From: Lysobacter changpingensis
GTDB lineage: Bacteria > Pseudomonadota > Gammaproteobacteria > Xanthomonadales > Xanthomonadaceae
Assembly: GCF_017308985.1 (NCBI RefSeq)
Contig: NZ_JADWPE010000006.1
Coordinates: 248,001-312,000, forward strand
Reading direction: 5' to 3'
Length of the DNA: 64,000 bases
The position numbers and the translations under genes were made by a program. Below, piece by piece: positions 1 through 64,000 of the stretch (its first letter is position 1; every line of letters begins with the position of its first letter). The notes under the pieces were generated by a model. The model was not told the DNA's origin. It did not search any database and worked only from the letters and a program-made list of their open reading frames with translations.

Positions 1-502
1 CACGCGAATCGCCGTGGTTCTCGCCGTCGAGCCGACGCGCGAGCAGCTGCGCGGCGCCCTTCAGCCCGGCGAGCGGGTTGCGCAGTTCGTGCGCGAGTCC
101 CTTCAGCGACGCGGACAGCGCCGACGGCAGCAGCAGCGCCGGATCGTCGCCGGGGAATTCATCGACCGGATGCGCCTCCAGCAGCCAGCCGCCGTCATCG
201 CGCCGGCTCAGCCATACGTCGGCGAAGCACTCCTCGCCATCGGCGTAACGCAGGCGGCTCCGGCGCAGGCGCAGCGGGGCGTCGGTCGCGTCGAGCCGGC
301 CCATCGCGTCGGCAAGACGCCCTTCGCCACCATCGAGCCCCGCCAGCGGCCAGCCCATCAGGCGGCGCGCGCCGACCCCGAGCCAGCGCGAGAACGCCGC
401 GTTGCAGCCGACGATCGCGCCTTCCTCGTCGCTCCACGCGACCGGCGTGGTCAGGACGTCGAGCTCGGGGCGGGCGGTCTCGGGCGAGGGCGGGACGGGC
501 AT
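1..502 (-). CDS. ntrB: Nitrogen regulation sensor kinase NtrB (5' part only)
   Basis: The visible 167 residues are the N-terminal part of NtrB (GlnL), the cytoplasmic kinase/phosphatase that controls NtrC according to GlnB/GlnK state. A PAS-like sensor region (about residues 10-120) contains VAWSDEEGAIVGCNAAFSRW and is followed by the H-box AHELRNPLAGLKGAAQLL, whose extended form is characteristic of NtrB; the His is near residue 140. The ATP-binding half lies outside the window. The ATG at 502 gives a normal NtrB N-terminus, and no transmembrane segment is present. ntrC would be expected further out on the same strand. Family knowledge and the presence of glnA, glnK and amtB in this window agree with the call. 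Confidence 0.87.
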   Translation of the reverse strand, partial: MPVPPSPETARPELDVLTTPVAWSDEEGAIVGCNAAFSRWLGVGARRLMGWPLAGLDGGEGRLADAMGRLDATDAPLRLRRSRLRYADGEECFADVWLSRRDDGGWLLEAHPVDEFPGDDPALLLPSALSASLKGLAHELRNPLAGLKGAAQLLARRLDGENHGDSR

Positions 503-541
503 TGCACCATGTTAGTGCAGGCGCGCCCGGCGAATGCGCCT

Positions 542-1303
542 CTACGGGGTGGATTCGTCCGGCGCGGGTGCGGTCACCTTGTCCACCTCGCCGACGTTGA
601 CGGTGCCGGCGCCGATCCGCTTCATCAGCGCGCGCAGGTCGAGTTCCTCCTGGGCCCAGTAGGCATCCGGGCGCATGCGCTGGTCGGCGTAGAACGTGGT
701 GCCGTCTGAACGGGCCGGACCCGGGCGCGTGCCGCCGCCGCCCGCCCAGAACTCGGGCCGGCCGAGGCTCACCGTGAGCGGCGAGGTCAGTTGGCCGGTG
801 CGACTGCCGGTCTGGTTGCGCGCGAACCGGCGCAGCTCGCGGTTGGTGCGTTCGCGTGCGGCCTCGTCGCCGTAGCGCTCGTAGAAGCGCGGGCCCTGTT
901 CCAGCACCTGTGCGCGCTGCTCCGCCGTGAGCGCGGACCAGATGCGTTCGCGCATGCCGGCGAGGTCGGGGTTGTCGCTGCCATCGGCCGCCAGGTCGGC
1001 CCAGATGTAGGCCTGCACGGGATCGCGATCCACGCCCTCGCCGTTCCAGTACATCATCGTGAGCAGGTGCCGGGAGAGCTTGTCGCCATAGGACGCGGCG
1101 CGCTCGAACTGCTGCCGCGCCTCTTCCATGCGGCCGTTGTCGTAGGCCCACAGGCCGTGCCAGCGCGCAAGTTCGTTGGGATGGCCCTGCGCCTGCTGCA
1201 GCGCGACCTGATAGGTCTCCAGCGTGATCGCGCGCTCCTGCGCCCACGCGGGCGCGGCGATACAGCCCACGACCAAGCACGCTGCCGTCAGAAGCGGATG
1301 CAT
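542..1303 (-). CDS. Secreted Sel1/TPR-like repeat protein
   Basis: A 253-residue protein with a clear signal peptide (MHPLLTAACLVVGCIAAPAWAQ). The mature part holds Sel1-like helical repeats, for example LARWHGLWAYDNGRMEEARQ, then YWNGEGVDRDPVQAYIWADLA, the typical A-x-x-W-x-x-x-A spacing. The C-terminal third is Gly/Pro-rich and not recognisable. Sel1 repeats usually bind proteins, so a periplasmic scaffold role is likely but the partner is unknown. The ATG at 1303 is chosen because GGAGGG sits about 7 bases upstream and the signal peptide starts there; the frame is open further upstream but that stretch overlaps a repeat element. Confidence 0.8.
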   Translation of the reverse strand: MHPLLTAACLVVGCIAAPAWAQERAITLETYQVALQQAQGHPNELARWHGLWAYDNGRMEEARQQFERAASYGDKLSRHLLTMMYWNGEGVDRDPVQAYIWADLAADGSDNPDLAGMRERIWSALTAEQRAQVLEQGPRFYERYGDEAARERTNRELRRFARNQTGSRTGQLTSPLTVSLGRPEFWAGGGGTRPGPARSDGTTFYADQRMRPDAYWAQEELDLRALMKRIGAGTVNVGEVDKVTAPAPDESTP

Positions 1304-1357
1304 CGACTGCCCTCCATTGGTGATCGATCGCGTCGCCGCGAGCATACGCCCGGTTGC

Positions 1358-1546
1358 GTAGCCCGGGTAAGCGGAGCGCACCGCGCCTCCGTGCAACTCA
1401 GTTGCGGTAGTGATGAACGCGCCGCAGCGCGCTGCACCCTAGACGCGCGCGCGTTCCTGGGGACTCGCCACGGCAACCCGGGTGCGCTTCGACGTCGACG
1501 CGCATCAGCCCGGGTGCGGCCTGCGGCCTTGCCCGGGCTGCAAACG
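1358..1546. repeat. Xanthomonad-type intergenic palindromes (locus A)
   Basis: Three related units lie between the Sel1-like gene and the operon behind it: GTAGCCCGGGTAAGCGGAGC from 1358, CCCGGGTGCGCTTCG at 1477, and AGCCCGGGTGCGGCCTGCGG closing with GCCCGGGCT at 1507-1539. Each can fold into a short hairpin, and the outer CCCGGGT/ACCCGGG arms pair with each other. The same units recur at six other places in the window, always between genes. Confidence 0.8.
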
Positions 1547-1577
1547 CCGGCAATCCGAAGCGCTCCCGGCGAGCGCA

Positions 1578-1925
1578 TCACCGGTACAGCAGGATCAGAT
1601 GCGCCACCCGCCAGAACAGCACCAGGTACACGGCGACGAGCAGCGTGTGCCAGCGGCGCGGCAGGCGCGCCTTCGACAGCCGGTGCATGCCGTCGGCGAG
1701 GTTCAGCAACACCAGCGCCGCGCCGATCGCCGCGACGAGATAACCGGTCGAGCGGAAGGCGAGGGGGCCGATCTCGCGCGGGTCGTGCCGGGTCGCCTCC
1801 AGCCCCGCGGCCAGGACCAGCGTGGCGACGACCAGGTTGCGCGCGTGCTCGAAGATCAGCCGCGACACGCCACGTTCGAACAGCACGTGCCGCAGCACGC
1901 GCAGCCGGTTCGCCCCTCGCGCCAT
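1578..1925 (-). CDS. Small integral membrane protein of unknown function
   Basis: This 115-residue protein has about three hydrophobic segments: LVVATLVLAAGLEA, then STGYLVAAIGAALVLLNLA, then WHTLLVAVYLVLFWRVAHLI. Charged loops such as MHRLSKARLPRRWH separate them. I do not recognise a family. It follows the stop of the outer-membrane barrel gene by only 17 bases and reads the same way, so it is very probably the last gene of the sulfatase operon. The ATG at 1925 is the only convincing start after the preceding stop. Function is unknown; an inner-membrane accessory role for the upstream genes is inference from context. Confidence 0.7.
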   Translation of the reverse strand: MARGANRLRVLRHVLFERGVSRLIFEHARNLVVATLVLAAGLEATRHDPREIGPLAFRSTGYLVAAIGAALVLLNLADGMHRLSKARLPRRWHTLLVAVYLVLFWRVAHLILLYR

Positions 1926-1942
1926 GCCGCCGGTCCCGCGCG

Positions 1943-2689
1943 TCAGAACGCGAAGCCGTAGCCGATGGCCGGACCCTTGACCACCAGGTCCGTGGACACG
2001 TCGCGCGCCTGCGCGTCCACGTCGAGATAGCGGTAGCCGAAGTACCACGCGCCCGACTTCATCCGGTAGTTCGCGATGAGGCTCGCGTTCCACGTGCCCT
2101 CGGTCTCGCCCCAGGATCCGTCGCCGCGCAGCGTCAACCCCCAGCGTTCCGCGAACGACCAGGTGTAGCGCGCGCCGAGCATGAAATCGCTGAAGGACTC
2201 GTCCAGGTCCGCGCGCATCTGCGGCACGCCGAGCGGGCCGGTCGGCGTGATGGTGCTGGCGATGTCGAGATCGAGATAGCGCAGCCCCGCGAACACCTCG
2301 CCGCCCGTGAAGCGCTGCCCGCCAGGGCTCCACACCGCGGCGGCCTCGAACAGGCGCGTGTCGAGGTCGGATTCGGCCTGGAAGAGCCGGCGCGAGGAAT
2401 CCTGCGACAGGCCGAGGTAGGTGAAATCGGCGAACGCGCCGAAGTGCTCGCCCTGTCCTTCGGCGTGCATCTGGAACGCGCCGTCGAGCTTGTCCACCAC
2501 ATCGCCGAAGCTCAGCCGGCGGGTGATCGCCGCCGACGCCGGCGGCGGTGTCTCCAGGTCCGTGCTGATGTCGACCGCCCACACGTAGGGCGCCACGATC
2601 CAGTTCCAGCGATCCTGCGCGCCCGCGGTGCCCGACCAGGCGAGCAGGCCCAGCGGCAGGGCGAATGCACAACGCGTCATCGGCCTCAT
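1943..2689 (-). CDS. Outer-membrane beta-barrel protein
   Basis: A 248-residue secreted protein with a signal peptide (MRPMTRCAFALPLGLLAWSGTAGAQ) and a mature part of alternating amphipathic strands rich in aromatic residues, such as RWNWIVAPYVWAVDIS, EVFAGLRYLDLDI, GARYTWSF and GAWYFGYRYLDVD. It ends in GYGFAF, with the terminal Phe used as the BAM recognition signal. The pattern fits an 8-12 strand barrel of the general outer-membrane protein class, substrate unknown. The start at 2689 has AGGGAGG at good spacing. It lies 29 bases downstream of the sulfatase and 17 bases upstream of the small membrane protein, so the three form one operon. Confidence 0.8.
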   Translation of the reverse strand: MRPMTRCAFALPLGLLAWSGTAGAQDRWNWIVAPYVWAVDISTDLETPPPASAAITRRLSFGDVVDKLDGAFQMHAEGQGEHFGAFADFTYLGLSQDSSRRLFQAESDLDTRLFEAAAVWSPGGQRFTGGEVFAGLRYLDLDIASTITPTGPLGVPQMRADLDESFSDFMLGARYTWSFAERWGLTLRGDGSWGETEGTWNASLIANYRMKSGAWYFGYRYLDVDAQARDVSTDLVVKGPAIGYGFAF

Positions 2690-2718
2690 GGCGTTTCCTC
2701 CCTGCGACGAAGCGGCGC

Positions 2719-5100
2719 TTACTTCAGGTACTCGACGTCGAGCTTGTCGATCGTGCCGTTGTACGCGAACGGCTTGCGGTCGAAGTACGCCTGCGACACC
2801 GGCGAATAGCTGTCGCGACCGACGTCGAAGGCATCGTTGGCGGTGAACGTCAGCGGCGCCGAGCGCGGCACGCGGCCCTGCGCGACGGCCTTGCCGTTGA
2901 CGCGAACTTCGACGTCGAGCGGCCCGGCGTGCTTCTCGTCCGCCTTGCGCGTTTCCACCTCGATCTTCACCTTGCCGGTGGGAAGCGGCGCGGACGACGC
3001 GAAGTTCGTGCGTTCGACCTCGAACAGGTTGTACTCGTAGTTCAACCTGCCTTCCTCGACCCACAGCGCGAGGCCACCGGAGAACGCGCCCAGCGCGTAC
3101 AGCACGCCCTTCGAATCGGGCTTCAGTTCGGTTTCGATCGTCACCAGGTTGCTGCGCGCGCCGAGCTTGGGCGCGGTGAACTCCGGCACCGCGAAGACTT
3201 CCTGCGTGTAGCTGAACTGCGTGGCCGGATTCGACGGCGCATCCTCGGGATGGAACACCGCCGACCACAGGCCGCCGCCGACCGGCCACACCTTGTTCGC
3301 CTTCGCCTGCGCATCGAACGACTGCTTCAGCGCGGCGACCTTGTCGGGATGCTGCGCCGCCACGTCCTTCGCCTGCGAATAGTCGGTGCGCAGGTCGTGC
3401 AGCTCCCACGCGTCCTTGTCGGGCGACCAGGTCATGATCGCCGGATCGACGCCCGCCTTCCACGGAATGCGCGGGCCGAACACCGAGGCGATCCACTCGT
3501 CCTCGTAGTAGGCGCGGCTGCCCATGATCTCGAAGTACTGGCCCTTCTTGCGTCCCGCCGCCTTCGGCGCGTCGAAGGTGTAGGCCATGCTCACGCCGTC
3601 CAGCGGGTCCTGGGTGATGCCGTCGACGAGCCTGGGCGGGGTGATGTCGAGCACGTCGTAGATCGTCGGCACGATGTCGTTGACGTGGTGGAACTGCGTG
3701 CGGGGCGTCTTGTCGGGCTTGATCGTGCCCGGCCACGACACCACCAGCGGCGTGCGCGTGCCGCCGAAATGCGCGGCGACCAGCTTGGTCGAGCGGTGCG
3801 GCGTCGAGCCGGCCCATGCCCAGCCGGCGTGGTACATGTTGTCGGCCTTCGGCGAGCCCAGCACCTCCATGCCGCCGAGTTCGTTCATCGCGCGGATGTG
3901 GTCGCTGATCTGCGTGGCGATGCCGTTCTGCGCGAGCAGTTCGCTGATCGTGCCGTTCTGGCCTTCCGCGCTGGAGCCGTTGTCGCCCCAGATGTAGAAG
4001 ACCAGCGTGTTGTCGCGGATGCCCATCTCGTCCAGCGCATCGATGATGCGGCCGGCCTGGTGGTCGGCATGCTCGGTGTAGCCGGCGAACACTTCCATCA
4101 GGCGGCGCTGGAAGGGCTTTTCGTCCTCGGGAATGTCCGACCACGCGGCGAGCGAGTCCGGACGCGGCGTCAGCTCGGTGTTCTTCGGGATCCAGCCGAG
4201 CTTCTTCTGCCGCGCGAACACGTCCTCGCGCATCTGGTCCCAGCCGGCGTCGAACTTGCCCTTGTAGCGGTCGGCCCATTCGTTGGCGACATGGTGCGGC
4301 CCGTGCGCCGCGCCCGGGGCCCAGTACATGAAGAACGGCCGTTCCGGCGCGAGCGCGTGCACCTGCTTCATCCACGCCACGGCCTTGTCGGTCATGTCTT
4401 CGGTGAAGTGGTAGTTCTCCTTGCCGTGCGAGGGATCGATGCGCACGGTGTTCTCGACCACCGCCGGTTCCCACTGCGAGGACTCACCGGCGAGGAAGCC
4501 GTAGAAGTAATCGAAGCCGATGCCTTCGCCCGCCGGCCAGTCGGTGTACGGGCCGATCGCCGTGGTCTCGTTCGCCGGCGTGTTGTGCCACTTGCCGAAC
4601 GCGGCGGTCGAATAGCCGTAATAGCCCAGCACCTTCGCCGCGGTGGCCGAGGTGCGCGGGATGCGGCCGGTGTAGCCGTCCCAGTCGTTGGCGAGTTCGG
4701 CGATCTGCCCGTTGCCGACGCGATGGTGGTTGCGACCGGTCAGCAGCGACGCGCGCGTGGGCGAACACATCGCGGCGTTGTGGAAGCGGTTGTACGACAC
4801 GCCCTGCTTCGCCAGGCGGCTCAGGGTCGGCGTGTCGATGACGCCGCCGAACGTGCCGGGCAGTGCGGGCCCGACGTCGTCGAGCATGATCACCACGATG
4901 TTCGGCGCGTTCGCGGGCAGGTGCGGCTTCGCCGGCAGCGGACTGTAGGTGGACTGCGCGATGGTCGGCCCCGCCTTGCTGCCGGAAGGGTTGGGCGGGA
5001 ACGGCAGCGATTCCTGCGCGAACGCCGGCGCGGCGAGCAGCATGGCGCCGATGGCGATGGCGAGATTGCGGACTTTCAAACGGCTTCGAATGGCGGGCAT
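2719..5100 (-). CDS. Periplasmic arylsulfatase (FGly type I sulfatase)
   Basis: This 793-residue exported sulfatase hydrolyses sulfate esters. A signal peptide (IGAMLLAAPAFAQE) leads into the alkaline-phosphatase-like fold: NIVVIMLDDVG supplies the metal-binding aspartates, and CSPTRASLLTGRN near residue 110 is the canonical C-x-P-x-R site where Cys becomes formylglycine. FGKWHNT and TLVFYIWGDNG are further conserved blocks. The length, with a long C-terminal beta domain, resembles the large arylsulfatases of Pseudomonas and Mycobacterium. The ATG at 5100 has GGAGG 6 bases upstream and begins the signal peptide. It needs a formylglycine-generating enzyme, not seen in this window. It leads the operon with the barrel and small membrane protein. 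Substrate cannot be told from sequence. Confidence 0.9.
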   Translation of the reverse strand: MPAIRSRLKVRNLAIAIGAMLLAAPAFAQESLPFPPNPSGSKAGPTIAQSTYSPLPAKPHLPANAPNIVVIMLDDVGPALPGTFGGVIDTPTLSRLAKQGVSYNRFHNAAMCSPTRASLLTGRNHHRVGNGQIAELANDWDGYTGRIPRTSATAAKVLGYYGYSTAAFGKWHNTPANETTAIGPYTDWPAGEGIGFDYFYGFLAGESSQWEPAVVENTVRIDPSHGKENYHFTEDMTDKAVAWMKQVHALAPERPFFMYWAPGAAHGPHHVANEWADRYKGKFDAGWDQMREDVFARQKKLGWIPKNTELTPRPDSLAAWSDIPEDEKPFQRRLMEVFAGYTEHADHQAGRIIDALDEMGIRDNTLVFYIWGDNGSSAEGQNGTISELLAQNGIATQISDHIRAMNELGGMEVLGSPKADNMYHAGWAWAGSTPHRSTKLVAAHFGGTRTPLVVSWPGTIKPDKTPRTQFHHVNDIVPTIYDVLDITPPRLVDGITQDPLDGVSMAYTFDAPKAAGRKKGQYFEIMGSRAYYEDEWIASVFGPRIPWKAGVDPAIMTWSPDKDAWELHDLRTDYSQAKDVAAQHPDKVAALKQSFDAQAKANKVWPVGGGLWSAVFHPEDAPSNPATQFSYTQEVFAVPEFTAPKLGARSNLVTIETELKPDSKGVLYALGAFSGGLALWVEEGRLNYEYNLFEVERTNFASSAPLPTGKVKIEVETRKADEKHAGPLDVEVRVNGKAVAQGRVPRSAPLTFTANDAFDVGRDSYSPVSQAYFDRKPFAYNGTIDKLDVEYLK

Positions 5101-5513
5101 GCGAACCTCCGTCGGGACGCAGACCGGGGGCGTTCTGCGTTGGGTGTCCTTGCTCGGCCGGGCGGGATTCACGAGCGCGCGCTGCGGCCGGGAATGCATT
5201 CAAGCGGGGCTCAGCCTTCTCAACGTGGCGTGAAGGCGGGGTGAAGCGGTCGTGCACGGCCACCCTCCCACTCTTGTGGGCCGGGTTAGCGAGGCGCACC
5301 CGGGGTCTGTGCAAGGTTGGTTCGCGCGTCATCCCGGGTGCGGCCTTCGGCCTCACCCGGGCTACAAACGCGGAGGCGGATGTCGATGCACGAACGCGCG
5401 CGCATGCATCGCTCGCCGAACGCGCATTCAAACCGCCACGCTACCTCGCGCATCCCAGCCGACGTGGCATCGCCCGATGCCGTACAGTCGGCGCGGCCGA
5501 CGGAGGATCGCCC
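5101..5513. repeat. Intergenic region with palindromic repeat (locus C)
   Basis: The gap between the divergent sulfatase and hydrolase genes must hold both promoters. Bases 5278-5368 contain a repeat pair: GGGTTAGCGAGGCGCACCCGG, an arm-joining stretch, then CCCGGGTGCGGCCTTCGGCC and ACCCGGGCTACAAA. Apart from this element I see no gene and no clear -35/-10 pair. Confidence 0.65.
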
Positions 5514-6863
5514 ATGCGGAAGGTGTTGGTGACGGTGCTGGTGCTGGTCGCGGCGGGAGCCGCCGCGGTGTTCTGGTGGACCCGGCCGGAGCGCGACAAG
5601 CCGCTCGATCCGCGCATGGCCTGCCACGTGGGGATCTACAGGCTCGATGACGGGCGCCTGGTCGACGTGGCGCCGGTCTCCGACGAAGGCCTGCGCTGGC
5701 GCGCGATGGACGGGCGCACCGGCAGGATGGTCCAGGACGCGGCCGGCAAGTGGAGCGGCACCGTCGGCTGGAGCGAGCGCCCCGACACGACGCAGGTCTC
5801 GCTGGGCAGCTGCGAATCGCCGGCGTTCGCCTTCGAAGGGCATCGCGGCACGAAGCTCGAATTCCCCGCCGTCGAAACGCGTTTCCAGGGCAATGACGAA
5901 ACGCTCGCCGGCCGGCTGGTGATGCCGCCGGGCAAGGGGCCGGTGCCGATCGCGGTGATGGTGCACGGCTCCGAGCGCTACTCGGCGCGCACGTTCAACG
6001 CGTTCCAGCGCATCTTCCCGGCGCACGGCATCGGTGTGTTCGTGTACGACAAGCGCGGTACCGGCGACAGCACCGGGCGTTACAGCCAGGACTTCCACCT
6101 GCTCGCCGACGACGCCGCCGCCGCGCTGAAGGAAGCGCGCCGTCTGGCCGGAGCGCGTGCCGATCGCGTCGGCTACAGCGGCGGCAGCCAGGCGGGATGG
6201 ATCGAGCCGCTGGCGGCGCAGCGCAGCGATCCGGACTTCGTCGCGGTGAGCTACGGCCTCGCCGACAGCCCGCTGGCCGAGGATCGCGACCAGGTGCAGC
6301 TCGACCTGATCGAAGCAGGCTTCAGCGGCGACGCGCTGGCGAAGGCGCGCGAAGTGACCGACGCGACCGGCGAGGTGATGGCGTCCGGCTTCAAGGACGG
6401 CTACGACCGCCTCGAGGCGCTGAAGGCGAAGTACGGCAAGGAGCCATGGTGGGATGCGATGAAGGGCGAATACACGCGCGACCTGGTCACGCATTCGCCG
6501 ATGATGCTGCGCCTGTTCGGCCCGATGCGCGAGGAGGGCACGACCTGGCGCCACGACCCGATGCCGCCGCTGCGCGCGATGAAGGTGCCGCTGCTGTGGC
6601 TCATCGCCGGCAGCGATGCCGAAGCGCCGCCGGAGGAGACGCGACGCCGGTTGCTGTCGGTGGCGCGGGTGAATCCGAACGTGGACGTGGTCGAGTTCCC
6701 GGGAACGGATCACGGGATCATCGAGTTCGAGACCGGGGCGGATGGCGAGCGCACGGGGCTGCGGTATGCGGACGGGTACTACGCGATGCTGGTGGACTGG
6801 ATTCGCGACGGGGCGCTGAAGGATCGCGCCTATGGGAATGCGGAGCGGTTGGCGCCGAGGTGA
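5514..6863 (+). CDS. Membrane-anchored or secreted alpha/beta hydrolase
   Basis: The 449-residue product starts with a hydrophobic segment (VLVTVLVLVAAGAAAVFWW) acting as signal or anchor. After an N-terminal beta-rich region (about 30-130) comes an alpha/beta hydrolase domain. The oxyanion loop is VMVHGSERYSAR, the nucleophile elbow GYSGGSQAG has Ser near residue 222, the acid is probably in LIAGSDAEAP, and the His is in EFPGTDHGI. This layout matches the dienelactone-hydrolase/acyl-aminoacyl esterase group of periplasmic hydrolases. GGAGG lies 9 bases before the ATG. It stands alone, facing the phosphorelay operon. Substrate unknown. Confidence 0.82.
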   Translation: MRKVLVTVLVLVAAGAAAVFWWTRPERDKPLDPRMACHVGIYRLDDGRLVDVAPVSDEGLRWRAMDGRTGRMVQDAAGKWSGTVGWSERPDTTQVSLGSCESPAFAFEGHRGTKLEFPAVETRFQGNDETLAGRLVMPPGKGPVPIAVMVHGSERYSARTFNAFQRIFPAHGIGVFVYDKRGTGDSTGRYSQDFHLLADDAAAALKEARRLAGARADRVGYSGGSQAGWIEPLAAQRSDPDFVAVSYGLADSPLAEDRDQVQLDLIEAGFSGDALAKAREVTDATGEVMASGFKDGYDRLEALKAKYGKEPWWDAMKGEYTRDLVTHSPMMLRLFGPMREEGTTWRHDPMPPLRAMKVPLLWLIAGSDAEAPPEETRRRLLSVARVNPNVDVVEFPGTDHGIIEFETGADGERTGLRYADGYYAMLVDWIRDGALKDRAYGNAERLAPR

Positions 6864-6887
6864 GTTGGCGCTTCAGCGCTGCCGGGC

Positions 6888-6910
6888 ACCCTCTCCCTCC
6901 GGGAGAGGGT
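6888..6910. terminator. Stem-loop between convergent genes
   Basis: A perfect hairpin, ACCCTCTCCC-TCC-GGGAGAGGGT, lies 25 bases after the hydrolase stop and within the convergent gap. No strong T-run follows. A similar, more worn element occurs at 55808-55840, so this is probably one of a dispersed family of CCCTCTCCC hairpins that can double as terminators. Confidence 0.55.
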
Positions 6911-7082
6911 TGGGGGCGAGAAGGCGCCGCTTGCGAACCACCGGTTCGCGCGCGTTCGAACGCCCGAACGGTGTGCGTTCGGGCCGGGCAGGGTCGGGGC
7001 GTGCGAGGTAACGATGCGGCGATGCTTCATCGGCGTTGCCGAGCTGTGCACTTCACTCCCTGCAAGCAGGGGGAGGGAGCTG

Positions 7083-7751
7083 TCACCTCCGCACCGGCAA
7101 CCGCAGCACCACCTCCACCGGATCCCCATCCCCCGCACGCGTGCCCAGCTCGCCGCCGTGGCCCTTCGCGATCGCGCATGCGATCAGCAACCGCAACCCG
7201 AGGCCATCGCCCGCCGGCGCCACCTGCGGCTCGGTGAACAGCGTCTCGACGTTGCTGCCCGCGCGCAGCGCCGGGCTCAGTGGCCCGGTGAGCTGCACCC
7301 AGCCGTCGATCATCGCGATGGTCGCCGACGGCTGCGTGCCGTTCGCCGCCGCGCCGTCGCGCGGCGCCGAGACCAGCCAGAAGAACGTCGACAGCAGGTT
7401 CGCCAGGCGCGATGCATCGCCTTCGAGCAGCGCGTTCTCGGCGTCGTTCTCGTAACGCACCTCGACCGCGTCGGCGCCGAGGCCGCGGCTGGCCTCGACG
7501 ATCAGCGCCAGGTCGATCGGCCCGCTGCGCGTGAGCAGCCGGCCCTGGTCGGCGCGCACCCAGTCGCCGATCTCGTCGATCATGCCGGTGAGCCGGCGCA
7601 TCTGCCGATCGATCAGCTCGAACAGCTCGTCGCGTTCGTTCACGTCGTTGCCGCCGTGGCGCAGCAGGAACAGGGCGGACTGGATCGGCGCGAGCGGGCC
7701 GCGCAGGTCGTGCGCCCACTTGCTCATCCAGGACGGACTGGAACCGGTCAT
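7083..7751 (-). CDS. Short histidine kinase-like protein with degraded ATPase domain (possible ChpT-like phosphotransferase)
   Basis: The 222-residue protein has a good dimerisation/H-box, MSKWAHDLRGPLAPIQSALF, with the phospho-acceptor His near residue 14. The catalytic part is poor. The N-box reads RLANLLSTFFWLV instead of the usual NLLxNA, and the expected D-x-G-x-G of the G1 box is replaced by MIDGWVQLTG. Only the G2 region GDGLGLRLLIACAIAKGHGG is kept. There is no sensor domain and no membrane segment. Its ATG overlaps the stop of the upstream hybrid kinase in ATGA, so it is translationally coupled. Two readings are possible: a weak soluble kinase, or a histidine phosphotransferase of the ChpT kind, which also has an H-box helix pair plus a dead ATPase fold. 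The second fits the two Rec-ended hybrid kinases ahead of it. Confidence 0.8.
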   Translation of the reverse strand: MTGSSPSWMSKWAHDLRGPLAPIQSALFLLRHGGNDVNERDELFELIDRQMRRLTGMIDEIGDWVRADQGRLLTRSGPIDLALIVEASRGLGADAVEVRYENDAENALLEGDASRLANLLSTFFWLVSAPRDGAAANGTQPSATIAMIDGWVQLTGPLSPALRAGSNVETLFTEPQVAPAGDGLGLRLLIACAIAKGHGGELGTRAGDGDPVEVVLRLPVRR

Positions 7752-9459
7752 GGCGATGTGTCCTCCGCGAGCGGACGCAGTCCCTTGCTGCAGATGTCGG
7801 TGATGGCCTGGATGTCCGGCGGCTTCACCAGGTGATGGTCGAAGCCCGCCTGCAGCGTGCGCAGGCGATCCTCGGGCTGGCCCCAGCCGGTCACGGCGAC
7901 GATCACCAGCGCGTCGCCGTGCGCGGTGCGCAGCGCACGCGCGACGTCGTAACCGCTGCGGCCGGGCATGCCCACGTCGAGGAACACGACCTCCGGCGTG
8001 AAGGACGCCACTTCGTCCTCCACCGCCTGCGGGTCGTACACCGCGCGCGTTTCGTGGCCGAGCAGGCGCACCATCATCGCCAGCGTGTCGGCGGCGTCGT
8101 GGTTGTCGTCGACGACCAGCACGCGACGCGTCGCCGCGGTCGCTTCGGGCGCGGGTGCGGCTTCCTGCATGGCGGACACGGACGTTCCCGCGCACGGCAG
8201 CCGCACGCGGAACGTCGATCCGCGTCCGGGGCCGTCGCTGTGCACTTCCACGCGCCCGCCGTGCATCTGCGTCAGGCGCTGCACCAGGGTGAGCCCGATG
8301 CCGAGTCCGCCGCGCGAACGCTCCACGGTGGTGTCCACCTGGTGGAACATCTCGAACACGGTCTCCATCTGCTCGGGCGTGAGACCGATGCCCGAATCGC
8401 TGACCCATACCTGCACCTGGTCGCCGTCGAGCGCGGCGCCCAGTTCGATGCGGCCCTGCGCATCGGAATACTTCGCCGCGTTGTTGAGCAGGTTCGCGAA
8501 CACCTGCGCCAGCCGCGCGTGGTCCGCTTCCAGCGGCACGGGGGTGTCGGGCAGTTGCAGGTGCAGCGTGTGGCCGCCGTCTTCGATCAGCGGTCGCGCG
8601 GTGTCGACCGCGGCGGCGATCACGTCCTGCAACACCGTTGGCGCCGGACGCAGGGTCAGCTTGCCGCGCGTGATGCGCGCGATGTCGAGCAGGTCCTCGA
8701 TCATCCGCACCAGCAGCGACAGCTGGCGCTCCATCATCGCCAGCAGCGGATCGTGGTCGTCGGGTTCGCGCAGGCGGCGCACCGCGAGCGCGTTCTGCAA
8801 CGGCGCCAGCGGGTTGCGAAGTTCGTGCGCGAGCGTGGCGAGGAACTCGTCCTTGCGCTGGTCGGCCTCGCGCAGTCGGCGTTCGGCGCGCGTGCGTTCC
8901 TTGTTCTCGGCGATCAGCTCGCGATTGCGCAGTTCCAGTTCCGCATTGGCGGCGCGCAGCGAGGCGTTCAGGCGTTCGAGTTCGCGCGCCTTCTCCGCCT
9001 GCAGTTCGCGATGCGCGGTCGCCAGGTTCGCGTTGAGCGCCTGCAGCTGGCGCCGCTTGCGGTGCAGCTCGGCGAGCACGGACACCTTGGTGCGCATGAT
9101 CTCCGGGATCACCGGCACCATCACGTAGTCCACCGCGCCGAGCTTGTAGCCGCGCAGGCGGTCCAGATCGCTCAGGTTGACCGCGGTGACGAAGATGATC
9201 GGCGTGTTCTCGAAGCGCGGATGCTGGTGGATCATCGTCGCCGTCTCGAAGCCGTCCATCACCGGCATGTTCACGTCGAGCAGGATGACGGCGTACTCGT
9301 CCTCCATCAGCAGCTTCAGCGCTTCCATGCCCGAGCGCGCGTCGACCAGCTCCTCGCCCAGCGGCTCCAGGATGGTGCGATAGGTCAACAGGCGCCCGGG
9401 CTGGTCGTCGACCAGCAGGATCTTGACCGGCGCGGCGGCCGTGGCTGCCGCGGCATCGT

Positions 9460-9475
<16 letters not shown>
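7748..9475 (-). CDS. Hybrid histidine kinase, Rec-HisKA-HATPase-Rec
   Basis: This 575-residue soluble hybrid has an N-terminal receiver (about 20-140; VDD, phospho-Asp in LLDVNMP), a coiled coil rich in Glu/Arg/Leu (about 145-215), a kinase core with H-box LATLAHELRNPLAPLQNAL, N-box NLLNNAAKYSD, G1 SDSGIGL and G2 GGLGIGLTL, and a C-terminal receiver (about 455-570; VVDDN, FLDVGMP, VTGW, VKPP). In the first receiver the conserved switch Lys is replaced: the loop reads DYVMVPVIPEI. The start ATG overlaps the end of the giant kinase gene by 16 bases. Layout suggests an intermediate phosphorelay kinase whose input is phosphorylation rather than a ligand. No DNA-binding output domain is present. 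Confidence 0.9.
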
Positions 9476-15030
<5,555 letters not shown>

Positions 15031-15123
15031 CCGAACATCCCCCCCATGCACTGCGGCTTCGCGGAAAATCACCCGAGCTTATCGCAGCGCCGATGACGGG
15101 ATGTTCACGGGGATTGGCGTGTT

Positions 15124-16086
15124 CTATGGGTCGGCGGGCACCTGCGCGTGGCCGCGATCGCCCCCGCGCACGCGCGCTTCGAGCGCGGCGTAGCCGGCGA
15201 TGGCCAGCAGCAGCGGCCCCAGGTAGTAGCACGCGCGATAGGCCAGCAGCGCCGCGAGCATCTGCGGCGGCGGCACCTGGTGGCCGAGCAGCGCGATGAA
15301 CACCGCCTCCAGCACGCCGATGCCCGCCGGGATGTGCGCGATGGCCGATGCCACCGCCGCCGCCAGCAGCGCGCCGAGCACCGACGCGTACGACACGTGC
15401 GGCGGCATCAGCACGAACAGCAGCGCGGCCATCAGCGACCAGTTGGTCGCGGCGAGGGCGAGCTGGACCAGCGCGAGTGGCACCGAAGGCAGACGGAAGT
15501 GGTGGCCGCGCAGGTGGAAAACCCGGCCGTGCGTCACGCGGCAGGCGACGAGATACACCGCCACCGCCACCAGCATGGCAGCGCCGAGCAACGGCAATGT
15601 GCGTCCGGATACCGGCCAGTGCGGCGGCGGCACGACCCGTCCCGACGCGAACAACGCGCCCGCCAGCAGCAGGTAGCCCAGCCAGTTGGTGCCGACGGTG
15701 AAGGCGACGATGCGGCTGATCGTGCCCAGCCCGAGCCCCGCGTGCGCATACAGCCGATAGCGGAAGCCCGCGCCGCCGACCAGCGCGCCGACGTTGAGGC
15801 TGAAGGCGTAGCAGACGGTCGATATCGCCATCACCCGCGGTGCCGGCAGCGGGTGCCGCACGTAGCGGCGCGCGGCCAGGTCGTAACACGAGTACAGCAG
15901 GTAGCTGCCGACGGTGATCGCGATGGCGATCGCCAGCGTGCCCGACCCGTAGCCGGCGAGCGTGGCGCCCACCTGTTCCCAGTCGACCGAGCGCGCGTAA
16001 CGCACCAGCAGGAACGCGACCAGTGCCAGGAAGACATAGAACGCGATGCGCCGGGCGCGACGCCAGCGGTGGCGGTGCGCGGTCAC
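15124..16086 (-). CDS. ybhN: YbhN/UPF0104 membrane protein (LPG synthase TM-like)
   Basis: A 320-residue inner-membrane protein with about seven to eight hydrophobic helices, for example [19 protein letters not shown] and [18 protein letters not shown]. Conserved family features are [22 protein letters not shown] and [19 protein letters not shown]; the latter resembles the flippase half of MprF-type proteins. The GTG start lies within the GTGA that ends clsB, so the two are translationally coupled. In E. coli the order ybhP-clsB-ybhN is the same. Role: probable lipid-related membrane function linked to the cardiolipin synthase. The biochemical activity of YbhN itself is not settled. Confidence 0.88.
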
Positions 16087-17300
16087 TTCGACGAGTCCTC
16101 GGAATCGTCGGGCCGTACCAGCGCCGTGCGCGGCGTGTGCGCGGGCAGCCAGCCGGCCCATTCGGGGAACTTGCGCAACACATGGAACAGCAGCGGGCGC
16201 GTGATCGGCTGCCAGAACCTACCGCGCGGCACGTCCGCCGGGTCCACTTCCTTGCAGTGGTTGTCGATCAGCGTGCCGAGGCGGCGGCGCAGATCGCCCG
16301 CGAACTCGCGGTCGCGGATGAACACGTTGGCTTCCAGGTTCAGCGAGAGGCTGAGCGGGTCGAGGTTGCTGGAACCCACGGTGCTCCATTCGTCGTCGAT
16401 CACCGCCACTTTCCCGTGGAACGGGCGCTGGCAGTACTCGTGGATGCGTACGCCCGCATCGACGAGATGGCGGTACAGCCAGCGCGCGGCGATCAGCGCC
16501 ATCGGCGTGTCGGGCTCGCCCTGGAAGATCAGCTGCACCTTCACCCCGCGCCGCGCGGCGTCGCGCAGGTCACGCAGGAAGCCGTAGCCGGGGAAGAAGT
16601 AGGCGTTGGCGATCACGATTTCCTGCCGCGCGGCGCGGAAGGCTTCGCGATAGGCCTGTTCGATGCTGCGCGAACGGCGGCCGTTGTCGCGCGGGAGGAA
16701 GCAGACGTCGGCGTTGCCGGCGGGCTTGCCGGTCTCGTGCGTGGTGTCCGGCTCCCAGCGCTCGCCGGTGCCGCGCGTGGCGATGGCGTGGCGCATGAAG
16801 GCATGGATGTCGGCGACGACCGGGCCTTCCACTTCGACCGCGTAATCCTGCTTGGCGGTGGGACCGAAGTCTTCGAGATGGTCGGCCGAATAGTTGATGC
16901 CGCCGACGAAGCCGATGCGTTCGTCGATCACGACCAGCTTGCGGTGCATGCGCCGGAACACGTTGAGACGGATGCCGAACAGCGTGGGTTGCCGGTCGAA
17001 CATGCGCAGCTGGACGCCGGCTTCGGTGAGCGCGCGCAGGAAATCCTCCGACAGATCGGGCGAGCCGAACGCATCCACCAGGAAATGCACGCGCACGCCG
17101 CGCCGCGCCGCCTCGATCAGCCGCTGCTGCAGCGCGATGCCCACCTTGTCCTCGAACCAGATGAAGGTTTCCAGCAGGATTTCGCGTTGCGCCGCGTCGA
17201 TGGCCTCGAACACGCGCGCGAAATACGCCTCGCCGTTCTCCAGCAGGCGCGCGCGGTGGCCGTGCCGCCAGCACGAATCCATGACGCGCCAGAACTTCAC
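16083..17300 (-). CDS. clsB: Cardiolipin synthase B
   Basis: This 405-residue phospholipase-D family enzyme makes cardiolipin from two phosphatidylglycerols, or from PG and PE as shown for other Cls enzymes. Two HKD motifs are visible: HRKLVVIDERIGFVGGINYS and HGKVAVIDDEWSTVGSSNLD. ILLETFIWFEDKVG and QGEPDTPM are further ClsB-like blocks, and the C-terminal GWLPAHTPR matches ClsB of E. coli. There is no N-terminal membrane helix, which separates ClsB from ClsA. The GTG at 17300 overlaps the ybhP stop in GTGA and has GAGGG upstream; an ATG at 17282 is possible but has no ribosome site. Confidence 0.92.
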   Translation of the reverse strand: MKFWRVMDSCWRHGHRARLLENGEAYFARVFEAIDAAQREILLETFIWFEDKVGIALQQRLIEAARRGVRVHFLVDAFGSPDLSEDFLRALTEAGVQLRMFDRQPTLFGIRLNVFRRMHRKLVVIDERIGFVGGINYSADHLEDFGPTAKQDYAVEVEGPVVADIHAFMRHAIATRGTGERWEPDTTHETGKPAGNADVCFLPRDNGRRSRSIEQAYREAFRAARQEIVIANAYFFPGYGFLRDLRDAARRGVKVQLIFQGEPDTPMALIAARWLYRHLVDAGVRIHEYCQRPFHGKVAVIDDEWSTVGSSNLDPLSLSLNLEANVFIRDREFAGDLRRRLGTLIDNHCKEVDPADVPRGRFWQPITRPLLFHVLRKFPEWAGWLPAHTPRTALVRPDDSEDSSK

Positions 17301-18052
17301 AGCTGGACCCTCGCCAGCAGCGGCAGGTGGTCGGACAGGTGCGACCACGGACGCGAGGCCAGCACGCGCGCTTCGACCACGCGCGCGTTGCGCACGTAGA
17401 TGCGATCCACCGGCAGCGTCGGCCAGCGCGAGGGGAAGGTGCGCGCCAGCCGTCCGCGCGTGTGTTCGAACGCTTCCACCAGCCCGCAGCGGCGGACCAG
17501 CCGATGGCCGCGCACGCGCCAGTCGTTGAAGTCGCCGGCGACGATCAGCGGCGCATCGTGCGGCACCTGTCCGGACACCACGTCGCACAGCAGGCCGATC
17601 TGCCGCTGCCGGTGCGATTCGCGCAGGCCCAGGTGCACGCAGATCGTATGCACCTCGGCTTCCTGGCCGGTGTCCTCGTCGGGCACGCGCAGGATGGCGT
17701 GCAGGAGGCCGCGGTTCTCGTGGCCGTGCACGGAGACGTCGCGGTTCTGGTAGGACGCGATCGGGAACTTCGACAGCAATGCGTTGCCGTGGTGGCCGTG
17801 CGGGTATGCGGCGTTGCGGCCGTAGGCGAACTGGGTCCACAGCGTGTCGGCGAGGAACTCGTACTGCGGGCCGGACGGCCAGTCGGCATGGCGTTGCGCG
17901 TGGCGCGCGTGTTCGCCGAGCACTTCCTGCAGGAACACCATGTCGGCCGACACGCCGCGGATCGCTTCGCGCAGTTCGGGGAGCACGAACCTGCGGTTGA
18001 GCAGGCTGAACCCCATGTGCATGTTGACGGTCAGGACGTTGATCGAGGTCAT
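17297..18052 (-). CDS. ybhP: YbhP-like endonuclease/exonuclease/phosphatase family protein
   Basis: The 251-residue protein belongs to the Mg-dependent EEP superfamily (DNase I, phosphodiesterases). Conserved elements are VLTVNMHMGF, the metal Glu in VFLQEV, HGNALLSKFPI, the catalytic VHLGLRESHR, VAGDFNDWR and the closing SDHLPLLA. It is alignable along its length with E. coli YbhP. Gene order with clsB and ybhN is conserved, pointing to a phospholipid-related phosphodiesterase or phosphatase, although the substrate is unknown. No signal peptide. ATG at 18052 is chosen by comparison with YbhP; an in-frame ATG at 18088 is possible, and neither has a strong ribosome site. Confidence 0.87.
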   Translation of the reverse strand: MTSINVLTVNMHMGFSLLNRRFVLPELREAIRGVSADMVFLQEVLGEHARHAQRHADWPSGPQYEFLADTLWTQFAYGRNAAYPHGHHGNALLSKFPIASYQNRDVSVHGHENRGLLHAILRVPDEDTGQEAEVHTICVHLGLRESHRQRQIGLLCDVVSGQVPHDAPLIVAGDFNDWRVRGHRLVRRCGLVEAFEHTRGRLARTFPSRWPTLPVDRIYVRNARVVEARVLASRPWSHLSDHLPLLARVQL

Positions 18053-18282
18053 GCAGCGACGTGTCGTCGGACTGTCCTGCATTCTGCCGACGGCCCGCGC
18101 GATGTCGCGTGAGGGCCGGTGGGGGCGCGGCAGGGGCGGTGTGCACGGCCGTAAGCGGCCACGGCGGCGACACCGAGCGGATGCGCGATCGCGATCGCCC
18201 AGCCGGCGAGCGAATCGTTCTCTGCGCGGGATGCCCGACATCGAAACAAACGTTCAAAGGTCGGATCCAGCTGTTGCAGCTC

Positions 18283-18475
18283 TTGTAGCCCGGGTAAGCG
18301 GAGCGCACCCGGGGGCGCGATGCGATTCGGATGCGATATCGGCCCGGGGCCCCGCTTTGCGACGCGATGACATCGGTGAGGGGTGATGCGGAGCGATGGC
18401 GCGGCGAGGGCATTGGCGGCGGTGTGCCCGGAGCTCCGTCGCCCCCAGGTGCGCTCCGCTTACCCGGGCTACAAA
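18283..18475. repeat. Intergenic palindromic repeat pair (locus D)
   Basis: Two oppositely oriented copies of the GTAGCCCGGGTAAGCGGAGC unit, at 18283-18313 and 18446-18475, enclose about 130 bases. The rest of the roughly 510-base gap before the nitronate monooxygenase gene shows no convincing gene; ybhP promoter elements should lie between 18053 and 18280. Confidence 0.75.
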
Positions 18476-18563
18476 AGCCCTCGGCTTCTCGGCTCCCTGC
18501 TACGCGAACGCAACGCACGCGCCGCAAACCCTGCGCTCGCCACACGCCACACCCGGCGCTTCC

Positions 18564-19601
18564 TCACCAGCCCCGCGCGAGTTCCTTCGTGACCTCCGCC
18601 GCCGGCACCGCGCGGCAGCCGGTGGTGTTCTGTCCGGCCCAGAGCGGCGAGAAGTCGCCGCTGCCCGCCGCTTCGGCCTTCGCGCGCAGCGGCGACACGG
18701 CGCCGGCCGCGAGCGGGAAGGCCGGCACGTCATCGCGCATCGCACCGAGTTCCCGCATCAGCCGGTTGCGGATGCCGCGCGCGGGACGTCCGGTGAAGAG
18801 ATTCGTCAGCACCGTCGACTCGCCGGCGTCGGTGCTCAACGCCAACCGGTGCACGGGGCTGGTCGTGGTTTCCGGGCACAGCAGGTAAGCGGTGCCGACC
18901 TGCACGCCGGCCGCGCCCAGTGCCTTGGCCGCGGCGACGCCAGCCGCGTCGGCGATGCCGCCCGCCGCGATGACCGGCACGCGCACCGCGTGCACGATGC
19001 GCGGCAGCAGCGCGAACGTGCCGGACTGCGCGTCGAGGTCGTCGGAGAGGAAATGCCCGCGATGCCCGCCGGCCTCCAGCCCCTGCGCGATGATCGCGTC
19101 CACGCCCTGCGCCTGCAGCCAACGCGCTTCCTCGACCGTCGTCGCCGACGAGAACACCTTCGCGCCGGTCGCGCGCACGCGTTCGAGCAGCTCCGACGAC
19201 GGCAAGCCGAAATGGAAACTCACCACCGCCGGCGGCAGTTCCGCCAGCACGTCGGCGAGGTCATGGTTGAAGGGCGCACGCGCCGGTCCGGCGACGAGTG
19301 CCGCGGGATCGAGCCCGAACTCCGCGTAGTACGGCGCCAGCACCGCGCGCCACGCGGCCTCGCGTTCGGCATCCGCGCCGGGTTGCGCGTGGCAGAAGAA
19401 GTTGACGTTGATCGGCCCGCTGCCGCGTTCGCGCATCGCGTGGAGATCCCGACGCAGCGCTTCGGGCGTGAGCGTGGCCGCCGGCAGCGAACCGAGGCCG
19501 CCGGCCTGCGTCACCGCCAGTGCCAGCGATGCGCCCTGCACCCCGGCCATCGGCGCCTGCACGATGGGGAGCGTGATGCCGAGGAGGTCCTGGATCGTCA
19601 T
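18564..19601 (-). CDS. Nitronate monooxygenase family FMN enzyme
   Basis: The 345-residue TIM-barrel protein fits nitronate monooxygenase (2-nitropropane dioxygenase), which oxidises alkyl nitronates with FMN and O2. The N-terminal LPIVQAPMAGVQG, the FMN-binding AQGLEAGGHRG with its conserved His, VIAAGGIAD, and the phosphate-binding GAAGVQVGTAYLL are all present. Residues such as WAGQNTTG near the C-terminus match the Pseudomonas-type class I enzymes. It stands alone, oriented away from the permease. ATG at 19601 gives the normal N-terminus. A detoxifying role for propionate-3-nitronate is family knowledge, not shown here. Confidence 0.9.
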   Translation of the reverse strand: MTIQDLLGITLPIVQAPMAGVQGASLALAVTQAGGLGSLPAATLTPEALRRDLHAMRERGSGPINVNFFCHAQPGADAEREAAWRAVLAPYYAEFGLDPAALVAGPARAPFNHDLADVLAELPPAVVSFHFGLPSSELLERVRATGAKVFSSATTVEEARWLQAQGVDAIIAQGLEAGGHRGHFLSDDLDAQSGTFALLPRIVHAVRVPVIAAGGIADAAGVAAAKALGAAGVQVGTAYLLCPETTTSPVHRLALSTDAGESTVLTNLFTGRPARGIRNRLMRELGAMRDDVPAFPLAAGAVSPLRAKAEAAGSGDFSPLWAGQNTTGCRAVPAAEVTKELARGW

Positions 19602-19853
19602 GGGTCCACTGTAGAGGCCGGCGGCAGGATTCGGGAATGGCCGGACTTCCCTCCGTGCGGTCGCCATGGATCGCGCCGACGTGTCGGGTTTGCTCCGACG
19701 CCGTCTTCCGAATTCCCCGACAGCGCCCGGCCACCATGCCCCGCAGACTGAACGGGCCCCGGCGCCGAGGCCGATCCTCTTCCCCTCGGACCTCCCCGTC
19801 CGAACTCCAGTCGGCTGCCCATCCGGCGCCGAGGCGAAGTCCCTCCGACGCGA
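19602..19853. other. Intergenic gap, nothing recognised
   Basis: The 252 bases between the nitronate monooxygenase start and the end of the small unknown gene hold no convincing coding sequence and no member of the palindromic repeat families. The monooxygenase promoter should be here, but I cannot place it. Confidence 0.5.
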
Positions 19854-20096
19854 TCACGTGGACAGCAGCGGCCCCGGACGGGCTTCGTCGTCCTCGCGAT
19901 AGCTCTCGCCGGTGAGCGCCATCGCCGCCGCGAGCTGCTTCACCGCCTCGGACTGCGGCGTGCCTTCCTCGATCTGCCACCGCGCCTCCGCGCCGTCGGC
20001 ATGGACCAGGCGCAGCACGCACGCGCGGCTGCCGGGGAAGGGGCCGCTCGCTTCGATCCGCCAGCCCGGTGGCAGGGTCTGGGTGCGTGTGTCCAT
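19854..20096 (-). CDS. Small protein of unknown function
   Basis: An 80-residue, acidic, soluble protein. It opens with MDTRTQTLPPGWRIEASGPF and continues with a beta-like stretch (SRACVLRLVHADGAEARW) and a helix (SEAVKQLAAAMALTG). The residue make-up and codon bias look genuinely coding, and the opposite strand offers no better candidate. I do not recognise a family. It is divergent from the amino-acid permease, 104 bases away. Weak ribosome site before the ATG. Function unknown. Confidence 0.55.
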   Translation of the reverse strand: MDTRTQTLPPGWRIEASGPFPGSRACVLRLVHADGAEARWQIEEGTPQSEAVKQLAAAMALTGESYREDDEARPGPLLST

Positions 20097-20200
20097 GCGG
20101 CGACGGTAGCGCGGCCGGTGGCAGGCGCGCGTGATCCCTCCACCGGCACGGTGCCGCCATCCCGCGACGCGGTATGGTGTCGCCCCTCGAAGCCGCCAAG

Positions 20201-21592
20201 ATGCCGATGTCCGAAGCCACCGTTTTCCCGAACGCCGCGCCGCAACTGGGACACGCCCTCAAGCCGCGCCAGCTGATCATGATGGGCCTGGGGAGCGCGA
20301 TCGGCGCCGGGCTGTTCCTGGGCTCCGGCGTCGGCGTGCAGGCGGCGGGACCGGCGGTGCTGGTGTCCTACCTCATCGCCGGCGCGCTGGTGATCATCGT
20401 GATGAACGCCCTGGGCGAGATGGCCGCGGCCAAGCCGGCCAGCGGCGCGTTCTCGGTCTACGCCGCCGACGCGCTGGGCGCGACCGCCGGCGCCACCGTC
20501 GGCTGGCTGTGGTGGGCGCAGGTGGTGATCGTGGTCGCCGCCGAATCGGTCGGCGCGGCCGGCCTGCTCGCGACGATCTGGCCGCAGATCCCGGTGCCGC
20601 TGTCCTCGCTCGCCTTCATGCTGTTCTTCACCTTCATCAACCTGATGGGGGTGCGGAACTTCGGCGAATTCGAATTCTGGTTCGCGATCATGAAGGTCGT
20701 CGCGATCCTCGCCTTCATCGCGATCGGCGCCGCGCTGCTGCTCGGCCTGCTGCCGGCGGTGCCGTCGCCGGGGCTGTCGAACGTCACCGGCCACGACGGC
20801 TTCGCGCCGAAGGGCTGGGCGGGCATCGGCGCGGCGCTGCTGGTGGTGGTGTTCGCGTTCGGCGGGACCGAGATCGTGGCCGTCGCCGCGGCCGAAACCT
20901 CCGATCCCTCGCGCAGCCTCGCGCGCGCGATCCGCACCGTCGCCTGGCGCATCCTGGTGTTCTACATCGGCTCGATCAGCGTGATCATCGCGGTCGTGCC
21001 GTGGACCAGCGAAGCGCTGCGCTCGCCGTTCGCCGCGGTACTGGAAGTGGCGCGCATCCCGTATGCGTCCACGACGATCACGCTGATCGCGGTGATCGCG
21101 CTGCTGTCGGCGCTCAACGCGAACCTCTACGGCGCCTCGCGCATGATCTACTCGCTCGCGCAGCGCCGCGAGGCGCCGCACTGGCTGGCGCGCGTGAACG
21201 GCCGCCAGGTGCCGGTGCTCGCGGTGCTGTCGTGCGTGGTGTTCGGCTTCGTCGCGACGGTGTGCGAGCTGTGGTATCCGGACCGCGTGCTGCCGGTGCT
21301 GCTCAACATCGTCGGTTCGACGTGCCTGCTGGTGTGGACGATCTCGCTGGTGTCGCAGCTGATCCTGCGTCGCCGCGCCGATCGCGCGGGCACGCCGCTG
21401 CCGTTCCGCATGCGCGGTTTCCCGTGGCTGACCGGCGCGGCGCTGGCGATCCTGGCGCTGATCTTCGCGCTGCTGCTCGCCAACGGCGAAACGCGCGGGC
21501 AGTTCCTGTCGATGGCCGCGCTGACCGCCGGCATCGCGCTGGCGAGCGAGCTGGCGCGGCGTCATCGCGGAAAAAAGCGCGCGACGGTGTGA
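20201..21592 (+). CDS. Amino-acid permease (APC family)
   Basis: The 463-residue protein has about twelve membrane helices. It opens with the APC signature LIMMGLGSAIGAGLFLGSGVG, which binds the amino-acid backbone, and carries FAFGGTEIVAVAAAET, the conserved motif of helix 6, and SALNANLYGASRMIYSLA of helix 8. These fit the AAT subfamily (GabP, ProY, AnsP type). Specificity cannot be told. The ATG at 20201 is a compromise: in-frame ATGs at 20174 and 20207 are also possible and none has a clear ribosome site. The last codons overlap a strong terminator that belongs to the opposite strand. Confidence 0.87.
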   Translation: MPMSEATVFPNAAPQLGHALKPRQLIMMGLGSAIGAGLFLGSGVGVQAAGPAVLVSYLIAGALVIIVMNALGEMAAAKPASGAFSVYAADALGATAGATVGWLWWAQVVIVVAAESVGAAGLLATIWPQIPVPLSSLAFMLFFTFINLMGVRNFGEFEFWFAIMKVVAILAFIAIGAALLLGLLPAVPSPGLSNVTGHDGFAPKGWAGIGAALLVVVFAFGGTEIVAVAAAETSDPSRSLARAIRTVAWRILVFYIGSISVIIAVVPWTSEALRSPFAAVLEVARIPYASTTITLIAVIALLSALNANLYGASRMIYSLAQRREAPHWLARVNGRQVPVLAVLSCVVFGFVATVCELWYPDRVLPVLLNIVGSTCLLVWTISLVSQLILRRRADRAGTPLPFRMRGFPWLTGAALAILALIFALLLANGETRGQFLSMAALTAGIALASELARRHRGKKRATV

Positions 21593-21604
21593 GCCGTCGC
21601 GCGC
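21571..21604 (-). terminator. Rho-independent terminator of the torF-glnK-amtB operon
   Basis: On the minus strand an 11-bp perfect stem, GCGCGCGACGG with CCGTCGCGCGC and a 6-base loop, is followed directly by six T. It lies 56 bases after the amtB stop. The T-run and one stem arm also form the last codons (GKKRATV) and stop of the convergent permease gene. Confidence 0.85.
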
Positions 21605-21659
21605 TGCCGCGGCGTGCGCGGGAGGGGTTACGCACGCCTTTGCCCTGGTTCGCGACGGC

Positions 21660-23216
21660 TCAGGTCTCGTAGGCGGATTCGCCGTGCGAGGTGATGTCCA
21701 GGCCTTCGCGTTCGGATTCCTCGCTGACGCGCAGGCCGACCGTGTACTTCACGACCACGAAGGCGACCAGCGCGACCACGCCGGAGAGCACCACCGTCAC
21801 CAGCACGCCCTGCAACTGGATCCACACCTGCGAGGCGATGCTGTACTCCGGTAGCGCGGTTTCGGTGACGTAATCCCAGATGCCCGCGCCGCCCAGCGAC
21901 GGCGACGCGAACACGCCGGTGAGCAGCGCGCCGAGGATGCCGCCGACGCCGTGCACGCCGAACACGTCGAGCGCGTCGTCGGCGCCGAGCAGCCGCTTCA
22001 GACCGTTCACGCCCCACAGGCACACCGCGCCGGCGAGGGCGCCGATCACGATCGCGCCGCACAATCCGACGAAGCCCGCGGCCGGCGTGATCGCCACCAG
22101 CCCCGCCACCGCGCCCGACGCCGCACCCAGCATCGACGGCTTGCCCTTGCTGATCCATTCCATCGCGGTCCAGCCGAGCACCGCGGCGGCCGTCGCGAGG
22201 AACGTGTTGACGAACGCCTGCGCGGCGACCGCGTTGGCTTCCAGCGCGGAACCGGCGTTGAAGCCGAACCAGCCGACCCACAGGATCGACGCGCCCACCA
22301 TCGTCTGCGTGAGGTTGTGCGGCTTGATCGCCTCGCGCCCGTAGCCCACGCGGCGGCCGATCACGTACGAACCCACCAGTCCCGCGACGGCGGCGTTGAT
22401 GTGCACCACCGTGCCGCCGGCGAAATCCAGCGCGCCGCGCGCGAACAGGAAGCCCGACTGCGCGAGCACGCCGGGCACCGCGTCGTTGCCGGTGAACGCA
22501 TCCGGGCCCGGGAAGAACCACACCATGTGCGCCATCGGCGTGTAGGCGAAGGTGAACCACAGCACGGTGAACAGCAGCACGCCGGCGAACTTCACGCGCT
22601 CGGCGAACGCGCCGATCACCAGCGCGCAGGTGATGCACGCGAACGCGCCCTGGAACACGAAGAACACCAGTTCGGGAATGTAGACGCCCTTGGTGAACGT
22701 CGCGCCCATCGCGCTGGCGTCGAGTCCTTTCGCGAACACGCGGTCGAACCCGCCGATGAACGGATTGCCCGGCGTGAACGCCAGCGAATAGCCGTACAGC
22801 GCCCACAGGATCGCCACCAGCGAGAACACCAGCAGGCACTGCATCAGCACCGACAGGACGTTCTTGCTGCGCACCAGGCCGCCGTAGAACAGCGCCAGGC
22901 CCGGCAGCGTCATGAAGATCACGAGCGCGGCGCAGACCAGCAGCCAGGCGATGTCGCCCTTGTTGGCGGTGGGTGCGGCGGCGTCCTGCGCGAAGGCCAG
23001 GGCGGGCGTGGCGAGGGCTGCCAGCGTCGCCAGCGCGGCGAGTGCGGGCGTGCGCGTGCGAAAGCGTGCGATTGCGCGGGCATGCAAGGTGTCCGCGTTT
23101 TCCCGCGGCGCGATCTCGAAGCCGGTGCTTCCAGAATCCTCGCTTGTCGGAACCGCGTGCGTCCGCGCGTGCGTATCGTCGTCCCCGCGAAGGCGGGGAT
23201 CCATCTGTGCATGCAT
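21660..23216 (-). CDS. amtB: Ammonium transporter AmtB
   Basis: The 518-residue product is an ammonium channel of the Amt/Rh family. After a signal-like segment (ALAALATLAALATPALAFAQ) come eleven helices with GLALFYGGLVRSKN, FQGAFACITCALVIGAFAERV, DFAGGTVVHINAAVAGL (pore His) and FGVHGVGGILGALL (second pore His). It is downstream of glnK, whose product blocks the channel. The start is uncertain: ATG 23216 (or GTG 23219) has AAGGA upstream but adds about 45 residues of repeat-derived sequence (MDPRLRGDD) before the signal segment, while a TTG at 23087 would give 475 residues with weak ribosome binding. A large inverted repeat surrounds the upstream start. Confidence 0.88.
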   Translation of the reverse strand: MHAQMDPRLRGDDDTHARTHAVPTSEDSGSTGFEIAPRENADTLHARAIARFRTRTPALAALATLAALATPALAFAQDAAAPTANKGDIAWLLVCAALVIFMTLPGLALFYGGLVRSKNVLSVLMQCLLVFSLVAILWALYGYSLAFTPGNPFIGGFDRVFAKGLDASAMGATFTKGVYIPELVFFVFQGAFACITCALVIGAFAERVKFAGVLLFTVLWFTFAYTPMAHMVWFFPGPDAFTGNDAVPGVLAQSGFLFARGALDFAGGTVVHINAAVAGLVGSYVIGRRVGYGREAIKPHNLTQTMVGASILWVGWFGFNAGSALEANAVAAQAFVNTFLATAAAVLGWTAMEWISKGKPSMLGAASGAVAGLVAITPAAGFVGLCGAIVIGALAGAVCLWGVNGLKRLLGADDALDVFGVHGVGGILGALLTGVFASPSLGGAGIWDYVTETALPEYSIASQVWIQLQGVLVTVVLSGVVALVAFVVVKYTVGLRVSEESEREGLDITSHGESAYET

Positions 23217-23289
23217 CACGGTGAGGTTTCCTTCTTTCGTCGAAGTTGCGGCGATCGGGTCGATGGATTCCCGCCTTCGCGGGAACGAC
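23178..23289 (-). repeat. Inverted repeat with 28-base arms around the likely amtB start
   Basis: Arms at 23178-23205 and 23262-23289 match at 26 of 28 positions, and the two mismatches become G-U pairs in one RNA strand. The core is CCCGCGAAGGCGGG. Translated, such elements give the well-known PRRRES/DPRLRGDD peptides found in many proteobacterial repeats. The 56-base loop contains the ribosome site and the GTG/ATG proposed for amtB. Confidence 0.88.
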
Positions 23290-23340
23290 GGCATGAACGC
23301 GCCGATGTGATCGGTATGGGAGGTCGTCATGGCCGCCCCC

Positions 23341-23679
23341 TCACAACGCATCGTCATCGAGCTCGCCGGTGCGGATCCGCACCGTGCGCTCGAGCGATTG
23401 CACGAAGATCTTTCCGTCGCCGACCTTGCCCGTGCGCGCGGCGTTGGCCAGCGCTTCCAGCGCCGCTTCCAGCGAGCTTTCCGCGACGGCGCATTCCACT
23501 TTCAGTTTCGGCAGGAAATCCACGACGTACTCGGCGCCGCGGTACAGCTCGGTGTGGCCTTTCTGCCGGCCGAACCCTTTCACTTCGGTGACGGTGATCC
23601 CGGACACGCCGACTTCGGTGAGCGCTTCGCGCACCTCGTCGAGCTTGAACGGCCGGATGATCGCGGTGATCAGTTTCAT
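23341..23679 (-). CDS. glnK: Nitrogen regulatory PII protein GlnK
   Basis: The 112-residue PII signal protein binds ATP/ADP and 2-oxoglutarate and controls AmtB, and probably NtrB and the GlnA adenylyltransferase. MKLITAIIRPFKLDEVREAL is the PII opening, and the T-loop KGHTELYRGAEY carries Tyr51, the uridylylation site. VGDGKIFV and the Arg pair in VRIRTGE are the nucleotide-binding residues. GGAG sits at proper spacing before ATG 23679. Its position between a TorF-type porin and amtB is the classic arrangement; it could be named glnB in some annotations, but linkage to amtB favours glnK. Confidence 0.95.
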   Translation of the reverse strand: MKLITAIIRPFKLDEVREALTEVGVSGITVTEVKGFGRQKGHTELYRGAEYVVDFLPKLKVECAVAESSLEAALEALANAARTGKVGDGKIFVQSLERTVRIRTGELDDDAL

Positions 23680-23702
23680 CTCGCAGCTCCGTGGGTGGGT
23701 GT

Positions 23703-24470
23703 TCAGAACGTCTTCGTGAGCGTCAGCACGACGGTGTCGTCGCCCAGGTAGTTGCCGTGGACGTTGGTGTAGAGGGCTTCCTCGGCGTCGGTGTCGCTGT
23801 AGGCCAGTGCGATGGCGAAGCCGCCGTCGAAGGACTTGGTGACGCCGAGCTTCCAGTCGACGTACTCGAAGTCCTCGTTGTTCTCGATCCACTGCTTGCC
23901 GGCGTGCGCGTTGAGCGTCCAGGTCGGCACGAACTCCCAGTTCACCGCGGCGTCGAGATAGCCCGAGCCATCCGAATCGGCGTAGCCGAACAGGTCGGTG
24001 AGGGCGTAGGAATACTTGGCGGCGAACACGCCGGCGCTGATGCCGAAGTACAGTTCGGCGGTGTCCGGGCTGTTGAAGCCGGACGGATAGTCGCCGGGAT
24101 ACCAGTAGTACAGCGCGCCGACGTCGAAGCCGACCGCGTCGCTGAACCTGCCGCGATAGCCGCCGTAGAAATCCAGTTCGACGCTGTTGGAGATGTCGTC
24201 GTCCAACACCGGCGTGTCGGAGAGCCAGCTCACGTTGCTGCCCCAGCCGCCGACGTAGAAGCCGCTGTCGGCCGCGTATTCGATGCCGGCCTGCAATGCC
24301 GGTTCGGTGTTGTTCTGCGAGATGCCGCGAAACAGATAGTCGCTCGTCAGCGCGACCGAGCCGGACACGCCGGCGATCGCCTCACTGGGCAGGGCGAACG
24401 AAAGCGCGCCGGCCAGCACGACGGTGGCGAACGATGCAGCGGACTTGCTTGCATGGATGCGAGACGACAT
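23703..24470 (-). CDS. TorF-family putative porin
   Basis: The 255-residue outer-membrane protein has a signal peptide ending SEAIAG, then GSVALTSDYLFRGISQNNTEPALQ, the hallmark of the Gcw_chp/TorF family. Strands such as VELDFYGGYRG and FDVGALYYWYPGDYP follow, and the terminal residues LTLTKTF end in Phe for barrel assembly. GAGGAG precedes ATG 24470. It is 23 bases before glnK, so torF-glnK-amtB is one operon. Homologues often sit next to glnK-amtB, which suggests passage of ammonium or small nitrogen compounds, but transport has not been shown from sequence. Confidence 0.87.
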   Translation of the reverse strand: MSSRIHASKSAASFATVVLAGALSFALPSEAIAGVSGSVALTSDYLFRGISQNNTEPALQAGIEYAADSGFYVGGWGSNVSWLSDTPVLDDDISNSVELDFYGGYRGRFSDAVGFDVGALYYWYPGDYPSGFNSPDTAELYFGISAGVFAAKYSYALTDLFGYADSDGSGYLDAAVNWEFVPTWTLNAHAGKQWIENNEDFEYVDWKLGVTKSFDGGFAIALAYSDTDAEEALYTNVHGNYLGDDTVVLTLTKTF

Positions 24471-24636
24471 GACGCAGGCTCCTCATAAGCGGTGGCCCCT
24501 CCCCGGTCATTGGTGTTCGTGCTCTGCGATGTCGGGCGATTCGCCGGTGCCCGGATCGCGCGGGACGCACTCGCCTTGCGGCGGGCGGCGGCCCGTCGTT
24601 TTTGTTCACCTCGTGCGTTGTGTTGCGGTGGAGCGG

Positions 24637-25104
24637 TTACGGCCGCGCTTGCACGGCCCGCGTCATGAAGACGCTGTTCGGATCGTCGGTGTAGTCCGCG
24701 AACGGACCGCAGGGTTCGAAGCCGTGGCGCGCGTACAGCGTGCGTGCCGCTTCGAATCCCGCCATCGAGCCTGTTTCCAGGCTCACCTGCGTGTACGCGC
24801 GACGCTGCGCTTCGGCGAGGATGTGCGCCAGCATCGCGGCGGCCACGCCCTTGCGGCGGTGCCGTGATGCGGTGCGCATCGACTTGATCTCGCCGTGCGC
24901 GGCATCGAGCTGTTTCAGCGCGCCGCAGCCCATCAGTTCATCGTCCTGCCAGGCCGACCAGAAGGTGATCGGCGGCTGGCGCAGGCCGTCCAGGTCCAGC
25001 GCGTGGATGCTTTCCGGTGGAGACAGCTCCGCCATGCCGCGCAGGTGTTCCTGCAGCAGCGCGACGACGTCGGGATGATCGAGACCGCCGGTGCGGATCT
25101 CCAT
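24637..25104 (-). CDS. GNAT-family N-acetyltransferase
   Basis: A 155-residue acetyl-CoA-dependent acetyltransferase. The acetyl-CoA loop is TASRHRRKGVAAAMLAHIL (motif A), preceded by the strand GEIKSMR and followed by VSLETGSMAGFEAARTLYARHGF, which fits the small YafP/PhnO-like acetyltransferases with the closing FMTRAV. GGAGG lies 6 bases before ATG 25104. It lies between glnA and torF on the same strand, but the glnA terminator separates it from glnA. The acceptor substrate is unknown. Confidence 0.88.
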   Translation of the reverse strand: MEIRTGGLDHPDVVALLQEHLRGMAELSPPESIHALDLDGLRQPPITFWSAWQDDELMGCGALKQLDAAHGEIKSMRTASRHRRKGVAAAMLAHILAEAQRRAYTQVSLETGSMAGFEAARTLYARHGFEPCGPFADYTDDPNSVFMTRAVQARP

Positions 25105-25152
25105 CGCGAACCTCCGTGGGAGAGGGATCGAACTCGGAGCGGATTTTCGTGA

Positions 25153-25191
25153 CGCCAAACAACACGGCCCGGAGCATCCGCCCCGGGCCGT
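25153..25191 (-). terminator. glnA terminator
   Basis: Seven bases after the glnA stop the minus strand carries ACGGCCCGG, a 10-base loop, CCGGGCCGT and then GTTGTTTGG, a hairpin with a T-rich tail. It also precedes the GNAT gene, isolating it from glnA transcription. Confidence 0.75.
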
Positions 25192-25198
25192 CCGATCG

Positions 25199-26608
25199 TC
25201 AGATCGTGTAGTACATCTGGTACTCCAGCGGATGCGTCGCCGCGCGGAAGCGCGTGACTTCCTGCATCTTCAGCGCGATGTAGCCGTCGATGAAGTCATC
25301 GGTGAACACGCCGCCGGCCTTGAGGAACTCGCGATCCTTGTCGAGCGCTTCCAGCGCCTGGTCCAGGCTGTGGCAGACGGTCGGGATGTTCTTCTCTTCT
25401 TCCGGCGGCAGGTCGTACAGGTCCTTGTCCGACGGCGCGCCCGGATCGATCTGGTTCTTGATGCCGTCCAGGCCGGCCATCATCAGCGCGGCGAAGATCA
25501 GGTAGCCGGAGTTCATCGGATCGGGGAAGCGGATCTCGATGCGGCGCGCCTTCGGATTGGCGACGTACGGAATGCGGCACGACGCCGAGCGGTTGCGCGC
25601 CGAGTAGGCCAGCATCACCGGCGCTTCGAAACCCGGCACCAGGCGCTTGTAGCTGTTGGTGGTCGAGTTGGCGAAGGCGTTGATCGCACGGGCGTGCTTG
25701 AAGATGCCGCCGATGTACCACAGCGCCATCTGCGACAGGCCGCCGTAACCGTCGCCGGAGAACAGGTTCACGCCGCCCTTGGCCAGCGACTGGTGCACGT
25801 GCATGCCGCTGCCGTTGTCGCCGACGATCGGCTTGGGCATGAAGGTCGCGGTCTTGCCGTTGCGGTGCGCGACGTTCTTGATGACGTACTTGGTCGTCAG
25901 CAGTTCGTCGGCCTTCTTCACCAGCGAGTTGAACTTGGTGCCGATCTCGCACTGGCCGGCGTTGGCGACTTCATGGTGGTGCACTTCGACCTCGATGCCG
26001 ACCTGTTCCAGCGTCTTGCACATCTCGGCGCGGATGTCGTGCAGCGTGTCCAGCGGCGCGACGGGGAAGTAGCCGCCCTTCACCATCGGACGGTAGCCGG
26101 TGTTGCCGCCGTCGTACTCGCGGCCGGAGTTCCAGTGCGCTTCCTCCGAATCGATGTGGAAGAAGGTGTGGCCCATGTCGTTGGCGAAGCGGACCGAGTC
26201 GAAGATGAAGAATTCCGGCTCCGGACCGAAGAACGCCTGGTCGGCGATGCCGCTGGCCTTGAGGTAGGCCTCGGCGCGCTTGGCGACGCCGCGCGGGTCG
26301 CGCGAGTAGGCCTGCATGGTGGCCGGATCGAGGATGTCGCAGGTCAGCACCAGGGTCGGATCGGCGGTGAACGGATCCAGGAACGCGGTGCTGGCGTCGG
26401 GCAGCAGCACCATGTCGGACTCGTTGATGCCCTTCCAGCCCGAGATCGAGGAGCCGTCGAACATCTTGCCGTCCTCGAACAGGCTCGGCTCGACGATCGA
26501 CTTGGGGAAGGTGACGTGGTGCTGCACGCCGCGCATGTCGACGAAGCGCAGGTCCACGAACTCGACCTTGTGGTCCTTGATGAGCTTTTCTACGTGATCG
26601 ATCGACAT
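25199..26608 (-). CDS. glnA: Glutamine synthetase type I
   Basis: The 469-residue enzyme joins ammonia and glutamate using ATP in the cytoplasm; it works as a dodecamer. Family blocks include [17 protein letters not shown] (beta-grasp), the metal/ATP region [47 protein letters not shown] and [18 protein letters not shown] holds the adenylylation Tyr near residue 398, so the enzyme is the GlnE-regulated I-beta kind. The normal 469-residue length and a GGAG ribosome site support ATG 26608. A sigma-54 promoter and an NtrC-like site lie upstream. Confidence 0.97.
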
Positions 26609-26684
26609 GGGGTAACTCCGGGATTCGGGATTGGAGATTCGGTATGGGGAAAGCCGGCCGCGTTCGCGGTGACCCTCATTCACA

Positions 26685-26700
26685 AGCATGGGCCGTGCCA
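26685..26700 (-). promoter_or_regulatory. Sigma-54 (-24/-12) promoter of glnA
   Basis: On the minus strand TGGCACGGCCCATGCT matches the RpoN consensus TGGCAC-N5-TTGCW at all but one position, with the essential GG and GC exactly ten bases apart. It would start transcription roughly 65 bases before the glnA ATG. Confidence 0.82.
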
Positions 26701-26762
26701 ACGTTCACGCGGTGCTAACGCATTGATTCGAAAGAGCCAGCGGCTGGCGCCCTGATCGCCTT

Positions 26763-26777
26763 GCACCAGAACAGTGC
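26763..26777 (-). promoter_or_regulatory. NtrC binding site (enhancer 1)
   Basis: GCAC-CAGAACA-GTGC is a perfect match to the dyad core GCAC-N7-GTGC of NtrC sites. It lies about 70 bases upstream of the -24 element, a usual enhancer distance. Confidence 0.7.
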
Positions 26778-26793
26778 GTGAAGCAATGCGATT

Positions 26794-26808
26794 GCGTCGA
26801 CATGGTGC
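26794..26808 (-). promoter_or_regulatory. Possible second NtrC site (weak)
   Basis: GCGTCGACATGGTGC keeps one good half (GTGC) and a poor other half. Its centre is 31 bases from that of the strong site, close to three helical turns, as in the paired glnA enhancers of enteric bacteria. Confidence 0.42.
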
Positions 26809-26910
26809 ACGCAGGCCCGTCCGGTATGCTGCGCCGTTTCGTGCCTGGCCGCCAAGAACACGTCCGCGGTTCCACGAATCCCGATCCCCCATCCGAATCC
26901 CAGCTCCCCA

Positions 26911-27765
26911 ATGACCGACCTGCTAGCCGCCCTGCTCCTCGGCATCATCGAAGGCATTACCGAATTCCTGCCGATCTCCAGCACCGGCCACCTGCTGATC
27001 GCCGAACGCTGGCTCGGACATCGCAGCGATCTGTTCAACATCTCCATCCAGGCCGGCGCGATCCTCGCGGTCGTGCTGATCTACCGGCAGCGCCTGTGGG
27101 ACCTGGCCATGGGATTCCTGGGGCGGCGCGCGCTGGCCGAACACAGCCCGGCCGGCATGCCGATGGACGCCGCGCAGGCGCGCGATTACGCCTTCAAGCT
27201 GGCGGCGGCGTTCGGCGTGACCGCGGTGCTGGGCCTGGTGGTGAAGAAGCTGGGCTTCGAACTGCCCGAGCAGGTCACGCCGATCGCGTGGGCGCTGGTG
27301 CTCGGCGGCCTGTGGATGATCGTGGCCGAACACTTCGCGGCCAAGCGCGCGGCGGCGCTGGGCGAGCGCGCGACGATCACCTGGACGGTGGCGATCCTGG
27401 TCGGCATCGCGCAGGTGGTGGCGGGCGTGTTCCCGGGCACCTCGCGTTCGGGCGCGACGATCTTCGTGGCGCTGCTGGCCGGCACGACTTCGCGCGCGGC
27501 GGCGACGGAATTCGCCTTCCTGGTGGGCATCCCGACGATGTTCGCCGCCACCGCCTATGAGCTGATCGACGTGGTGCGCAGCGGGCAGGCCGGGCACGAG
27601 GACTGGGGCGACCTCGGCGTGGCCTTCGTGGCCTCGGCGATCACCGCCTTCATCTCGGTCAAATGGCTGTTGCGCTACATCCAGAGCCACCGTTTCACCG
27701 CATTCGCGATCTACCGCTTCGTCCTCGGCGCGGCGCTGCTGTACCTGGTGCCGGCCGGCAGTTGA
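26911..27765 (+). CDS. uppP: Undecaprenyl-diphosphatase
   Basis: The 284-residue inner-membrane enzyme (BacA/UppP) removes a phosphate from undecaprenyl pyrophosphate, recycling the carrier for peptidoglycan and other envelope glycans; overexpression gives bacitracin resistance. The two active-site repeats are GIIEGITEFLPISSTGHLL and GVFPGTSRSGATIF, with the glutamates, Ser and Arg of the family. About eight helices are visible and the length is typical. It is divergent from glnA; the 302-base gap holds the glnA control region. ATG 26911 gives the standard MTDLLAALLLGIIEG start, although the ribosome site is weak. Confidence 0.96.
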   Translation: MTDLLAALLLGIIEGITEFLPISSTGHLLIAERWLGHRSDLFNISIQAGAILAVVLIYRQRLWDLAMGFLGRRALAEHSPAGMPMDAAQARDYAFKLAAAFGVTAVLGLVVKKLGFELPEQVTPIAWALVLGGLWMIVAEHFAAKRAAALGERATITWTVAILVGIAQVVAGVFPGTSRSGATIFVALLAGTTSRAAATEFAFLVGIPTMFAATAYELIDVVRSGQAGHEDWGDLGVAFVASAITAFISVKWLLRYIQSHRFTAFAIYRFVLGAALLYLVPAGS

Positions 27766-27847
27766 GCCGCGGCGGCGTTCGCGACGCGCGCTCCATTGAG
27801 TTCCCAATGCCGGGCCAGGACGGACCCGGCCACCGGAGGAGACGTCC

Positions 27848-28687
27848 ATGAAGCGATTCGCCCTGCTCACCCTCACCCTCGCACTGGCCGCCTGCACGCG
27901 TTCGCCGCAGGAGGCTTCGACATCGCCCGCGACCGGCAACCCCACGGCGACCGCCACGCCCGCGGCGGATGCGGCGGCGCTCGACACCGCCGTCCTCGGC
28001 GGCCATCACTGGGCGCTGGACACCGCCGTCGACGCGAACGGCCAGCGCATCGACGCGCTGCTCGCGCACGCCGACAAGCCGGTGCGCCTGGATTTCAGCG
28101 ACGGCCGCGTGGCGGTGTCCAACACCTGCAATCGCATGTCGGGCCGTTACACGGTGGAGGGCGCGAAGCTCACCATCGGCGACATGGCCTCCACGATGAT
28201 GGCCTGCGCCGACCAGACGCTGATGGCGCTGGACCGCGCCGTCGGCGAACGCCTGCGCGGCACGCAGACGGCGGCGCTGCAGGGCGGCGCCTCGCCGACG
28301 CTGAAGCTCACCAACGCCGGCGGCGACGTGCTCACCTTCCGCGGCGAACCGACGGCGCAGGCGCGTTTCGGCGGGCCGGGCGAGACGGTGTTCCTGGAGA
28401 TCGCGCCGAACGCGAAGCCGTGCACGCATCCGGACGTGCCGAACCGGCAATGCCTGCAGGTGCGCGAGGTGCACTTCGACGAGAAGGGCATCCGCACCGG
28501 TTCACCGGCGCAATGGCAGCCGCTGTACCAGGACATCGAGGGCTTCGAACACGTCGAAGGCGAGCGCAATGTCGTGCGGGTGAAGCGCTTCGTCTCCGGA
28601 AACCGGCCCGAGGGCGAGCAGGTGGCGTACGTGCTCGACATGGTGGTCGAGAGCGAGGTCACGCCGGGAGCGGCGCCGCGGCGGTAA
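27848..28687 (+). CDS. META-domain lipoprotein with DUF4377-like C-terminus
   Basis: The 279-residue lipoprotein has a lipobox (LALAAC, lipid on Cys18) and a Thr/Ala/Pro-rich linker. The META domain (about 55-165) contains HHWALDTA, LDFSDGRVAVSNTCNRMSGR and MACADQTLM, similar to HslJ. A second domain (about 180-270) with FLEIAPNAKPC and CLQVREVHF resembles DUF4377. HslJ-like domains are linked to novobiocin and heat tolerance; the role here is not known. CGGAGG lies 9 bases before the ATG. The final residues TPGAAPRR run up to a palindromic repeat. Confidence 0.86.
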   Translation: MKRFALLTLTLALAACTRSPQEASTSPATGNPTATATPAADAAALDTAVLGGHHWALDTAVDANGQRIDALLAHADKPVRLDFSDGRVAVSNTCNRMSGRYTVEGAKLTIGDMASTMMACADQTLMALDRAVGERLRGTQTAALQGGASPTLKLTNAGGDVLTFRGEPTAQARFGGPGETVFLEIAPNAKPCTHPDVPNRQCLQVREVHFDEKGIRTGSPAQWQPLYQDIEGFEHVEGERNVVRVKRFVSGNRPEGEQVAYVLDMVVESEVTPGAAPRR

Positions 28688-28751
28688 TGGGTGGCATGGG
28701 TGGCGGCGCGTGGGCGCCGTCGTCCCAGCCTGGCGGAGGACGCGGTGCTTC

Positions 28752-28831
28752 TGTAGCCCGGGTGAGCGAAGCGCACCCGGGTTGGAGAGGCGACCGCGTT
28801 CCCGGGTGCGCTTCGCTTACCCGGGCTACAA
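28752..28831. repeat. Intergenic palindromic repeat pair (locus E)
   Basis: GTAGCCCGGGTGAGCGAAGC with GCACCCGGG, 20 bases, then CCCGGGTGCGCTTCGCTTAC and CCGGGCTACAA: an almost perfect head-to-head pair between the convergent META lipoprotein and PEBP-like genes. Confidence 0.85.
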
Positions 28832-28865
28832 CGGCGGCAAAGGCGGCGACGACAACCTCGGCCGC

Positions 28866-29492
28866 TCAGCCCTTCACCGACGCATTCAACGAATACGTCC
28901 CGTAGATCGCCACCTCGTCCAGCACATGCGCGTGCATCGCGCGCTGCACGTCCTTCGCGGTGAAGCGTTCGGGCAGATCCAGGCGCGCGACGTCCAGCGC
29001 GTACAGGCGGAAGAAATAACGGTGCAGGCGCAGATCGTTCGGCGGCGGGAACGGGCCGTCGTAACCGTGCCAGTCGCCGGCCATCGAGGCGTCGCCGGCG
29101 AACCAGCCGGTGTAGTCGTTCAGACCCTGGCGCACGCCGGCCGGGCCGGGCGGGTTCTGCTTGCCGTGGGCGACCACGCCGTCGCTGCAGCTGCCCGCGG
29201 CGATCTCGCGCACGTCGGCCGGAATGTCCGCGACGGCCCAATGCACGAAGTCGGTGCGCGGCTGGTCGGCGGGAATCTCGACGCCGGGCTTGCCGACCAT
29301 CTCCGCCACCGTCGGCACGTCCGGATCGATGCACAGCAGCGCGAACGACTTCGTCCCGGCCGGCACGTCGTCCCACGCCAGGTGCGGATTACGGTTCGGC
29401 GCGAAGCCGAAACCGTCGTCGGTGGGCTGTCCGGCGGCGAATTCGGCCGGCAGGCGTTCGCGATGCTGGAAGCTGTTGCTGCGGATCTGCAT
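28866..29492 (-). CDS. YbhB/YbcL family (PEBP-like) protein
   Basis: The 208-residue cytoplasmic protein belongs to the phosphatidylethanolamine-binding / Raf-kinase-inhibitor-like family. Conserved motifs are NPHLAWDDVPAGTKSFALLC, the anion-pocket DPDVP, DFVHWAVADIP and YDGPFPPPNDLRLHRYFFRLYAL. It is longer than E. coli YbhB because of an insert around GVRQGLNDYTGWF. Ligand and role are unknown. The start has GGAG upstream. The gene stands between a repeat element and a TPR gene on the same strand, 77 bases from the latter's stop. Confidence 0.9.
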   Translation of the reverse strand: MQIRSNSFQHRERLPAEFAAGQPTDDGFGFAPNRNPHLAWDDVPAGTKSFALLCIDPDVPTVAEMVGKPGVEIPADQPRTDFVHWAVADIPADVREIAAGSCSDGVVAHGKQNPPGPAGVRQGLNDYTGWFAGDASMAGDWHGYDGPFPPPNDLRLHRYFFRLYALDVARLDLPERFTAKDVQRAMHAHVLDEVAIYGTYSLNASVKG

Positions 29493-29569
29493 GGCACTCG
29501 TCTCCGGTGATTGGAAGGAACGCGGACGCGCGCGTCACGGCCCCGTCGCGATGCGAGGGGCGCGCGACA

Positions 29570-31642
29570 TCACTCGGCCGGATACCCCAGGCGCCGCGCG
29601 ACCGGCGTGAGCAGGTCGAACGCGTCGCCCAGCGCGTCGCGGAAGTGGCGCCAGTGGCCGGGATCGAGATGCGCCGGACCGAATGCCTGCTGCGGCGCGA
29701 CCGCCACGCGGATCTGCAACGCGTCGGCGACGGCCTGCGCGACCGCGGTCGGGTCGTTGGCGATGTCGTCCAACTTGATCAGCCGGTGCGGGAAGAGGTC
29801 CTGCTCGTGCAGGTCGGCGATCTGCGAGAGCGTCGCCGCGAGCCAGCGCGCGCCCGCTTCGGGCGAGGACAGCGCGAACGGCACCGGCGAGCCGAAGGCC
29901 AGCCAGTCCACCAGCATGTCGCGCGGATCGCGCACCGCGATCATCGCCACCGCCTCCGGCAGGTGCGCGCGCAGGCCGGTCAGCAGCGCGTTGTCCCACC
30001 ACAGCAGCCAGTCGAACACGTTGCCGTCGTTGATGCCGCGCGAGGGCAGCGCCGCGCGCCACAGTTCGACCATGTAGGCCGGGTCCAGCGAACCGTCGAC
30101 CAGGCCCGGCACCGTCGTGTAGCGCTGCATCGGATCGTTCGGCGGCTGCGCGCCGAAGCGGTCGGCGCGCAGCGGCGCGCCGGCGTGCTGGAAGGTGATT
30201 GCCAGGCGCTCGACCAGCGAACCCGGCGCGCCCCACAGCAGCAGCACGGCGGAGGCCGGATCGGGCAGCGGCGCGAGGTCCGGCAGGCGCAGGGCCGCGG
30301 TGCTGATCTCCGGCAGCGGCAGGCGTTGGTCGACCACCTCGGCGTGCAGTTCGGCCCAGGTCGCGGCGGCGGCATCGGGCTGGCCGGCGATGTCGAAGCA
30401 GCGGCCCAGCAACTGGCGCAACGAGCGCTTCACGTTCGGGTCCGGCGCTTGCGCGAGCAGGCTTTCCACGCGCTCGACGGCGGCGTCGGGATCGCGCTTG
30501 AGCAGGCCGTCGATCAGGCGCAGCTCGGCCTGCGTGTGGCCGGGCTGGAGTTCGGTGATGCGGCGGGTGATCGCTTCGGCTTCATCGGCCTGGCCGAGCC
30601 GGTCGTGCAGCGTGCCCTGCGCTTCCAGCGCCGGGACGAAGTCGGGCATCGCCGCGCGCCAGCGTTCGATCACCTCGCGCGCCGCGTCGCTGGCGAATTC
30701 CTCGAACAGCAACCGCGCGCGCCACAGATCGGCGGCCTCGGGGTGTTCCTCCAGCGCGGCGTCGAGCGTGGTGCGCGCTTCGTCGAACAGGTTCTCGCGA
30801 CGCCAGGCTTCCAGCAGCGGCAGCACGTTGCGGCGATCCAGCGGCTGCGCGGCGAAGGTCTGGCGCAGCAGCGCGAGCGCGCGATCGTTGCGGCCGGCTT
30901 GCAGCTCCAGCTCGCCTACCAGGCGCTGCATCGGCACGGTCGTGTCGGCGCCTTCCAGCAGCGGCGCCAGTTCGTCCGCGGCTTCGCCCGGACGGCCCTG
31001 GCGGCGCAGCAGGTCGGCCACGAGCACGCGCAGCGGACGCGAGGTCGGGTCCTGCTCCAGCAGCCGGCGGAACGCCTGTTCGGCGAAGGCGAAATGGCCC
31101 TTGGCGAGGTAGGCGAAGCCCAGCGAATGACGCAGCTGCGGATCGTTCGGCGCGCGCTCGGCGGCGGTGCTGATCAGCGACAGCGCGCGGTCGACGTCGC
31201 CGCGACGCATCGCGACGCCGCCTTCCAGCGCGGCCACGTGCGGGTGTTCCGGCGCGATGCGCGAGGCGGTGCGCGCCAGCCGCGCGGCTTCCTCCAGGTC
31301 GCCACGGCCGAGCGCGAGGTGGCCCTGGATGATGTACGCGGGGAACTGGTTCGGATCGAGCCCGGTGGCGCGGGCGAGCGCGGCCTGGGCTTCGTCGAGC
31401 TGGCGTTCGTGCAGCAGCAGGCCGGCGCGTTCGAGGTGGAGATCGGAATCCTCGGGCGCCAGGGCGATGGCCTGGTCGATCGCCGACAACGCGGCCTCGC
31501 GTTCGCCGCCCAGGCGCAGCGCGGCGGCGAGCAGGCGGTGCGAGTTGGCGTCCTGCGGCTGCGCGGCGACGGCCTCGCGCGCGGCGGCCAGCGCTTCGGG
31601 GGCGGCGCCGCGGCGCAGGGCATCGATGATGGGTTCGTGCAT
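29570..31642 (-). CDS. TPR protein with C-terminal sulfotransferase-like domain
   Basis: This 690-residue protein has about 12 tetratricopeptide-type repeats over residues 1-440 (e.g. LHLERAGLLLHERQLDEAQA, LRHSLGFAYLAKGHFAFAEQ). The C-terminal 240 residues resemble sulfotransferases: AVLLLWGAPGSLVERLA where the 5'-phosphosulfate loop should be, and AVRDPRDMLVDWLAF for the 3'-phosphate loop. The first motif lacks the usual K/R-S/T-G-T pattern, so PAPS binding is doubtful. No signal peptide. Similar TPR-sulfotransferases are common in Xanthomonadaceae, substrate unknown. It could modify proteins or sugars, or be an inactive binding protein. Confidence 0.82.
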   Translation of the reverse strand: MHEPIIDALRRGAAPEALAAAREAVAAQPQDANSHRLLAAALRLGGEREAALSAIDQAIALAPEDSDLHLERAGLLLHERQLDEAQAALARATGLDPNQFPAYIIQGHLALGRGDLEEAARLARTASRIAPEHPHVAALEGGVAMRRGDVDRALSLISTAAERAPNDPQLRHSLGFAYLAKGHFAFAEQAFRRLLEQDPTSRPLRVLVADLLRRQGRPGEAADELAPLLEGADTTVPMQRLVGELELQAGRNDRALALLRQTFAAQPLDRRNVLPLLEAWRRENLFDEARTTLDAALEEHPEAADLWRARLLFEEFASDAAREVIERWRAAMPDFVPALEAQGTLHDRLGQADEAEAITRRITELQPGHTQAELRLIDGLLKRDPDAAVERVESLLAQAPDPNVKRSLRQLLGRCFDIAGQPDAAAATWAELHAEVVDQRLPLPEISTAALRLPDLAPLPDPASAVLLLWGAPGSLVERLAITFQHAGAPLRADRFGAQPPNDPMQRYTTVPGLVDGSLDPAYMVELWRAALPSRGINDGNVFDWLLWWDNALLTGLRAHLPEAVAMIAVRDPRDMLVDWLAFGSPVPFALSSPEAGARWLAATLSQIADLHEQDLFPHRLIKLDDIANDPTAVAQAVADALQIRVAVAPQQAFGPAHLDPGHWRHFRDALGDAFDLLTPVARRLGYPAE

Positions 31643-31735
31643 GGACTACTCGGACGCTCGTCTAGGCGAAAACGTCGATTGTAGCCGCATGCGCGGGGCC
31701 GCCCGGGCGTGCCGGACGGGCGCCGGAAGCCGGTT

Positions 31736-32278
31736 TCAGCGGACCAGCGGACCCCGCCCGGGCATCCCCGGCGGAGGCGGCATCGGCGCCTCCGCCGCTC
31801 CGTGGTAGCCGGGGCCATAGGTGCCGGGCCCGTAGTAGCCAGGCCCGTGGTAGCCGCCCGGCCCGAACGCCGGACCGTCGGCGCGACCGACGTTGATGTC
31901 GATGTTGACGTGGCGCGTGTCGCCGTCGTCGTCGGTCGTGGTCTTGTCCAGGTTGAGGTTGACCGCCTGCCACTGGCTGCTGCCGGCGCCCTTGGACCAG
32001 CCGACGCCCGCTTCGACCGCTCCGTGCACCTGCCAGTCGCCGTTGGCGGTGTCGACGGCGGTTTCTTCCGGAACGCCCGGGCCGCCATGGTCGCCGTACC
32101 AGGTGCCAGGCGGATCGTTGCGGTAGTTCGCGCCCGGATCGGTGCTGGCGAAGTGGATGCGTTCGGCCGGCACGCTCAGGTCCAGCGCGGGCGGATCGGC
32201 TTCGTCCTGCGCGATGGCGCCCGTGCTCGCGCATGCGGCGAGGGCGAACAGGGCGGCGCGGATGGCATCGCGTTTCAT
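31736..32278 (-). CDS. Secreted hypothetical protein with Gly/Tyr/Pro-rich tail
   Basis: The 180-residue product has a signal peptide (ALFALAACASTGAIAQ; the AAC could also be a weak lipobox). A middle part (NGDWQVHGAVEAGVGWSKG, WQAVNLNLDKTTTDDDGDT) looks beta-rich. A low-complexity tail carries repeated GYHGPGYYGPGTYGPGYHG and PMPPPPGMPGRGP. AGGGG precedes the ATG at 32278. I do not recognise the family. The tail is like those of envelope-surface proteins, so an exposed or adhesive role is only a guess. Confidence 0.7.
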   Translation of the reverse strand: MKRDAIRAALFALAACASTGAIAQDEADPPALDLSVPAERIHFASTDPGANYRNDPPGTWYGDHGGPGVPEETAVDTANGDWQVHGAVEAGVGWSKGAGSSQWQAVNLNLDKTTTDDDGDTRHVNIDINVGRADGPAFGPGGYHGPGYYGPGTYGPGYHGAAEAPMPPPPGMPGRGPLVR

Positions 32279-32387
32279 GCAGGACCCCTGTGGAAGTGGC
32301 GAAGGCGCGTCGCCGACCGCGCGACGCTAGCAATGACGGGTTGAATGCTGGCTGTCGGGATGACGCATGGCGTGCCTTCCCGCGCCT

Positions 32388-33392
32388 TCAGCGGCCCAGC
32401 ATCCTGCTGATGCGCCCGGCGATCCAGCGCTCGGCGAAACCGTCCAGCTTCGCGCTTTCGAGGAAGCCGCAATGGCCGCCCCACGGCGAGATCTCCAGCA
32501 GCGCGCCGGCCGGCAGCTGCAGCTTGCGGAAGGCGTCGATCGGAATGACCGGGTCGTCCTCGGCCATGAGGATGCTCGCCGGCACCTGCAATGCGGCCAG
32601 GCGATCGCCGGCGATCGAATAACCGTCGAAATAGCGCCCCAGCGTGCCGAAATCCGTGTGGCGTTCGACCATCCACTGGGTCAGCGGGCGCATGCGCAGG
32701 CCGAGCACCTGGTCGTCGAAGGCGTGCGTCTGCGGGAACAACGCGCGCTTGCGCGCCAGCGATCCGCGCCACTTGCGCTCGAAGTACCACAGGTAGACCG
32801 GCAGCCCCTGCTCCATCGAATCCATCGTGCGCGCCGGATCCAGCACCGGGCACACTGCGGCCACGTGCGCGAGGCGCAGGCCCGCGGTCGGCGCGCGCAG
32901 CGCCAGGCGCAGGGCGAAGTTGCCGCCGAGCGAGTAGCCGGCCACGGCCATCGGGCGGTCGGGATACAGCTGCGTGACCTGCACCGCCGCGCGCACCACT
33001 TCGTCGATGCGGTTGGAGTGGAACAGGCCTTCGTTGAGGTGGTGCGTGTCGCCGTGGTCGCGGAAGTTGAGGCGGAACACCTCGAAGCCTTCGCGCAGCA
33101 GCTCCACCGCGGTCAGGCGCATGTAGCTGGAATCCACGCTGCCTTCCCAGCCGTGCAGCAGCAGGACCAGCCCGCGCGAGGGCTTTTCGGGAAGGGCGGT
33201 GTGCACGCCCTGCAGGCGCACGCCGTCGCCGGCGTCGACGGTGTGCAGGGTGCTGACCGCGTCGAGCTGCGCGAGGCTGCGCTCGCCATGGCGACGGCGC
33301 AGCGGACTGGAGCCCAGCACCGACTGCACGTGCGCGTTGCGCAGCCAGCGCGGCGGACGGTAGTCGGACGCGTTCAGCATGCCGGAAGCCAT
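32388..33392 (-). CDS. YheT-like alpha/beta hydrolase
   Basis: The 334-residue cytoplasmic protein matches the YheT/ABHD1-3 family. YRPPRWLRNAHVQSVLGS is the family's N-terminal signature. LLLHGWEGS supplies the oxyanion hole, and GYSLGGNFALRLAL the Ser nucleophile. EDDPVIP and SPWGGHCGF give the Asp and His. Members act on lipids or esters, but the physiological substrate of YheT is unknown. ATG 33392 has GAGGCG upstream; MLN at 33380 is an alternative. The acyltransferase gene stops 45 bases before its start, so the two lipid-type genes may be co-transcribed. Confidence 0.9.
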   Translation of the reverse strand: MASGMLNASDYRPPRWLRNAHVQSVLGSSPLRRRHGERSLAQLDAVSTLHTVDAGDGVRLQGVHTALPEKPSRGLVLLLHGWEGSVDSSYMRLTAVELLREGFEVFRLNFRDHGDTHHLNEGLFHSNRIDEVVRAAVQVTQLYPDRPMAVAGYSLGGNFALRLALRAPTAGLRLAHVAAVCPVLDPARTMDSMEQGLPVYLWYFERKWRGSLARKRALFPQTHAFDDQVLGLRMRPLTQWMVERHTDFGTLGRYFDGYSIAGDRLAALQVPASILMAEDDPVIPIDAFRKLQLPAGALLEISPWGGHCGFLESAKLDGFAERWIAGRISRMLGR

Positions 33393-33437
33393 GGCGCCTC
33401 GGATCGCATTACTGCCTTACACCTGCCAACGTGAAGT

Positions 33438-34244
33438 TCAGCTCTTCATGGCCTCGACGATCCGCGCCCGCGCGGTTTCGGCGATGCGGCGGCGCCCGTC
33501 GGTTTCGCCGGGCAGGATCGGTTCGAGGAAATGCACCTCCGCCAGCCGCGGCGGTTCGCCGAGCAGGCGCAGGAAGTTCGCCAGGAAGCTCTCGCCCGGC
33601 TGGAACGCCACCACGTGCTGCGCGTCGCCATGCTCCCCATAGCGCAGCGCGACCGGCTGCACCGGCACGCCGGCTTCGACGGCGGCCAGGAAGATGCGCG
33701 CGTGGAACGGGCCGATCTCGCGCCCGCCGCGCGTGCCGCCTTCGGGGAAAACGCCGACGCTGCGGCCCTCGCGCAGCCGGTTGAGCATCTCGTGCAGCAC
33801 GCCGCCGAGCGACTCGGTGCTGCCGCGCGCGTGGAAGATGGTTTCGCCGCGCGAGGCGAGCCAGCCCACGATCGGCCAGCTGGCGATCTCGCGCTTGGCG
33901 ACGAAGCCCATCATGCGCTGGCTGTGCAGGGTTTCGATGTCGATCCAGCTGACGTGGTTGGCGACGAACATCGCCGCGCCCGGCAGCGGCGTGCCGACGC
34001 GGCGCAGGCGGAAGCCGAAGATCCACATCAGGCCGGCCGACCAGGCGCGGATCGCGCGGTGCTCCAGCGGCTCGTCGCCGACGCGGACGTTTCCGGTCAG
34101 CGGCGTGGTCGTCAGCAGGGTCAGGGGCAGGTCGACGAACACGTGCCACAGCAGCAGCGGCACGCGGATCAGATAACGGAGCGCGCGCGCGGCGGGCGCC
34201 GTGGCCGGCGCCGTCGCGCCGGCGTGGGGGGACGGCGCATTCAT
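33438..34244 (-). CDS. 1-acyl-sn-glycerol-3-phosphate acyltransferase (PlsC family)
   Basis: This 268-residue acyltransferase acylates lysophosphatidic acid or a related lysolipid at the membrane. One N-terminal hydrophobic segment (LIRVPLLLWHVFVDLPLTLL) precedes the catalytic NHVSWID (H-x4-D), FVAKREIASWPIVGWLAS, and the substrate-binding FPEGGTRGG. Like other short PlsC/OlsA proteins it has no second domain. It could serve ornithine lipid synthesis, since no other housekeeping context is present, but nothing here decides it. ATG 34244 is preferred to the in-frame upstream codons because it starts directly before the hydrophobic region. Confidence 0.87.
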   Translation of the reverse strand: MNAPSPHAGATAPATAPAARALRYLIRVPLLLWHVFVDLPLTLLTTTPLTGNVRVGDEPLEHRAIRAWSAGLMWIFGFRLRRVGTPLPGAAMFVANHVSWIDIETLHSQRMMGFVAKREIASWPIVGWLASRGETIFHARGSTESLGGVLHEMLNRLREGRSVGVFPEGGTRGGREIGPFHARIFLAAVEAGVPVQPVALRYGEHGDAQHVVAFQPGESFLANFLRLLGEPPRLAEVHFLEPILPGETDGRRRIAETARARIVEAMKS

Positions 34245-34368
34245 TGAACGCACGATACCTAAGCCGCGAGGCCGCCACCAGCGCCGCGCGCGGGATGCGA
34301 CGTGCCGTCCAGACAGGTTCCGCAATGCGCGGGCAGGGAGCCGCCGGCGCGATCGACGGCGCGAAGGC

Positions 34369-34803
34369 TCAGGGCCGCGGAATCACCGCCAGCGTGATCC
34401 GCGAGATGCACACCAGGCGCTGGCGTTCGTCCTCGATGCGGATCTCCCACACCTGCGTGCGCCCGCCCACGTGCAGTGGTCGTGCGGTACCGGTGACGGT
34501 GCCCTCGCGCACGCCGCGCAGGTGGTTGGCGTTGATCTCGATGCCGACGCAGGCCTCGTCCTCGCCGACGCAGAGCATGCCGGCGCTGCTGCCGAGCGTC
34601 TCGGCCAGCAGCACCGACGCGCCGCCGTGGAGCAGGCCATAGGGCTGCCGGGTGCGTTCGTCGACCGGCATGGTCGCGCGGATGAAATCGTGCCCGACCT
34701 GCGTGAACACGATGCCCAGTGGCTCCATCGCGGTGTTGCGCGAGAGCGCGTTCAGCGCGGCGAGGTCGGGCGGGGTGCGGAATGGGGAGCGGGGCGTATC
34801 CAT
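34369..34803 (-). CDS. Hotdog-fold acyl-CoA thioesterase (PaaI/YdiI type)
   Basis: The 144-residue protein has the DUF4442/4HBT hotdog fold: MEPLGIVFTQVGHDFIRATM, then RQPYGLLHGGASVLLAETLGS with the HGG and catalytic Glu of the YdiI/EntH group, and GIEINANHLRGVREGTVTG for the core helix and strands. It should hydrolyse small aromatic or fatty acyl-CoA esters. ATG 34803 is preferred over a GTG two codons upstream. It lies 124 bases before plsC on the same strand. The strong terminator behind it belongs to the upstream small-protein pair. Confidence 0.9.
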   Translation of the reverse strand: MDTPRSPFRTPPDLAALNALSRNTAMEPLGIVFTQVGHDFIRATMPVDERTRQPYGLLHGGASVLLAETLGSSAGMLCVGEDEACVGIEINANHLRGVREGTVTGTARPLHVGGRTQVWEIRIEDERQRLVCISRITLAVIPRP

Positions 34804-34830
34804 CGCCACACCTTAGCCGAGCGTCCGGGC

Positions 34831-34897
34831 AAAAAGGGGCCCGGCAGTCAGTGCGTCGTTACGGAGAGAGTCCGACGCACCGGCTCCGGGCCAGGGG
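34831..34897 (-). terminator. Long-stem terminator behind the small-protein pair
   Basis: On the minus strand GGCCCGGAG, then GTGCGTCGGA, a loop, CGACGCAC and CCGGGCCCC pair over two stacked stems and are followed by TTTTT. It ends transcription coming from the two small genes and lies just ahead of the thioesterase start. Confidence 0.72.
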
Positions 34898-35023
34898 GAA
34901 ATGGAGATGACTTCTTACGACGGGGAAGCGATGGGGTTCGGGCATGGTCCTGTGCGGGTGGTGCCGCCCTTGCGGGCGTGTCGGGCGTGCGGCTGGGACA
35001 CCGCTACCTTGTCGCGATCCTGC

Positions 35024-35209
35024 TTACGCGCAACGGAAGCGCGGCTGCATCCAGTCCCGGGCGTAGTGGCGGGTGGCGGCGTAGCCGCTGCTGTTGCCGT
35101 AGCCCACGCCGAAGTCGCGATCGCGATGGACGTGGCGCACCGGCAGCGGGACGACGACGTTCGCGCGCGGGGCGTTCGGGTTGGTCGGGATGGCAAGGAA
35201 GGCGTTCAT
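35024..35209 (-). CDS. Small paralogous protein, copy 2 (RDFGVGYG-SSGYA family)
   Basis: The 61-residue protein shares its C-terminal half with the neighbouring gene: RDRDFGVGYGNSSGYA, then RHYARDW and QPRFRCA against RERDFGVGYGSSSGYA, RRYTTEW and PPRFRFA. The N-terminal half (MNAFLAIPTNPNAPRANVVV) is different and looks disordered. AGGAC at 8 bases before the ATG is repeated in the sister gene, and the bases around the two starts are nearly identical, so both are real and arose by duplication. No signal peptide, no Cys-rich core. I do not know the family; a secreted peptide, precursor peptide or small RNA-binding protein (RGG-like tail) are all guesses. Confidence 0.72.
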   Translation of the reverse strand: MNAFLAIPTNPNAPRANVVVPLPVRHVHRDRDFGVGYGNSSGYAATRHYARDWMQPRFRCA

Positions 35210-35240
35210 GGCGGTGTCCTGGAGTCCGGAATTGCGGGGA

Positions 35241-35429
35241 TCAGGCAAAGCGGAAGCGCGGGGGCGCCCACTCGGTCGTGTAGCGGCGGTTGCTGGCATA
35301 GCCACTGCTGGAGCCGTAACCGACGCCGAAATCGCGTTCGCGGTGGTTGCGCGACGGGGCGTTCATCAGGGCCAGCGGGGAAACCGGAACCGACTTGGCG
35401 GAGGAAGCGAAAGTGTTCAGGGCGTTCAT
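35241..35429 (-). CDS. Small paralogous protein, copy 1 (RDFGVGYG-SSGYA family)
   Basis: The 62-residue protein is the first of two tandem paralogues, 31 bases apart. Residues 1-28 (MNALNTFASSAKSVPVSP and on) are low-complexity and polar. Residues 30-62 hold the shared block RERDFGVGYGSSSGYASNRR followed by YTTEWAPPRFRFA. AGGAC sits before the ATG. The promoter region contains the dyad GTGTTG-N8-CAACAC about 36 bases upstream. The basic, aromatic C-terminus with several Arg-Arg and Tyr residues is strongly conserved between the copies whereas the N-termini vary, as in a leader plus core or a linker plus functional tail. No recognisable domain; function unknown. Confidence 0.75.
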   Translation of the reverse strand: MNALNTFASSAKSVPVSPLALMNAPSRNHRERDFGVGYGSSSGYASNRRYTTEWAPPRFRFA

Positions 35430-35465
35430 GGCGGGGTCCTTCGTGGGGTGGGGTAGTGCCTCGGT

Positions 35466-35485
35466 GTGTTGGTAAAGTACAACAC
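35466..35485. promoter_or_regulatory. Dyad GTGTTG-N8-CAACAC upstream of the small-protein pair
   Basis: A 20-base dyad with perfect 6-base half-sites lies 36 bases ahead of the first small gene. Its spacing fits a helix-turn-helix regulator dimer site near the promoter. No regulator gene is next to it. Confidence 0.5.
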
Positions 35486-35793
35486 CAGATCTATTCCGCC
35501 ATGGGCCAGAAGTCACCCCACCGAAGACCTACCTTGGCGAGGCACGGCCGCAGCCGGAACTCGCTGATATAGATGGACATTTCTGGCGTTCCGTTGCCAT
35601 GACTGATGGCAGGGGGGATTCCGCCGGCCGCGCAGGCGCGCCCGGCGCTCTCTGACCGGGGCGAGAGGGAGGGTGAAAACCGTCACGTTCAGGAAGCTGG
35701 CTGCGCGGCCGCGGATGGGGGGCGCAGCGGCCAGTGCGCGAAAAGCGCAGGTTCGGCTCCTTCCCCTGCAAGCTGGAGAGGGAGAAACAACCC
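35486..35793. other. Intergenic region between small-protein pair and PLD lipoprotein gene
   Basis: About 300 bases with no convincing gene. At 35655-35675 GGGGCGAGAGGGAGGGTG and at 35755-35785 a CTCC...GGAG stretch resemble worn copies of the CCCTCTCCC/GGGAGAGGG hairpin family seen at 6888. The promoter of the small genes must lie near its left edge. Confidence 0.45.
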
Positions 35794-37866
35794 CTACAAA
35801 ATCGGCGCCAAGCCCGCCCCGAACGCGGTGAAGATCCGCGTCGTGATTCCCTTCAACCCCACCGCCACTTCCGGGAAATCCCCCACCGGCTGGTAGCACG
35901 CGCGGAAATCCGGATCGCTCGGCAGCAGCGGTTGCGGGCATTGCTCGCTGCGCACGAATTCGTAGCTGGTCGCGTAGCGCATCGGCCACAGGTCCAGGAT
36001 CGGCATCGCCTCGAACATCTTGCCGATCGAGTAGTTGAGCCCCGAAAACACCGGCGGCTTGTCGCGGCGCGCGATCACCCACGAATTGGCCGGCGCGATG
36101 TCGCGCTTGATGCTCGCCCGCAGCGCCTGGGCGAAGTCGCGGTCCTCGATCACCACCGCGCTCTCGGTGTTGTAGTGATCGCCGCGCGGATCGAAGTTGT
36201 GCGTGCCGACCACGCCGATGCGCCCGTCGATCACCATCGACTTGGCATGCAGTCCGATGCGCACGCCCGCGCGCTGCAACGGCACGGGCTGGTTCGCGCG
36301 ACGCGTGCTGTAGCGCAGCGCGGTGTATTCGCGCGAAAGCGCGCGCTGGTACTGCGCACGCTCGACGCTGCTGCGGCGGTCGTAGCGGTCGCGCAGTTCG
36401 CGATGGACCTTGCCCCGATCGACCGGCGTGACGTCCTGTGCCTCGTCGTCGGGCCGGGCCGAAGACGACGCCGCGGTGCCTCCGCTTTCGCCGGTCAGCG
36501 CACGGCTGGGCGAGATCGAACCCGGGTCGGCATCGGAACCGTTGTCGGGCGCGTTCCCGTCGGGAAACAGGTCCGGCAGCGCGCCGGTCGCCGCGATGTC
36601 GATCGGCGCGTCCGTCGGGAAGGGCTTGTACTCGAAGATGTTGAAGCCGAACTCGCGCAGGTAGCGGCGCTTGTACTTGTACGACAGCGCGTAGGCGATG
36701 AACGCGTCCGTCGCCGCCAGGCTGTTGGTGGAGATGATGATCTTCGGGCGCTGCTCGAACGGGCGCTGGTGCAGCTGCCGGAACAGGTCCTGCGCCGCAT
36801 CGGACAGCACCAGGTACGGCGTCTGCAGGACGACTTCCTCCTGCGCCGATTCGATCAGCCCGCGCAGCGAACCGGAGGCCACCGCCTGCTGGTCGGCGTC
36901 TTCGGCGTGGTGTTTCTCCGGCGTGTCGGAGATGTAGCGCACCTCGCCCACGCGCATCGCCCGCGAAGCCAGGCGCTCCTCGACGAGCGCGCGATCGCCC
37001 GCGTCGCGCAGCATCGCCTTCGCGCGCTCCGGGCGCTCGAACTGCGCCGGCGGCAGCGCCGGGACGCCCTGGGCGAGCAGCCGCGCGCCGACGTCGTTGA
37101 GCCGCTCCACCGGCACGCTGCGGCGATCGTTCCAGAACAGCGCGAAGTCATCGCGCATCACCCGCGCCACGGGACCGGCGACGAGCAGGTCGCGGTCGCG
37201 GAAGTTGTACTCGTCGTCCCAGTCGTAATAGTCGTCCTGGTAATTGCGCCCGCCGGTGATGCCGACCGCGCCGTCCACCAGCAGCAGCTTGGTGTGCATG
37301 CGCTGGTTGAGCTTGCGCCAGCAGCACGCCGCCGCGAGCGCGTACTGCGGGTAGGTGATCTGCGCGCGATCCAGCACCGGGCTGTACAGCTTCAGCTCGA
37401 AATTCGCATGCGCGCCGGCCAGTGCGGCCAGCGTGTCGACGTGCTTGAGCGCGGAAAGCTGGTCGATCAGCACGCGCACGCGCACGCCGCGGCGCGCGGC
37501 GGCGAGCAGTTCGTCGAGCACGAGCCGCCCGGCGTCGTCCTCGTCGAAGATGTAGGTCTGCAGGTCGATGGCGGTGGTCGCGCTGCGGATCAGGTTCACG
37601 CGCGCGAGCAGCGCGTCCGGGCCGCGGTCGAGGATCAGCGCGTAATGCGCCGGCGCTTCGGGCGTGGATTCGGCCAGCGCCCGCGTGGCCAGTTCGCGCA
37701 GCGGCGAGCGCTGGGCGCAGGCGTCCAGGCGGGTGCAATCGACCTGCGTCGAACGCGCCTGCACCACCATCGCCGTCGCATGGTCGCGCTGCGTGTGCGA
37801 CAGCGAGGCGCAGGCGCCCAGCGCCAGCGACAGCACGGCCACGCCCAACCGCACGATCGCTCTCAC
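35794..37866 (-). CDS. Phospholipase-D family lipoprotein
   Basis: The 690-residue protein has a lipoprotein signal (LSLALGACAS, acylated Cys near 19) and two PLD catalytic domains with HTKLLLVDGAVGITGG and HAKSMVIDGRIGVVGTHNF. It resembles envelope PLD-like proteins of the ClsC (YmdC) group, and carries an extra Ser/Asp/Gly-rich insert (about 450-500) between strands of the second domain. A cardiolipin-synthase-like or phosphodiesterase activity is likely; ClsC in E. coli uses PE. The GTG start overlaps the yceI stop in GTGA, making it the last gene of sixA-yceI-pld. Confidence 0.87.
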   Translation of the reverse strand: MRAIVRLGVAVLSLALGACASLSHTQRDHATAMVVQARSTQVDCTRLDACAQRSPLRELATRALAESTPEAPAHYALILDRGPDALLARVNLIRSATTAIDLQTYIFDEDDAGRLVLDELLAAARRGVRVRVLIDQLSALKHVDTLAALAGAHANFELKLYSPVLDRAQITYPQYALAAACCWRKLNQRMHTKLLLVDGAVGITGGRNYQDDYYDWDDEYNFRDRDLLVAGPVARVMRDDFALFWNDRRSVPVERLNDVGARLLAQGVPALPPAQFERPERAKAMLRDAGDRALVEERLASRAMRVGEVRYISDTPEKHHAEDADQQAVASGSLRGLIESAQEEVVLQTPYLVLSDAAQDLFRQLHQRPFEQRPKIIISTNSLAATDAFIAYALSYKYKRRYLREFGFNIFEYKPFPTDAPIDIAATGALPDLFPDGNAPDNGSDADPGSISPSRALTGESGGTAASSSARPDDEAQDVTPVDRGKVHRELRDRYDRRSSVERAQYQRALSREYTALRYSTRRANQPVPLQRAGVRIGLHAKSMVIDGRIGVVGTHNFDPRGDHYNTESAVVIEDRDFAQALRASIKRDIAPANSWVIARRDKPPVFSGLNYSIGKMFEAMPILDLWPMRYATSYEFVRSEQCPQPLLPSDPDFRACYQPVGDFPEVAVGLKGITTRIFTAFGAGLAPIL

Positions 37867-38474
37867 GGCGCGGCCTCCACCAGGCGCACGCGCAGCATGA
37901 AGCGGACGCGGTCGACGAGCGCGAAGCGCCAGCCGTCCAGGCCGTAGTCGTCGCGGCTGATGCTGCCGCTGGCGACCACGTCGCAATCCCGGCCGGGCGC
38001 GTCGCAGTCGGCGCGGTTGATGGTGAACGTCTCCATCCGGGTCATGCCGTGCATCGACAGCCGGCCGCGCATGCGCCCGCCGGTACGGATGAGGGAATCG
38101 GGGTGCGGTTCGGAGACGAATTCAATGGTCGGGAAACGCTGTGCATCGAAGAAACTCGGGCCGCGCGCGAGCGCGGTGTAACGATCGGAACCAGCGACGA
38201 TCACCCCGTCGGTGCGCAGCACGATGCGTACGCGACGGCGGCCGTCGGCGAGGGTGGTCACTTCGCCTTCGTACTGCGGGAAGATCCCCGACACCCGCTG
38301 CCCCCAGCGGGTGCGCAGCTCGAAGCCGAAGCGGGTGAAGTGCGGATCGAAGGACCGGGAGGAGACGGCAGGGGGCGTGCCTTCGACGGCGACCGGCTCC
38401 TGCGCCCATGCCGGCCAGAGGGCCAGCAGGGACAGCAGCGCGATGCAGGACAGGCGCGGCGGGCGTTCCCTCAC
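37863..38474 (-). CDS. YceI-family periplasmic lipid-binding protein
   Basis: The 203-residue secreted protein has a signal peptide (SCIALLSLLALWPAWAQ) and a YceI lipocalin-like barrel. Key blocks are FDPHFTRFGFELRTRWGQRVSGIFPQ and FFDAQRFPTIEFVSE, SMHGMTRMETFTI, and DYGLDGWRF with the C-terminal RVRFMLRVRL. YceI proteins bind isoprenoid or amide-type lipids in the periplasm. The GTG start overlaps the sixA stop in GTGA. Close linkage with a PLD lipoprotein supports a role at the envelope. Confidence 0.88.
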   Translation of the reverse strand: MRERPPRLSCIALLSLLALWPAWAQEPVAVEGTPPAVSSRSFDPHFTRFGFELRTRWGQRVSGIFPQYEGEVTTLADGRRRVRIVLRTDGVIVAGSDRYTALARGPSFFDAQRFPTIEFVSEPHPDSLIRTGGRMRGRLSMHGMTRMETFTINRADCDAPGRDCDVVASGSISRDDYGLDGWRFALVDRVRFMLRVRLVEAAP

Positions 38475-38947
38475 GGCCACCAGAAGGCGCTGAGCTGCGC
38501 CGAGCCGGGCTCCAGGCCGGCGTCCGCAGGCACCGTCAGGACCGCGATCCCCGCCGGCGGCATGCCGCGGTAATCGCCGGACTGCCCGCTGTGCAGCAGT
38601 GCCGCCAGGCGCTCCAGCCCGGGATTGTGGCCGACCAGCATCAGCCGTTCGGCTTCGCCGTGCGCGTCGGCTAGCGAGATCAGCGTGCCCGGCGTGGCTT
38701 CGTAGATCGACGGCTCGATGCGCTGGTCGACGTAGCCGATCGCCGCCAATACCGCTTCGAGCGTCTCGCGCGTGCGGCGCGAGGGCGAGCACAGGATGCA
38801 GTCCGGGATCAGCTTGTTCTCGGCGAGCCAGCGACCGGCGGCCTCGGCCTCGGCCAGTCCTTCGGCCGAGAGCGGGCGGTCCAGATCGGCCTGTCCGTTG
38901 CCGGCGGGTTCCGCGTGGGCGTGTCGTAGCAGGATCAGTTCACGCAT
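38471..38947 (-). CDS. sixA: Phosphohistidine phosphatase SixA
   Basis: The 158-residue protein of the histidine-phosphatase superfamily removes phosphate from phospho-His, as SixA does on ArcB Hpt or the nitrogen PTS protein NPr. LILLRHAHAEP carries the RHG-type nucleophile, SPSRRTRETLEAV the second Arg, and LMLVGHNPGLERLAALL the second His. The length and lack of extra domains are typical of SixA. ATG 38947 starts MRELILLRHA. It leads an operon with yceI and the PLD lipoprotein. Confidence 0.88.
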   Translation of the reverse strand: MRELILLRHAHAEPAGNGQADLDRPLSAEGLAEAEAAGRWLAENKLIPDCILCSPSRRTRETLEAVLAAIGYVDQRIEPSIYEATPGTLISLADAHGEAERLMLVGHNPGLERLAALLHSGQSGDYRGMPPAGIAVLTVPADAGLEPGSAQLSAFWWP

Positions 38948-39018
38948 GCGCGGGCGGCTCCGGTTCGGCGAGGACAGGCGGGTTCATGGCCGCCATTATC
39001 ACGTAACGACGTGATGGC

Positions 39019-39651
39019 TCAGGCTTTCCTGAGCCATTTGAGCAAGGGCTGCCAATCGTCCTGGTGTTCGCGCACCTGTGCGGAGTGGTAGTCGAACAGG
39101 CTCTTCCCCAGCCCGGTGAGCACCACGTAGGCCTGGCTGTCGCGCAGCTGCGCGACCACCGGATAAGGCCACGCCGCGAGCAGGTCGAGCGCCTGCTGCG
39201 AGGCGTTGGTCCACGGCTTGAGCTTGTTGCCCACCAGCCCGACCCGCAGCTGGCCCTTGCGCACGCGCGGGTGCTTCGCGAGCGAATCCAGGAAAGGCAC
39301 CGTCGCCTCGATGTCCAGCGCGGACGGCTGCACCGGCACGACCACGGCGTCGGCGTCCTCGAGGAAGGCGTCGAGGTCGTCGGCCATCGCGCCGGCGGCG
39401 GCGTCGATCACCAGTCGCTGGGTGTCGTCGGGCAACTGTTTGCGCCACGCCTTGCGGCGGGTGCCGTCGAGCGGCAGCACCGCGCTCTCCAGCCCCGCCC
39501 GGCGCTGCGCCCAGCGGGTGGAGGATTCCTGCGGATCGGCATCGACCAGCGCGGTGCGCAGGCCTTCGAGCGCCGATTGCGCGGCGAGGTGCGTGGCGAT
39601 CGTGGTCTTGCCCACGCCGCCCTTGGAACTGGCCACCAGCACGGTCTTCAT
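39019..39651 (-). CDS. ParA/MinD-family ATPase (orphan)
   Basis: The 210-residue deviant Walker ATPase has [22 protein letters not shown] (Walker A with the KGGxGKT signature Lys), [19 protein letters not shown], and [13 protein letters not shown] for Walker B. Short ParA proteins of this kind position plasmids, chemoreceptor arrays or carboxysomes. No parB or centromere-like repeat is adjacent, and no chemotaxis gene is nearby, so the cargo is unknown. GGGGAG precedes ATG 39651. It lies upstream of sixA with 71 bases between the two genes, on the same strand. Confidence 0.87.
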
Positions 39652-39781
39652 GCGGACTCCCCTCTGGATGGAAGCCGCAGCGTACACGGGGCCGGGCGAC
39701 GGAACCATGCGCCGGACGCCCGCCCGGGCCGGGCGAAGGGCGCGTCACCCGGTAGGCGAACTCCGCGACGGACCGTAAGCC

Positions 39782-40702
39782 TCACCCGCCCAGCACCCTC
39801 GCAAGCGCAGCCGACCACAGCGGCAAGGTCGCCAGCGACAGCAGCAGCCCGTAGCCCACCATCGCCGCCGCCAGCCGCGGCGCCAGTCCGTGGGCGATGG
39901 CGAGCGCGCCGGCGGTCACCATCGAGGGCATGGCCGCCTCCAGCACCGTCACCCGGGCCATCGGTCCCTCCAGTCCGAGCAGGGGCACCAGCAGCAACGC
40001 GATCGCCGGCATCATCGCGAGCTTCAGCACCAGCCCCATCGCCAGCGGCTTGAGTTCGTCGCGCGGCAGCGCCAGGCGCACGGACAGGCCGATGGTCAGC
40101 ATCGCCAGCGGCAGCAGGGCGTCGGACAGCCGCTGCAATCCGCCGTCGAGCCACGCCGGCGGATCGGCCGGCATCACCGTGAAGCCCGCGACCAGCGCCC
40201 ACAGCGGCGGGAACTTCGCCACGCGCAGCGCCATCTCGCGCGGCGACGGCGAATGCTCGCCGCCGTAGCGCGCCAGCGCCCACAGGCCGAACGTCGACAG
40301 GATCAGGAACGTGCCGAACTGGTCGTACACCACCGCATAGGGCAGCGCATGGTCGCCCACCAGCGCGCGCGTCAGCGGATAGCCGAGGAAGCTGGTGTTG
40401 CCGAGCGCGACGGTGAGCATCAGCACCGCGGTCTCGTCGCGCCGGAACTTCAACCAGCGCGACAGCCCCGCCACCGCCACCACGGTCGCGCCCAGCAGCA
40501 GCCACGGCACCGCGATCACGCCCAGCAGCGAGGCCTCCAGATGCAGTCGCGGCACGTAGCGCAACACCGCCGCCGGCAGGCAGACGTAGAGCACGACGAG
40601 GTTCAGCGTCTGCGCCGCATCGCCGGGCAGAACGCGCAGGCGCTGGAACAGATAGCCCAGCGCGAGCATCGTCAGGACGAGGGCGAATGCGTCGAAGGCC
40701 AT
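39782..40702 (-). CDS. AEC-family transporter (auxin efflux carrier type)
   Basis: The 306-residue membrane protein has about ten helices in two halves, as in the AEC/MdcF family of bacterial carriers. AFALVLTMLALGYLFQRLRV and LNLVVLYVCLPAAVLRYV form the first repeat, and ALLPLAMLTIGLSVRLALP the second with the conserved family motif. It exports or imports small organic anions such as malonate or malate; the substrate here is unknown. Start at ATG 40702, where MAFDAFALVLTMLALGY is standard. Confidence 0.86.
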   Translation of the reverse strand: MAFDAFALVLTMLALGYLFQRLRVLPGDAAQTLNLVVLYVCLPAAVLRYVPRLHLEASLLGVIAVPWLLLGATVVAVAGLSRWLKFRRDETAVLMLTVALGNTSFLGYPLTRALVGDHALPYAVVYDQFGTFLILSTFGLWALARYGGEHSPSPREMALRVAKFPPLWALVAGFTVMPADPPAWLDGGLQRLSDALLPLAMLTIGLSVRLALPRDELKPLAMGLVLKLAMMPAIALLLVPLLGLEGPMARVTVLEAAMPSMVTAGALAIAHGLAPRLAAAMVGYGLLLSLATLPLWSAALARVLGG

Positions 40703-40868
40703 GGAGCGCTTCCCAGGCGAAGGCACTATCGTCACCGCTGCGACGCACCGCCTCAAGCTCGACCAATGGCCATGCCATCCGCAAGGCCGATCGAGGCCGT
40801 GACCTCCGGGCCACGCGCGGCGCGCGCGCCGGCGTGAACATGCGGCGAGTTTCCACCGAGCGCCCGCC

Positions 40869-42014
40869 ATGGCCTGCGTGTTACCCCGTGTCCTCGCCAC
40901 CGCGCTCGCGGCCTGCCTGTGCCTGCCGGGTGCGGCGCCGGCGTTCGAGAATCCAGCGCCATCGCGTCCCATCGCACAGGACGGCTACTTCCAGACGATC
41001 GCGCGCGTCGACGACGGCGTGTGGCTGATCGCGCAGCCGCAGCCGTTCCACATCCAGCCCATCGGCAACGTCGTGGTGATCGAACAATCCGACGGCGTCG
41101 TGCTCATCGACGGTGGCGGTTCGCCCGGCGCGGGACGGCGCATCGTCGACCTCGTGCGCTCGGTGACCGGCAAACCGGTGAAGGCCATCGCGATCACGCA
41201 CTGGCACGGCGACCACGTGCTCGGCGTGGCGTCGATCGTGCAGGCGTGGCCGACAGCGGAAATCATCGCCACCGACGTCACCGCCGCGCATCTTCGCGGC
41301 CGTTCGATGAAGGCCTACCCGAAAGGCGCGCCGGACGCCGCGCTGCAGGCCGCATTCGACCAGCGCCTCGACGGGGCGGAAACCTCGCTCCGCGACGCGC
41401 TCGCCAAACCGGATCTGTCGACGCGCGAGCGCGAAGGTTTCCAGGCATCGCAGCGGCTGCTCGCGCAGTACCGCGAGGACACGCGCAATCTCGTGCTGGC
41501 GTTGCCGACGCGCACCTTCGTGGAGTCGCTGAAGCTCGACGACGCGACGCATCCGGTCGAACTGCGCCATCCCGGTCGCGGCAACACCGACGGCGACCTG
41601 ATCGCGTGGCTCCCGCGCCAGCGCGTGATGGCGACGGGCGATCTGCTGGTCGCGCCGGTGCCGTTCGGATTCAACGCGTATCCCGCCCAGTGGCAGGCCG
41701 CGCTGCGCGCGATGCAGGCGCAACGTCCGTCAATGTGGCTGCCGGGCCACGGCGCACCGATGCGCGACGATGCCTACGTCGGGCGCGTCATCGAGCTCAT
41801 CCAGCACACGCGCGACGCCGTCGCGCCGCTGGCGAAGCAGGGCGTCGGCGCCGATGCGGCGAAGAAGCGCATCGACCTGTCCGCCGATCGCGCGCGCTTC
41901 GCCGGCGACGACGACTGGCTCAAGCGCTGGTTCGATCGCTACTGGACGCAGCCGTTCGTCGATGCGGCGTATCGCGAGGCGAAGGGCGAGCCGATCGAGC
42001 AGGGCGAAGGCTGA
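40869..42014 (+). CDS. Secreted metallo-beta-lactamase-fold hydrolase
   Basis: The 381-residue protein has a signal peptide (VLATALAACLCLPGAAPAF) and an MBL domain with AITHWHGDHVLG (HxHxDH), VVLIDGGGS, HPGRGNTDGDL, MATGDLLVAPV and LPGHGAPM, which together form the zinc site. Its context and length resemble SoxH/quinoprotein relay-type hydrolases and other periplasmic MBL proteins rather than true beta-lactamases. The C-terminal helical region (LIQHTRDAVAPLAKQGVG) is typical of the SoxH-like group. Substrate unknown. It ends exactly where the convergent TPR-dioxygenase gene ends. Confidence 0.86.
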   Translation: MACVLPRVLATALAACLCLPGAAPAFENPAPSRPIAQDGYFQTIARVDDGVWLIAQPQPFHIQPIGNVVVIEQSDGVVLIDGGGSPGAGRRIVDLVRSVTGKPVKAIAITHWHGDHVLGVASIVQAWPTAEIIATDVTAAHLRGRSMKAYPKGAPDAALQAAFDQRLDGAETSLRDALAKPDLSTREREGFQASQRLLAQYREDTRNLVLALPTRTFVESLKLDDATHPVELRHPGRGNTDGDLIAWLPRQRVMATGDLLVAPVPFGFNAYPAQWQAALRAMQAQRPSMWLPGHGAPMRDDAYVGRVIELIQHTRDAVAPLAKQGVGADAAKKRIDLSADRARFAGDDDWLKRWFDRYWTQPFVDAAYREAKGEPIEQGEG

Positions 42015-43675
42015 TCACACCGCCGCGAGATCGAACGAGATGCTGATGCGCTCGCCACTGCCGGTGTACGGCAGCGTGCGGTGGAACAGGTATGAGGGGA
42101 ACAGCAGCAGCGTGCCGACTTTCGGGCACAGGTGCCGTAGCGCGGCGTCGGGTGGCTGCGGAAGGCTCGCGAACGGGCGGCCGAACTCGATCCAGCCCGC
42201 GTGCGTGTCGTCGTCGTCATGGGTCGCCGGCGGCAATTCGACGTAATACGCGCCGGAAAGCCACGAATCCTCGTGGATGTGGGTGTCGATGAAGCCGCGT
42301 TCGGCGGCCTGCGTCGCCCACACATGCATGCGGTAACGGGCCGGCAGATTGCGCAGGAACACATCGTTCGCCAGCGCATCCCCGCCGAGCGAACCGTCGC
42401 CCGCACGTGCCGCGCGACAGCGTTCGATGAACGCGTCGATCGCCTCGCGCAGGCGTTGCTCGAGGCCGGTGATCGCGGGCGTGCGGTCGGCGAGCAGGTC
42501 GCCGCTCAGGTACGCATTGCGTGCCGCGAGCCCGGCCGGCTCCCAGCGCTGCTGGCTGTGGCGACGGATGTCGTCCGCGAGCGCGACGTGGAATTCGTGC
42601 GCGTCAGTGAAACCGTCGGGCACGGGCAATGCGATCGCATGCACGTGCCGATGCAGCCCCAGCCACTGCGCCGCGCGCGCGGCATCGTCCTGCGCGACGG
42701 CCACGCCGAGGTGCGCGATCGCGCGCTGGTCGTCGGGCGCGTGGCGAAGCGCGTCGGCGAGTTCGTCGCGCGCTGCCTCGAGCCGCCCGTCGTGCAGCAG
42801 CGCGATGCCGTGCTGGCGGTGCAGCGTCGGCGATTCCACGCCGGTCGCCAGCGCGTTCGCGTAGACCGACACCGCTTCGCCCGTATTGCCGTTGAGCTGG
42901 AGCTGCTCGCCGAGCGTGTCGATCGCGTCGATGTCGTGCGGCGCAAGTTCGAGCGCGCGCCGCGCATGCGCTTCGGCACCCGCCGGGTCGCCAAGCTTGC
43001 GCGAGAGGATCGCCGCGTTGCGATGGGCTTCGCCCAGCGAGGGATCCAGTTGCAGCGCGCGCAACGCATGGTGCAGGCCTTCCTGCAGCGACGCGCGATC
43101 GAACAGGTTGGACTGCAGCGCGGCCAGTGCCTGGTGTGCGTTCGCATCGTCCGGGCGCAGGCGCAGCGCGTTGCGCGCGGCGGCGATCGCGGCGACGTAG
43201 TCCTGTCGCTTGCCGAGCGCGGCGGCGAGGTTGTTCCAGGCTTCGGTCCAGTCGGGTTTCAACCGTGCAGCCGTTTCGAAACCGGCTGCCGCCTGCGCGT
43301 GATCGCCGGCATGGAAGGCCGCCGTGCCGTAACGGAACGCGGCGCGCGGCTCCTGCGGCAGGCGTTGCATCGCCAGTCGCAGCGATGCGAGCGCGGCTTC
43401 GATCTCGCCCGCATGCAGCTGCATCGTGCCCAGATCGAGCGCGGTCGCGCCGTCGTCCGGACGCAGCGCGAGCGCGCGTTGAAGGGCCGTGCGCGCGTCG
43501 GCCGCTTCACCGAGCGCCTGCAACGCCATCGCGTACATGCGCCATGCATCGAAGGAATGCGGCGCGCGTTGCAGCGCCGCTTCGCAATCGGACCGCGCGG
43601 GCGCCGGCTGCCCCTGCTGCAACGCGGCCCATGCGCGGCGCAGCAGCGGGACGACGTCGGCGTCGGCGCCGTTCA

Positions 43676-43676
<1 letters not shown>
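42015..43676 (-). CDS. TPR protein fused to putative 2OG-Fe(II) oxygenase
   Basis: This 553-residue protein has about nine TPR units (residues 10-310; e.g. AAFRYGTAAFHAGDHAQAAAG, EAWNNLAAALGKRQDYVAAI) followed by a C-terminal oxygenase-like domain. The metal site looks like FIDTHIHEDSWLSGAYYVELP with LLLFPSYLFHRTLPYTG giving the distal His and GERISISFDL the 2-oxoglutarate Arg. These match the putative oxygenases fused to TPRs in many proteobacteria. It probably hydroxylates a peptide or small molecule; the substrate is unknown. ATG 43676 overlaps the ggt stop as TGATG, so the two are coupled. Confidence 0.85.
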
Positions 43677-45397
<1,721 letters not shown>

Positions 45398-45546
45398 GGA
45401 TCCCCGGTGTGAGGGTGCATCCTAGCGCGATGGGGCGTGCGGGATCGGCTGGTTCCGCAGTACGCAGGCGTGTGTGATTGGGGCACGCCTTGGCTCTTCA
45501 TCCCCGATGGCCGCGGGGTTGGGAAGGCATGACGTACACAGCCTGC

Positions 45547-45632
45547 GTAGCCCGGGTAAGGCCGCAGGCCGCACCCGGGGCAGCGTCACCGGAGACGCAA
45601 CACCCGGGTGCAATTCGCTTGCCCGGGCTGCA
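45547..45632. repeat. Intergenic palindromic repeat pair (locus F)
   Basis: GTAGCCCGGGTAAGGCCGCAGGCC and GCACCCGGGG lead, after about 20 bases, into CACCCGGGTGCAATTCGCTT and GCCCGGGCTGCAG. It lies in the 334-base gap ahead of ggt, where no gene is visible. Confidence 0.8.
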
Positions 45633-45731
45633 GGAACGGCAACCGCATCACCGCACGGCATGCCCCGACCCCTGTCCCGGTGGGAGAGGAGTAGACCATC
45701 CCATCCCGAGAGGGAATGGCAGCCGGATCGC

Positions 45732-46361
45732 TTACGGCCAGCTGGGCGGATTCGCCGCCCACGCAGCCTGCACTTCCGCCAGCGTCGAACGTTCCGCGTC
45801 GCGCCACTCCGGCAGCAGGCGCGCGAACTGCGCGGTGCTGTTCCACTGCTGCGGTTCGCTGCGCACGGCGGCGGCGTACCACTGCACGGCTTCCTCCTTG
45901 CGGCCGAGCGACCACAACGACAGTGCCAGCGTCGGCGGCATCCACGAGGCGGTCACCGAACGCGCTTCGACCAGCGTGCGCCACTGCGCGAAGGCGGCTT
46001 CGAAATCGCCGGTGCGATACAGGTCCCAGCCGTAGTTCCAGACCACGGAACGCCACAGCGCATCGCTGCGGTCGATCGCGCCCAGCGCGCGTTCGTACAG
46101 CTGCTTGCCGAGGTCGGTGCGGCCGGCGTCCATCGCCATGTGCGCGAGCTGCGCGACCTCGCCCTTCGCGCGCGGATTGCGTTCGATCGCCTTGACCAGT
46201 TTCTCGGTCGCGGCGTCGCCGGATTCGCGTACGACGACCACCGGCTTGACGGTGTTCGCGTCCGCGTCGAAATAGAACTCCGACGGACGCGGCAGGCTTT
46301 GCGCCGACACGGCGCCGGAGACGGCCAGCAAGGCCGTCGCGAGAAGAGTGCGACTGAGCAT
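45732..46361 (-). CDS. Secreted TPR-type repeat protein
   Basis: A 209-residue secreted protein with signal peptide (TLLATALLAVSGAVSAQ) and three to four TPR/Sel1-like units: AKGEVAQLAHMAMDAGRTDLG, WRSVVWNYGWDLYRTGDFEAAF, and TLALSLWSLGRKEEAVQWYAAA. It should be a periplasmic scaffold; partner unknown. The ATG at 46361 follows a G-rich ribosome site. It stands alone between a repeat element and the hexosaminidase gene. Confidence 0.78.
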   Translation of the reverse strand: MLSRTLLATALLAVSGAVSAQSLPRPSEFYFDADANTVKPVVVVRESGDAATEKLVKAIERNPRAKGEVAQLAHMAMDAGRTDLGKQLYERALGAIDRSDALWRSVVWNYGWDLYRTGDFEAAFAQWRTLVEARSVTASWMPPTLALSLWSLGRKEEAVQWYAAAVRSEPQQWNSTAQFARLLPEWRDAERSTLAEVQAAWAANPPSWP

Positions 46362-46569
46362 CTGTGAATCCCCCTGTGCAACGCAGCAATCCTAACCCGT
46401 ACCTGGGCGGAATCGCGGCGTCGTGACGTCCCATTCCGGGTTATCGACGGGGTCGGGGCGAGCTGGAGGGCCGGTTCGGCAAAGCGGGGCGGCGCCGTGG
46501 CCGCCCCGCTTCGAAGCCCGCAGGGGATCAAACGGGACCCGATGGCATTCGCCGGCCCGTGAGCCGGCG

Positions 46570-46602
46570 ACGCCCCGCCCCTGCATGCGCAGGGGCGTTC
46601 CC
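46570..46602. terminator. Stem-loop after the hexosaminidase gene
   Basis: CGCCCCTGC and GCAGGGGCG arms around ATGC form a GC-rich hairpin 12 to 40 bases after the hexosaminidase stop. It has no T-run, so termination is uncertain. The rest of the gap to 46361 shows nothing recognisable. Confidence 0.45.
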
Positions 46603-46613
46603 ATACACCCGGA

Positions 46614-48998
46614 TCAGCGCGCCGCGGGCAGCAGCGCCACCTCGTCCAGCACCCACATCGGGTTGTGCTCGCCCGAGGCGAAGCGGAAGCACAGGTCGTG
46701 ACGGCCGGCCTGGCCCGGCAGCGGCGCGGTCAGCGTGGTCAGGCCGTCGGACTTGCGGGCCGGGGCCAGCGGCAGGACGGCAATGGGCTTGCCCTCGCAG
46801 TCGTCCAGGTGCACTTCGAGCGCGCCGCCGGGCACCTTCGCCGGACGCGTCACGACCTTGCCCGCCTCCTTCCACAGCTGGAAGTTGTGCGGCAGCTGGC
46901 CGACGCGCACTTCCACCGTCGCGATGCCGTCGAGTTCCGCCTCGTCGTAGATCCAGCACGGATCGAAGACGTCCGCCGTCAGCAGCTGGCGATCGGCGTT
47001 GCCGCCACCGGCCGGGGCGTCGTCCTCCATGCGCAGGGTCAGGTCGTTCCGGCACGAGCGCAGCGCGTGGCTGCCGCGCGCGCGCAGGCCGCGCACGTCG
47101 AGCGCGAACGCGCGCGGTGCCGCGAGCACGCGATCGTCGGCGAAGGCGTTCGCCTTGATCGTCGACGGCAACGCCAGCTCGAGCGGATGCGTGTACGCCT
47201 GCGAGGTCGCGGTCGGTTCGCTGCCGTCGAGCGTGTAGCGGATCGTGCCGAAGCCGCTCTGGTTCGACAGCGCGAGCGAGCCTTTGCCGTTAGCGATCGG
47301 CTGCGGCGTGAAGCGCACCGCGAACGCGCTGTCGGCCGCGTCGAAGCCGGTCAGGCGATAGCGCGTCATCTGGAACGCCATGCGCTGGAGGAAATCGTTC
47401 CAGTCCAGGCGCGATTCCGGTGACCAGGTGACTTCGGCCAGCGCGGCGCCGCGCGGGAACAACGCACGTTCGACGCGCTGCATCGTGCGGTGGTGCTCGG
47501 TCCACAGGTTGCCCTGCGCGCCGAGCACGTGCGTGGCCTGCTCCGCGCTCAGCTGCGCCGGCACGACCTTGAAGTTGTACACGTTCCGGAGCGACTTCAC
47601 TTCCAGCCGCCCCGGCGTTTCGTCGCCGGCGTCGCTCTGCACGTGGTTGAGATAGAGGTCGGGCGAAGGCGACAGCACCACGTCGTGGCCGGCGCGCGCG
47701 GCTTCGATCGCGCCGTCGGTGCCGCGCCACGACATCACCGTCGCGTCGGCCGGCGGCCCGCCTTCGAGGATCTCGTCCCAGCCGATCAGGCGCTTGCCGT
47801 GGCCTTCGATGTACTTGCCCAGCCGGCCCATGAACCAGCTCTGCAACTGCATGTCGTCCTTCAGGCCCAGCGACTTGCGCTTCGCCTGCACCGTGGCCGA
47901 CTGCTCCCACTGGTCCTTCGCCGCCTCGTCGCCGCCCAGGTGCACGTAGCGGCCGGGGAACAGCGGCATCACTTCGTCGAGCACGTTCTGCAGGAACCCG
48001 AACGTGTTGTCGTCGACGTTGAACAGCCATGTGTGGATGCCCCAGTCCGGCGACACCGGCGGCGCCTGGCCGGTCACGCCGAACTCCGGATACGAGGCGA
48101 TCGCCGCCTGCGCATGGCCGGGGAGGTCGATTTCCGGCACCACGGTGATGTAGCGCTCGGCGGCGTACTTCACGATGTCGCGGATCTCGTCCTGCGTGTA
48201 GAAGCCGCAGTACGGCTTCGGCTTGCCGTCCGCATCGCGCCCGGCCGCGCCGGCGGGAATGCGGCAACCGCCCGCTTCGGTGAGCTTCGGGTACCGCTTG
48301 ATCTGGATGCGCCAGCCCTGGTCGTCGGTCAGGTGCCAGTGGAAGGTGTTGAGCTTGTGCAGCGCCATCTGGTCGAGCACGACCTTCACTTCGTCCGGCG
48401 TGCGGAAATGGCGCGCGACGTCGAGCATCAACCCGCGCCAGCCGAAACGCGGCGCGTCCTCGATGCGCTGCGCGGCGATCGACGCCTCGCCCTGCGCGCC
48501 GTCGGCGAGCAGCTGCCACAGCGTCACCGCTCCGTAGAACAGGCCGGCGGGCTTGCGCGCGGTGATCTTCGTGCCCTGCGCCGCGATGTCGACGACGTAG
48601 GCCTCGTCGCCGGCCGGCGCGATGTCCGGATCGATCGCGAACACGACCGCCGCGCCCTCGGCTGCGCCTTCGACCGGCGGCGCGAAGCCGCGCGCCTGCT
48701 GCACGCGCGATGCGAAATCGCGGGCGATGCGCGTGGCTTCCGCATCTCCGCCGGCGACGGCGATGCGCGACTGCGGGCCGAACGCGAAGCGGCCCTCGCG
48801 CAGTTCGACCTTCGCCGGGCGCGGAATCACCGGCGTTGCGGCGGCGCTTGCGGAGATCGTCGTTGCCGCCGTCGTGTCCGCCGGTGTCGCGGCGGTGGCC
48901 TTCGCTGCGTCCGCCTTCGGCGCGTCCCCGCGCTGGCAGGCGGACAGTCCCATCGTCAGCGCCACCGCGGCGACGCCCAGCATGAATTGCCGTTTCAT
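46614..48998 (-). CDS. Beta-N-acetylhexosaminidase (GH20) lipoprotein
   Basis: The 794-residue lipoprotein (lipobox LSAC; Cys near 20) releases terminal N-acetylglucosamine from chitin oligomers or muropeptide/glycan chains in the periplasm or outside. A GH20b-like domain (about 55-175) comes first, then the TIM barrel with MLDVARHFRTPDEVKVVLD, HWHLTDDQGWRI, and the catalytic pair YVHLGGDEAAKDQWE (Asp-Glu near 357). SWRGTDGAIEAARAGHDVVL and QGNLWTE are further markers. The C-terminal 250 residues form beta domains, probably carbohydrate-binding. GAGGGA precedes ATG 48998. It lies downstream of the TonB receptor, past a strong terminator. Confidence 0.93.
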   Translation of the reverse strand: MKRQFMLGVAAVALTMGLSACQRGDAPKADAAKATAATPADTTAATTISASAAATPVIPRPAKVELREGRFAFGPQSRIAVAGGDAEATRIARDFASRVQQARGFAPPVEGAAEGAAVVFAIDPDIAPAGDEAYVVDIAAQGTKITARKPAGLFYGAVTLWQLLADGAQGEASIAAQRIEDAPRFGWRGLMLDVARHFRTPDEVKVVLDQMALHKLNTFHWHLTDDQGWRIQIKRYPKLTEAGGCRIPAGAAGRDADGKPKPYCGFYTQDEIRDIVKYAAERYITVVPEIDLPGHAQAAIASYPEFGVTGQAPPVSPDWGIHTWLFNVDDNTFGFLQNVLDEVMPLFPGRYVHLGGDEAAKDQWEQSATVQAKRKSLGLKDDMQLQSWFMGRLGKYIEGHGKRLIGWDEILEGGPPADATVMSWRGTDGAIEAARAGHDVVLSPSPDLYLNHVQSDAGDETPGRLEVKSLRNVYNFKVVPAQLSAEQATHVLGAQGNLWTEHHRTMQRVERALFPRGAALAEVTWSPESRLDWNDFLQRMAFQMTRYRLTGFDAADSAFAVRFTPQPIANGKGSLALSNQSGFGTIRYTLDGSEPTATSQAYTHPLELALPSTIKANAFADDRVLAAPRAFALDVRGLRARGSHALRSCRNDLTLRMEDDAPAGGGNADRQLLTADVFDPCWIYDEAELDGIATVEVRVGQLPHNFQLWKEAGKVVTRPAKVPGGALEVHLDDCEGKPIAVLPLAPARKSDGLTTLTAPLPGQAGRHDLCFRFASGEHNPMWVLDEVALLPAAR

Positions 48999-49039
48999 CG
49001 TTCCCTCACTCTCTGTCGCGTGCGCCGCGCCGGGCGCCG

Positions 49040-49072
49040 GAAACAAGCGGGCCCGGCATGACCGGGCCCGCT
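49040..49072 (-). terminator. Terminator between TonB receptor and hexosaminidase
   Basis: AGCGGGCCCGG, loop CATGA, CCGGGCCCGCT. The minus strand runs on with TTGTTTCC. The 11-bp perfect stem lies about 50 bases after the TonB receptor stop and about 40 bases before the hexosaminidase start, so the latter probably has its own promoter or relies on read-through. Confidence 0.8.
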
Positions 49073-49120
49073 GTGTTTACACCGGATTTCGATCCGATGT
49101 GGTTTCGACCACTACGACCA

Positions 49121-51772
49121 TCAGTAGTTGAAGCGCAGCGTCAGCGCATAGCGGCGGCCCGTCAGGTAACGGTTGGCCGGCTGGCTCTTGCTGCCGAAGT
49201 ACTGGAAGTACTCCTCGTCCAGCAGGTTCTGCGCGTCGAACGTCACCTGCCAGTTGTCGTTGAAGCGCCAGCCCAGGCTCGCACCCAGATCGCCGTACGC
49301 ATCCACGCTCACCGGCGGTGCGCCGGCCACGAAGCCGCCTGCCAGGTAGCTGCTGCGCCAGCTGTACGTCAGGCGGGCCGACAGCGGGCCCTTCTCGTAG
49401 TACGGGCTGAAGCTGATCTGGTTCTCCGACTGGTACGGCAGGTCATTGCCATTCGCGGTCTCGCCGTCGGCGTAGGTGTAGCTGGAGTTGAGGCCGAAGC
49501 CGCTTTCGCCGAATACCTGCTGGTAGCTCAGCGTCGCGCCCTTGACCTTGCCCTTTCCGGCGTTTCGCGGACGGATGATGCTGTAATCGCAGAAGCCGTC
49601 GGTGGTGCAGGCGCCGGAGGCCACGAGCGCGAGGAACTGCGCCGGATCCGGATCGTCGCTGATCGAGTTGAACTGGCGCTCGATCTGCGCATCGCTTTCG
49701 ATGAAGTTGTCGATGTCCTTGTAGAAGACCGACAGCGCGGCCAGCGCGCCTTCGTCGAAGTACCACTCGGCCGTCATGTTGAGGTTGGTCGACTCGTACG
49801 CACCCAGTTCGGCGTTGCCGCCGCTGCCGGTCAACGTGGTGTCGTTGAGGAACAGGTTCGGCGCCATCTGGTTGTACGGAGCCCACGCCACGACCTTGGC
49901 TGCCGCGAAGCGCAGGATGACGTCATCGGTCGCCTCGTAGGCCAGGTTGAACGACGGCAGCCAGTAGTCGTCGTCGTTCTTCTGGGTGAGCCACCACTCC
50001 GGCTGCGCGGGCAGCGTGGGAACGTCGCCGTTCAGCACGTACGCGGAGCTTTCGATTTCCGCCTTCACGTAGCGCAGGCCCACGTTGCCGCGCACGCGGT
50101 CGTAGGAGAAGTTGCCCTGCACGTAGGCTGCGGTGTTCGTCTGCTCGAGCGAATAGGTGTTGTTGAGGAAGCTCGCCGCGTCCGGCGCCGCGAAGTTCGG
50201 CGGGCTGTTGCGCACCCAGTTGATCACGTTGTCGCGACCGGCGTAGATGTGGTTGCCGTGGTCACGCGAGAAGCCCGGGAAGCCGCCCATGGTGTCGGCG
50301 AAGCCGATGGTGCCCACATCCGCCAGGCTGCCGACCGGCGAAATCGGATACACGTTGAGCGAGAAGTCCTCGGTGTGCTCGTGGCGACGCACGCCGGCCT
50401 GGATCTCGTAGAACGGGCTGTCGAACTTCTTGCTGAAGTCCAGCTGGCCGTAGGTGTCCTCGGACTCGGTCTCGAATATGCCGTTGTTGCCGAAGAAGCC
50501 TTCGCCCACCCAGTTCGCTGGATCGCGTGCGGCTTCCGGATCGTCGAACGTGATGCCCTTGTTGATGTCCCAACTGTACGCGCCGCGGAACACCGGCTCG
50601 ATGAAGTACTGCACCAGATCGTTGTCGGCCTTGCTCTGGCCGATCTGGCCGGAAAGGCCCCAGCCGCCGCCTTCATAGTCGAACGTCAGGTCCAGGCCCT
50701 TCGTCGTCGGCTCGGATTCGCGGGCGTTGTTGTCGTAGAAGACCGGAGCGTTCGCACCGGCGTGGCCGCTGGTGACGATGCCGTTCGGCCCCACGTTCAA
50801 CCCGTCGACGGAGGCGGCGTCGAACGTCAGGAAGTTGTACATCGACTGGTTGTAGTTGTCGAAGTCTTCCTTGATGTACAGACCGCTGAGGTTGAACTCG
50901 AGGTCGTCGGTCGCCTTGAACTGCAGGTTCGCGGCGATGCTGTCGCGCTTGCGCTCCTGCTGGAACCACGCGGCATTGATGAAGTTCGGAACCTGCGCGT
51001 CGCCCGGCACGTTGGTGACGTTGGGGAACGAGGAAGCCGGAACGTAGCCGAAGATCTCGATGCCCTGGCGATCGACCTGCTCCTCGTAGTGCTGGGCGGC
51101 GATGTTGAAGCCGATGGTCTCGGCATCGTTCTTCCAGCTGTACAGGATCGACGCGCTCGGCTTGCCTTCGCTCGCCTGGTCGCTGTAGTTGTAGCCGATG
51201 GAGCCGCTGATCGAATTGGCGTCCATGTCGAATGGCTTGCGCGTGTACATCATCACGGTGCCGCCGAGACTGCCCTCGGGCAGGCGGGCTTCAGGCGACT
51301 TGAACACTTCAAGCCGGCCGATGATCTCGGACGCGATCTGGGTCTGGTCGAAGCCACGGTTGGGCTGCTCGCCGAACAGCCAGATCGACTGCGCGACCGG
51401 GTGACCGTCGAGGAAAGTCAGGTTGAGGCTCGGGTCGGTGCCGTCAATGCTGACGCGCTCGCCCTGGCCGAAGCGGCGGTCGATGGTGACACCCGGAATC
51501 TGCGACATCGCCTCGGCGACGTTCGTATTCGGGAACTCACCGATGTCCTCCGCTGTCAGTGCCTCGACGACGGCGTCGGCGCTGCGCTTGGTGTCCATCG
51601 ACTTCATCAGGCTAGCGCGGATGCCGGTGACCGTGACGGTGTCGAGGTCGGTGGCCTGCGAGGACGTGGCGCTCTGCTGCGCGGTGGTGGCCTGTTCCTG
51701 CGCCGCCACATTGCCGCCAATACTCAGCGCGAACACGATGCTGGCCGATAGTGCTGTCTTGCGAAGCTTCAT
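49121..51772 (-). CDS. TonB-dependent receptor (carbohydrate-uptake type)
   Basis: The 883-residue outer-membrane receptor imports a large substrate with TonB energy. The signal peptide KTALSASIVFALSIGGNVAAQ is followed by a plug with VTVTGIRASLMKSMDTKRSA, DIGEFPNTNVAEAMSQIPGV and GTDPSLNLTFLDG, then the 22-strand barrel. The opening blocks fit the TonB-Xanth-Caul group that in Xanthomonas imports plant and chitin sugars. The last residues RRYALTLRFNY end in an aromatic, as expected. GGGAGG lies 6 bases before ATG 51772. It is between the hexosaminidase and the sugar kinase, so a chitooligosaccharide substrate is inferred. Confidence 0.93.
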   Translation of the reverse strand: MKLRKTALSASIVFALSIGGNVAAQEQATTAQQSATSSQATDLDTVTVTGIRASLMKSMDTKRSADAVVEALTAEDIGEFPNTNVAEAMSQIPGVTIDRRFGQGERVSIDGTDPSLNLTFLDGHPVAQSIWLFGEQPNRGFDQTQIASEIIGRLEVFKSPEARLPEGSLGGTVMMYTRKPFDMDANSISGSIGYNYSDQASEGKPSASILYSWKNDAETIGFNIAAQHYEEQVDRQGIEIFGYVPASSFPNVTNVPGDAQVPNFINAAWFQQERKRDSIAANLQFKATDDLEFNLSGLYIKEDFDNYNQSMYNFLTFDAASVDGLNVGPNGIVTSGHAGANAPVFYDNNARESEPTTKGLDLTFDYEGGGWGLSGQIGQSKADNDLVQYFIEPVFRGAYSWDINKGITFDDPEAARDPANWVGEGFFGNNGIFETESEDTYGQLDFSKKFDSPFYEIQAGVRRHEHTEDFSLNVYPISPVGSLADVGTIGFADTMGGFPGFSRDHGNHIYAGRDNVINWVRNSPPNFAAPDAASFLNNTYSLEQTNTAAYVQGNFSYDRVRGNVGLRYVKAEIESSAYVLNGDVPTLPAQPEWWLTQKNDDDYWLPSFNLAYEATDDVILRFAAAKVVAWAPYNQMAPNLFLNDTTLTGSGGNAELGAYESTNLNMTAEWYFDEGALAALSVFYKDIDNFIESDAQIERQFNSISDDPDPAQFLALVASGACTTDGFCDYSIIRPRNAGKGKVKGATLSYQQVFGESGFGLNSSYTYADGETANGNDLPYQSENQISFSPYYEKGPLSARLTYSWRSSYLAGGFVAGAPPVSVDAYGDLGASLGWRFNDNWQVTFDAQNLLDEEYFQYFGSKSQPANRYLTGRRYALTLRFNY

Positions 51773-51838
51773 TGCTCTCCCTCCCACGGGTTGATGTACG
51801 ACTCCGCAGTGCCGGTTCTTGCCTGCCGGCGTTACGAA

Positions 51839-51866
51839 GCCCGTTTCCTGGCCGGCGCAAACGGGC
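51839..51866 (-). terminator. Stem-loop after the sugar kinase gene
   Basis: GCCCGTTT and AAACGGGC arms with a 12-base loop lie about 50 bases after the kinase stop. No strong T-run follows. It may be a weak terminator within the 142-base gap that should also hold the TonB receptor promoter. Confidence 0.4.
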
Positions 51867-51914
51867 GCGCGGCCGTATTCCTTGTGTGGTTCGTGGCGTG
51901 GTTGGCGACCGCGC

Positions 51915-53003
51915 TCACGCGCCACCGCCTCCCGACGGCCCGCACTGCGACAGGCTGCTTTGCGACAGGTGTTCCAGGGTCCAGCTGGCGGCGCCGATGA
52001 CGCCCAGCCGGTCGTTCTCGATCAGCCGCACGGGCACGCGCTCGAGCGCGGCGTGCATCACGCCCTTGTCGAGCAGGCGTGCGTGGAATTCGCTGTGCGG
52101 CAGGAAATCCTTCAGCTGCGGCAGGATGCCGCCGGCGATGAACACCGACTTGGCGCTGCTCACGGTGATGAGGTCGCCGATCACGCTGCCCAGCAACGCG
52201 CAGAAGGTCAGCACGGCCTCGCGCGCGGGCGCGTCGAAGCGGCGCGCGGCTTCGGTGATCGCGGCCGGCGCGCGCAGTTGCGGCTCGATGCCGTCGATCG
52301 CGCAGATCGCCTCGTACAGGTTCACCAGGCCCGGGCCCGAGACGAAACGCTCGGTCGGCACGTGCGAGAAGCCGCGCCCGCGCGTCCATTCGAGTATCGC
52401 CGTCTCGCGCGCGTTGCCCGGGGCGAAGGCGATGTGGCCGGCTTCGGTCGGCAGCACGACCGTGCCGCCGCGATGCGGGATGCGCACTGCCGCGCCCAGG
52501 CCCGTGCCGGGGCCGACGACCAGCACCGGACCGGCCGCGCCCGCGCTCACGCCGGGCGTGAGCAGCAGCGAGTCGGCCGGATCCATGCACTGCGCGGCAT
52601 GCGCGGCGGCCTGGAAATCGTTGATGTAGTGGAGCTCGCTCAGGCGCAGTTCGCCGCGAAGCTGCGACAGCGAGATGCGCCAGGGCAGGTTGGCGTTGAT
52701 GACCACGTCGTCCAGCACGACGCCGGCCGAGGCGATGGTCACCCGGTCGATGCCCGCGCACGCGCCGTGGCTGGCGATGAAGTCGGCGAGGATGGCGCCC
52801 AGGCTCGGATATTCGGCGCACACGTACTTTCGGTGCGCGAGCACCACGACGGCCGATTCGTCCGCGCCGCCCGCGCGGACCAGACCCACGCGGGTGTGGG
52901 TTCCGCCGACGTCGGCGGCCAGGAAGCGGGTGTCGACCCGGGTCAGCGGCGGCACGGCGCTCATCCGCGCAACGCGCGCGGAGGCTGCGCGTTCGAGTGG
53001 CAT
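51915..53003 (-). CDS. Glucokinase-family sugar kinase
   Basis: The 362-residue cytoplasmic kinase phosphorylates a hexose or N-acetylhexosamine with ATP. RFLAADVGGTHTRVGLVRAG is the phosphate-1 loop, HYINDFQAAAHA the sugar-binding region, VVGPGTGLGAAV the phosphate-2 loop, PTEAGHIAFAP the conserved acidic loop, and FIAGGILPQL the adenosine motif. No ROK zinc motif. In Xanthomonas, kinases of this kind act on N-acetylglucosamine (NagK-II). Start is uncertain: GTG 53033 has the best ribosome site (GGAGGA), ATG 53003 and ATG 52964 are in frame; a 12-codon leader frame ends at the ATG. Divergent from the transporter, with shared operators. Confidence 0.88.
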   Translation of the reverse strand: MPLERAASARVARMSAVPPLTRVDTRFLAADVGGTHTRVGLVRAGGADESAVVVLAHRKYVCAEYPSLGAILADFIASHGACAGIDRVTIASAGVVLDDVVINANLPWRISLSQLRGELRLSELHYINDFQAAAHAAQCMDPADSLLLTPGVSAGAAGPVLVVGPGTGLGAAVRIPHRGGTVVLPTEAGHIAFAPGNARETAILEWTRGRGFSHVPTERFVSGPGLVNLYEAICAIDGIEPQLRAPAAITEAARRFDAPAREAVLTFCALLGSVIGDLITVSSAKSVFIAGGILPQLKDFLPHSEFHARLLDKGVMHAALERVPVRLIENDRLGVIGAASWTLEHLSQSSLSQCGPSGGGGA

Positions 53004-53092
53004 GACCGGTCTCGTGCTTCCTTCGTATCCCACCGCATGGTTCCTCCGCTCACGCCGGCTCCCAGCCGGCGCGGCCGAGATTGGCGCGCCTC

Positions 53093-53106
53093 TGACAACG
53101 TTGTCA
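53093..53106. promoter_or_regulatory. LacI-family operator 1 (perfect palindrome)
   Basis: TGACAACGTTGTCA is a perfect 14-base palindrome with the central CG typical of LacI-family operators. It resembles the core published for NagR/NagQ boxes. The LacI gene 1.6 kb away is the obvious regulator. Confidence 0.82.
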
Positions 53107-53114
53107 ACCGGAAG

Positions 53115-53128
53115 TTACAAATTTGTCA
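53115..53128. promoter_or_regulatory. Operator-like site 2 (imperfect)
   Basis: TTACAAATTTGTCA is palindromic over ACAAATTTGT but has AT in place of the central CG. It starts 9 bases after operator 1 and might be a weaker second site, or a promoter element. Confidence 0.4.
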
Positions 53129-53249
53129 GAAACACCGGTGTCAGTCCCGACGAACGGCCAAATCCATGCTGCGCCGCAGCAGCGAAAAAGGCGCCATCGC
53201 TGCGCGGCAGCGACTTTGTAGCCCTTCGCTGGCTTGCGGACGGAAGTTG

Positions 53250-53263
53250 TGACAACGTTGGCC
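53250..53263. promoter_or_regulatory. Operator-like site 3 (one good half)
   Basis: TGACAACGTTGGCC keeps the full left half and CG centre of operator 1 and a partly changed right half. It lies 67 bases ahead of the transporter start, and 157 bases from operator 1, so looping between the two is possible. Confidence 0.58.
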
Positions 53264-53329
53264 CACCGGATGTCGCGCAGGCCAAGCCGGTCGCCATCCA
53301 ACACCGCATTCCTTGGGAGGGGAATCCGC

Positions 53330-54637
53330 ATGTCCACGTCCACGCCCGCCTCGCGCAGCCATTACGGGTCCATCGCGATCATCGGCGCGCTGTTCTTCAT
53401 CTTCGGTTTCGTCACCTGGCTCAACGGTCCGCTGATCACCTTCGCCAAGCTCGCCTTCAACGTGAGCGAATCGGCGGCGTTCCTGATCCCGTTCGCGTTC
53501 TACATCTCGTACTTCGTGCTCGCGCTGCCTTCGTCGGTGATCCTCAAGCTCACCGGCATGAAGAAGGGCATGGCGCTGGGCCTGTTCCTGATGGCGGTGG
53601 GCGCGGTGGTGTTCGGCCAGTACACGACGGCGCGCGTCTATGGCGGCGCGGTGACCGGCATCTTCGTGATCGGCGCGGGCCTTGCGATCCTGCAGACCGC
53701 GTCCAATCCCTACATCAGCATCCTCGGGCCGATCGAAGGCGCGGCGCAGCGCATCGCGGTGATGGGCATCTGCAACAAGGTCGCGGGCATCCTCGCGCCG
53801 CTGGTGATCGGCACGCTGGTGATGCACGGCATGGGCGACCTGTCGACGCAGGTGGCCAACGCGGACGCGGCGGGGAAGGAGCAGCTGCTCAACGAATTCG
53901 CCGCGCGCATCCACGACCCCTACATGTTCATGGCGGGCCTGCTGGCGCTGCTGGCGGTCGGCATCGTGTTCTCGCCGCTGCCGGAGATCAAGGCCGAGGA
54001 CGTCAACGCCGACGGCGACACCGGCAGCACGCGCAAGACCAGCCTGTTCCAGTTCCCGCACGTGTGGCTGGGCGCGCTGTGCATCTTCGTGTACGTGGGC
54101 GTGGAAGTGATGGCGGGCGACGCCATCGGCACCTACGGGCAGGGCTTCGGGTTGCCGGTGGACAGCACCAAGTTCTTCACCTCCTTCACCCTGTTCGGCA
54201 TGTTGCTGGGCTACGTGGTGGGCCTGATCGCGATTCCGCGCTTCATCTCGCAGGAACGCTATCTCACCTTCTCCGCCGTGCTCGGCGCGTTGCTGGCGGT
54301 CGGTGCGTTCCTGACGAAGGGGTACGTGTCGGTGGGTTTCGTCGCCGCGCTCGGCTTCGCGCACGCGATGATGTGGCCGGCGATCTTCCCGCTCGCGATC
54401 CAGGGCCTGGGCCGCTTCACCGAATACGGTTCGGCGTTGCTGATCATGGGCATCGCCGGCGGCGCGGTCATCCCGCAGCTGTTCGTGCACCTCAAGCAGG
54501 ACCACGACTTCCAGCTGGTGTTCGTCGCGCTGATGGTGCCGTGCTACCTCTACATCCTGTACTTCGCCAAGCGCGGCCACAAAGCCGGGCAGCGGCACGA
54601 CGTGGTGAACGGCGCCGCCGCTTCGCAACATGGCTGA
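53330..54637 (+). CDS. Glucose/galactose (FGPS/NagP)-type MFS sugar transporter
   Basis: The 435-residue symporter of the FucP/GluP/NagP group of MFS has twelve helices. SIAIIGALFFIFGFVTWLNG is the group opening, LPSSVILKLTGMKKGMALGL is the loop 2-3 motif, LQTASNPYISILGP is the conserved substrate region, and GVEVMAGDAIGTYGQGFGL begins the second half. GGGAGG precedes ATG 53330. It lies beside the kinase and LacI genes and a hexosaminidase, so N-acetylglucosamine is the likely cargo, glucose or galactose the alternative. Confidence 0.92.
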   Translation: MSTSTPASRSHYGSIAIIGALFFIFGFVTWLNGPLITFAKLAFNVSESAAFLIPFAFYISYFVLALPSSVILKLTGMKKGMALGLFLMAVGAVVFGQYTTARVYGGAVTGIFVIGAGLAILQTASNPYISILGPIEGAAQRIAVMGICNKVAGILAPLVIGTLVMHGMGDLSTQVANADAAGKEQLLNEFAARIHDPYMFMAGLLALLAVGIVFSPLPEIKAEDVNADGDTGSTRKTSLFQFPHVWLGALCIFVYVGVEVMAGDAIGTYGQGFGLPVDSTKFFTSFTLFGMLLGYVVGLIAIPRFISQERYLTFSAVLGALLAVGAFLTKGYVSVGFVAALGFAHAMMWPAIFPLAIQGLGRFTEYGSALLIMGIAGGAVIPQLFVHLKQDHDFQLVFVALMVPCYLYILYFAKRGHKAGQRHDVVNGAAASQHG

Positions 54638-54742
54638 CCGCTTCCGCATTCCGGTGATGGCTGACCGCCCGACCACACGCCACCGCACGTCATTCCCATC
54701 GTGGATGGCGGTGGTTAGGCTAGTCGTTCCCATCGAATCGCC

Positions 54743-55801
54743 ATGAAGTCGGGACCACGCGAGGCTCCGGTGCGCAGACCCACGATCAAAGACGTCGCCG
54801 AGCGCGCCGAGGTGTCGCTCAAGACGGTCTCTCGCGTCATCAACGACGAACCCAGCGTGCAGGCACGCACGCGCGAACGCGTGCGGCAGGCGATCGCCGA
54901 GCTGGGCTACCAGCCCGATCCATCCGCGCGCAGCCTGCGCAGCGCGCAGCCGTACGCGCTCGGGCTGGTCTACGACAACCCGAACCCGTACTACGTCATC
55001 GCCGTGCAGAACGGCGTGCTGTCGGTGTGCCGCGAGACCGGCTACGGATTGCAGATCCATCCCTGCGATTCGTCCTCGCCCAACCTCGCCAGCGAGCTCA
55101 TCGAGCTGGTGCAGCATTCGCGCCTGGCCGGACTCGTCCTCGCGCCGCCGATGTCGGAACGCAACGAACTGGTGACCGAGCTGGTCGCGCACGGCATCCG
55201 CCTGGTGCGCATCGTCTCGGCGGCGGCCGATCCGCAGGACGGCAGCGCCTGCGTCTACGTCGACGACCGCGACGCCGCTTACGACATCACCGAGCACCTG
55301 ATCCAGCTCGGCCACAGCCGCATCGGCTTCCTGTGGGGCGGGAAGTCGCACGGTTCCTCGTGGGAGCGCTACAAGGGCTACGAGGACGCGCTGCGCGAGT
55401 ACGGCATCCCGCTCGATGCGGAGCTGGTGGTCGAGGGCGATTACTCCTTCGACGACGGTTTCCGCGGCGCGCGCCGCCTGCTCGCACTGCCCGACCGCCC
55501 GACCGCGATCTTCGGCAGCAACGACGAGATCGCCGCCGGCGTGCTGGCGGCGGCCAAGTCCAGCGGCATGAACGTGCCCTACGACCTGTCGATCGCCGGC
55601 TTCGAGGACAGCCCGTTCTCGAAGCAGAGCTGGCCGGCGCTGACCACGGCCAAGCAGGCGACGCAGGACATCGCGCGCCACGCGGCGCACCGGCTGCTGC
55701 AGGAAATCCGCGAACACGCGCCGAAGCCGGTGCCGAACGAGGGGTTCAGCCCGGAGCTGGTGGTGCGGGGATCGACGGCGCCGCCGCGGCCGAAGGCGTG
55801 A
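54743..55801 (+). CDS. LacI-family transcription regulator (NagQ/SalR-like)
   Basis: The 352-residue repressor has an N-terminal helix-turn-helix, PTIKDVAERAEVSLKTVSRVIN, and hinge PDPSARSLRSAQPYALGLV. The periplasmic-binding-like domain shows FGSNDEIAAGVLAAAKSSGM and SIAGFEDSPFSKQSWPALTT. The hinge and effector pocket resemble LacI proteins next to TonB/transporter/kinase loci in xanthomonads (NagQ). It is 105 bases after the transporter stop on the same strand and may be co-transcribed. TGACAACGTTGTCA in the kinase/transporter gap is its probable target; effector presumably a sugar or phosphosugar. Confidence 0.92.
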   Translation: MKSGPREAPVRRPTIKDVAERAEVSLKTVSRVINDEPSVQARTRERVRQAIAELGYQPDPSARSLRSAQPYALGLVYDNPNPYYVIAVQNGVLSVCRETGYGLQIHPCDSSSPNLASELIELVQHSRLAGLVLAPPMSERNELVTELVAHGIRLVRIVSAAADPQDGSACVYVDDRDAAYDITEHLIQLGHSRIGFLWGGKSHGSSWERYKGYEDALREYGIPLDAELVVEGDYSFDDGFRGARRLLALPDRPTAIFGSNDEIAAGVLAAAKSSGMNVPYDLSIAGFEDSPFSKQSWPALTTAKQATQDIARHAAHRLLQEIREHAPKPVPNEGFSPELVVRGSTAPPRPKA

Positions 55802-56266
55802 GGGCCAAGCCTCTTTCCCTGGGGGAGAGTGGGTGGGGGCGAGGGGCGACAGCGCCGCGAGTCGATCAGCCCTTCGCCACGCGATAAGTACCGCGTATTC
55901 ATCGGCATCGTCCTGATACGAAGGGGCGGCAAAGACAAGCGGGGGCGAAGAAGGAATGGCGGCGGCTGGCTGCATCGTGCGAGGCCGCATCACGCGCATT
56001 TGCAGCCCGGGTAAGGCCGAAGGCCGCACCCGGGACGAAGCGCGTCAACGCCGAAAGCACCCCGGGTGCGCTCCGCTTACCCGGGCTACAAGAGCTGCGG
56101 CAACGGCGTGAGCGCGGCGAACCAGCAGTGCAGCAAGGCGCTGTGGTTTTGCTCCTGACGCTCCGTTACCCGAACGGTGAGGACTTCGTGGCGGCGGGTA
56201 ACCTCACGGCACCGAAACGATCCTGATGCTCTCCTACCCAGCCGGGCGCATCGATCGGGGCCGACC
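55802..56266. repeat. Intergenic region with repeats (locus G and hairpin family)
   Basis: Bases 55808-55840 carry CTCTTTCCCTGGGGGAGAG followed by GGGGGCGAGG, a worn relative of the hairpin at 6888. Bases 56002-56091 hold a full pair of the GCAGCCCGGGTAAGGCCGAAGG unit and its opposite CCCGGGTGCGCTCCGCTTAC. No gene is visible. The promoter of the downstream metalloprotease should lie after 56092. Confidence 0.75.
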
Positions 56267-57583
56267 ATGAACGCGAATCCGCACTTCGCTTCCGTGCTGG
56301 ACGAGCCGGGGATCGCCCGGCTGCTGGAACAGGACGCCGCGCTGGTCGCGCTGGGGCGCCAGGTCTGCGTGCTGAAGGCGATCGGCTGGCCCGCATCGCT
56401 GGAAACGAAGTTCCTCGAGCAGTGGCGCCAGGGCCGGCCCGAACTGCCCCAACCGCCGACGCAGCCGGTCGACCTGTCCGCGACCCTCGACGGCCTGCGT
56501 GCGCTGATGCGCGAGATCGACCGCCGCCATCCCGTCGGCCGCTGGCTCTACAAGACCGCGTGGAGCTACAACGTCGCCGCGCAGATGCTCGGTGCGATCG
56601 GTTCGCCGGAGTTCACCCGCTGCTCGGCGCTGCTCTACGGGCGGCCCGATTACCGCTACCGCAGCCAGGACATCACCAACGTCGACAGCGCGCGCGAAGT
56701 GCTGTCGATCACCGACGAACTGATCGACAGCCGCCTGCTGCCCGACGTGCCGGCCGACATTCCCGCCGACGAGTTCGCGCGGCTGCTGCGCGAGCACATC
56801 GTGCCGTTCTTCCACCATGACGATGTCGAGGTCGTGCTCGATCCGGAGCTTCCGTCGAAAGCCACCGCCGGGAGCCGTCGCATCAAGCTGCGCTCCAGCG
56901 CGATGTTCTCCGAACGCGACCTGCACCAGCTGGTCGAGCACGAAGCCTTCATCCACACCGCGACCCTGCTCAACGGGATTCATCAACCGCACGTGCATTC
57001 GCTCGGCATCGGCGCGCCGCGCACCACGCGCGTGCAGGAAGGGCTGGCGACGTTCTCCGAGATCGTCACCGGCGCGCTCGACATCGCGCGCCTTCGCCGC
57101 ATCGCGCTGCGCGTGGTGATGGTGAAGCAGGCGCTGGACGGCGCGGATTTCATCGAGGTGTTCAAGGGCTTCCTCGATGCCGGGCAGAGCGAGAAGGAAA
57201 GCTTCTGCAGCGCCGCGCGCGTGTTCCGCGGCGGCGACGTGCGCGGGCGCGTGTGCTTCACCAAGGACGGTGCGTACCTGGAAGGCGTGATGCTGGTGCA
57301 CGTGTTCGTGCGCAAGGCGCTGCAGGAAGGGCGCGGCGAACTGCTGCCGATGCTGTTCGCCGGGCGGCTGACCACGGCGGACGTGATCGAACTGGCGCCT
57401 TACCGCGAGAACGGCCTGATCGCGCCGCCCCTGTACGTGCCGCCATGGGCGCGCGACCCGCAACGGGTCCTGGCGACGATGGCGTTCTCCACGGCGACCC
57501 AGCGGCTGCGGCTGGACCGGCTGGACCTGCAGCGTTTCGTCGAGTTCGAGGACGAGATCATCGAGGAATCGGGCATCGGCTGA
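56267..57583 (+). CDS. DUF1704 (MATCAP-like) zinc metalloprotease
   Basis: The 438-residue soluble protein matches the DUF1704 family, labelled 'flavohemoglobin expression-modulating QEGLA motif protein' in bacteria. VEHEAFIHTAT gives the zinc-binding HExxxH near residue 225, and TTRVQEGLATFSEIV the QEGLA motif with the third ligand. NVAAQMLGAIGSPEF and TNVDSAREVLSITDELI are further conserved blocks. Eukaryotic relatives cleave the C-terminal Tyr of tubulin, so a carboxypeptidase-like activity is plausible; the bacterial substrate is unknown. ATG 56267 gives a normal length; the frame upstream is open but has no ribosome site. Confidence 0.9.
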   Translation: MNANPHFASVLDEPGIARLLEQDAALVALGRQVCVLKAIGWPASLETKFLEQWRQGRPELPQPPTQPVDLSATLDGLRALMREIDRRHPVGRWLYKTAWSYNVAAQMLGAIGSPEFTRCSALLYGRPDYRYRSQDITNVDSAREVLSITDELIDSRLLPDVPADIPADEFARLLREHIVPFFHHDDVEVVLDPELPSKATAGSRRIKLRSSAMFSERDLHQLVEHEAFIHTATLLNGIHQPHVHSLGIGAPRTTRVQEGLATFSEIVTGALDIARLRRIALRVVMVKQALDGADFIEVFKGFLDAGQSEKESFCSAARVFRGGDVRGRVCFTKDGAYLEGVMLVHVFVRKALQEGRGELLPMLFAGRLTTADVIELAPYRENGLIAPPLYVPPWARDPQRVLATMAFSTATQRLRLDRLDLQRFVEFEDEIIEESGIG

Positions 57584-57773
57584 CGGCCGGCCCGCGTGCG
57601 GTGCCGCGTTTGCTTCCACGTCCGCGCGGCCACCCGACCCGCGCGGGGCAGCGCAACGTCGGGATCACCGCTGGCGAGCGCACCGACCCACCGACATGCT
57701 GCCCGGCCTGCCCCGCGACATGCCCTGACGCCCGGACGTTCCCGCTCGCCGCAATGAGCAGGGAGTCTCAGCC

Positions 57774-58136
57774 ATGAAACATCCGATCGCGATGGCCTGC
57801 GCCGTCGCCTGCGCGGGGTGCATCGGCACCGTCGCGGCCCAGGACCTGGCGCAGACCGCCGGCAGCAACGCCAAGGTCGTGCTGGACAACGCCGATGTGC
57901 GCGTCATCGAACTGAACATGCCCGTCGGCGCCAGCACCGGCAAGCACGAGCACAAGACCGACCAGCTCGTCGTGTTCCTCACCGACGGCACCGCGCGGCA
58001 GACCGGCGCCGACGGCGAATCGAAGACGCTGACGCGCAAGGCGGGCGAGGTCGCGTGGAGCGCACCGACCACGCACGACACGCTGAACGCGGGCGACAAG
58101 CCGGTGCGCACGCTGGTGATCGAGCTGAAGAAGTAA
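57774..58136 (+). CDS. Secreted cupin-domain protein
   Basis: The 120-residue product has a signal peptide (MACAVACAGCIGTVAAQ) and one small cupin barrel: VRVIELNMPVGASTGKHEHKTD (metal HxH...), QLVVFLTDGT, KAGEVAWSAPTTHDTLNAGD and LVIELKK. AGGGAG lies 9 bases before the ATG. Proteins of this size are usually metal- or small-ligand-binding; enzymatic function is unknown. It stands alone, convergent with the type VI effector operon. Confidence 0.86.
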   Translation: MKHPIAMACAVACAGCIGTVAAQDLAQTAGSNAKVVLDNADVRVIELNMPVGASTGKHEHKTDQLVVFLTDGTARQTGADGESKTLTRKAGEVAWSAPTTHDTLNAGDKPVRTLVIELKK

Positions 58137-58247
58137 CCGCGGTGGCAAAGCGAAGGCAGGGACGCCTTCGTCGCTGCGCTTGCGTGTTCCCAGACGGCGT
58201 TCGCCTCGCCATTCCGCGAAGGTGGAATTGCGAGCGCCTTCCTGCGC

Positions 58248-59798
58248 TTATGCGACCGGATCGGCATCGTTACCAGCGCCCAGCATCCTGATCGGATCTA
58301 GTTCGCCATCGATGAGGCGGCGATCCGGATAGATCATGGGCTCGCGCGACACTTCGGCTTCACGCTTGCGGGGCAAGTCGGGTTCGGTGGACTGCTGCGG
58401 GCGCAGTTTCGGTTCGAAGTGGCCTTCGGGTTGCGCCTGCGCGGGTGTGATCAGGAAGAAGCTCGCTTCGTCCTTTCGTCGCAGCGGGATGATGGCACTG
58501 GGCGAGCCGGATTCGGCGGTGGCCATGGTCGCTAATGCCAAGGCGACGAAGGGTGCGGCGGTGCCGGTGTCGCCCAGGCGCGCGGTCACGTCGATGCCCT
58601 CGTCGGGTTCGGTCAGATCCAGCGGACTGCCGGCCTGCCGCAGCACCGGTGCCAGCTCCGCCATGCCTGCGCCCGGACGGCCGGCGTCGAAGAACACGCG
58701 TGCGGGTGCGGCGGTCTGGACCATCGTGGCCCAGGCTTGCTCCAAGGCGGCCTGCTGCTCGCGTTGCCTGAGCGGCTTGTCGTGTTCATCAACGCGCCGC
58801 GCGACGACAGGGCGGTGCAGCGTCGCGAGAGTGGGCATCTCGTCCCATTGCTTGAACTGCCTGTGCGTCCACGGTTCGGAAAAGGAAGGGGTCGGCTTGA
58901 ATGGACGCGGCGGCGGCACACGCCAACCGTTGAAGAGCGGATTCAACGGCTCCGAGTTGATGTGAACGTAAGGCACGAACGGGCGCAGCCATTCGACGCG
59001 TTCGCGACGGGCGAGGAGCAGGGCGGCATACGACTGGGTAGGTGCGATGCCGCCACTGGCAAACACGAGCAACACGGGCATGTCGGGATGCCGCTCGAAC
59101 GTCCGGAAGATGCCCTCGACGACTTCATCGGGTGTGTTGCTGTACACCGTGCCGATCTGGCTGATCTTGCTCCAGTGCAGGCCGGCGGGCATGCGCAACC
59201 CATCTAGGTATTCCGCGTCTGCGTTGGGAAAATTGGCTTGCCGGTACTTGTAGCCCGCGGATTCCGGGTTTATCTGTTCCTGCGAAAACACCATTACTGC
59301 CGGAATTGGCCATGCTTCGACCATGTCGTATAGCGCCATCTCCAAGGTGTCGGCATTTCGCTTTTCTGCCACTCCGGGTCCGCCTGCGTACTCCCATCGG
59401 GGATCCTCATTCGGAGGTAGCACGTTCTGATGAAAGACCTGCGCCTTCTTGACCTCATTCCAGACGTCGCCCTGCCGGAACATCTCCACCGACAAGCCCA
59501 CGCCGACAATGTCCAACGTGGTCAACCGTTCTTGTGCACTCATGTGTGGGGCCTCGGGAATGCGCGGGGGGCGCGGCGCGCCGGGCCAAGCGTGGCTCAG
59601 GCCGGCGAAGTCATTGGGCAATTGCTTAGGGTCGTAGTCGGATGGGCGCGGCGATGCACGATCGAAAGCCAGCGGATCGGGTTTCCATCGCTCTGCCGCA
59701 GCCAGCCATGCACGCTGGTCGTCGTTCATGGAACTGGCCGGGGTGCACGCGGCCAGGCAGAGCAGCAGTAACCACAGCAGCCGCAGAGACTCACGCAT
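58248..59798 (-). CDS. DUF2875-family lipoprotein (Tla3-like T6SS accessory protein)
   Basis: The 516-residue lipoprotein (LLLLCLAAC, Cys near 18) shows TLDIVGVGLSVEMFRQGDVW, NADTLEMALYDMVEAWPIPAV, LLVFASGGIAPTQSYAALLLA and WLRPFVPYVHINSEPLNPLFN, the blocks of the DUF2875 family. In Pseudomonas aeruginosa the DUF2875 protein Tla3 is needed to load the lipase Tle3 on VgrG2b. Here the gene directly follows tle3 with an 8-base overlap. Because no tli3 immunity gene is between vgrG and tle3, this protein might also, or instead, protect the cell. Parts of it are lower in GC than the rest of the window. Confidence 0.82.
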   Translation of the reverse strand: MRESLRLLWLLLLCLAACTPASSMNDDQRAWLAAAERWKPDPLAFDRASPRPSDYDPKQLPNDFAGLSHAWPGAPRPPRIPEAPHMSAQERLTTLDIVGVGLSVEMFRQGDVWNEVKKAQVFHQNVLPPNEDPRWEYAGGPGVAEKRNADTLEMALYDMVEAWPIPAVMVFSQEQINPESAGYKYRQANFPNADAEYLDGLRMPAGLHWSKISQIGTVYSNTPDEVVEGIFRTFERHPDMPVLLVFASGGIAPTQSYAALLLARRERVEWLRPFVPYVHINSEPLNPLFNGWRVPPPRPFKPTPSFSEPWTHRQFKQWDEMPTLATLHRPVVARRVDEHDKPLRQREQQAALEQAWATMVQTAAPARVFFDAGRPGAGMAELAPVLRQAGSPLDLTEPDEGIDVTARLGDTGTAAPFVALALATMATAESGSPSAIIPLRRKDEASFFLITPAQAQPEGHFEPKLRPQQSTEPDLPRKREAEVSREPMIYPDRRLIDGELDPIRMLGAGNDADPVA

Positions 59799-61932
59799 CG
59801 CCTGAACCTCCACGCAGCAAGTGGTCGATCGCGGCGTTGTCAGCCGCGATGCGGGCATCGTGTTGTTCCCGTAGGGCGGCCAGGCGGGCCTGCTCGTCAG
59901 CGGCGTGTTTCTCGGTCGTGGCACGACGCGTGTCGCCGGTGAACGGTTCGTGGCCGCCCGCGCGATCGGCGAGCGTCTGGCTCACCACCAGTGGTGGTAG
60001 ATCGCACTTGGCCCATTTCTCGGGTAGCTGCCCCGTCTTCCGGTAGCCGAAGTTTGCGTCGATCAGCGCGCGAGCCTGTTGGGACTCTTTTGATCGCAGA
60101 TCGAAGGCCGCGATGTACAGATTCCTTTCGGTAATGGAAAGATCCGCCCTTTCATCTAGTTCGTTTCGCGTGTGCCAATCCGTCCTCCAATCCGCCACCA
60201 GACACAAATACAGGTGATACACCGGATCATCGATCGCCTTCGCCTGCCCGATCGCCAGGTCGTATGCGGTGACATAGCGGCTGTGCTGCGCATTGGCGAC
60301 GATGCTGGAGTGGAAGGAGTTCTTGTTGTCGTCGGTGCCCTGCGTGTCCATCCAGCGTCGACGGCCCTGTTCCGGGGTCTCTTCCGGCTTCAGATCCTGT
60401 GTGATGGCGATGGAGGCGTCGATCGGCGAGAGTTCCTGCCACGCCGGCCCGAGGTGCGGTTTGAGCGGCGGCGACAGTGCTTCGCCGGTGATGCGCACCT
60501 GCTGGCCGGACCAGAAGCCGCCGCGACCGGCCTTGTCCGTTGCGGTCAGCGTGGTGCCGGTCCAGGCGTTCTCGTTCCAGGTTTCCAGCACGTAAGGGCC
60601 GGGTGGCGCCCCGACCAGCAGCGGACGGCCGTCGCGCACGCGGCGGGTGAAGCAGCGCTGGCGGAAGCGCTCGCCCAGCGTCGGCAAGGCCGACACCTTG
60701 CGGGCGTAGGACTCCGCCGCCGGCGGCGCCGTTCCGTAGAGCCGCGCCTGCTCCCACCGCTGGTACGCGGCGGCATCCAGCGCCTGGACTTCGTCCGGTA
60801 CGCCCTGCCAGCCGATGCCCTGGACGTTGAACAAGGCGACGGTCTGATCGTCGGGACAGAAGTACAGGTACACCTTGCCGCGGTTGTCGCGCTCCACGAA
60901 CGGCACCGGCCTGCCCTCGACGCGTTTGACGGCGGCGTTGGGTTGCCATTGGCCGCCCGCGACGACGCCCTTCGCGCAGCCCGGTCCGCCCAGCCGCGCG
61001 AAGGCGGGCTGTGAATGCTGCGTGCCCGTCATGAAGCGCACGATGTTCTGCAACGTGGCGAGCCGGGCAGGCGTCGTCTGCTGCAACTGGCCCAGCTCCA
61101 TGCCCTCGGCGAACGTTTCGAACAAGCCGTAGGGCGGATGATTCATCACCAGCGTATCGATGGGGCGGTCGCCGGACTCCTCCAGGAAGGCGTTGGCGAG
61201 CAGGGTGATCAGGCAGCCCTGGCTGTGTGCGACGACGTTGATCGTGTCGTCCGGCGATTTGCCGCGCACCATGCGGACCAGCATCGCAAGGCGCTGCGCC
61301 GCGAGCACCATGTAGTGCCGCGATGGAGCCTGCAGCAGAGGACGGGTGGCGCCGGGGCTGACGTGCTTCGACGAAATCGGCGTCGGGCCCATCTTCCCGC
61401 TGAATCCGGGCTGCCACATGTCGGGCACGGTCGTGGTGGCGTTGGCGAACGGCCCACCGTTCTTGGCGCCGTCCTTGTCCAGGCGATTCCCGTAGCGGTC
61501 GAGGTATTCGCCGTGGCGCTGCCTTCTGTCGATCCATGGAATGAATCGACCGCTCTTGTCGGTGTAGCCGCCTTCTTCTTCGCGAAATCCCCAATAGAAC
61601 GGAATGACCGGACTGTTGACCTCGCCCTTCGTGTGGTCGCGCCGGAAGTACACCGCGTCGGGATCGCTCGCGTCGCGGTCCTTCGCGGTGGGCACACGGT
61701 ACTGCGCCGGGCGCAGCTGGATGCCGGGATACTGCCGATCGAGCCGTTCGCCAAGCCCCTGGCAGAGGCCCTTCTCCTGCTCAACGTAGGCTTCGCCGAC
61801 GTCGTTGACGCCATGGATGAGGATCACGATGCCCGGCTTGGGCAGCGGCAGCGGTACTTTCACCGTGGTGCCGCCCGGGAGCGTGCACAGCTTCGCGGTC
61901 GCCACCGGTGCGGCGTCATTCGGCTTCGTCAT
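59791..61932 (-). CDS. tle3: Type VI lipase effector of the Tle3 family
   Basis: The 713-residue protein is a T6SS-delivered phospholipase that attacks target-cell membranes. PGIVILIHGVNDVGEAYVEQ is the alpha/beta hydrolase opening, NVVAHSQGCLITLLANAFL the nucleophile elbow (Ser near 236), VMNHPPYGLFETFAEGMELG and NIVRFMTGTQHS are Tle3 features, and a DUF3274-like C-terminal region holds WRTDWHTRNELDERADLSIT and FDLRSKESQQARALIDANFG. No signal peptide, as expected for a T6SS cargo. It overlaps vgrG by 17 bases, and the DUF2875 gene by 8. Target-cell compartment is inferred from homologues. Confidence 0.9.
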   Translation of the reverse strand: MTKPNDAAPVATAKLCTLPGGTTVKVPLPLPKPGIVILIHGVNDVGEAYVEQEKGLCQGLGERLDRQYPGIQLRPAQYRVPTAKDRDASDPDAVYFRRDHTKGEVNSPVIPFYWGFREEEGGYTDKSGRFIPWIDRRQRHGEYLDRYGNRLDKDGAKNGGPFANATTTVPDMWQPGFSGKMGPTPISSKHVSPGATRPLLQAPSRHYMVLAAQRLAMLVRMVRGKSPDDTINVVAHSQGCLITLLANAFLEESGDRPIDTLVMNHPPYGLFETFAEGMELGQLQQTTPARLATLQNIVRFMTGTQHSQPAFARLGGPGCAKGVVAGGQWQPNAAVKRVEGRPVPFVERDNRGKVYLYFCPDDQTVALFNVQGIGWQGVPDEVQALDAAAYQRWEQARLYGTAPPAAESYARKVSALPTLGERFRQRCFTRRVRDGRPLLVGAPPGPYVLETWNENAWTGTTLTATDKAGRGGFWSGQQVRITGEALSPPLKPHLGPAWQELSPIDASIAITQDLKPEETPEQGRRRWMDTQGTDDNKNSFHSSIVANAQHSRYVTAYDLAIGQAKAIDDPVYHLYLCLVADWRTDWHTRNELDERADLSITERNLYIAAFDLRSKESQQARALIDANFGYRKTGQLPEKWAKCDLPPLVVSQTLADRAGGHEPFTGDTRRATTEKHAADEQARLAALREQHDARIAADNAAIDHLLRGGSGDA

Positions 61933-64000
61933 CGAACACCTCCAGTTGTGCGATGCGCAGCGCGTCGCGTTGCAGCAGTGGCGTCAATCCTTGCGCGTCG
62001 GTGCGGCCCTCCATGACTGCACCGTCGTCCAGCGTGATCCGGAATCGCCGATCGGGGATGGGCTGCGTTCCATCCGGCGTGACCAGGCCGAATCGGCCGG
62101 CGGTGTCCACATGGCCGAACGAGGCGAGCGCCTCTTCCAGCGATGCCGGGCCGGTACGATCGACGTCGGCCTTGACGGTGAACTTGCCCGGGCATCCCAA
62201 CTCGATGTTGCCGCCCGACATGGTCAGGTAGGCGCCACCGCACATGAACGTCAGACGCTCGGCGCCGTGGACGACCACGTGCTTCGCGCCCAGCTGCATG
62301 TTCTCGGCCGCCTGCGCGCGCAGGTGGCCGTGTTGCGCCTGAAAGTCGATGTCGTCGCGGTGGGCGATCTGGGCGATGCCGCCGTCGTAGGCGAACTGGC
62401 TGATGCCGTGACCTGCCGTGATGCGAATGCGCTGACTGGCCGTCGCACTCATGTCGTGCTGAGCGGAGACCTCGATGTTCTCACCGGCGGCAAGCAGCAT
62501 GGTTTGCGGAGTGCCCGCGACGATGCCGTCGGGAGCGCCGAGCGCGATGATCGCCTTGGCGCCGGCTTCCCCGGGCCGATCGTTGGCACCTGCACCGAGC
62601 TGTCGTATCGCATCCAGTGCCGTTGATCGGGCCGAGTGATCGGCGGCGGGTGCCTGATGTTGTGCGGCCGTATCCAACAGGGCGGCAACGTTTTCGTTGA
62701 ACTTGTGCAGGAGGTCCAGCAGCTCGGATACGTCGAGCTGACGGCCTCGGGCGAGTTCACGCGCATAGGCGCTGAACAGCAGCGAGCTGGCGCGCAGCGC
62801 TCCGGCCTGATCGCTGCGCAGCTCGAAGCCTTCGCCGCGTGGCTCACCACGCCCGTCGGGTGTTCGCGCGTGGGTGAGATTGCCGATGTTCAACTGCGTC
62901 GCGCCGTGGCTGCTGTGCAGTTGTGCCTTCAATTCGCCGCTCGTGTCGTCGATCAGCAGCTCGTTATGACCGCTGCCCTTGTGTTCGCGACTGCGAATCG
63001 TACTGACCGTCTTGAGGCCAGGCAGGGCAAGGGGTGGCCGATTGGCGGCATGAAACGTGCGTCCGGTTACGATCGGCTGATCAGGATCGCCGTTCACAAA
63101 GTCGACGATGACTTCCTGGCCCACCCGGGGCAGGAACAACGTACCAAAGCCGGCCCCCGCCCAGTTCTCCGAGACGCGGATCCAGCACGAGCTGTTCTCC
63201 ATGGGCGCTTGCCGATCCCACGGGAACCAGACTTTCACGCGGCCGTGCTCGTCCGGGTAGATCTCCTCCCCTTTTTCGCCGACAACGTGGGCGATCTGTA
63301 CCCCGTCCATCACCGGGCGCGGCAATGCAGGAGGGCGCCATTCCATGTGGCCGGGGACGGCCTCGGCGGTGTACTCGTAATACGTTCCCTGGTTCGCTTG
63401 CGCGCCGTCCTCTTCCTGCGAGACGTCCTGCCGGCCGGAGTGGCGCATGGCGATGACGCGCCAGTCGCGATTGAGCGCGTCGCCCGGGTGTCCTTCCAGC
63501 AGGAACGCGAGCCCGGGCCAGAGACGCGCATCGTCGCCCGCGAGCGTGGCGATGGTTGCACCGGTGCGAAGCTGTTGCAGCTTCGTCGCGGTAAAGGGTT
63601 TTCCCGATTGATCGCGCTTGTATCTTCCGGGGAAATCGTAGTGTTCGTACCGGCCGATCGCATCGCGCGCGATGCTGGCGTGTTCCAGCGAGTAGTCCGG
63701 ATTCCTGAATGTATTGTCGCGTTGGGTGACCTGCGTCGGCGCAAGTTCCCGACGAAGCGCGAACTGCCACAGCCTTGGTTCGGGCGCATCGCCACCGGCC
63801 TGGGGTTGGTACACCACCTTGCCGATATCGTCCGGATCGGGGAGTCGCGGAGCCGCCAACAGTGAATCGGTCAGCACCAGCTGCGACTGCGCGCAAGCGT
63901 CGAAGAAGAAGACGAAGCCCTCCTCGGCTGCGAGTCGGGCAAAGAACGCGAAGTCCGTCTCGCGGTGTTGAATGCAGTACTCGCGCACTTCGTGCGATCG
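61916..64000 (-). CDS. vgrG: T6SS spike protein VgrG (N-terminus outside window)
   Basis: About 695 C-terminal residues are present. They start within the gp27-like hub (REYCIQHRETDFAFFARLAAEEG), then the gp5 OB-fold region with EHGRVKVWFPWDRQ, SCWIRVSENWAGAGFGTLFLPRVGQEV and GDPDQPIVTGRTFHA, followed by a DUF2345 needle (LLAAGENIEVSAQHDMSATA, AYLTMSGGNIELGCPGKF). The tail ends with RFRITLDDGAVMEGRTDAQGLTPLL, which resembles the transthyretin-like adaptor domains that dock Tle effectors on VgrG. The reading frame is open to the last base, so the start lies beyond. It heads the effector operon. Confidence 0.93.
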   Translation of the reverse strand, partial: RSHEVREYCIQHRETDFAFFARLAAEEGFVFFFDACAQSQLVLTDSLLAAPRLPDPDDIGKVVYQPQAGGDAPEPRLWQFALRRELAPTQVTQRDNTFRNPDYSLEHASIARDAIGRYEHYDFPGRYKRDQSGKPFTATKLQQLRTGATIATLAGDDARLWPGLAFLLEGHPGDALNRDWRVIAMRHSGRQDVSQEEDGAQANQGTYYEYTAEAVPGHMEWRPPALPRPVMDGVQIAHVVGEKGEEIYPDEHGRVKVWFPWDRQAPMENSSCWIRVSENWAGAGFGTLFLPRVGQEVIVDFVNGDPDQPIVTGRTFHAANRPPLALPGLKTVSTIRSREHKGSGHNELLIDDTSGELKAQLHSSHGATQLNIGNLTHARTPDGRGEPRGEGFELRSDQAGALRASSLLFSAYARELARGRQLDVSELLDLLHKFNENVAALLDTAAQHQAPAADHSARSTALDAIRQLGAGANDRPGEAGAKAIIALGAPDGIVAGTPQTMLLAAGENIEVSAQHDMSATASQRIRITAGHGISQFAYDGGIAQIAHRDDIDFQAQHGHLRAQAAENMQLGAKHVVVHGAERLTFMCGGAYLTMSGGNIELGCPGKFTVKADVDRTGPASLEEALASFGHVDTAGRFGLVTPDGTQPIPDRRFRITLDDGAVMEGRTDAQGLTPLLQRDALRIAQLEVFDDEAE

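Follow-up and report, generated by a model that had tools for sequence, protein, structure and literature searches.

DUF1232 (PF06803) is listed in Pfam as a protein of unknown function, and we take it to be the domain of the YkvA-type proteins. As a literature term, it appeared in the open-access literature in plant papers only. Gly/Tyr/Ser low-complexity segments occur in RNA-binding proteins. MicroProteins are small proteins that resemble a single part of a larger one (PMC6003976). The Lsp small proteins are Ax21-like, and by that description (PMC5469723) they are set apart from the family considered here.

The locus we analyzed lies in a stretch of 64,000 nucleotides of Lysobacter changpingensis DNA, which we call the window, and it shares features with several of these descriptions. 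DUF1232 proteins of Lysobacteraceae terminate in the same tail as the small proteins encoded in the window, but the DUF1232 domain is absent from the small proteins and the shared tail lies outside the Pfam match. The tails of the small proteins and of the DUF1232 proteins can be aligned with each other, and in this respect the small proteins resemble microProteins. They differ in that the shared segment is a tail lying beyond the recognized domain, and in that the genome often lacks the larger protein. The likeness to the low-complexity segments of RNA-binding proteins lies in how Tyr, Gly and Ser are spaced (GYG-x-SSGY) and in the neighbouring Arg, whereas here we see a single short, position-conserved block rather than a repeat. 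Two features are newly seen in these sequence comparisons: the tail is also carried by a DUF1232 protein, and a strongly conserved core promoter stands ahead of the first gene. We propose that the locus is a two-gene unit for basic, probably disordered cytoplasmic small proteins, in which a tail that docks on a shared partner would be produced under a regulated promoter. We put the probability of this reading at about 0.45, slightly below even odds.

A tandem gene pair and its relatives

Both small genes lie on the minus strand. Copy 1 (P0001; 35241..35429) encodes a protein of 62 residues with the shared tail starting at about residue 28, and copy 2 (P0002; 35024..35209), which follows 31 nucleotides after copy 1, encodes a protein of 61 residues with the same tail. 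An earlier, sequence-only reading of this DNA had described two adjacent genes of 61–62 residues with a shared tail and diverged N-termini, and this description holds: the local alignment of the two products scores 141, a level far from the best of 5000 shuffles, which reached 60, and the N-terminal 28 residues of copy 1 and 27 residues of copy 2 align at the level of shuffles (fraction 0.117 of 2000). The bases around the two starts, which it had called nearly identical, agree at 19 of 20 positions. An AGGA-type ribosome site is present ahead of both starts, as it is before most of the starts listed. Judged by alignment, copies 1 and 2 are true tandem paralogues with a common tail.

In a single scan of named genomes, 42 of 346 candidate stretches were confirmed as relatives. 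These loci come from Lysobacter, Luteimonas, Thermomonas, Vulcaniibacterium, Aquimonas and MAGs (one labelled Cupriavidus), and at 12 of the 42 two or three small genes are arranged in tandem. P0001 has matches in 133 of the 197 genomes of the window's family at E ≤ 0.001, a count that takes in the tails of the larger DUF1232 protein too. A profile of the tail matched at least 35 of 299 genomes of the order at E ≤ 1e-4, including four outside the family (G198, G209, G210 and G218), and at least 1 of 274 genomes of the class, namely the window's own; in both searches, the first 25–27 candidates per genome were scored. The sequence-only reading had proposed a search for homologues elsewhere as a challenge to its own claim, and these 42 loci and 133 family genomes provide many. 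By these searches, relatives are common in Lysobacteraceae.

The family has no name that we could find for it in the databases searched: Pfam, NCBIfam and PHROGs gave no credible match to P0001 or P0002, in agreement with the earlier failure to recognize a family, and it may stand unnamed among hypothetical-protein databases. No relative of the small proteins was found among solved structures (best E 0.36), 0 of 52 candidate stretches from viral contigs were confirmed as relatives, and no relatives were found on plasmids. The window itself contained no Rfam match at gathering score and no tRNA. Strings of the tail peptide had no match in the open-access literature; in two broader searches of that literature, Lysobacter was not mentioned among the matches listed, and strings of the promoter gave short matches only, again among the matches listed.

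Copy 1 orthologues at four loci (L006–L009) are 90–97% identical. Across five close species, copy 1 has a dN/dS of 0.13 over its whole length, with 0.20 for residues 1–28 and 0.07 for the tail; for copy 2, the value is 0.20 over the final 37 residues and 1.56 over the initial 16, where there are few sites. Ten columns are invariant across 43 hand-chosen tails, and some of these are broken in more diverged copies. By these measures, the C-terminal module of about 33 residues, R-x-R-D-F-G-V-G-Y-G-x-S-S-G-Y-A...Y...F-R-x-A, is the part kept most by selection, as had been proposed from the window alone, and the N-termini are under looser constraint. The values indicate purifying selection, not a dN/dS near 1, and on this conservation the pair is a conserved gene, not a chance reading frame.

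The products of the pair are basic, with a pI of about 10.8, and the last 36 residues of the small proteins include 6–7 Arg, 3 Tyr and 4 Gly. A hydrophobic N-terminus was not found by hydropathy (maximum over 15 residues 0.93 and 0.53 for the two proteins), and by the same measure neither protein contains a transmembrane stretch of the kind present in a membrane-active type I toxin. Structure models of both proteins are of low confidence, tail included (mean pLDDT 51 and 61); this is compatible with disorder and no proof of it, and we consider the small proteins probably disordered. The Arg/Tyr/Gly composition and the high pI would suit a disordered basic protein of the stress type that acts non-specifically, either like a chaperone or by compaction of the nucleoid or RNA. 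The invariance of the tail is position-specific, however (the ten columns in the 43 chosen tails), which suggests a specific contact; we regard the non-specific explanation as unlikely, though worth keeping in mind.

The tail on a DUF1232 protein

At 12 loci, including L027 and L040, the same tail ends an ORF of ~200 residues. Two of these larger tail-bearing proteins were tested, and both matched DUF1232 at ~37 bits (cutoff 23). The matches cover residues 85–115 and 87–115, and P0001 and P0002 show no match to the DUF1232 profile at E ≤ 10. At 11 loci (L027, L032, L033, L035, L039–L042 and L045–L047), the DUF1232-tail gene occupies the slot that the pair occupies in the window, near phospholipase-D-like and thioesterase genes, either alone or behind a small gene. 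In the window's genome, the DUF1232-tail gene is located elsewhere (L078; contig C3, about 360011–360646). Its tail is diverged, longer and Gly-rich, and it adjoins a release-factor gene (PCRF and RF-1 domains); beside it is also an ORF that is presumably response-regulator-like. Contig C2 of the same genome contains two adjacent DUF1232-matching ORFs without this tail (L080/L081; about 290400–291440).

A tail common to both proteins, with the genes adjacent in one slot in several genera, could point to a microprotein that competes with the larger protein: free tails would fill the docking site of the DUF1232-tail protein and so switch it off. The distribution of the two genes speaks against this. 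DUF1232-tail orthologues at E ≤ 1e-50 are present in 81 of 197 family genomes, and 43 of the 80 genomes with the core promoter element of the small gene, which is described below, have no such orthologue, including five genomes of genus g16 (G015, G062, G090, G116 and G138). When this element is used to stand in for the small gene, and genomes are treated as independent, 37 genomes have both, 43 the element only, 29 the DUF1232-tail gene only and 40 neither (p = 0.62). The small gene and the DUF1232-tail gene are distributed independently. The small protein is therefore hardly a mere inhibitor of the DUF1232-tail protein, and we rate such competition as rather unlikely. It also follows that a partner shared by both tails need not exist.

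The promoters of the DUF1232-tail genes are of a plain type and combine TTGACG or TTGACC with TAGGCT or TAGTCT at 11 of 12 loci tested (the start of L040 was not recognized, and the register at L032 is a tie). The core element of the small gene was not found at the 11 DUF1232-tail promoters examined.

A conserved promoter core and an upstream box

The 20-base dyad that the sequence-only reading had placed ahead of the pair is present (GTGTTG-N8-CAACAC, 35485–35466), and both the dyad and its flanks are highly conserved. The dyad is part of a core element, GGTGTTGTACTTTACCAACACACC (35463..35486, minus strand), that also contains a putative -10 box, TACTTT (35479–35474). From this box, transcription is predicted to start near 35467, which would give a 5' leader at 35430..35467 (minus strand); the folding of the stretch 35475–35425 is at the level of shuffled sequence (z -0.23). 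TA is present at -10 in 34 of 34 elements, the closing T being fixed by the search anchor, and the best -35 at all 34 small-gene elements has only 2–4 of 6 matches. TGAC(T/C)T and ACCA lie at a distance of 41–43 in 32 of the 33 elements measured. All six arm pairs of the dyad form in 27 of 34 rows. Because the arms show no compensatory change, an RNA hairpin was rejected and the dyad is favoured as a DNA site. A sigma-54 promoter was dropped by eye, as the GG/GC spacing is not fixed.

The core is present at 34 of the 42 named loci. The eight loci without it are six that contain only a DUF1232-tail gene, together with L022 and L033, which are the two of 36 named loci where a small gene is present and the core absent. 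Allowing up to two mismatches, a 23-base form of the core occurs at 87 sites in 80 of 149 family genomes, and its reversed-pattern control at 0. A small-gene match lies no more than 500 bases downstream at 71 of the 87 sites. We read 13 of the remaining 16: at ten, a small gene is present whose tail is diverged, and at three (G040, G088 and G120) there is no small gene. The core sites in G042, G076 and G103 have tail-profile matches 150–164 bases downstream, so that in total 84 of 87 core sites lie shortly upstream of a small gene that belongs to the family. At one of the ten diverged sites (L082; G011:C13), the small gene after the core looks frameshifted in the tail, and an intact diverged copy is found on another contig (L083). 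The window's genome contains no second core within three mismatches. On this evidence, the core occurs about once per genome and is peculiar to the small gene.

Upstream of the core is a second conserved box, GTGACTTCTGGCCCATGG (35499..35516, minus strand; about -49 to -32 of the predicted transcription start), which is a putative regulator site. At L129, which belongs to a different family of the order, the whole promoter arrangement is present together with the small gene, and variants of it are found at L128 and at the first L130 gene. The upstream box is retained without the dyad core at L127 and at the second L130 gene, both likewise from outside the window's family, which suggests that box and core are separable. 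Each of 9 genus genomes contains a single mismatch-free copy of the degenerate box pattern. With one or two mismatches, the pattern has 87 matches in these genomes versus 76 for the reversed control, so most such matches are due to chance, and a large regulon was rejected. In 7 of the 9 genomes (L145, L146, L148, L150, L152, L153 and L158), a one-mismatch box is located 54–57 bases upstream of a DUF885 gene whose product looks secreted, and another lies between divergent genes for an AraC-type regulator and an AcrB-type transporter in 3 of the 9 (L144, L149 and L154); the Pfam labels of these neighbours come from one genome each. The DUF885 gene is a possible second target of the box's regulator. 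Since the box recurs before other genes, it is not exclusive to the pair, and it probably serves a regulator that has a few targets.

The close association of core and small gene (84 of 87 sites, and also L129), and the single core in the window's genome, would be consistent with autoregulation, in which the small protein would bind, through its basic tail, to the dyad ahead of its own gene in a feedback loop with one site per genome. Genes that have the upstream box only (L127 and the second L130 gene), and the recurrence of this box before other genes, point instead to a separate regulator. The element is also missing from the DUF1232-tail promoters, and the small proteins have no confidently predicted fold. 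We consider autoregulation improbable. More speculative again is a scheme in which the tail would be a low-complexity [G/S]Y[G/S]-Arg module used in trans that binds RNA or ribosomes into assemblies: the DUF1232 protein would have a fixed copy, and the tandem free-tail genes, the promoter with one core per genome and feedback by the product itself would set the amount of assembly.

Gene neighbourhood and a candidate docking role

The slot of the pair is walled on the left, upstream, by a gene for a phospholipase-D-like protein (35794..37986, minus strand) and on the right, downstream, by a 4HBT thioesterase gene (34369..34809, minus strand). Across loci, the neighbourhood of the slot is made up of phospholipase-D-like, thioesterase, acyltransferase and hydrolase genes. 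The strong terminator that had been reported behind the pair was not recovered: a scan for U-tract terminators gave 0 terminator-like sites, and the sequence immediately after copy 2 shows no folding beyond that of shuffled sequence (z -0.80). A strong double hairpin does lie in the gap that separates copy 2 from the thioesterase gene (34815..34880, minus strand; z -3.22, with 1 of 200 shuffles folding as well). It is not a standard U-tract terminator; its T run sits in a loop, and it is found just before the thioesterase start. The proposal that the pair is its own transcription unit thus keeps its promoter and loses its terminator.

At 6 of the 42 loci (L022, L028, L034, L036, L038 and L044), the slot genes were not found around the tail gene. 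Some flanking ORFs are common to two or three of these dispersed loci, and the part of them that could be identified corresponds to methyladenine glycosylase, GGDEF and TANGO2. Neither in the slot nor at the dispersed loci is there a maturation or export gene among the identified neighbours.

This bears on the suggestion, made in the sequence-only reading, of a secreted or post-translationally modified peptide (RiPP-like, a bacteriocin or a signal), to which the small size, the tandem copies and the variable N-terminus would be suited. RiPP precursors have a conserved leader and a variable core, whereas here the pattern is reversed and the C-terminus is the conserved end; hydropathy gives no signal peptide, the identified neighbours offer no genes for maturation or export, and the tail is also found within a 200-residue protein. 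We consider such a peptide very improbable. A nucleic-acid-binding or regulatory small protein, which had been raised alongside it, may still be correct. Scarcely credible is a nascent-chain arrest or leader peptide that controls a downstream gene: it would account for the conserved C-terminus and for the thioesterase gene that comes next in the main slot, but not for the 6 of 42 loci without slot genes, the tandem copies or the same tail on a full protein.

In the docking-tail reading that we prefer, the C-terminal module would bind one shared partner, which could be RNA, the ribosome, the nucleoid or a protein. The small proteins would be free tails, produced when a regulator acts on the conserved promoter, and tandem copies would provide a higher dose. 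In the DUF1232 protein, the same tail would carry a helical domain to the shared partner. Because the -35 is weak, the box lies at -49 to -32 and the dyad covers the -10, transcription would be expected to depend on an activator and possibly also to be repressed: a regulator would bind the upstream box, and the dyad would provide a second site that may serve repression.

These genes represent a widely conserved small-protein family that is absent from Pfam, NCBIfam and PHROGs. Its tail on the DUF1232 protein is a built-in clue, and together with the conserved promoter it makes both the trigger and the binding partner of the family directly testable.
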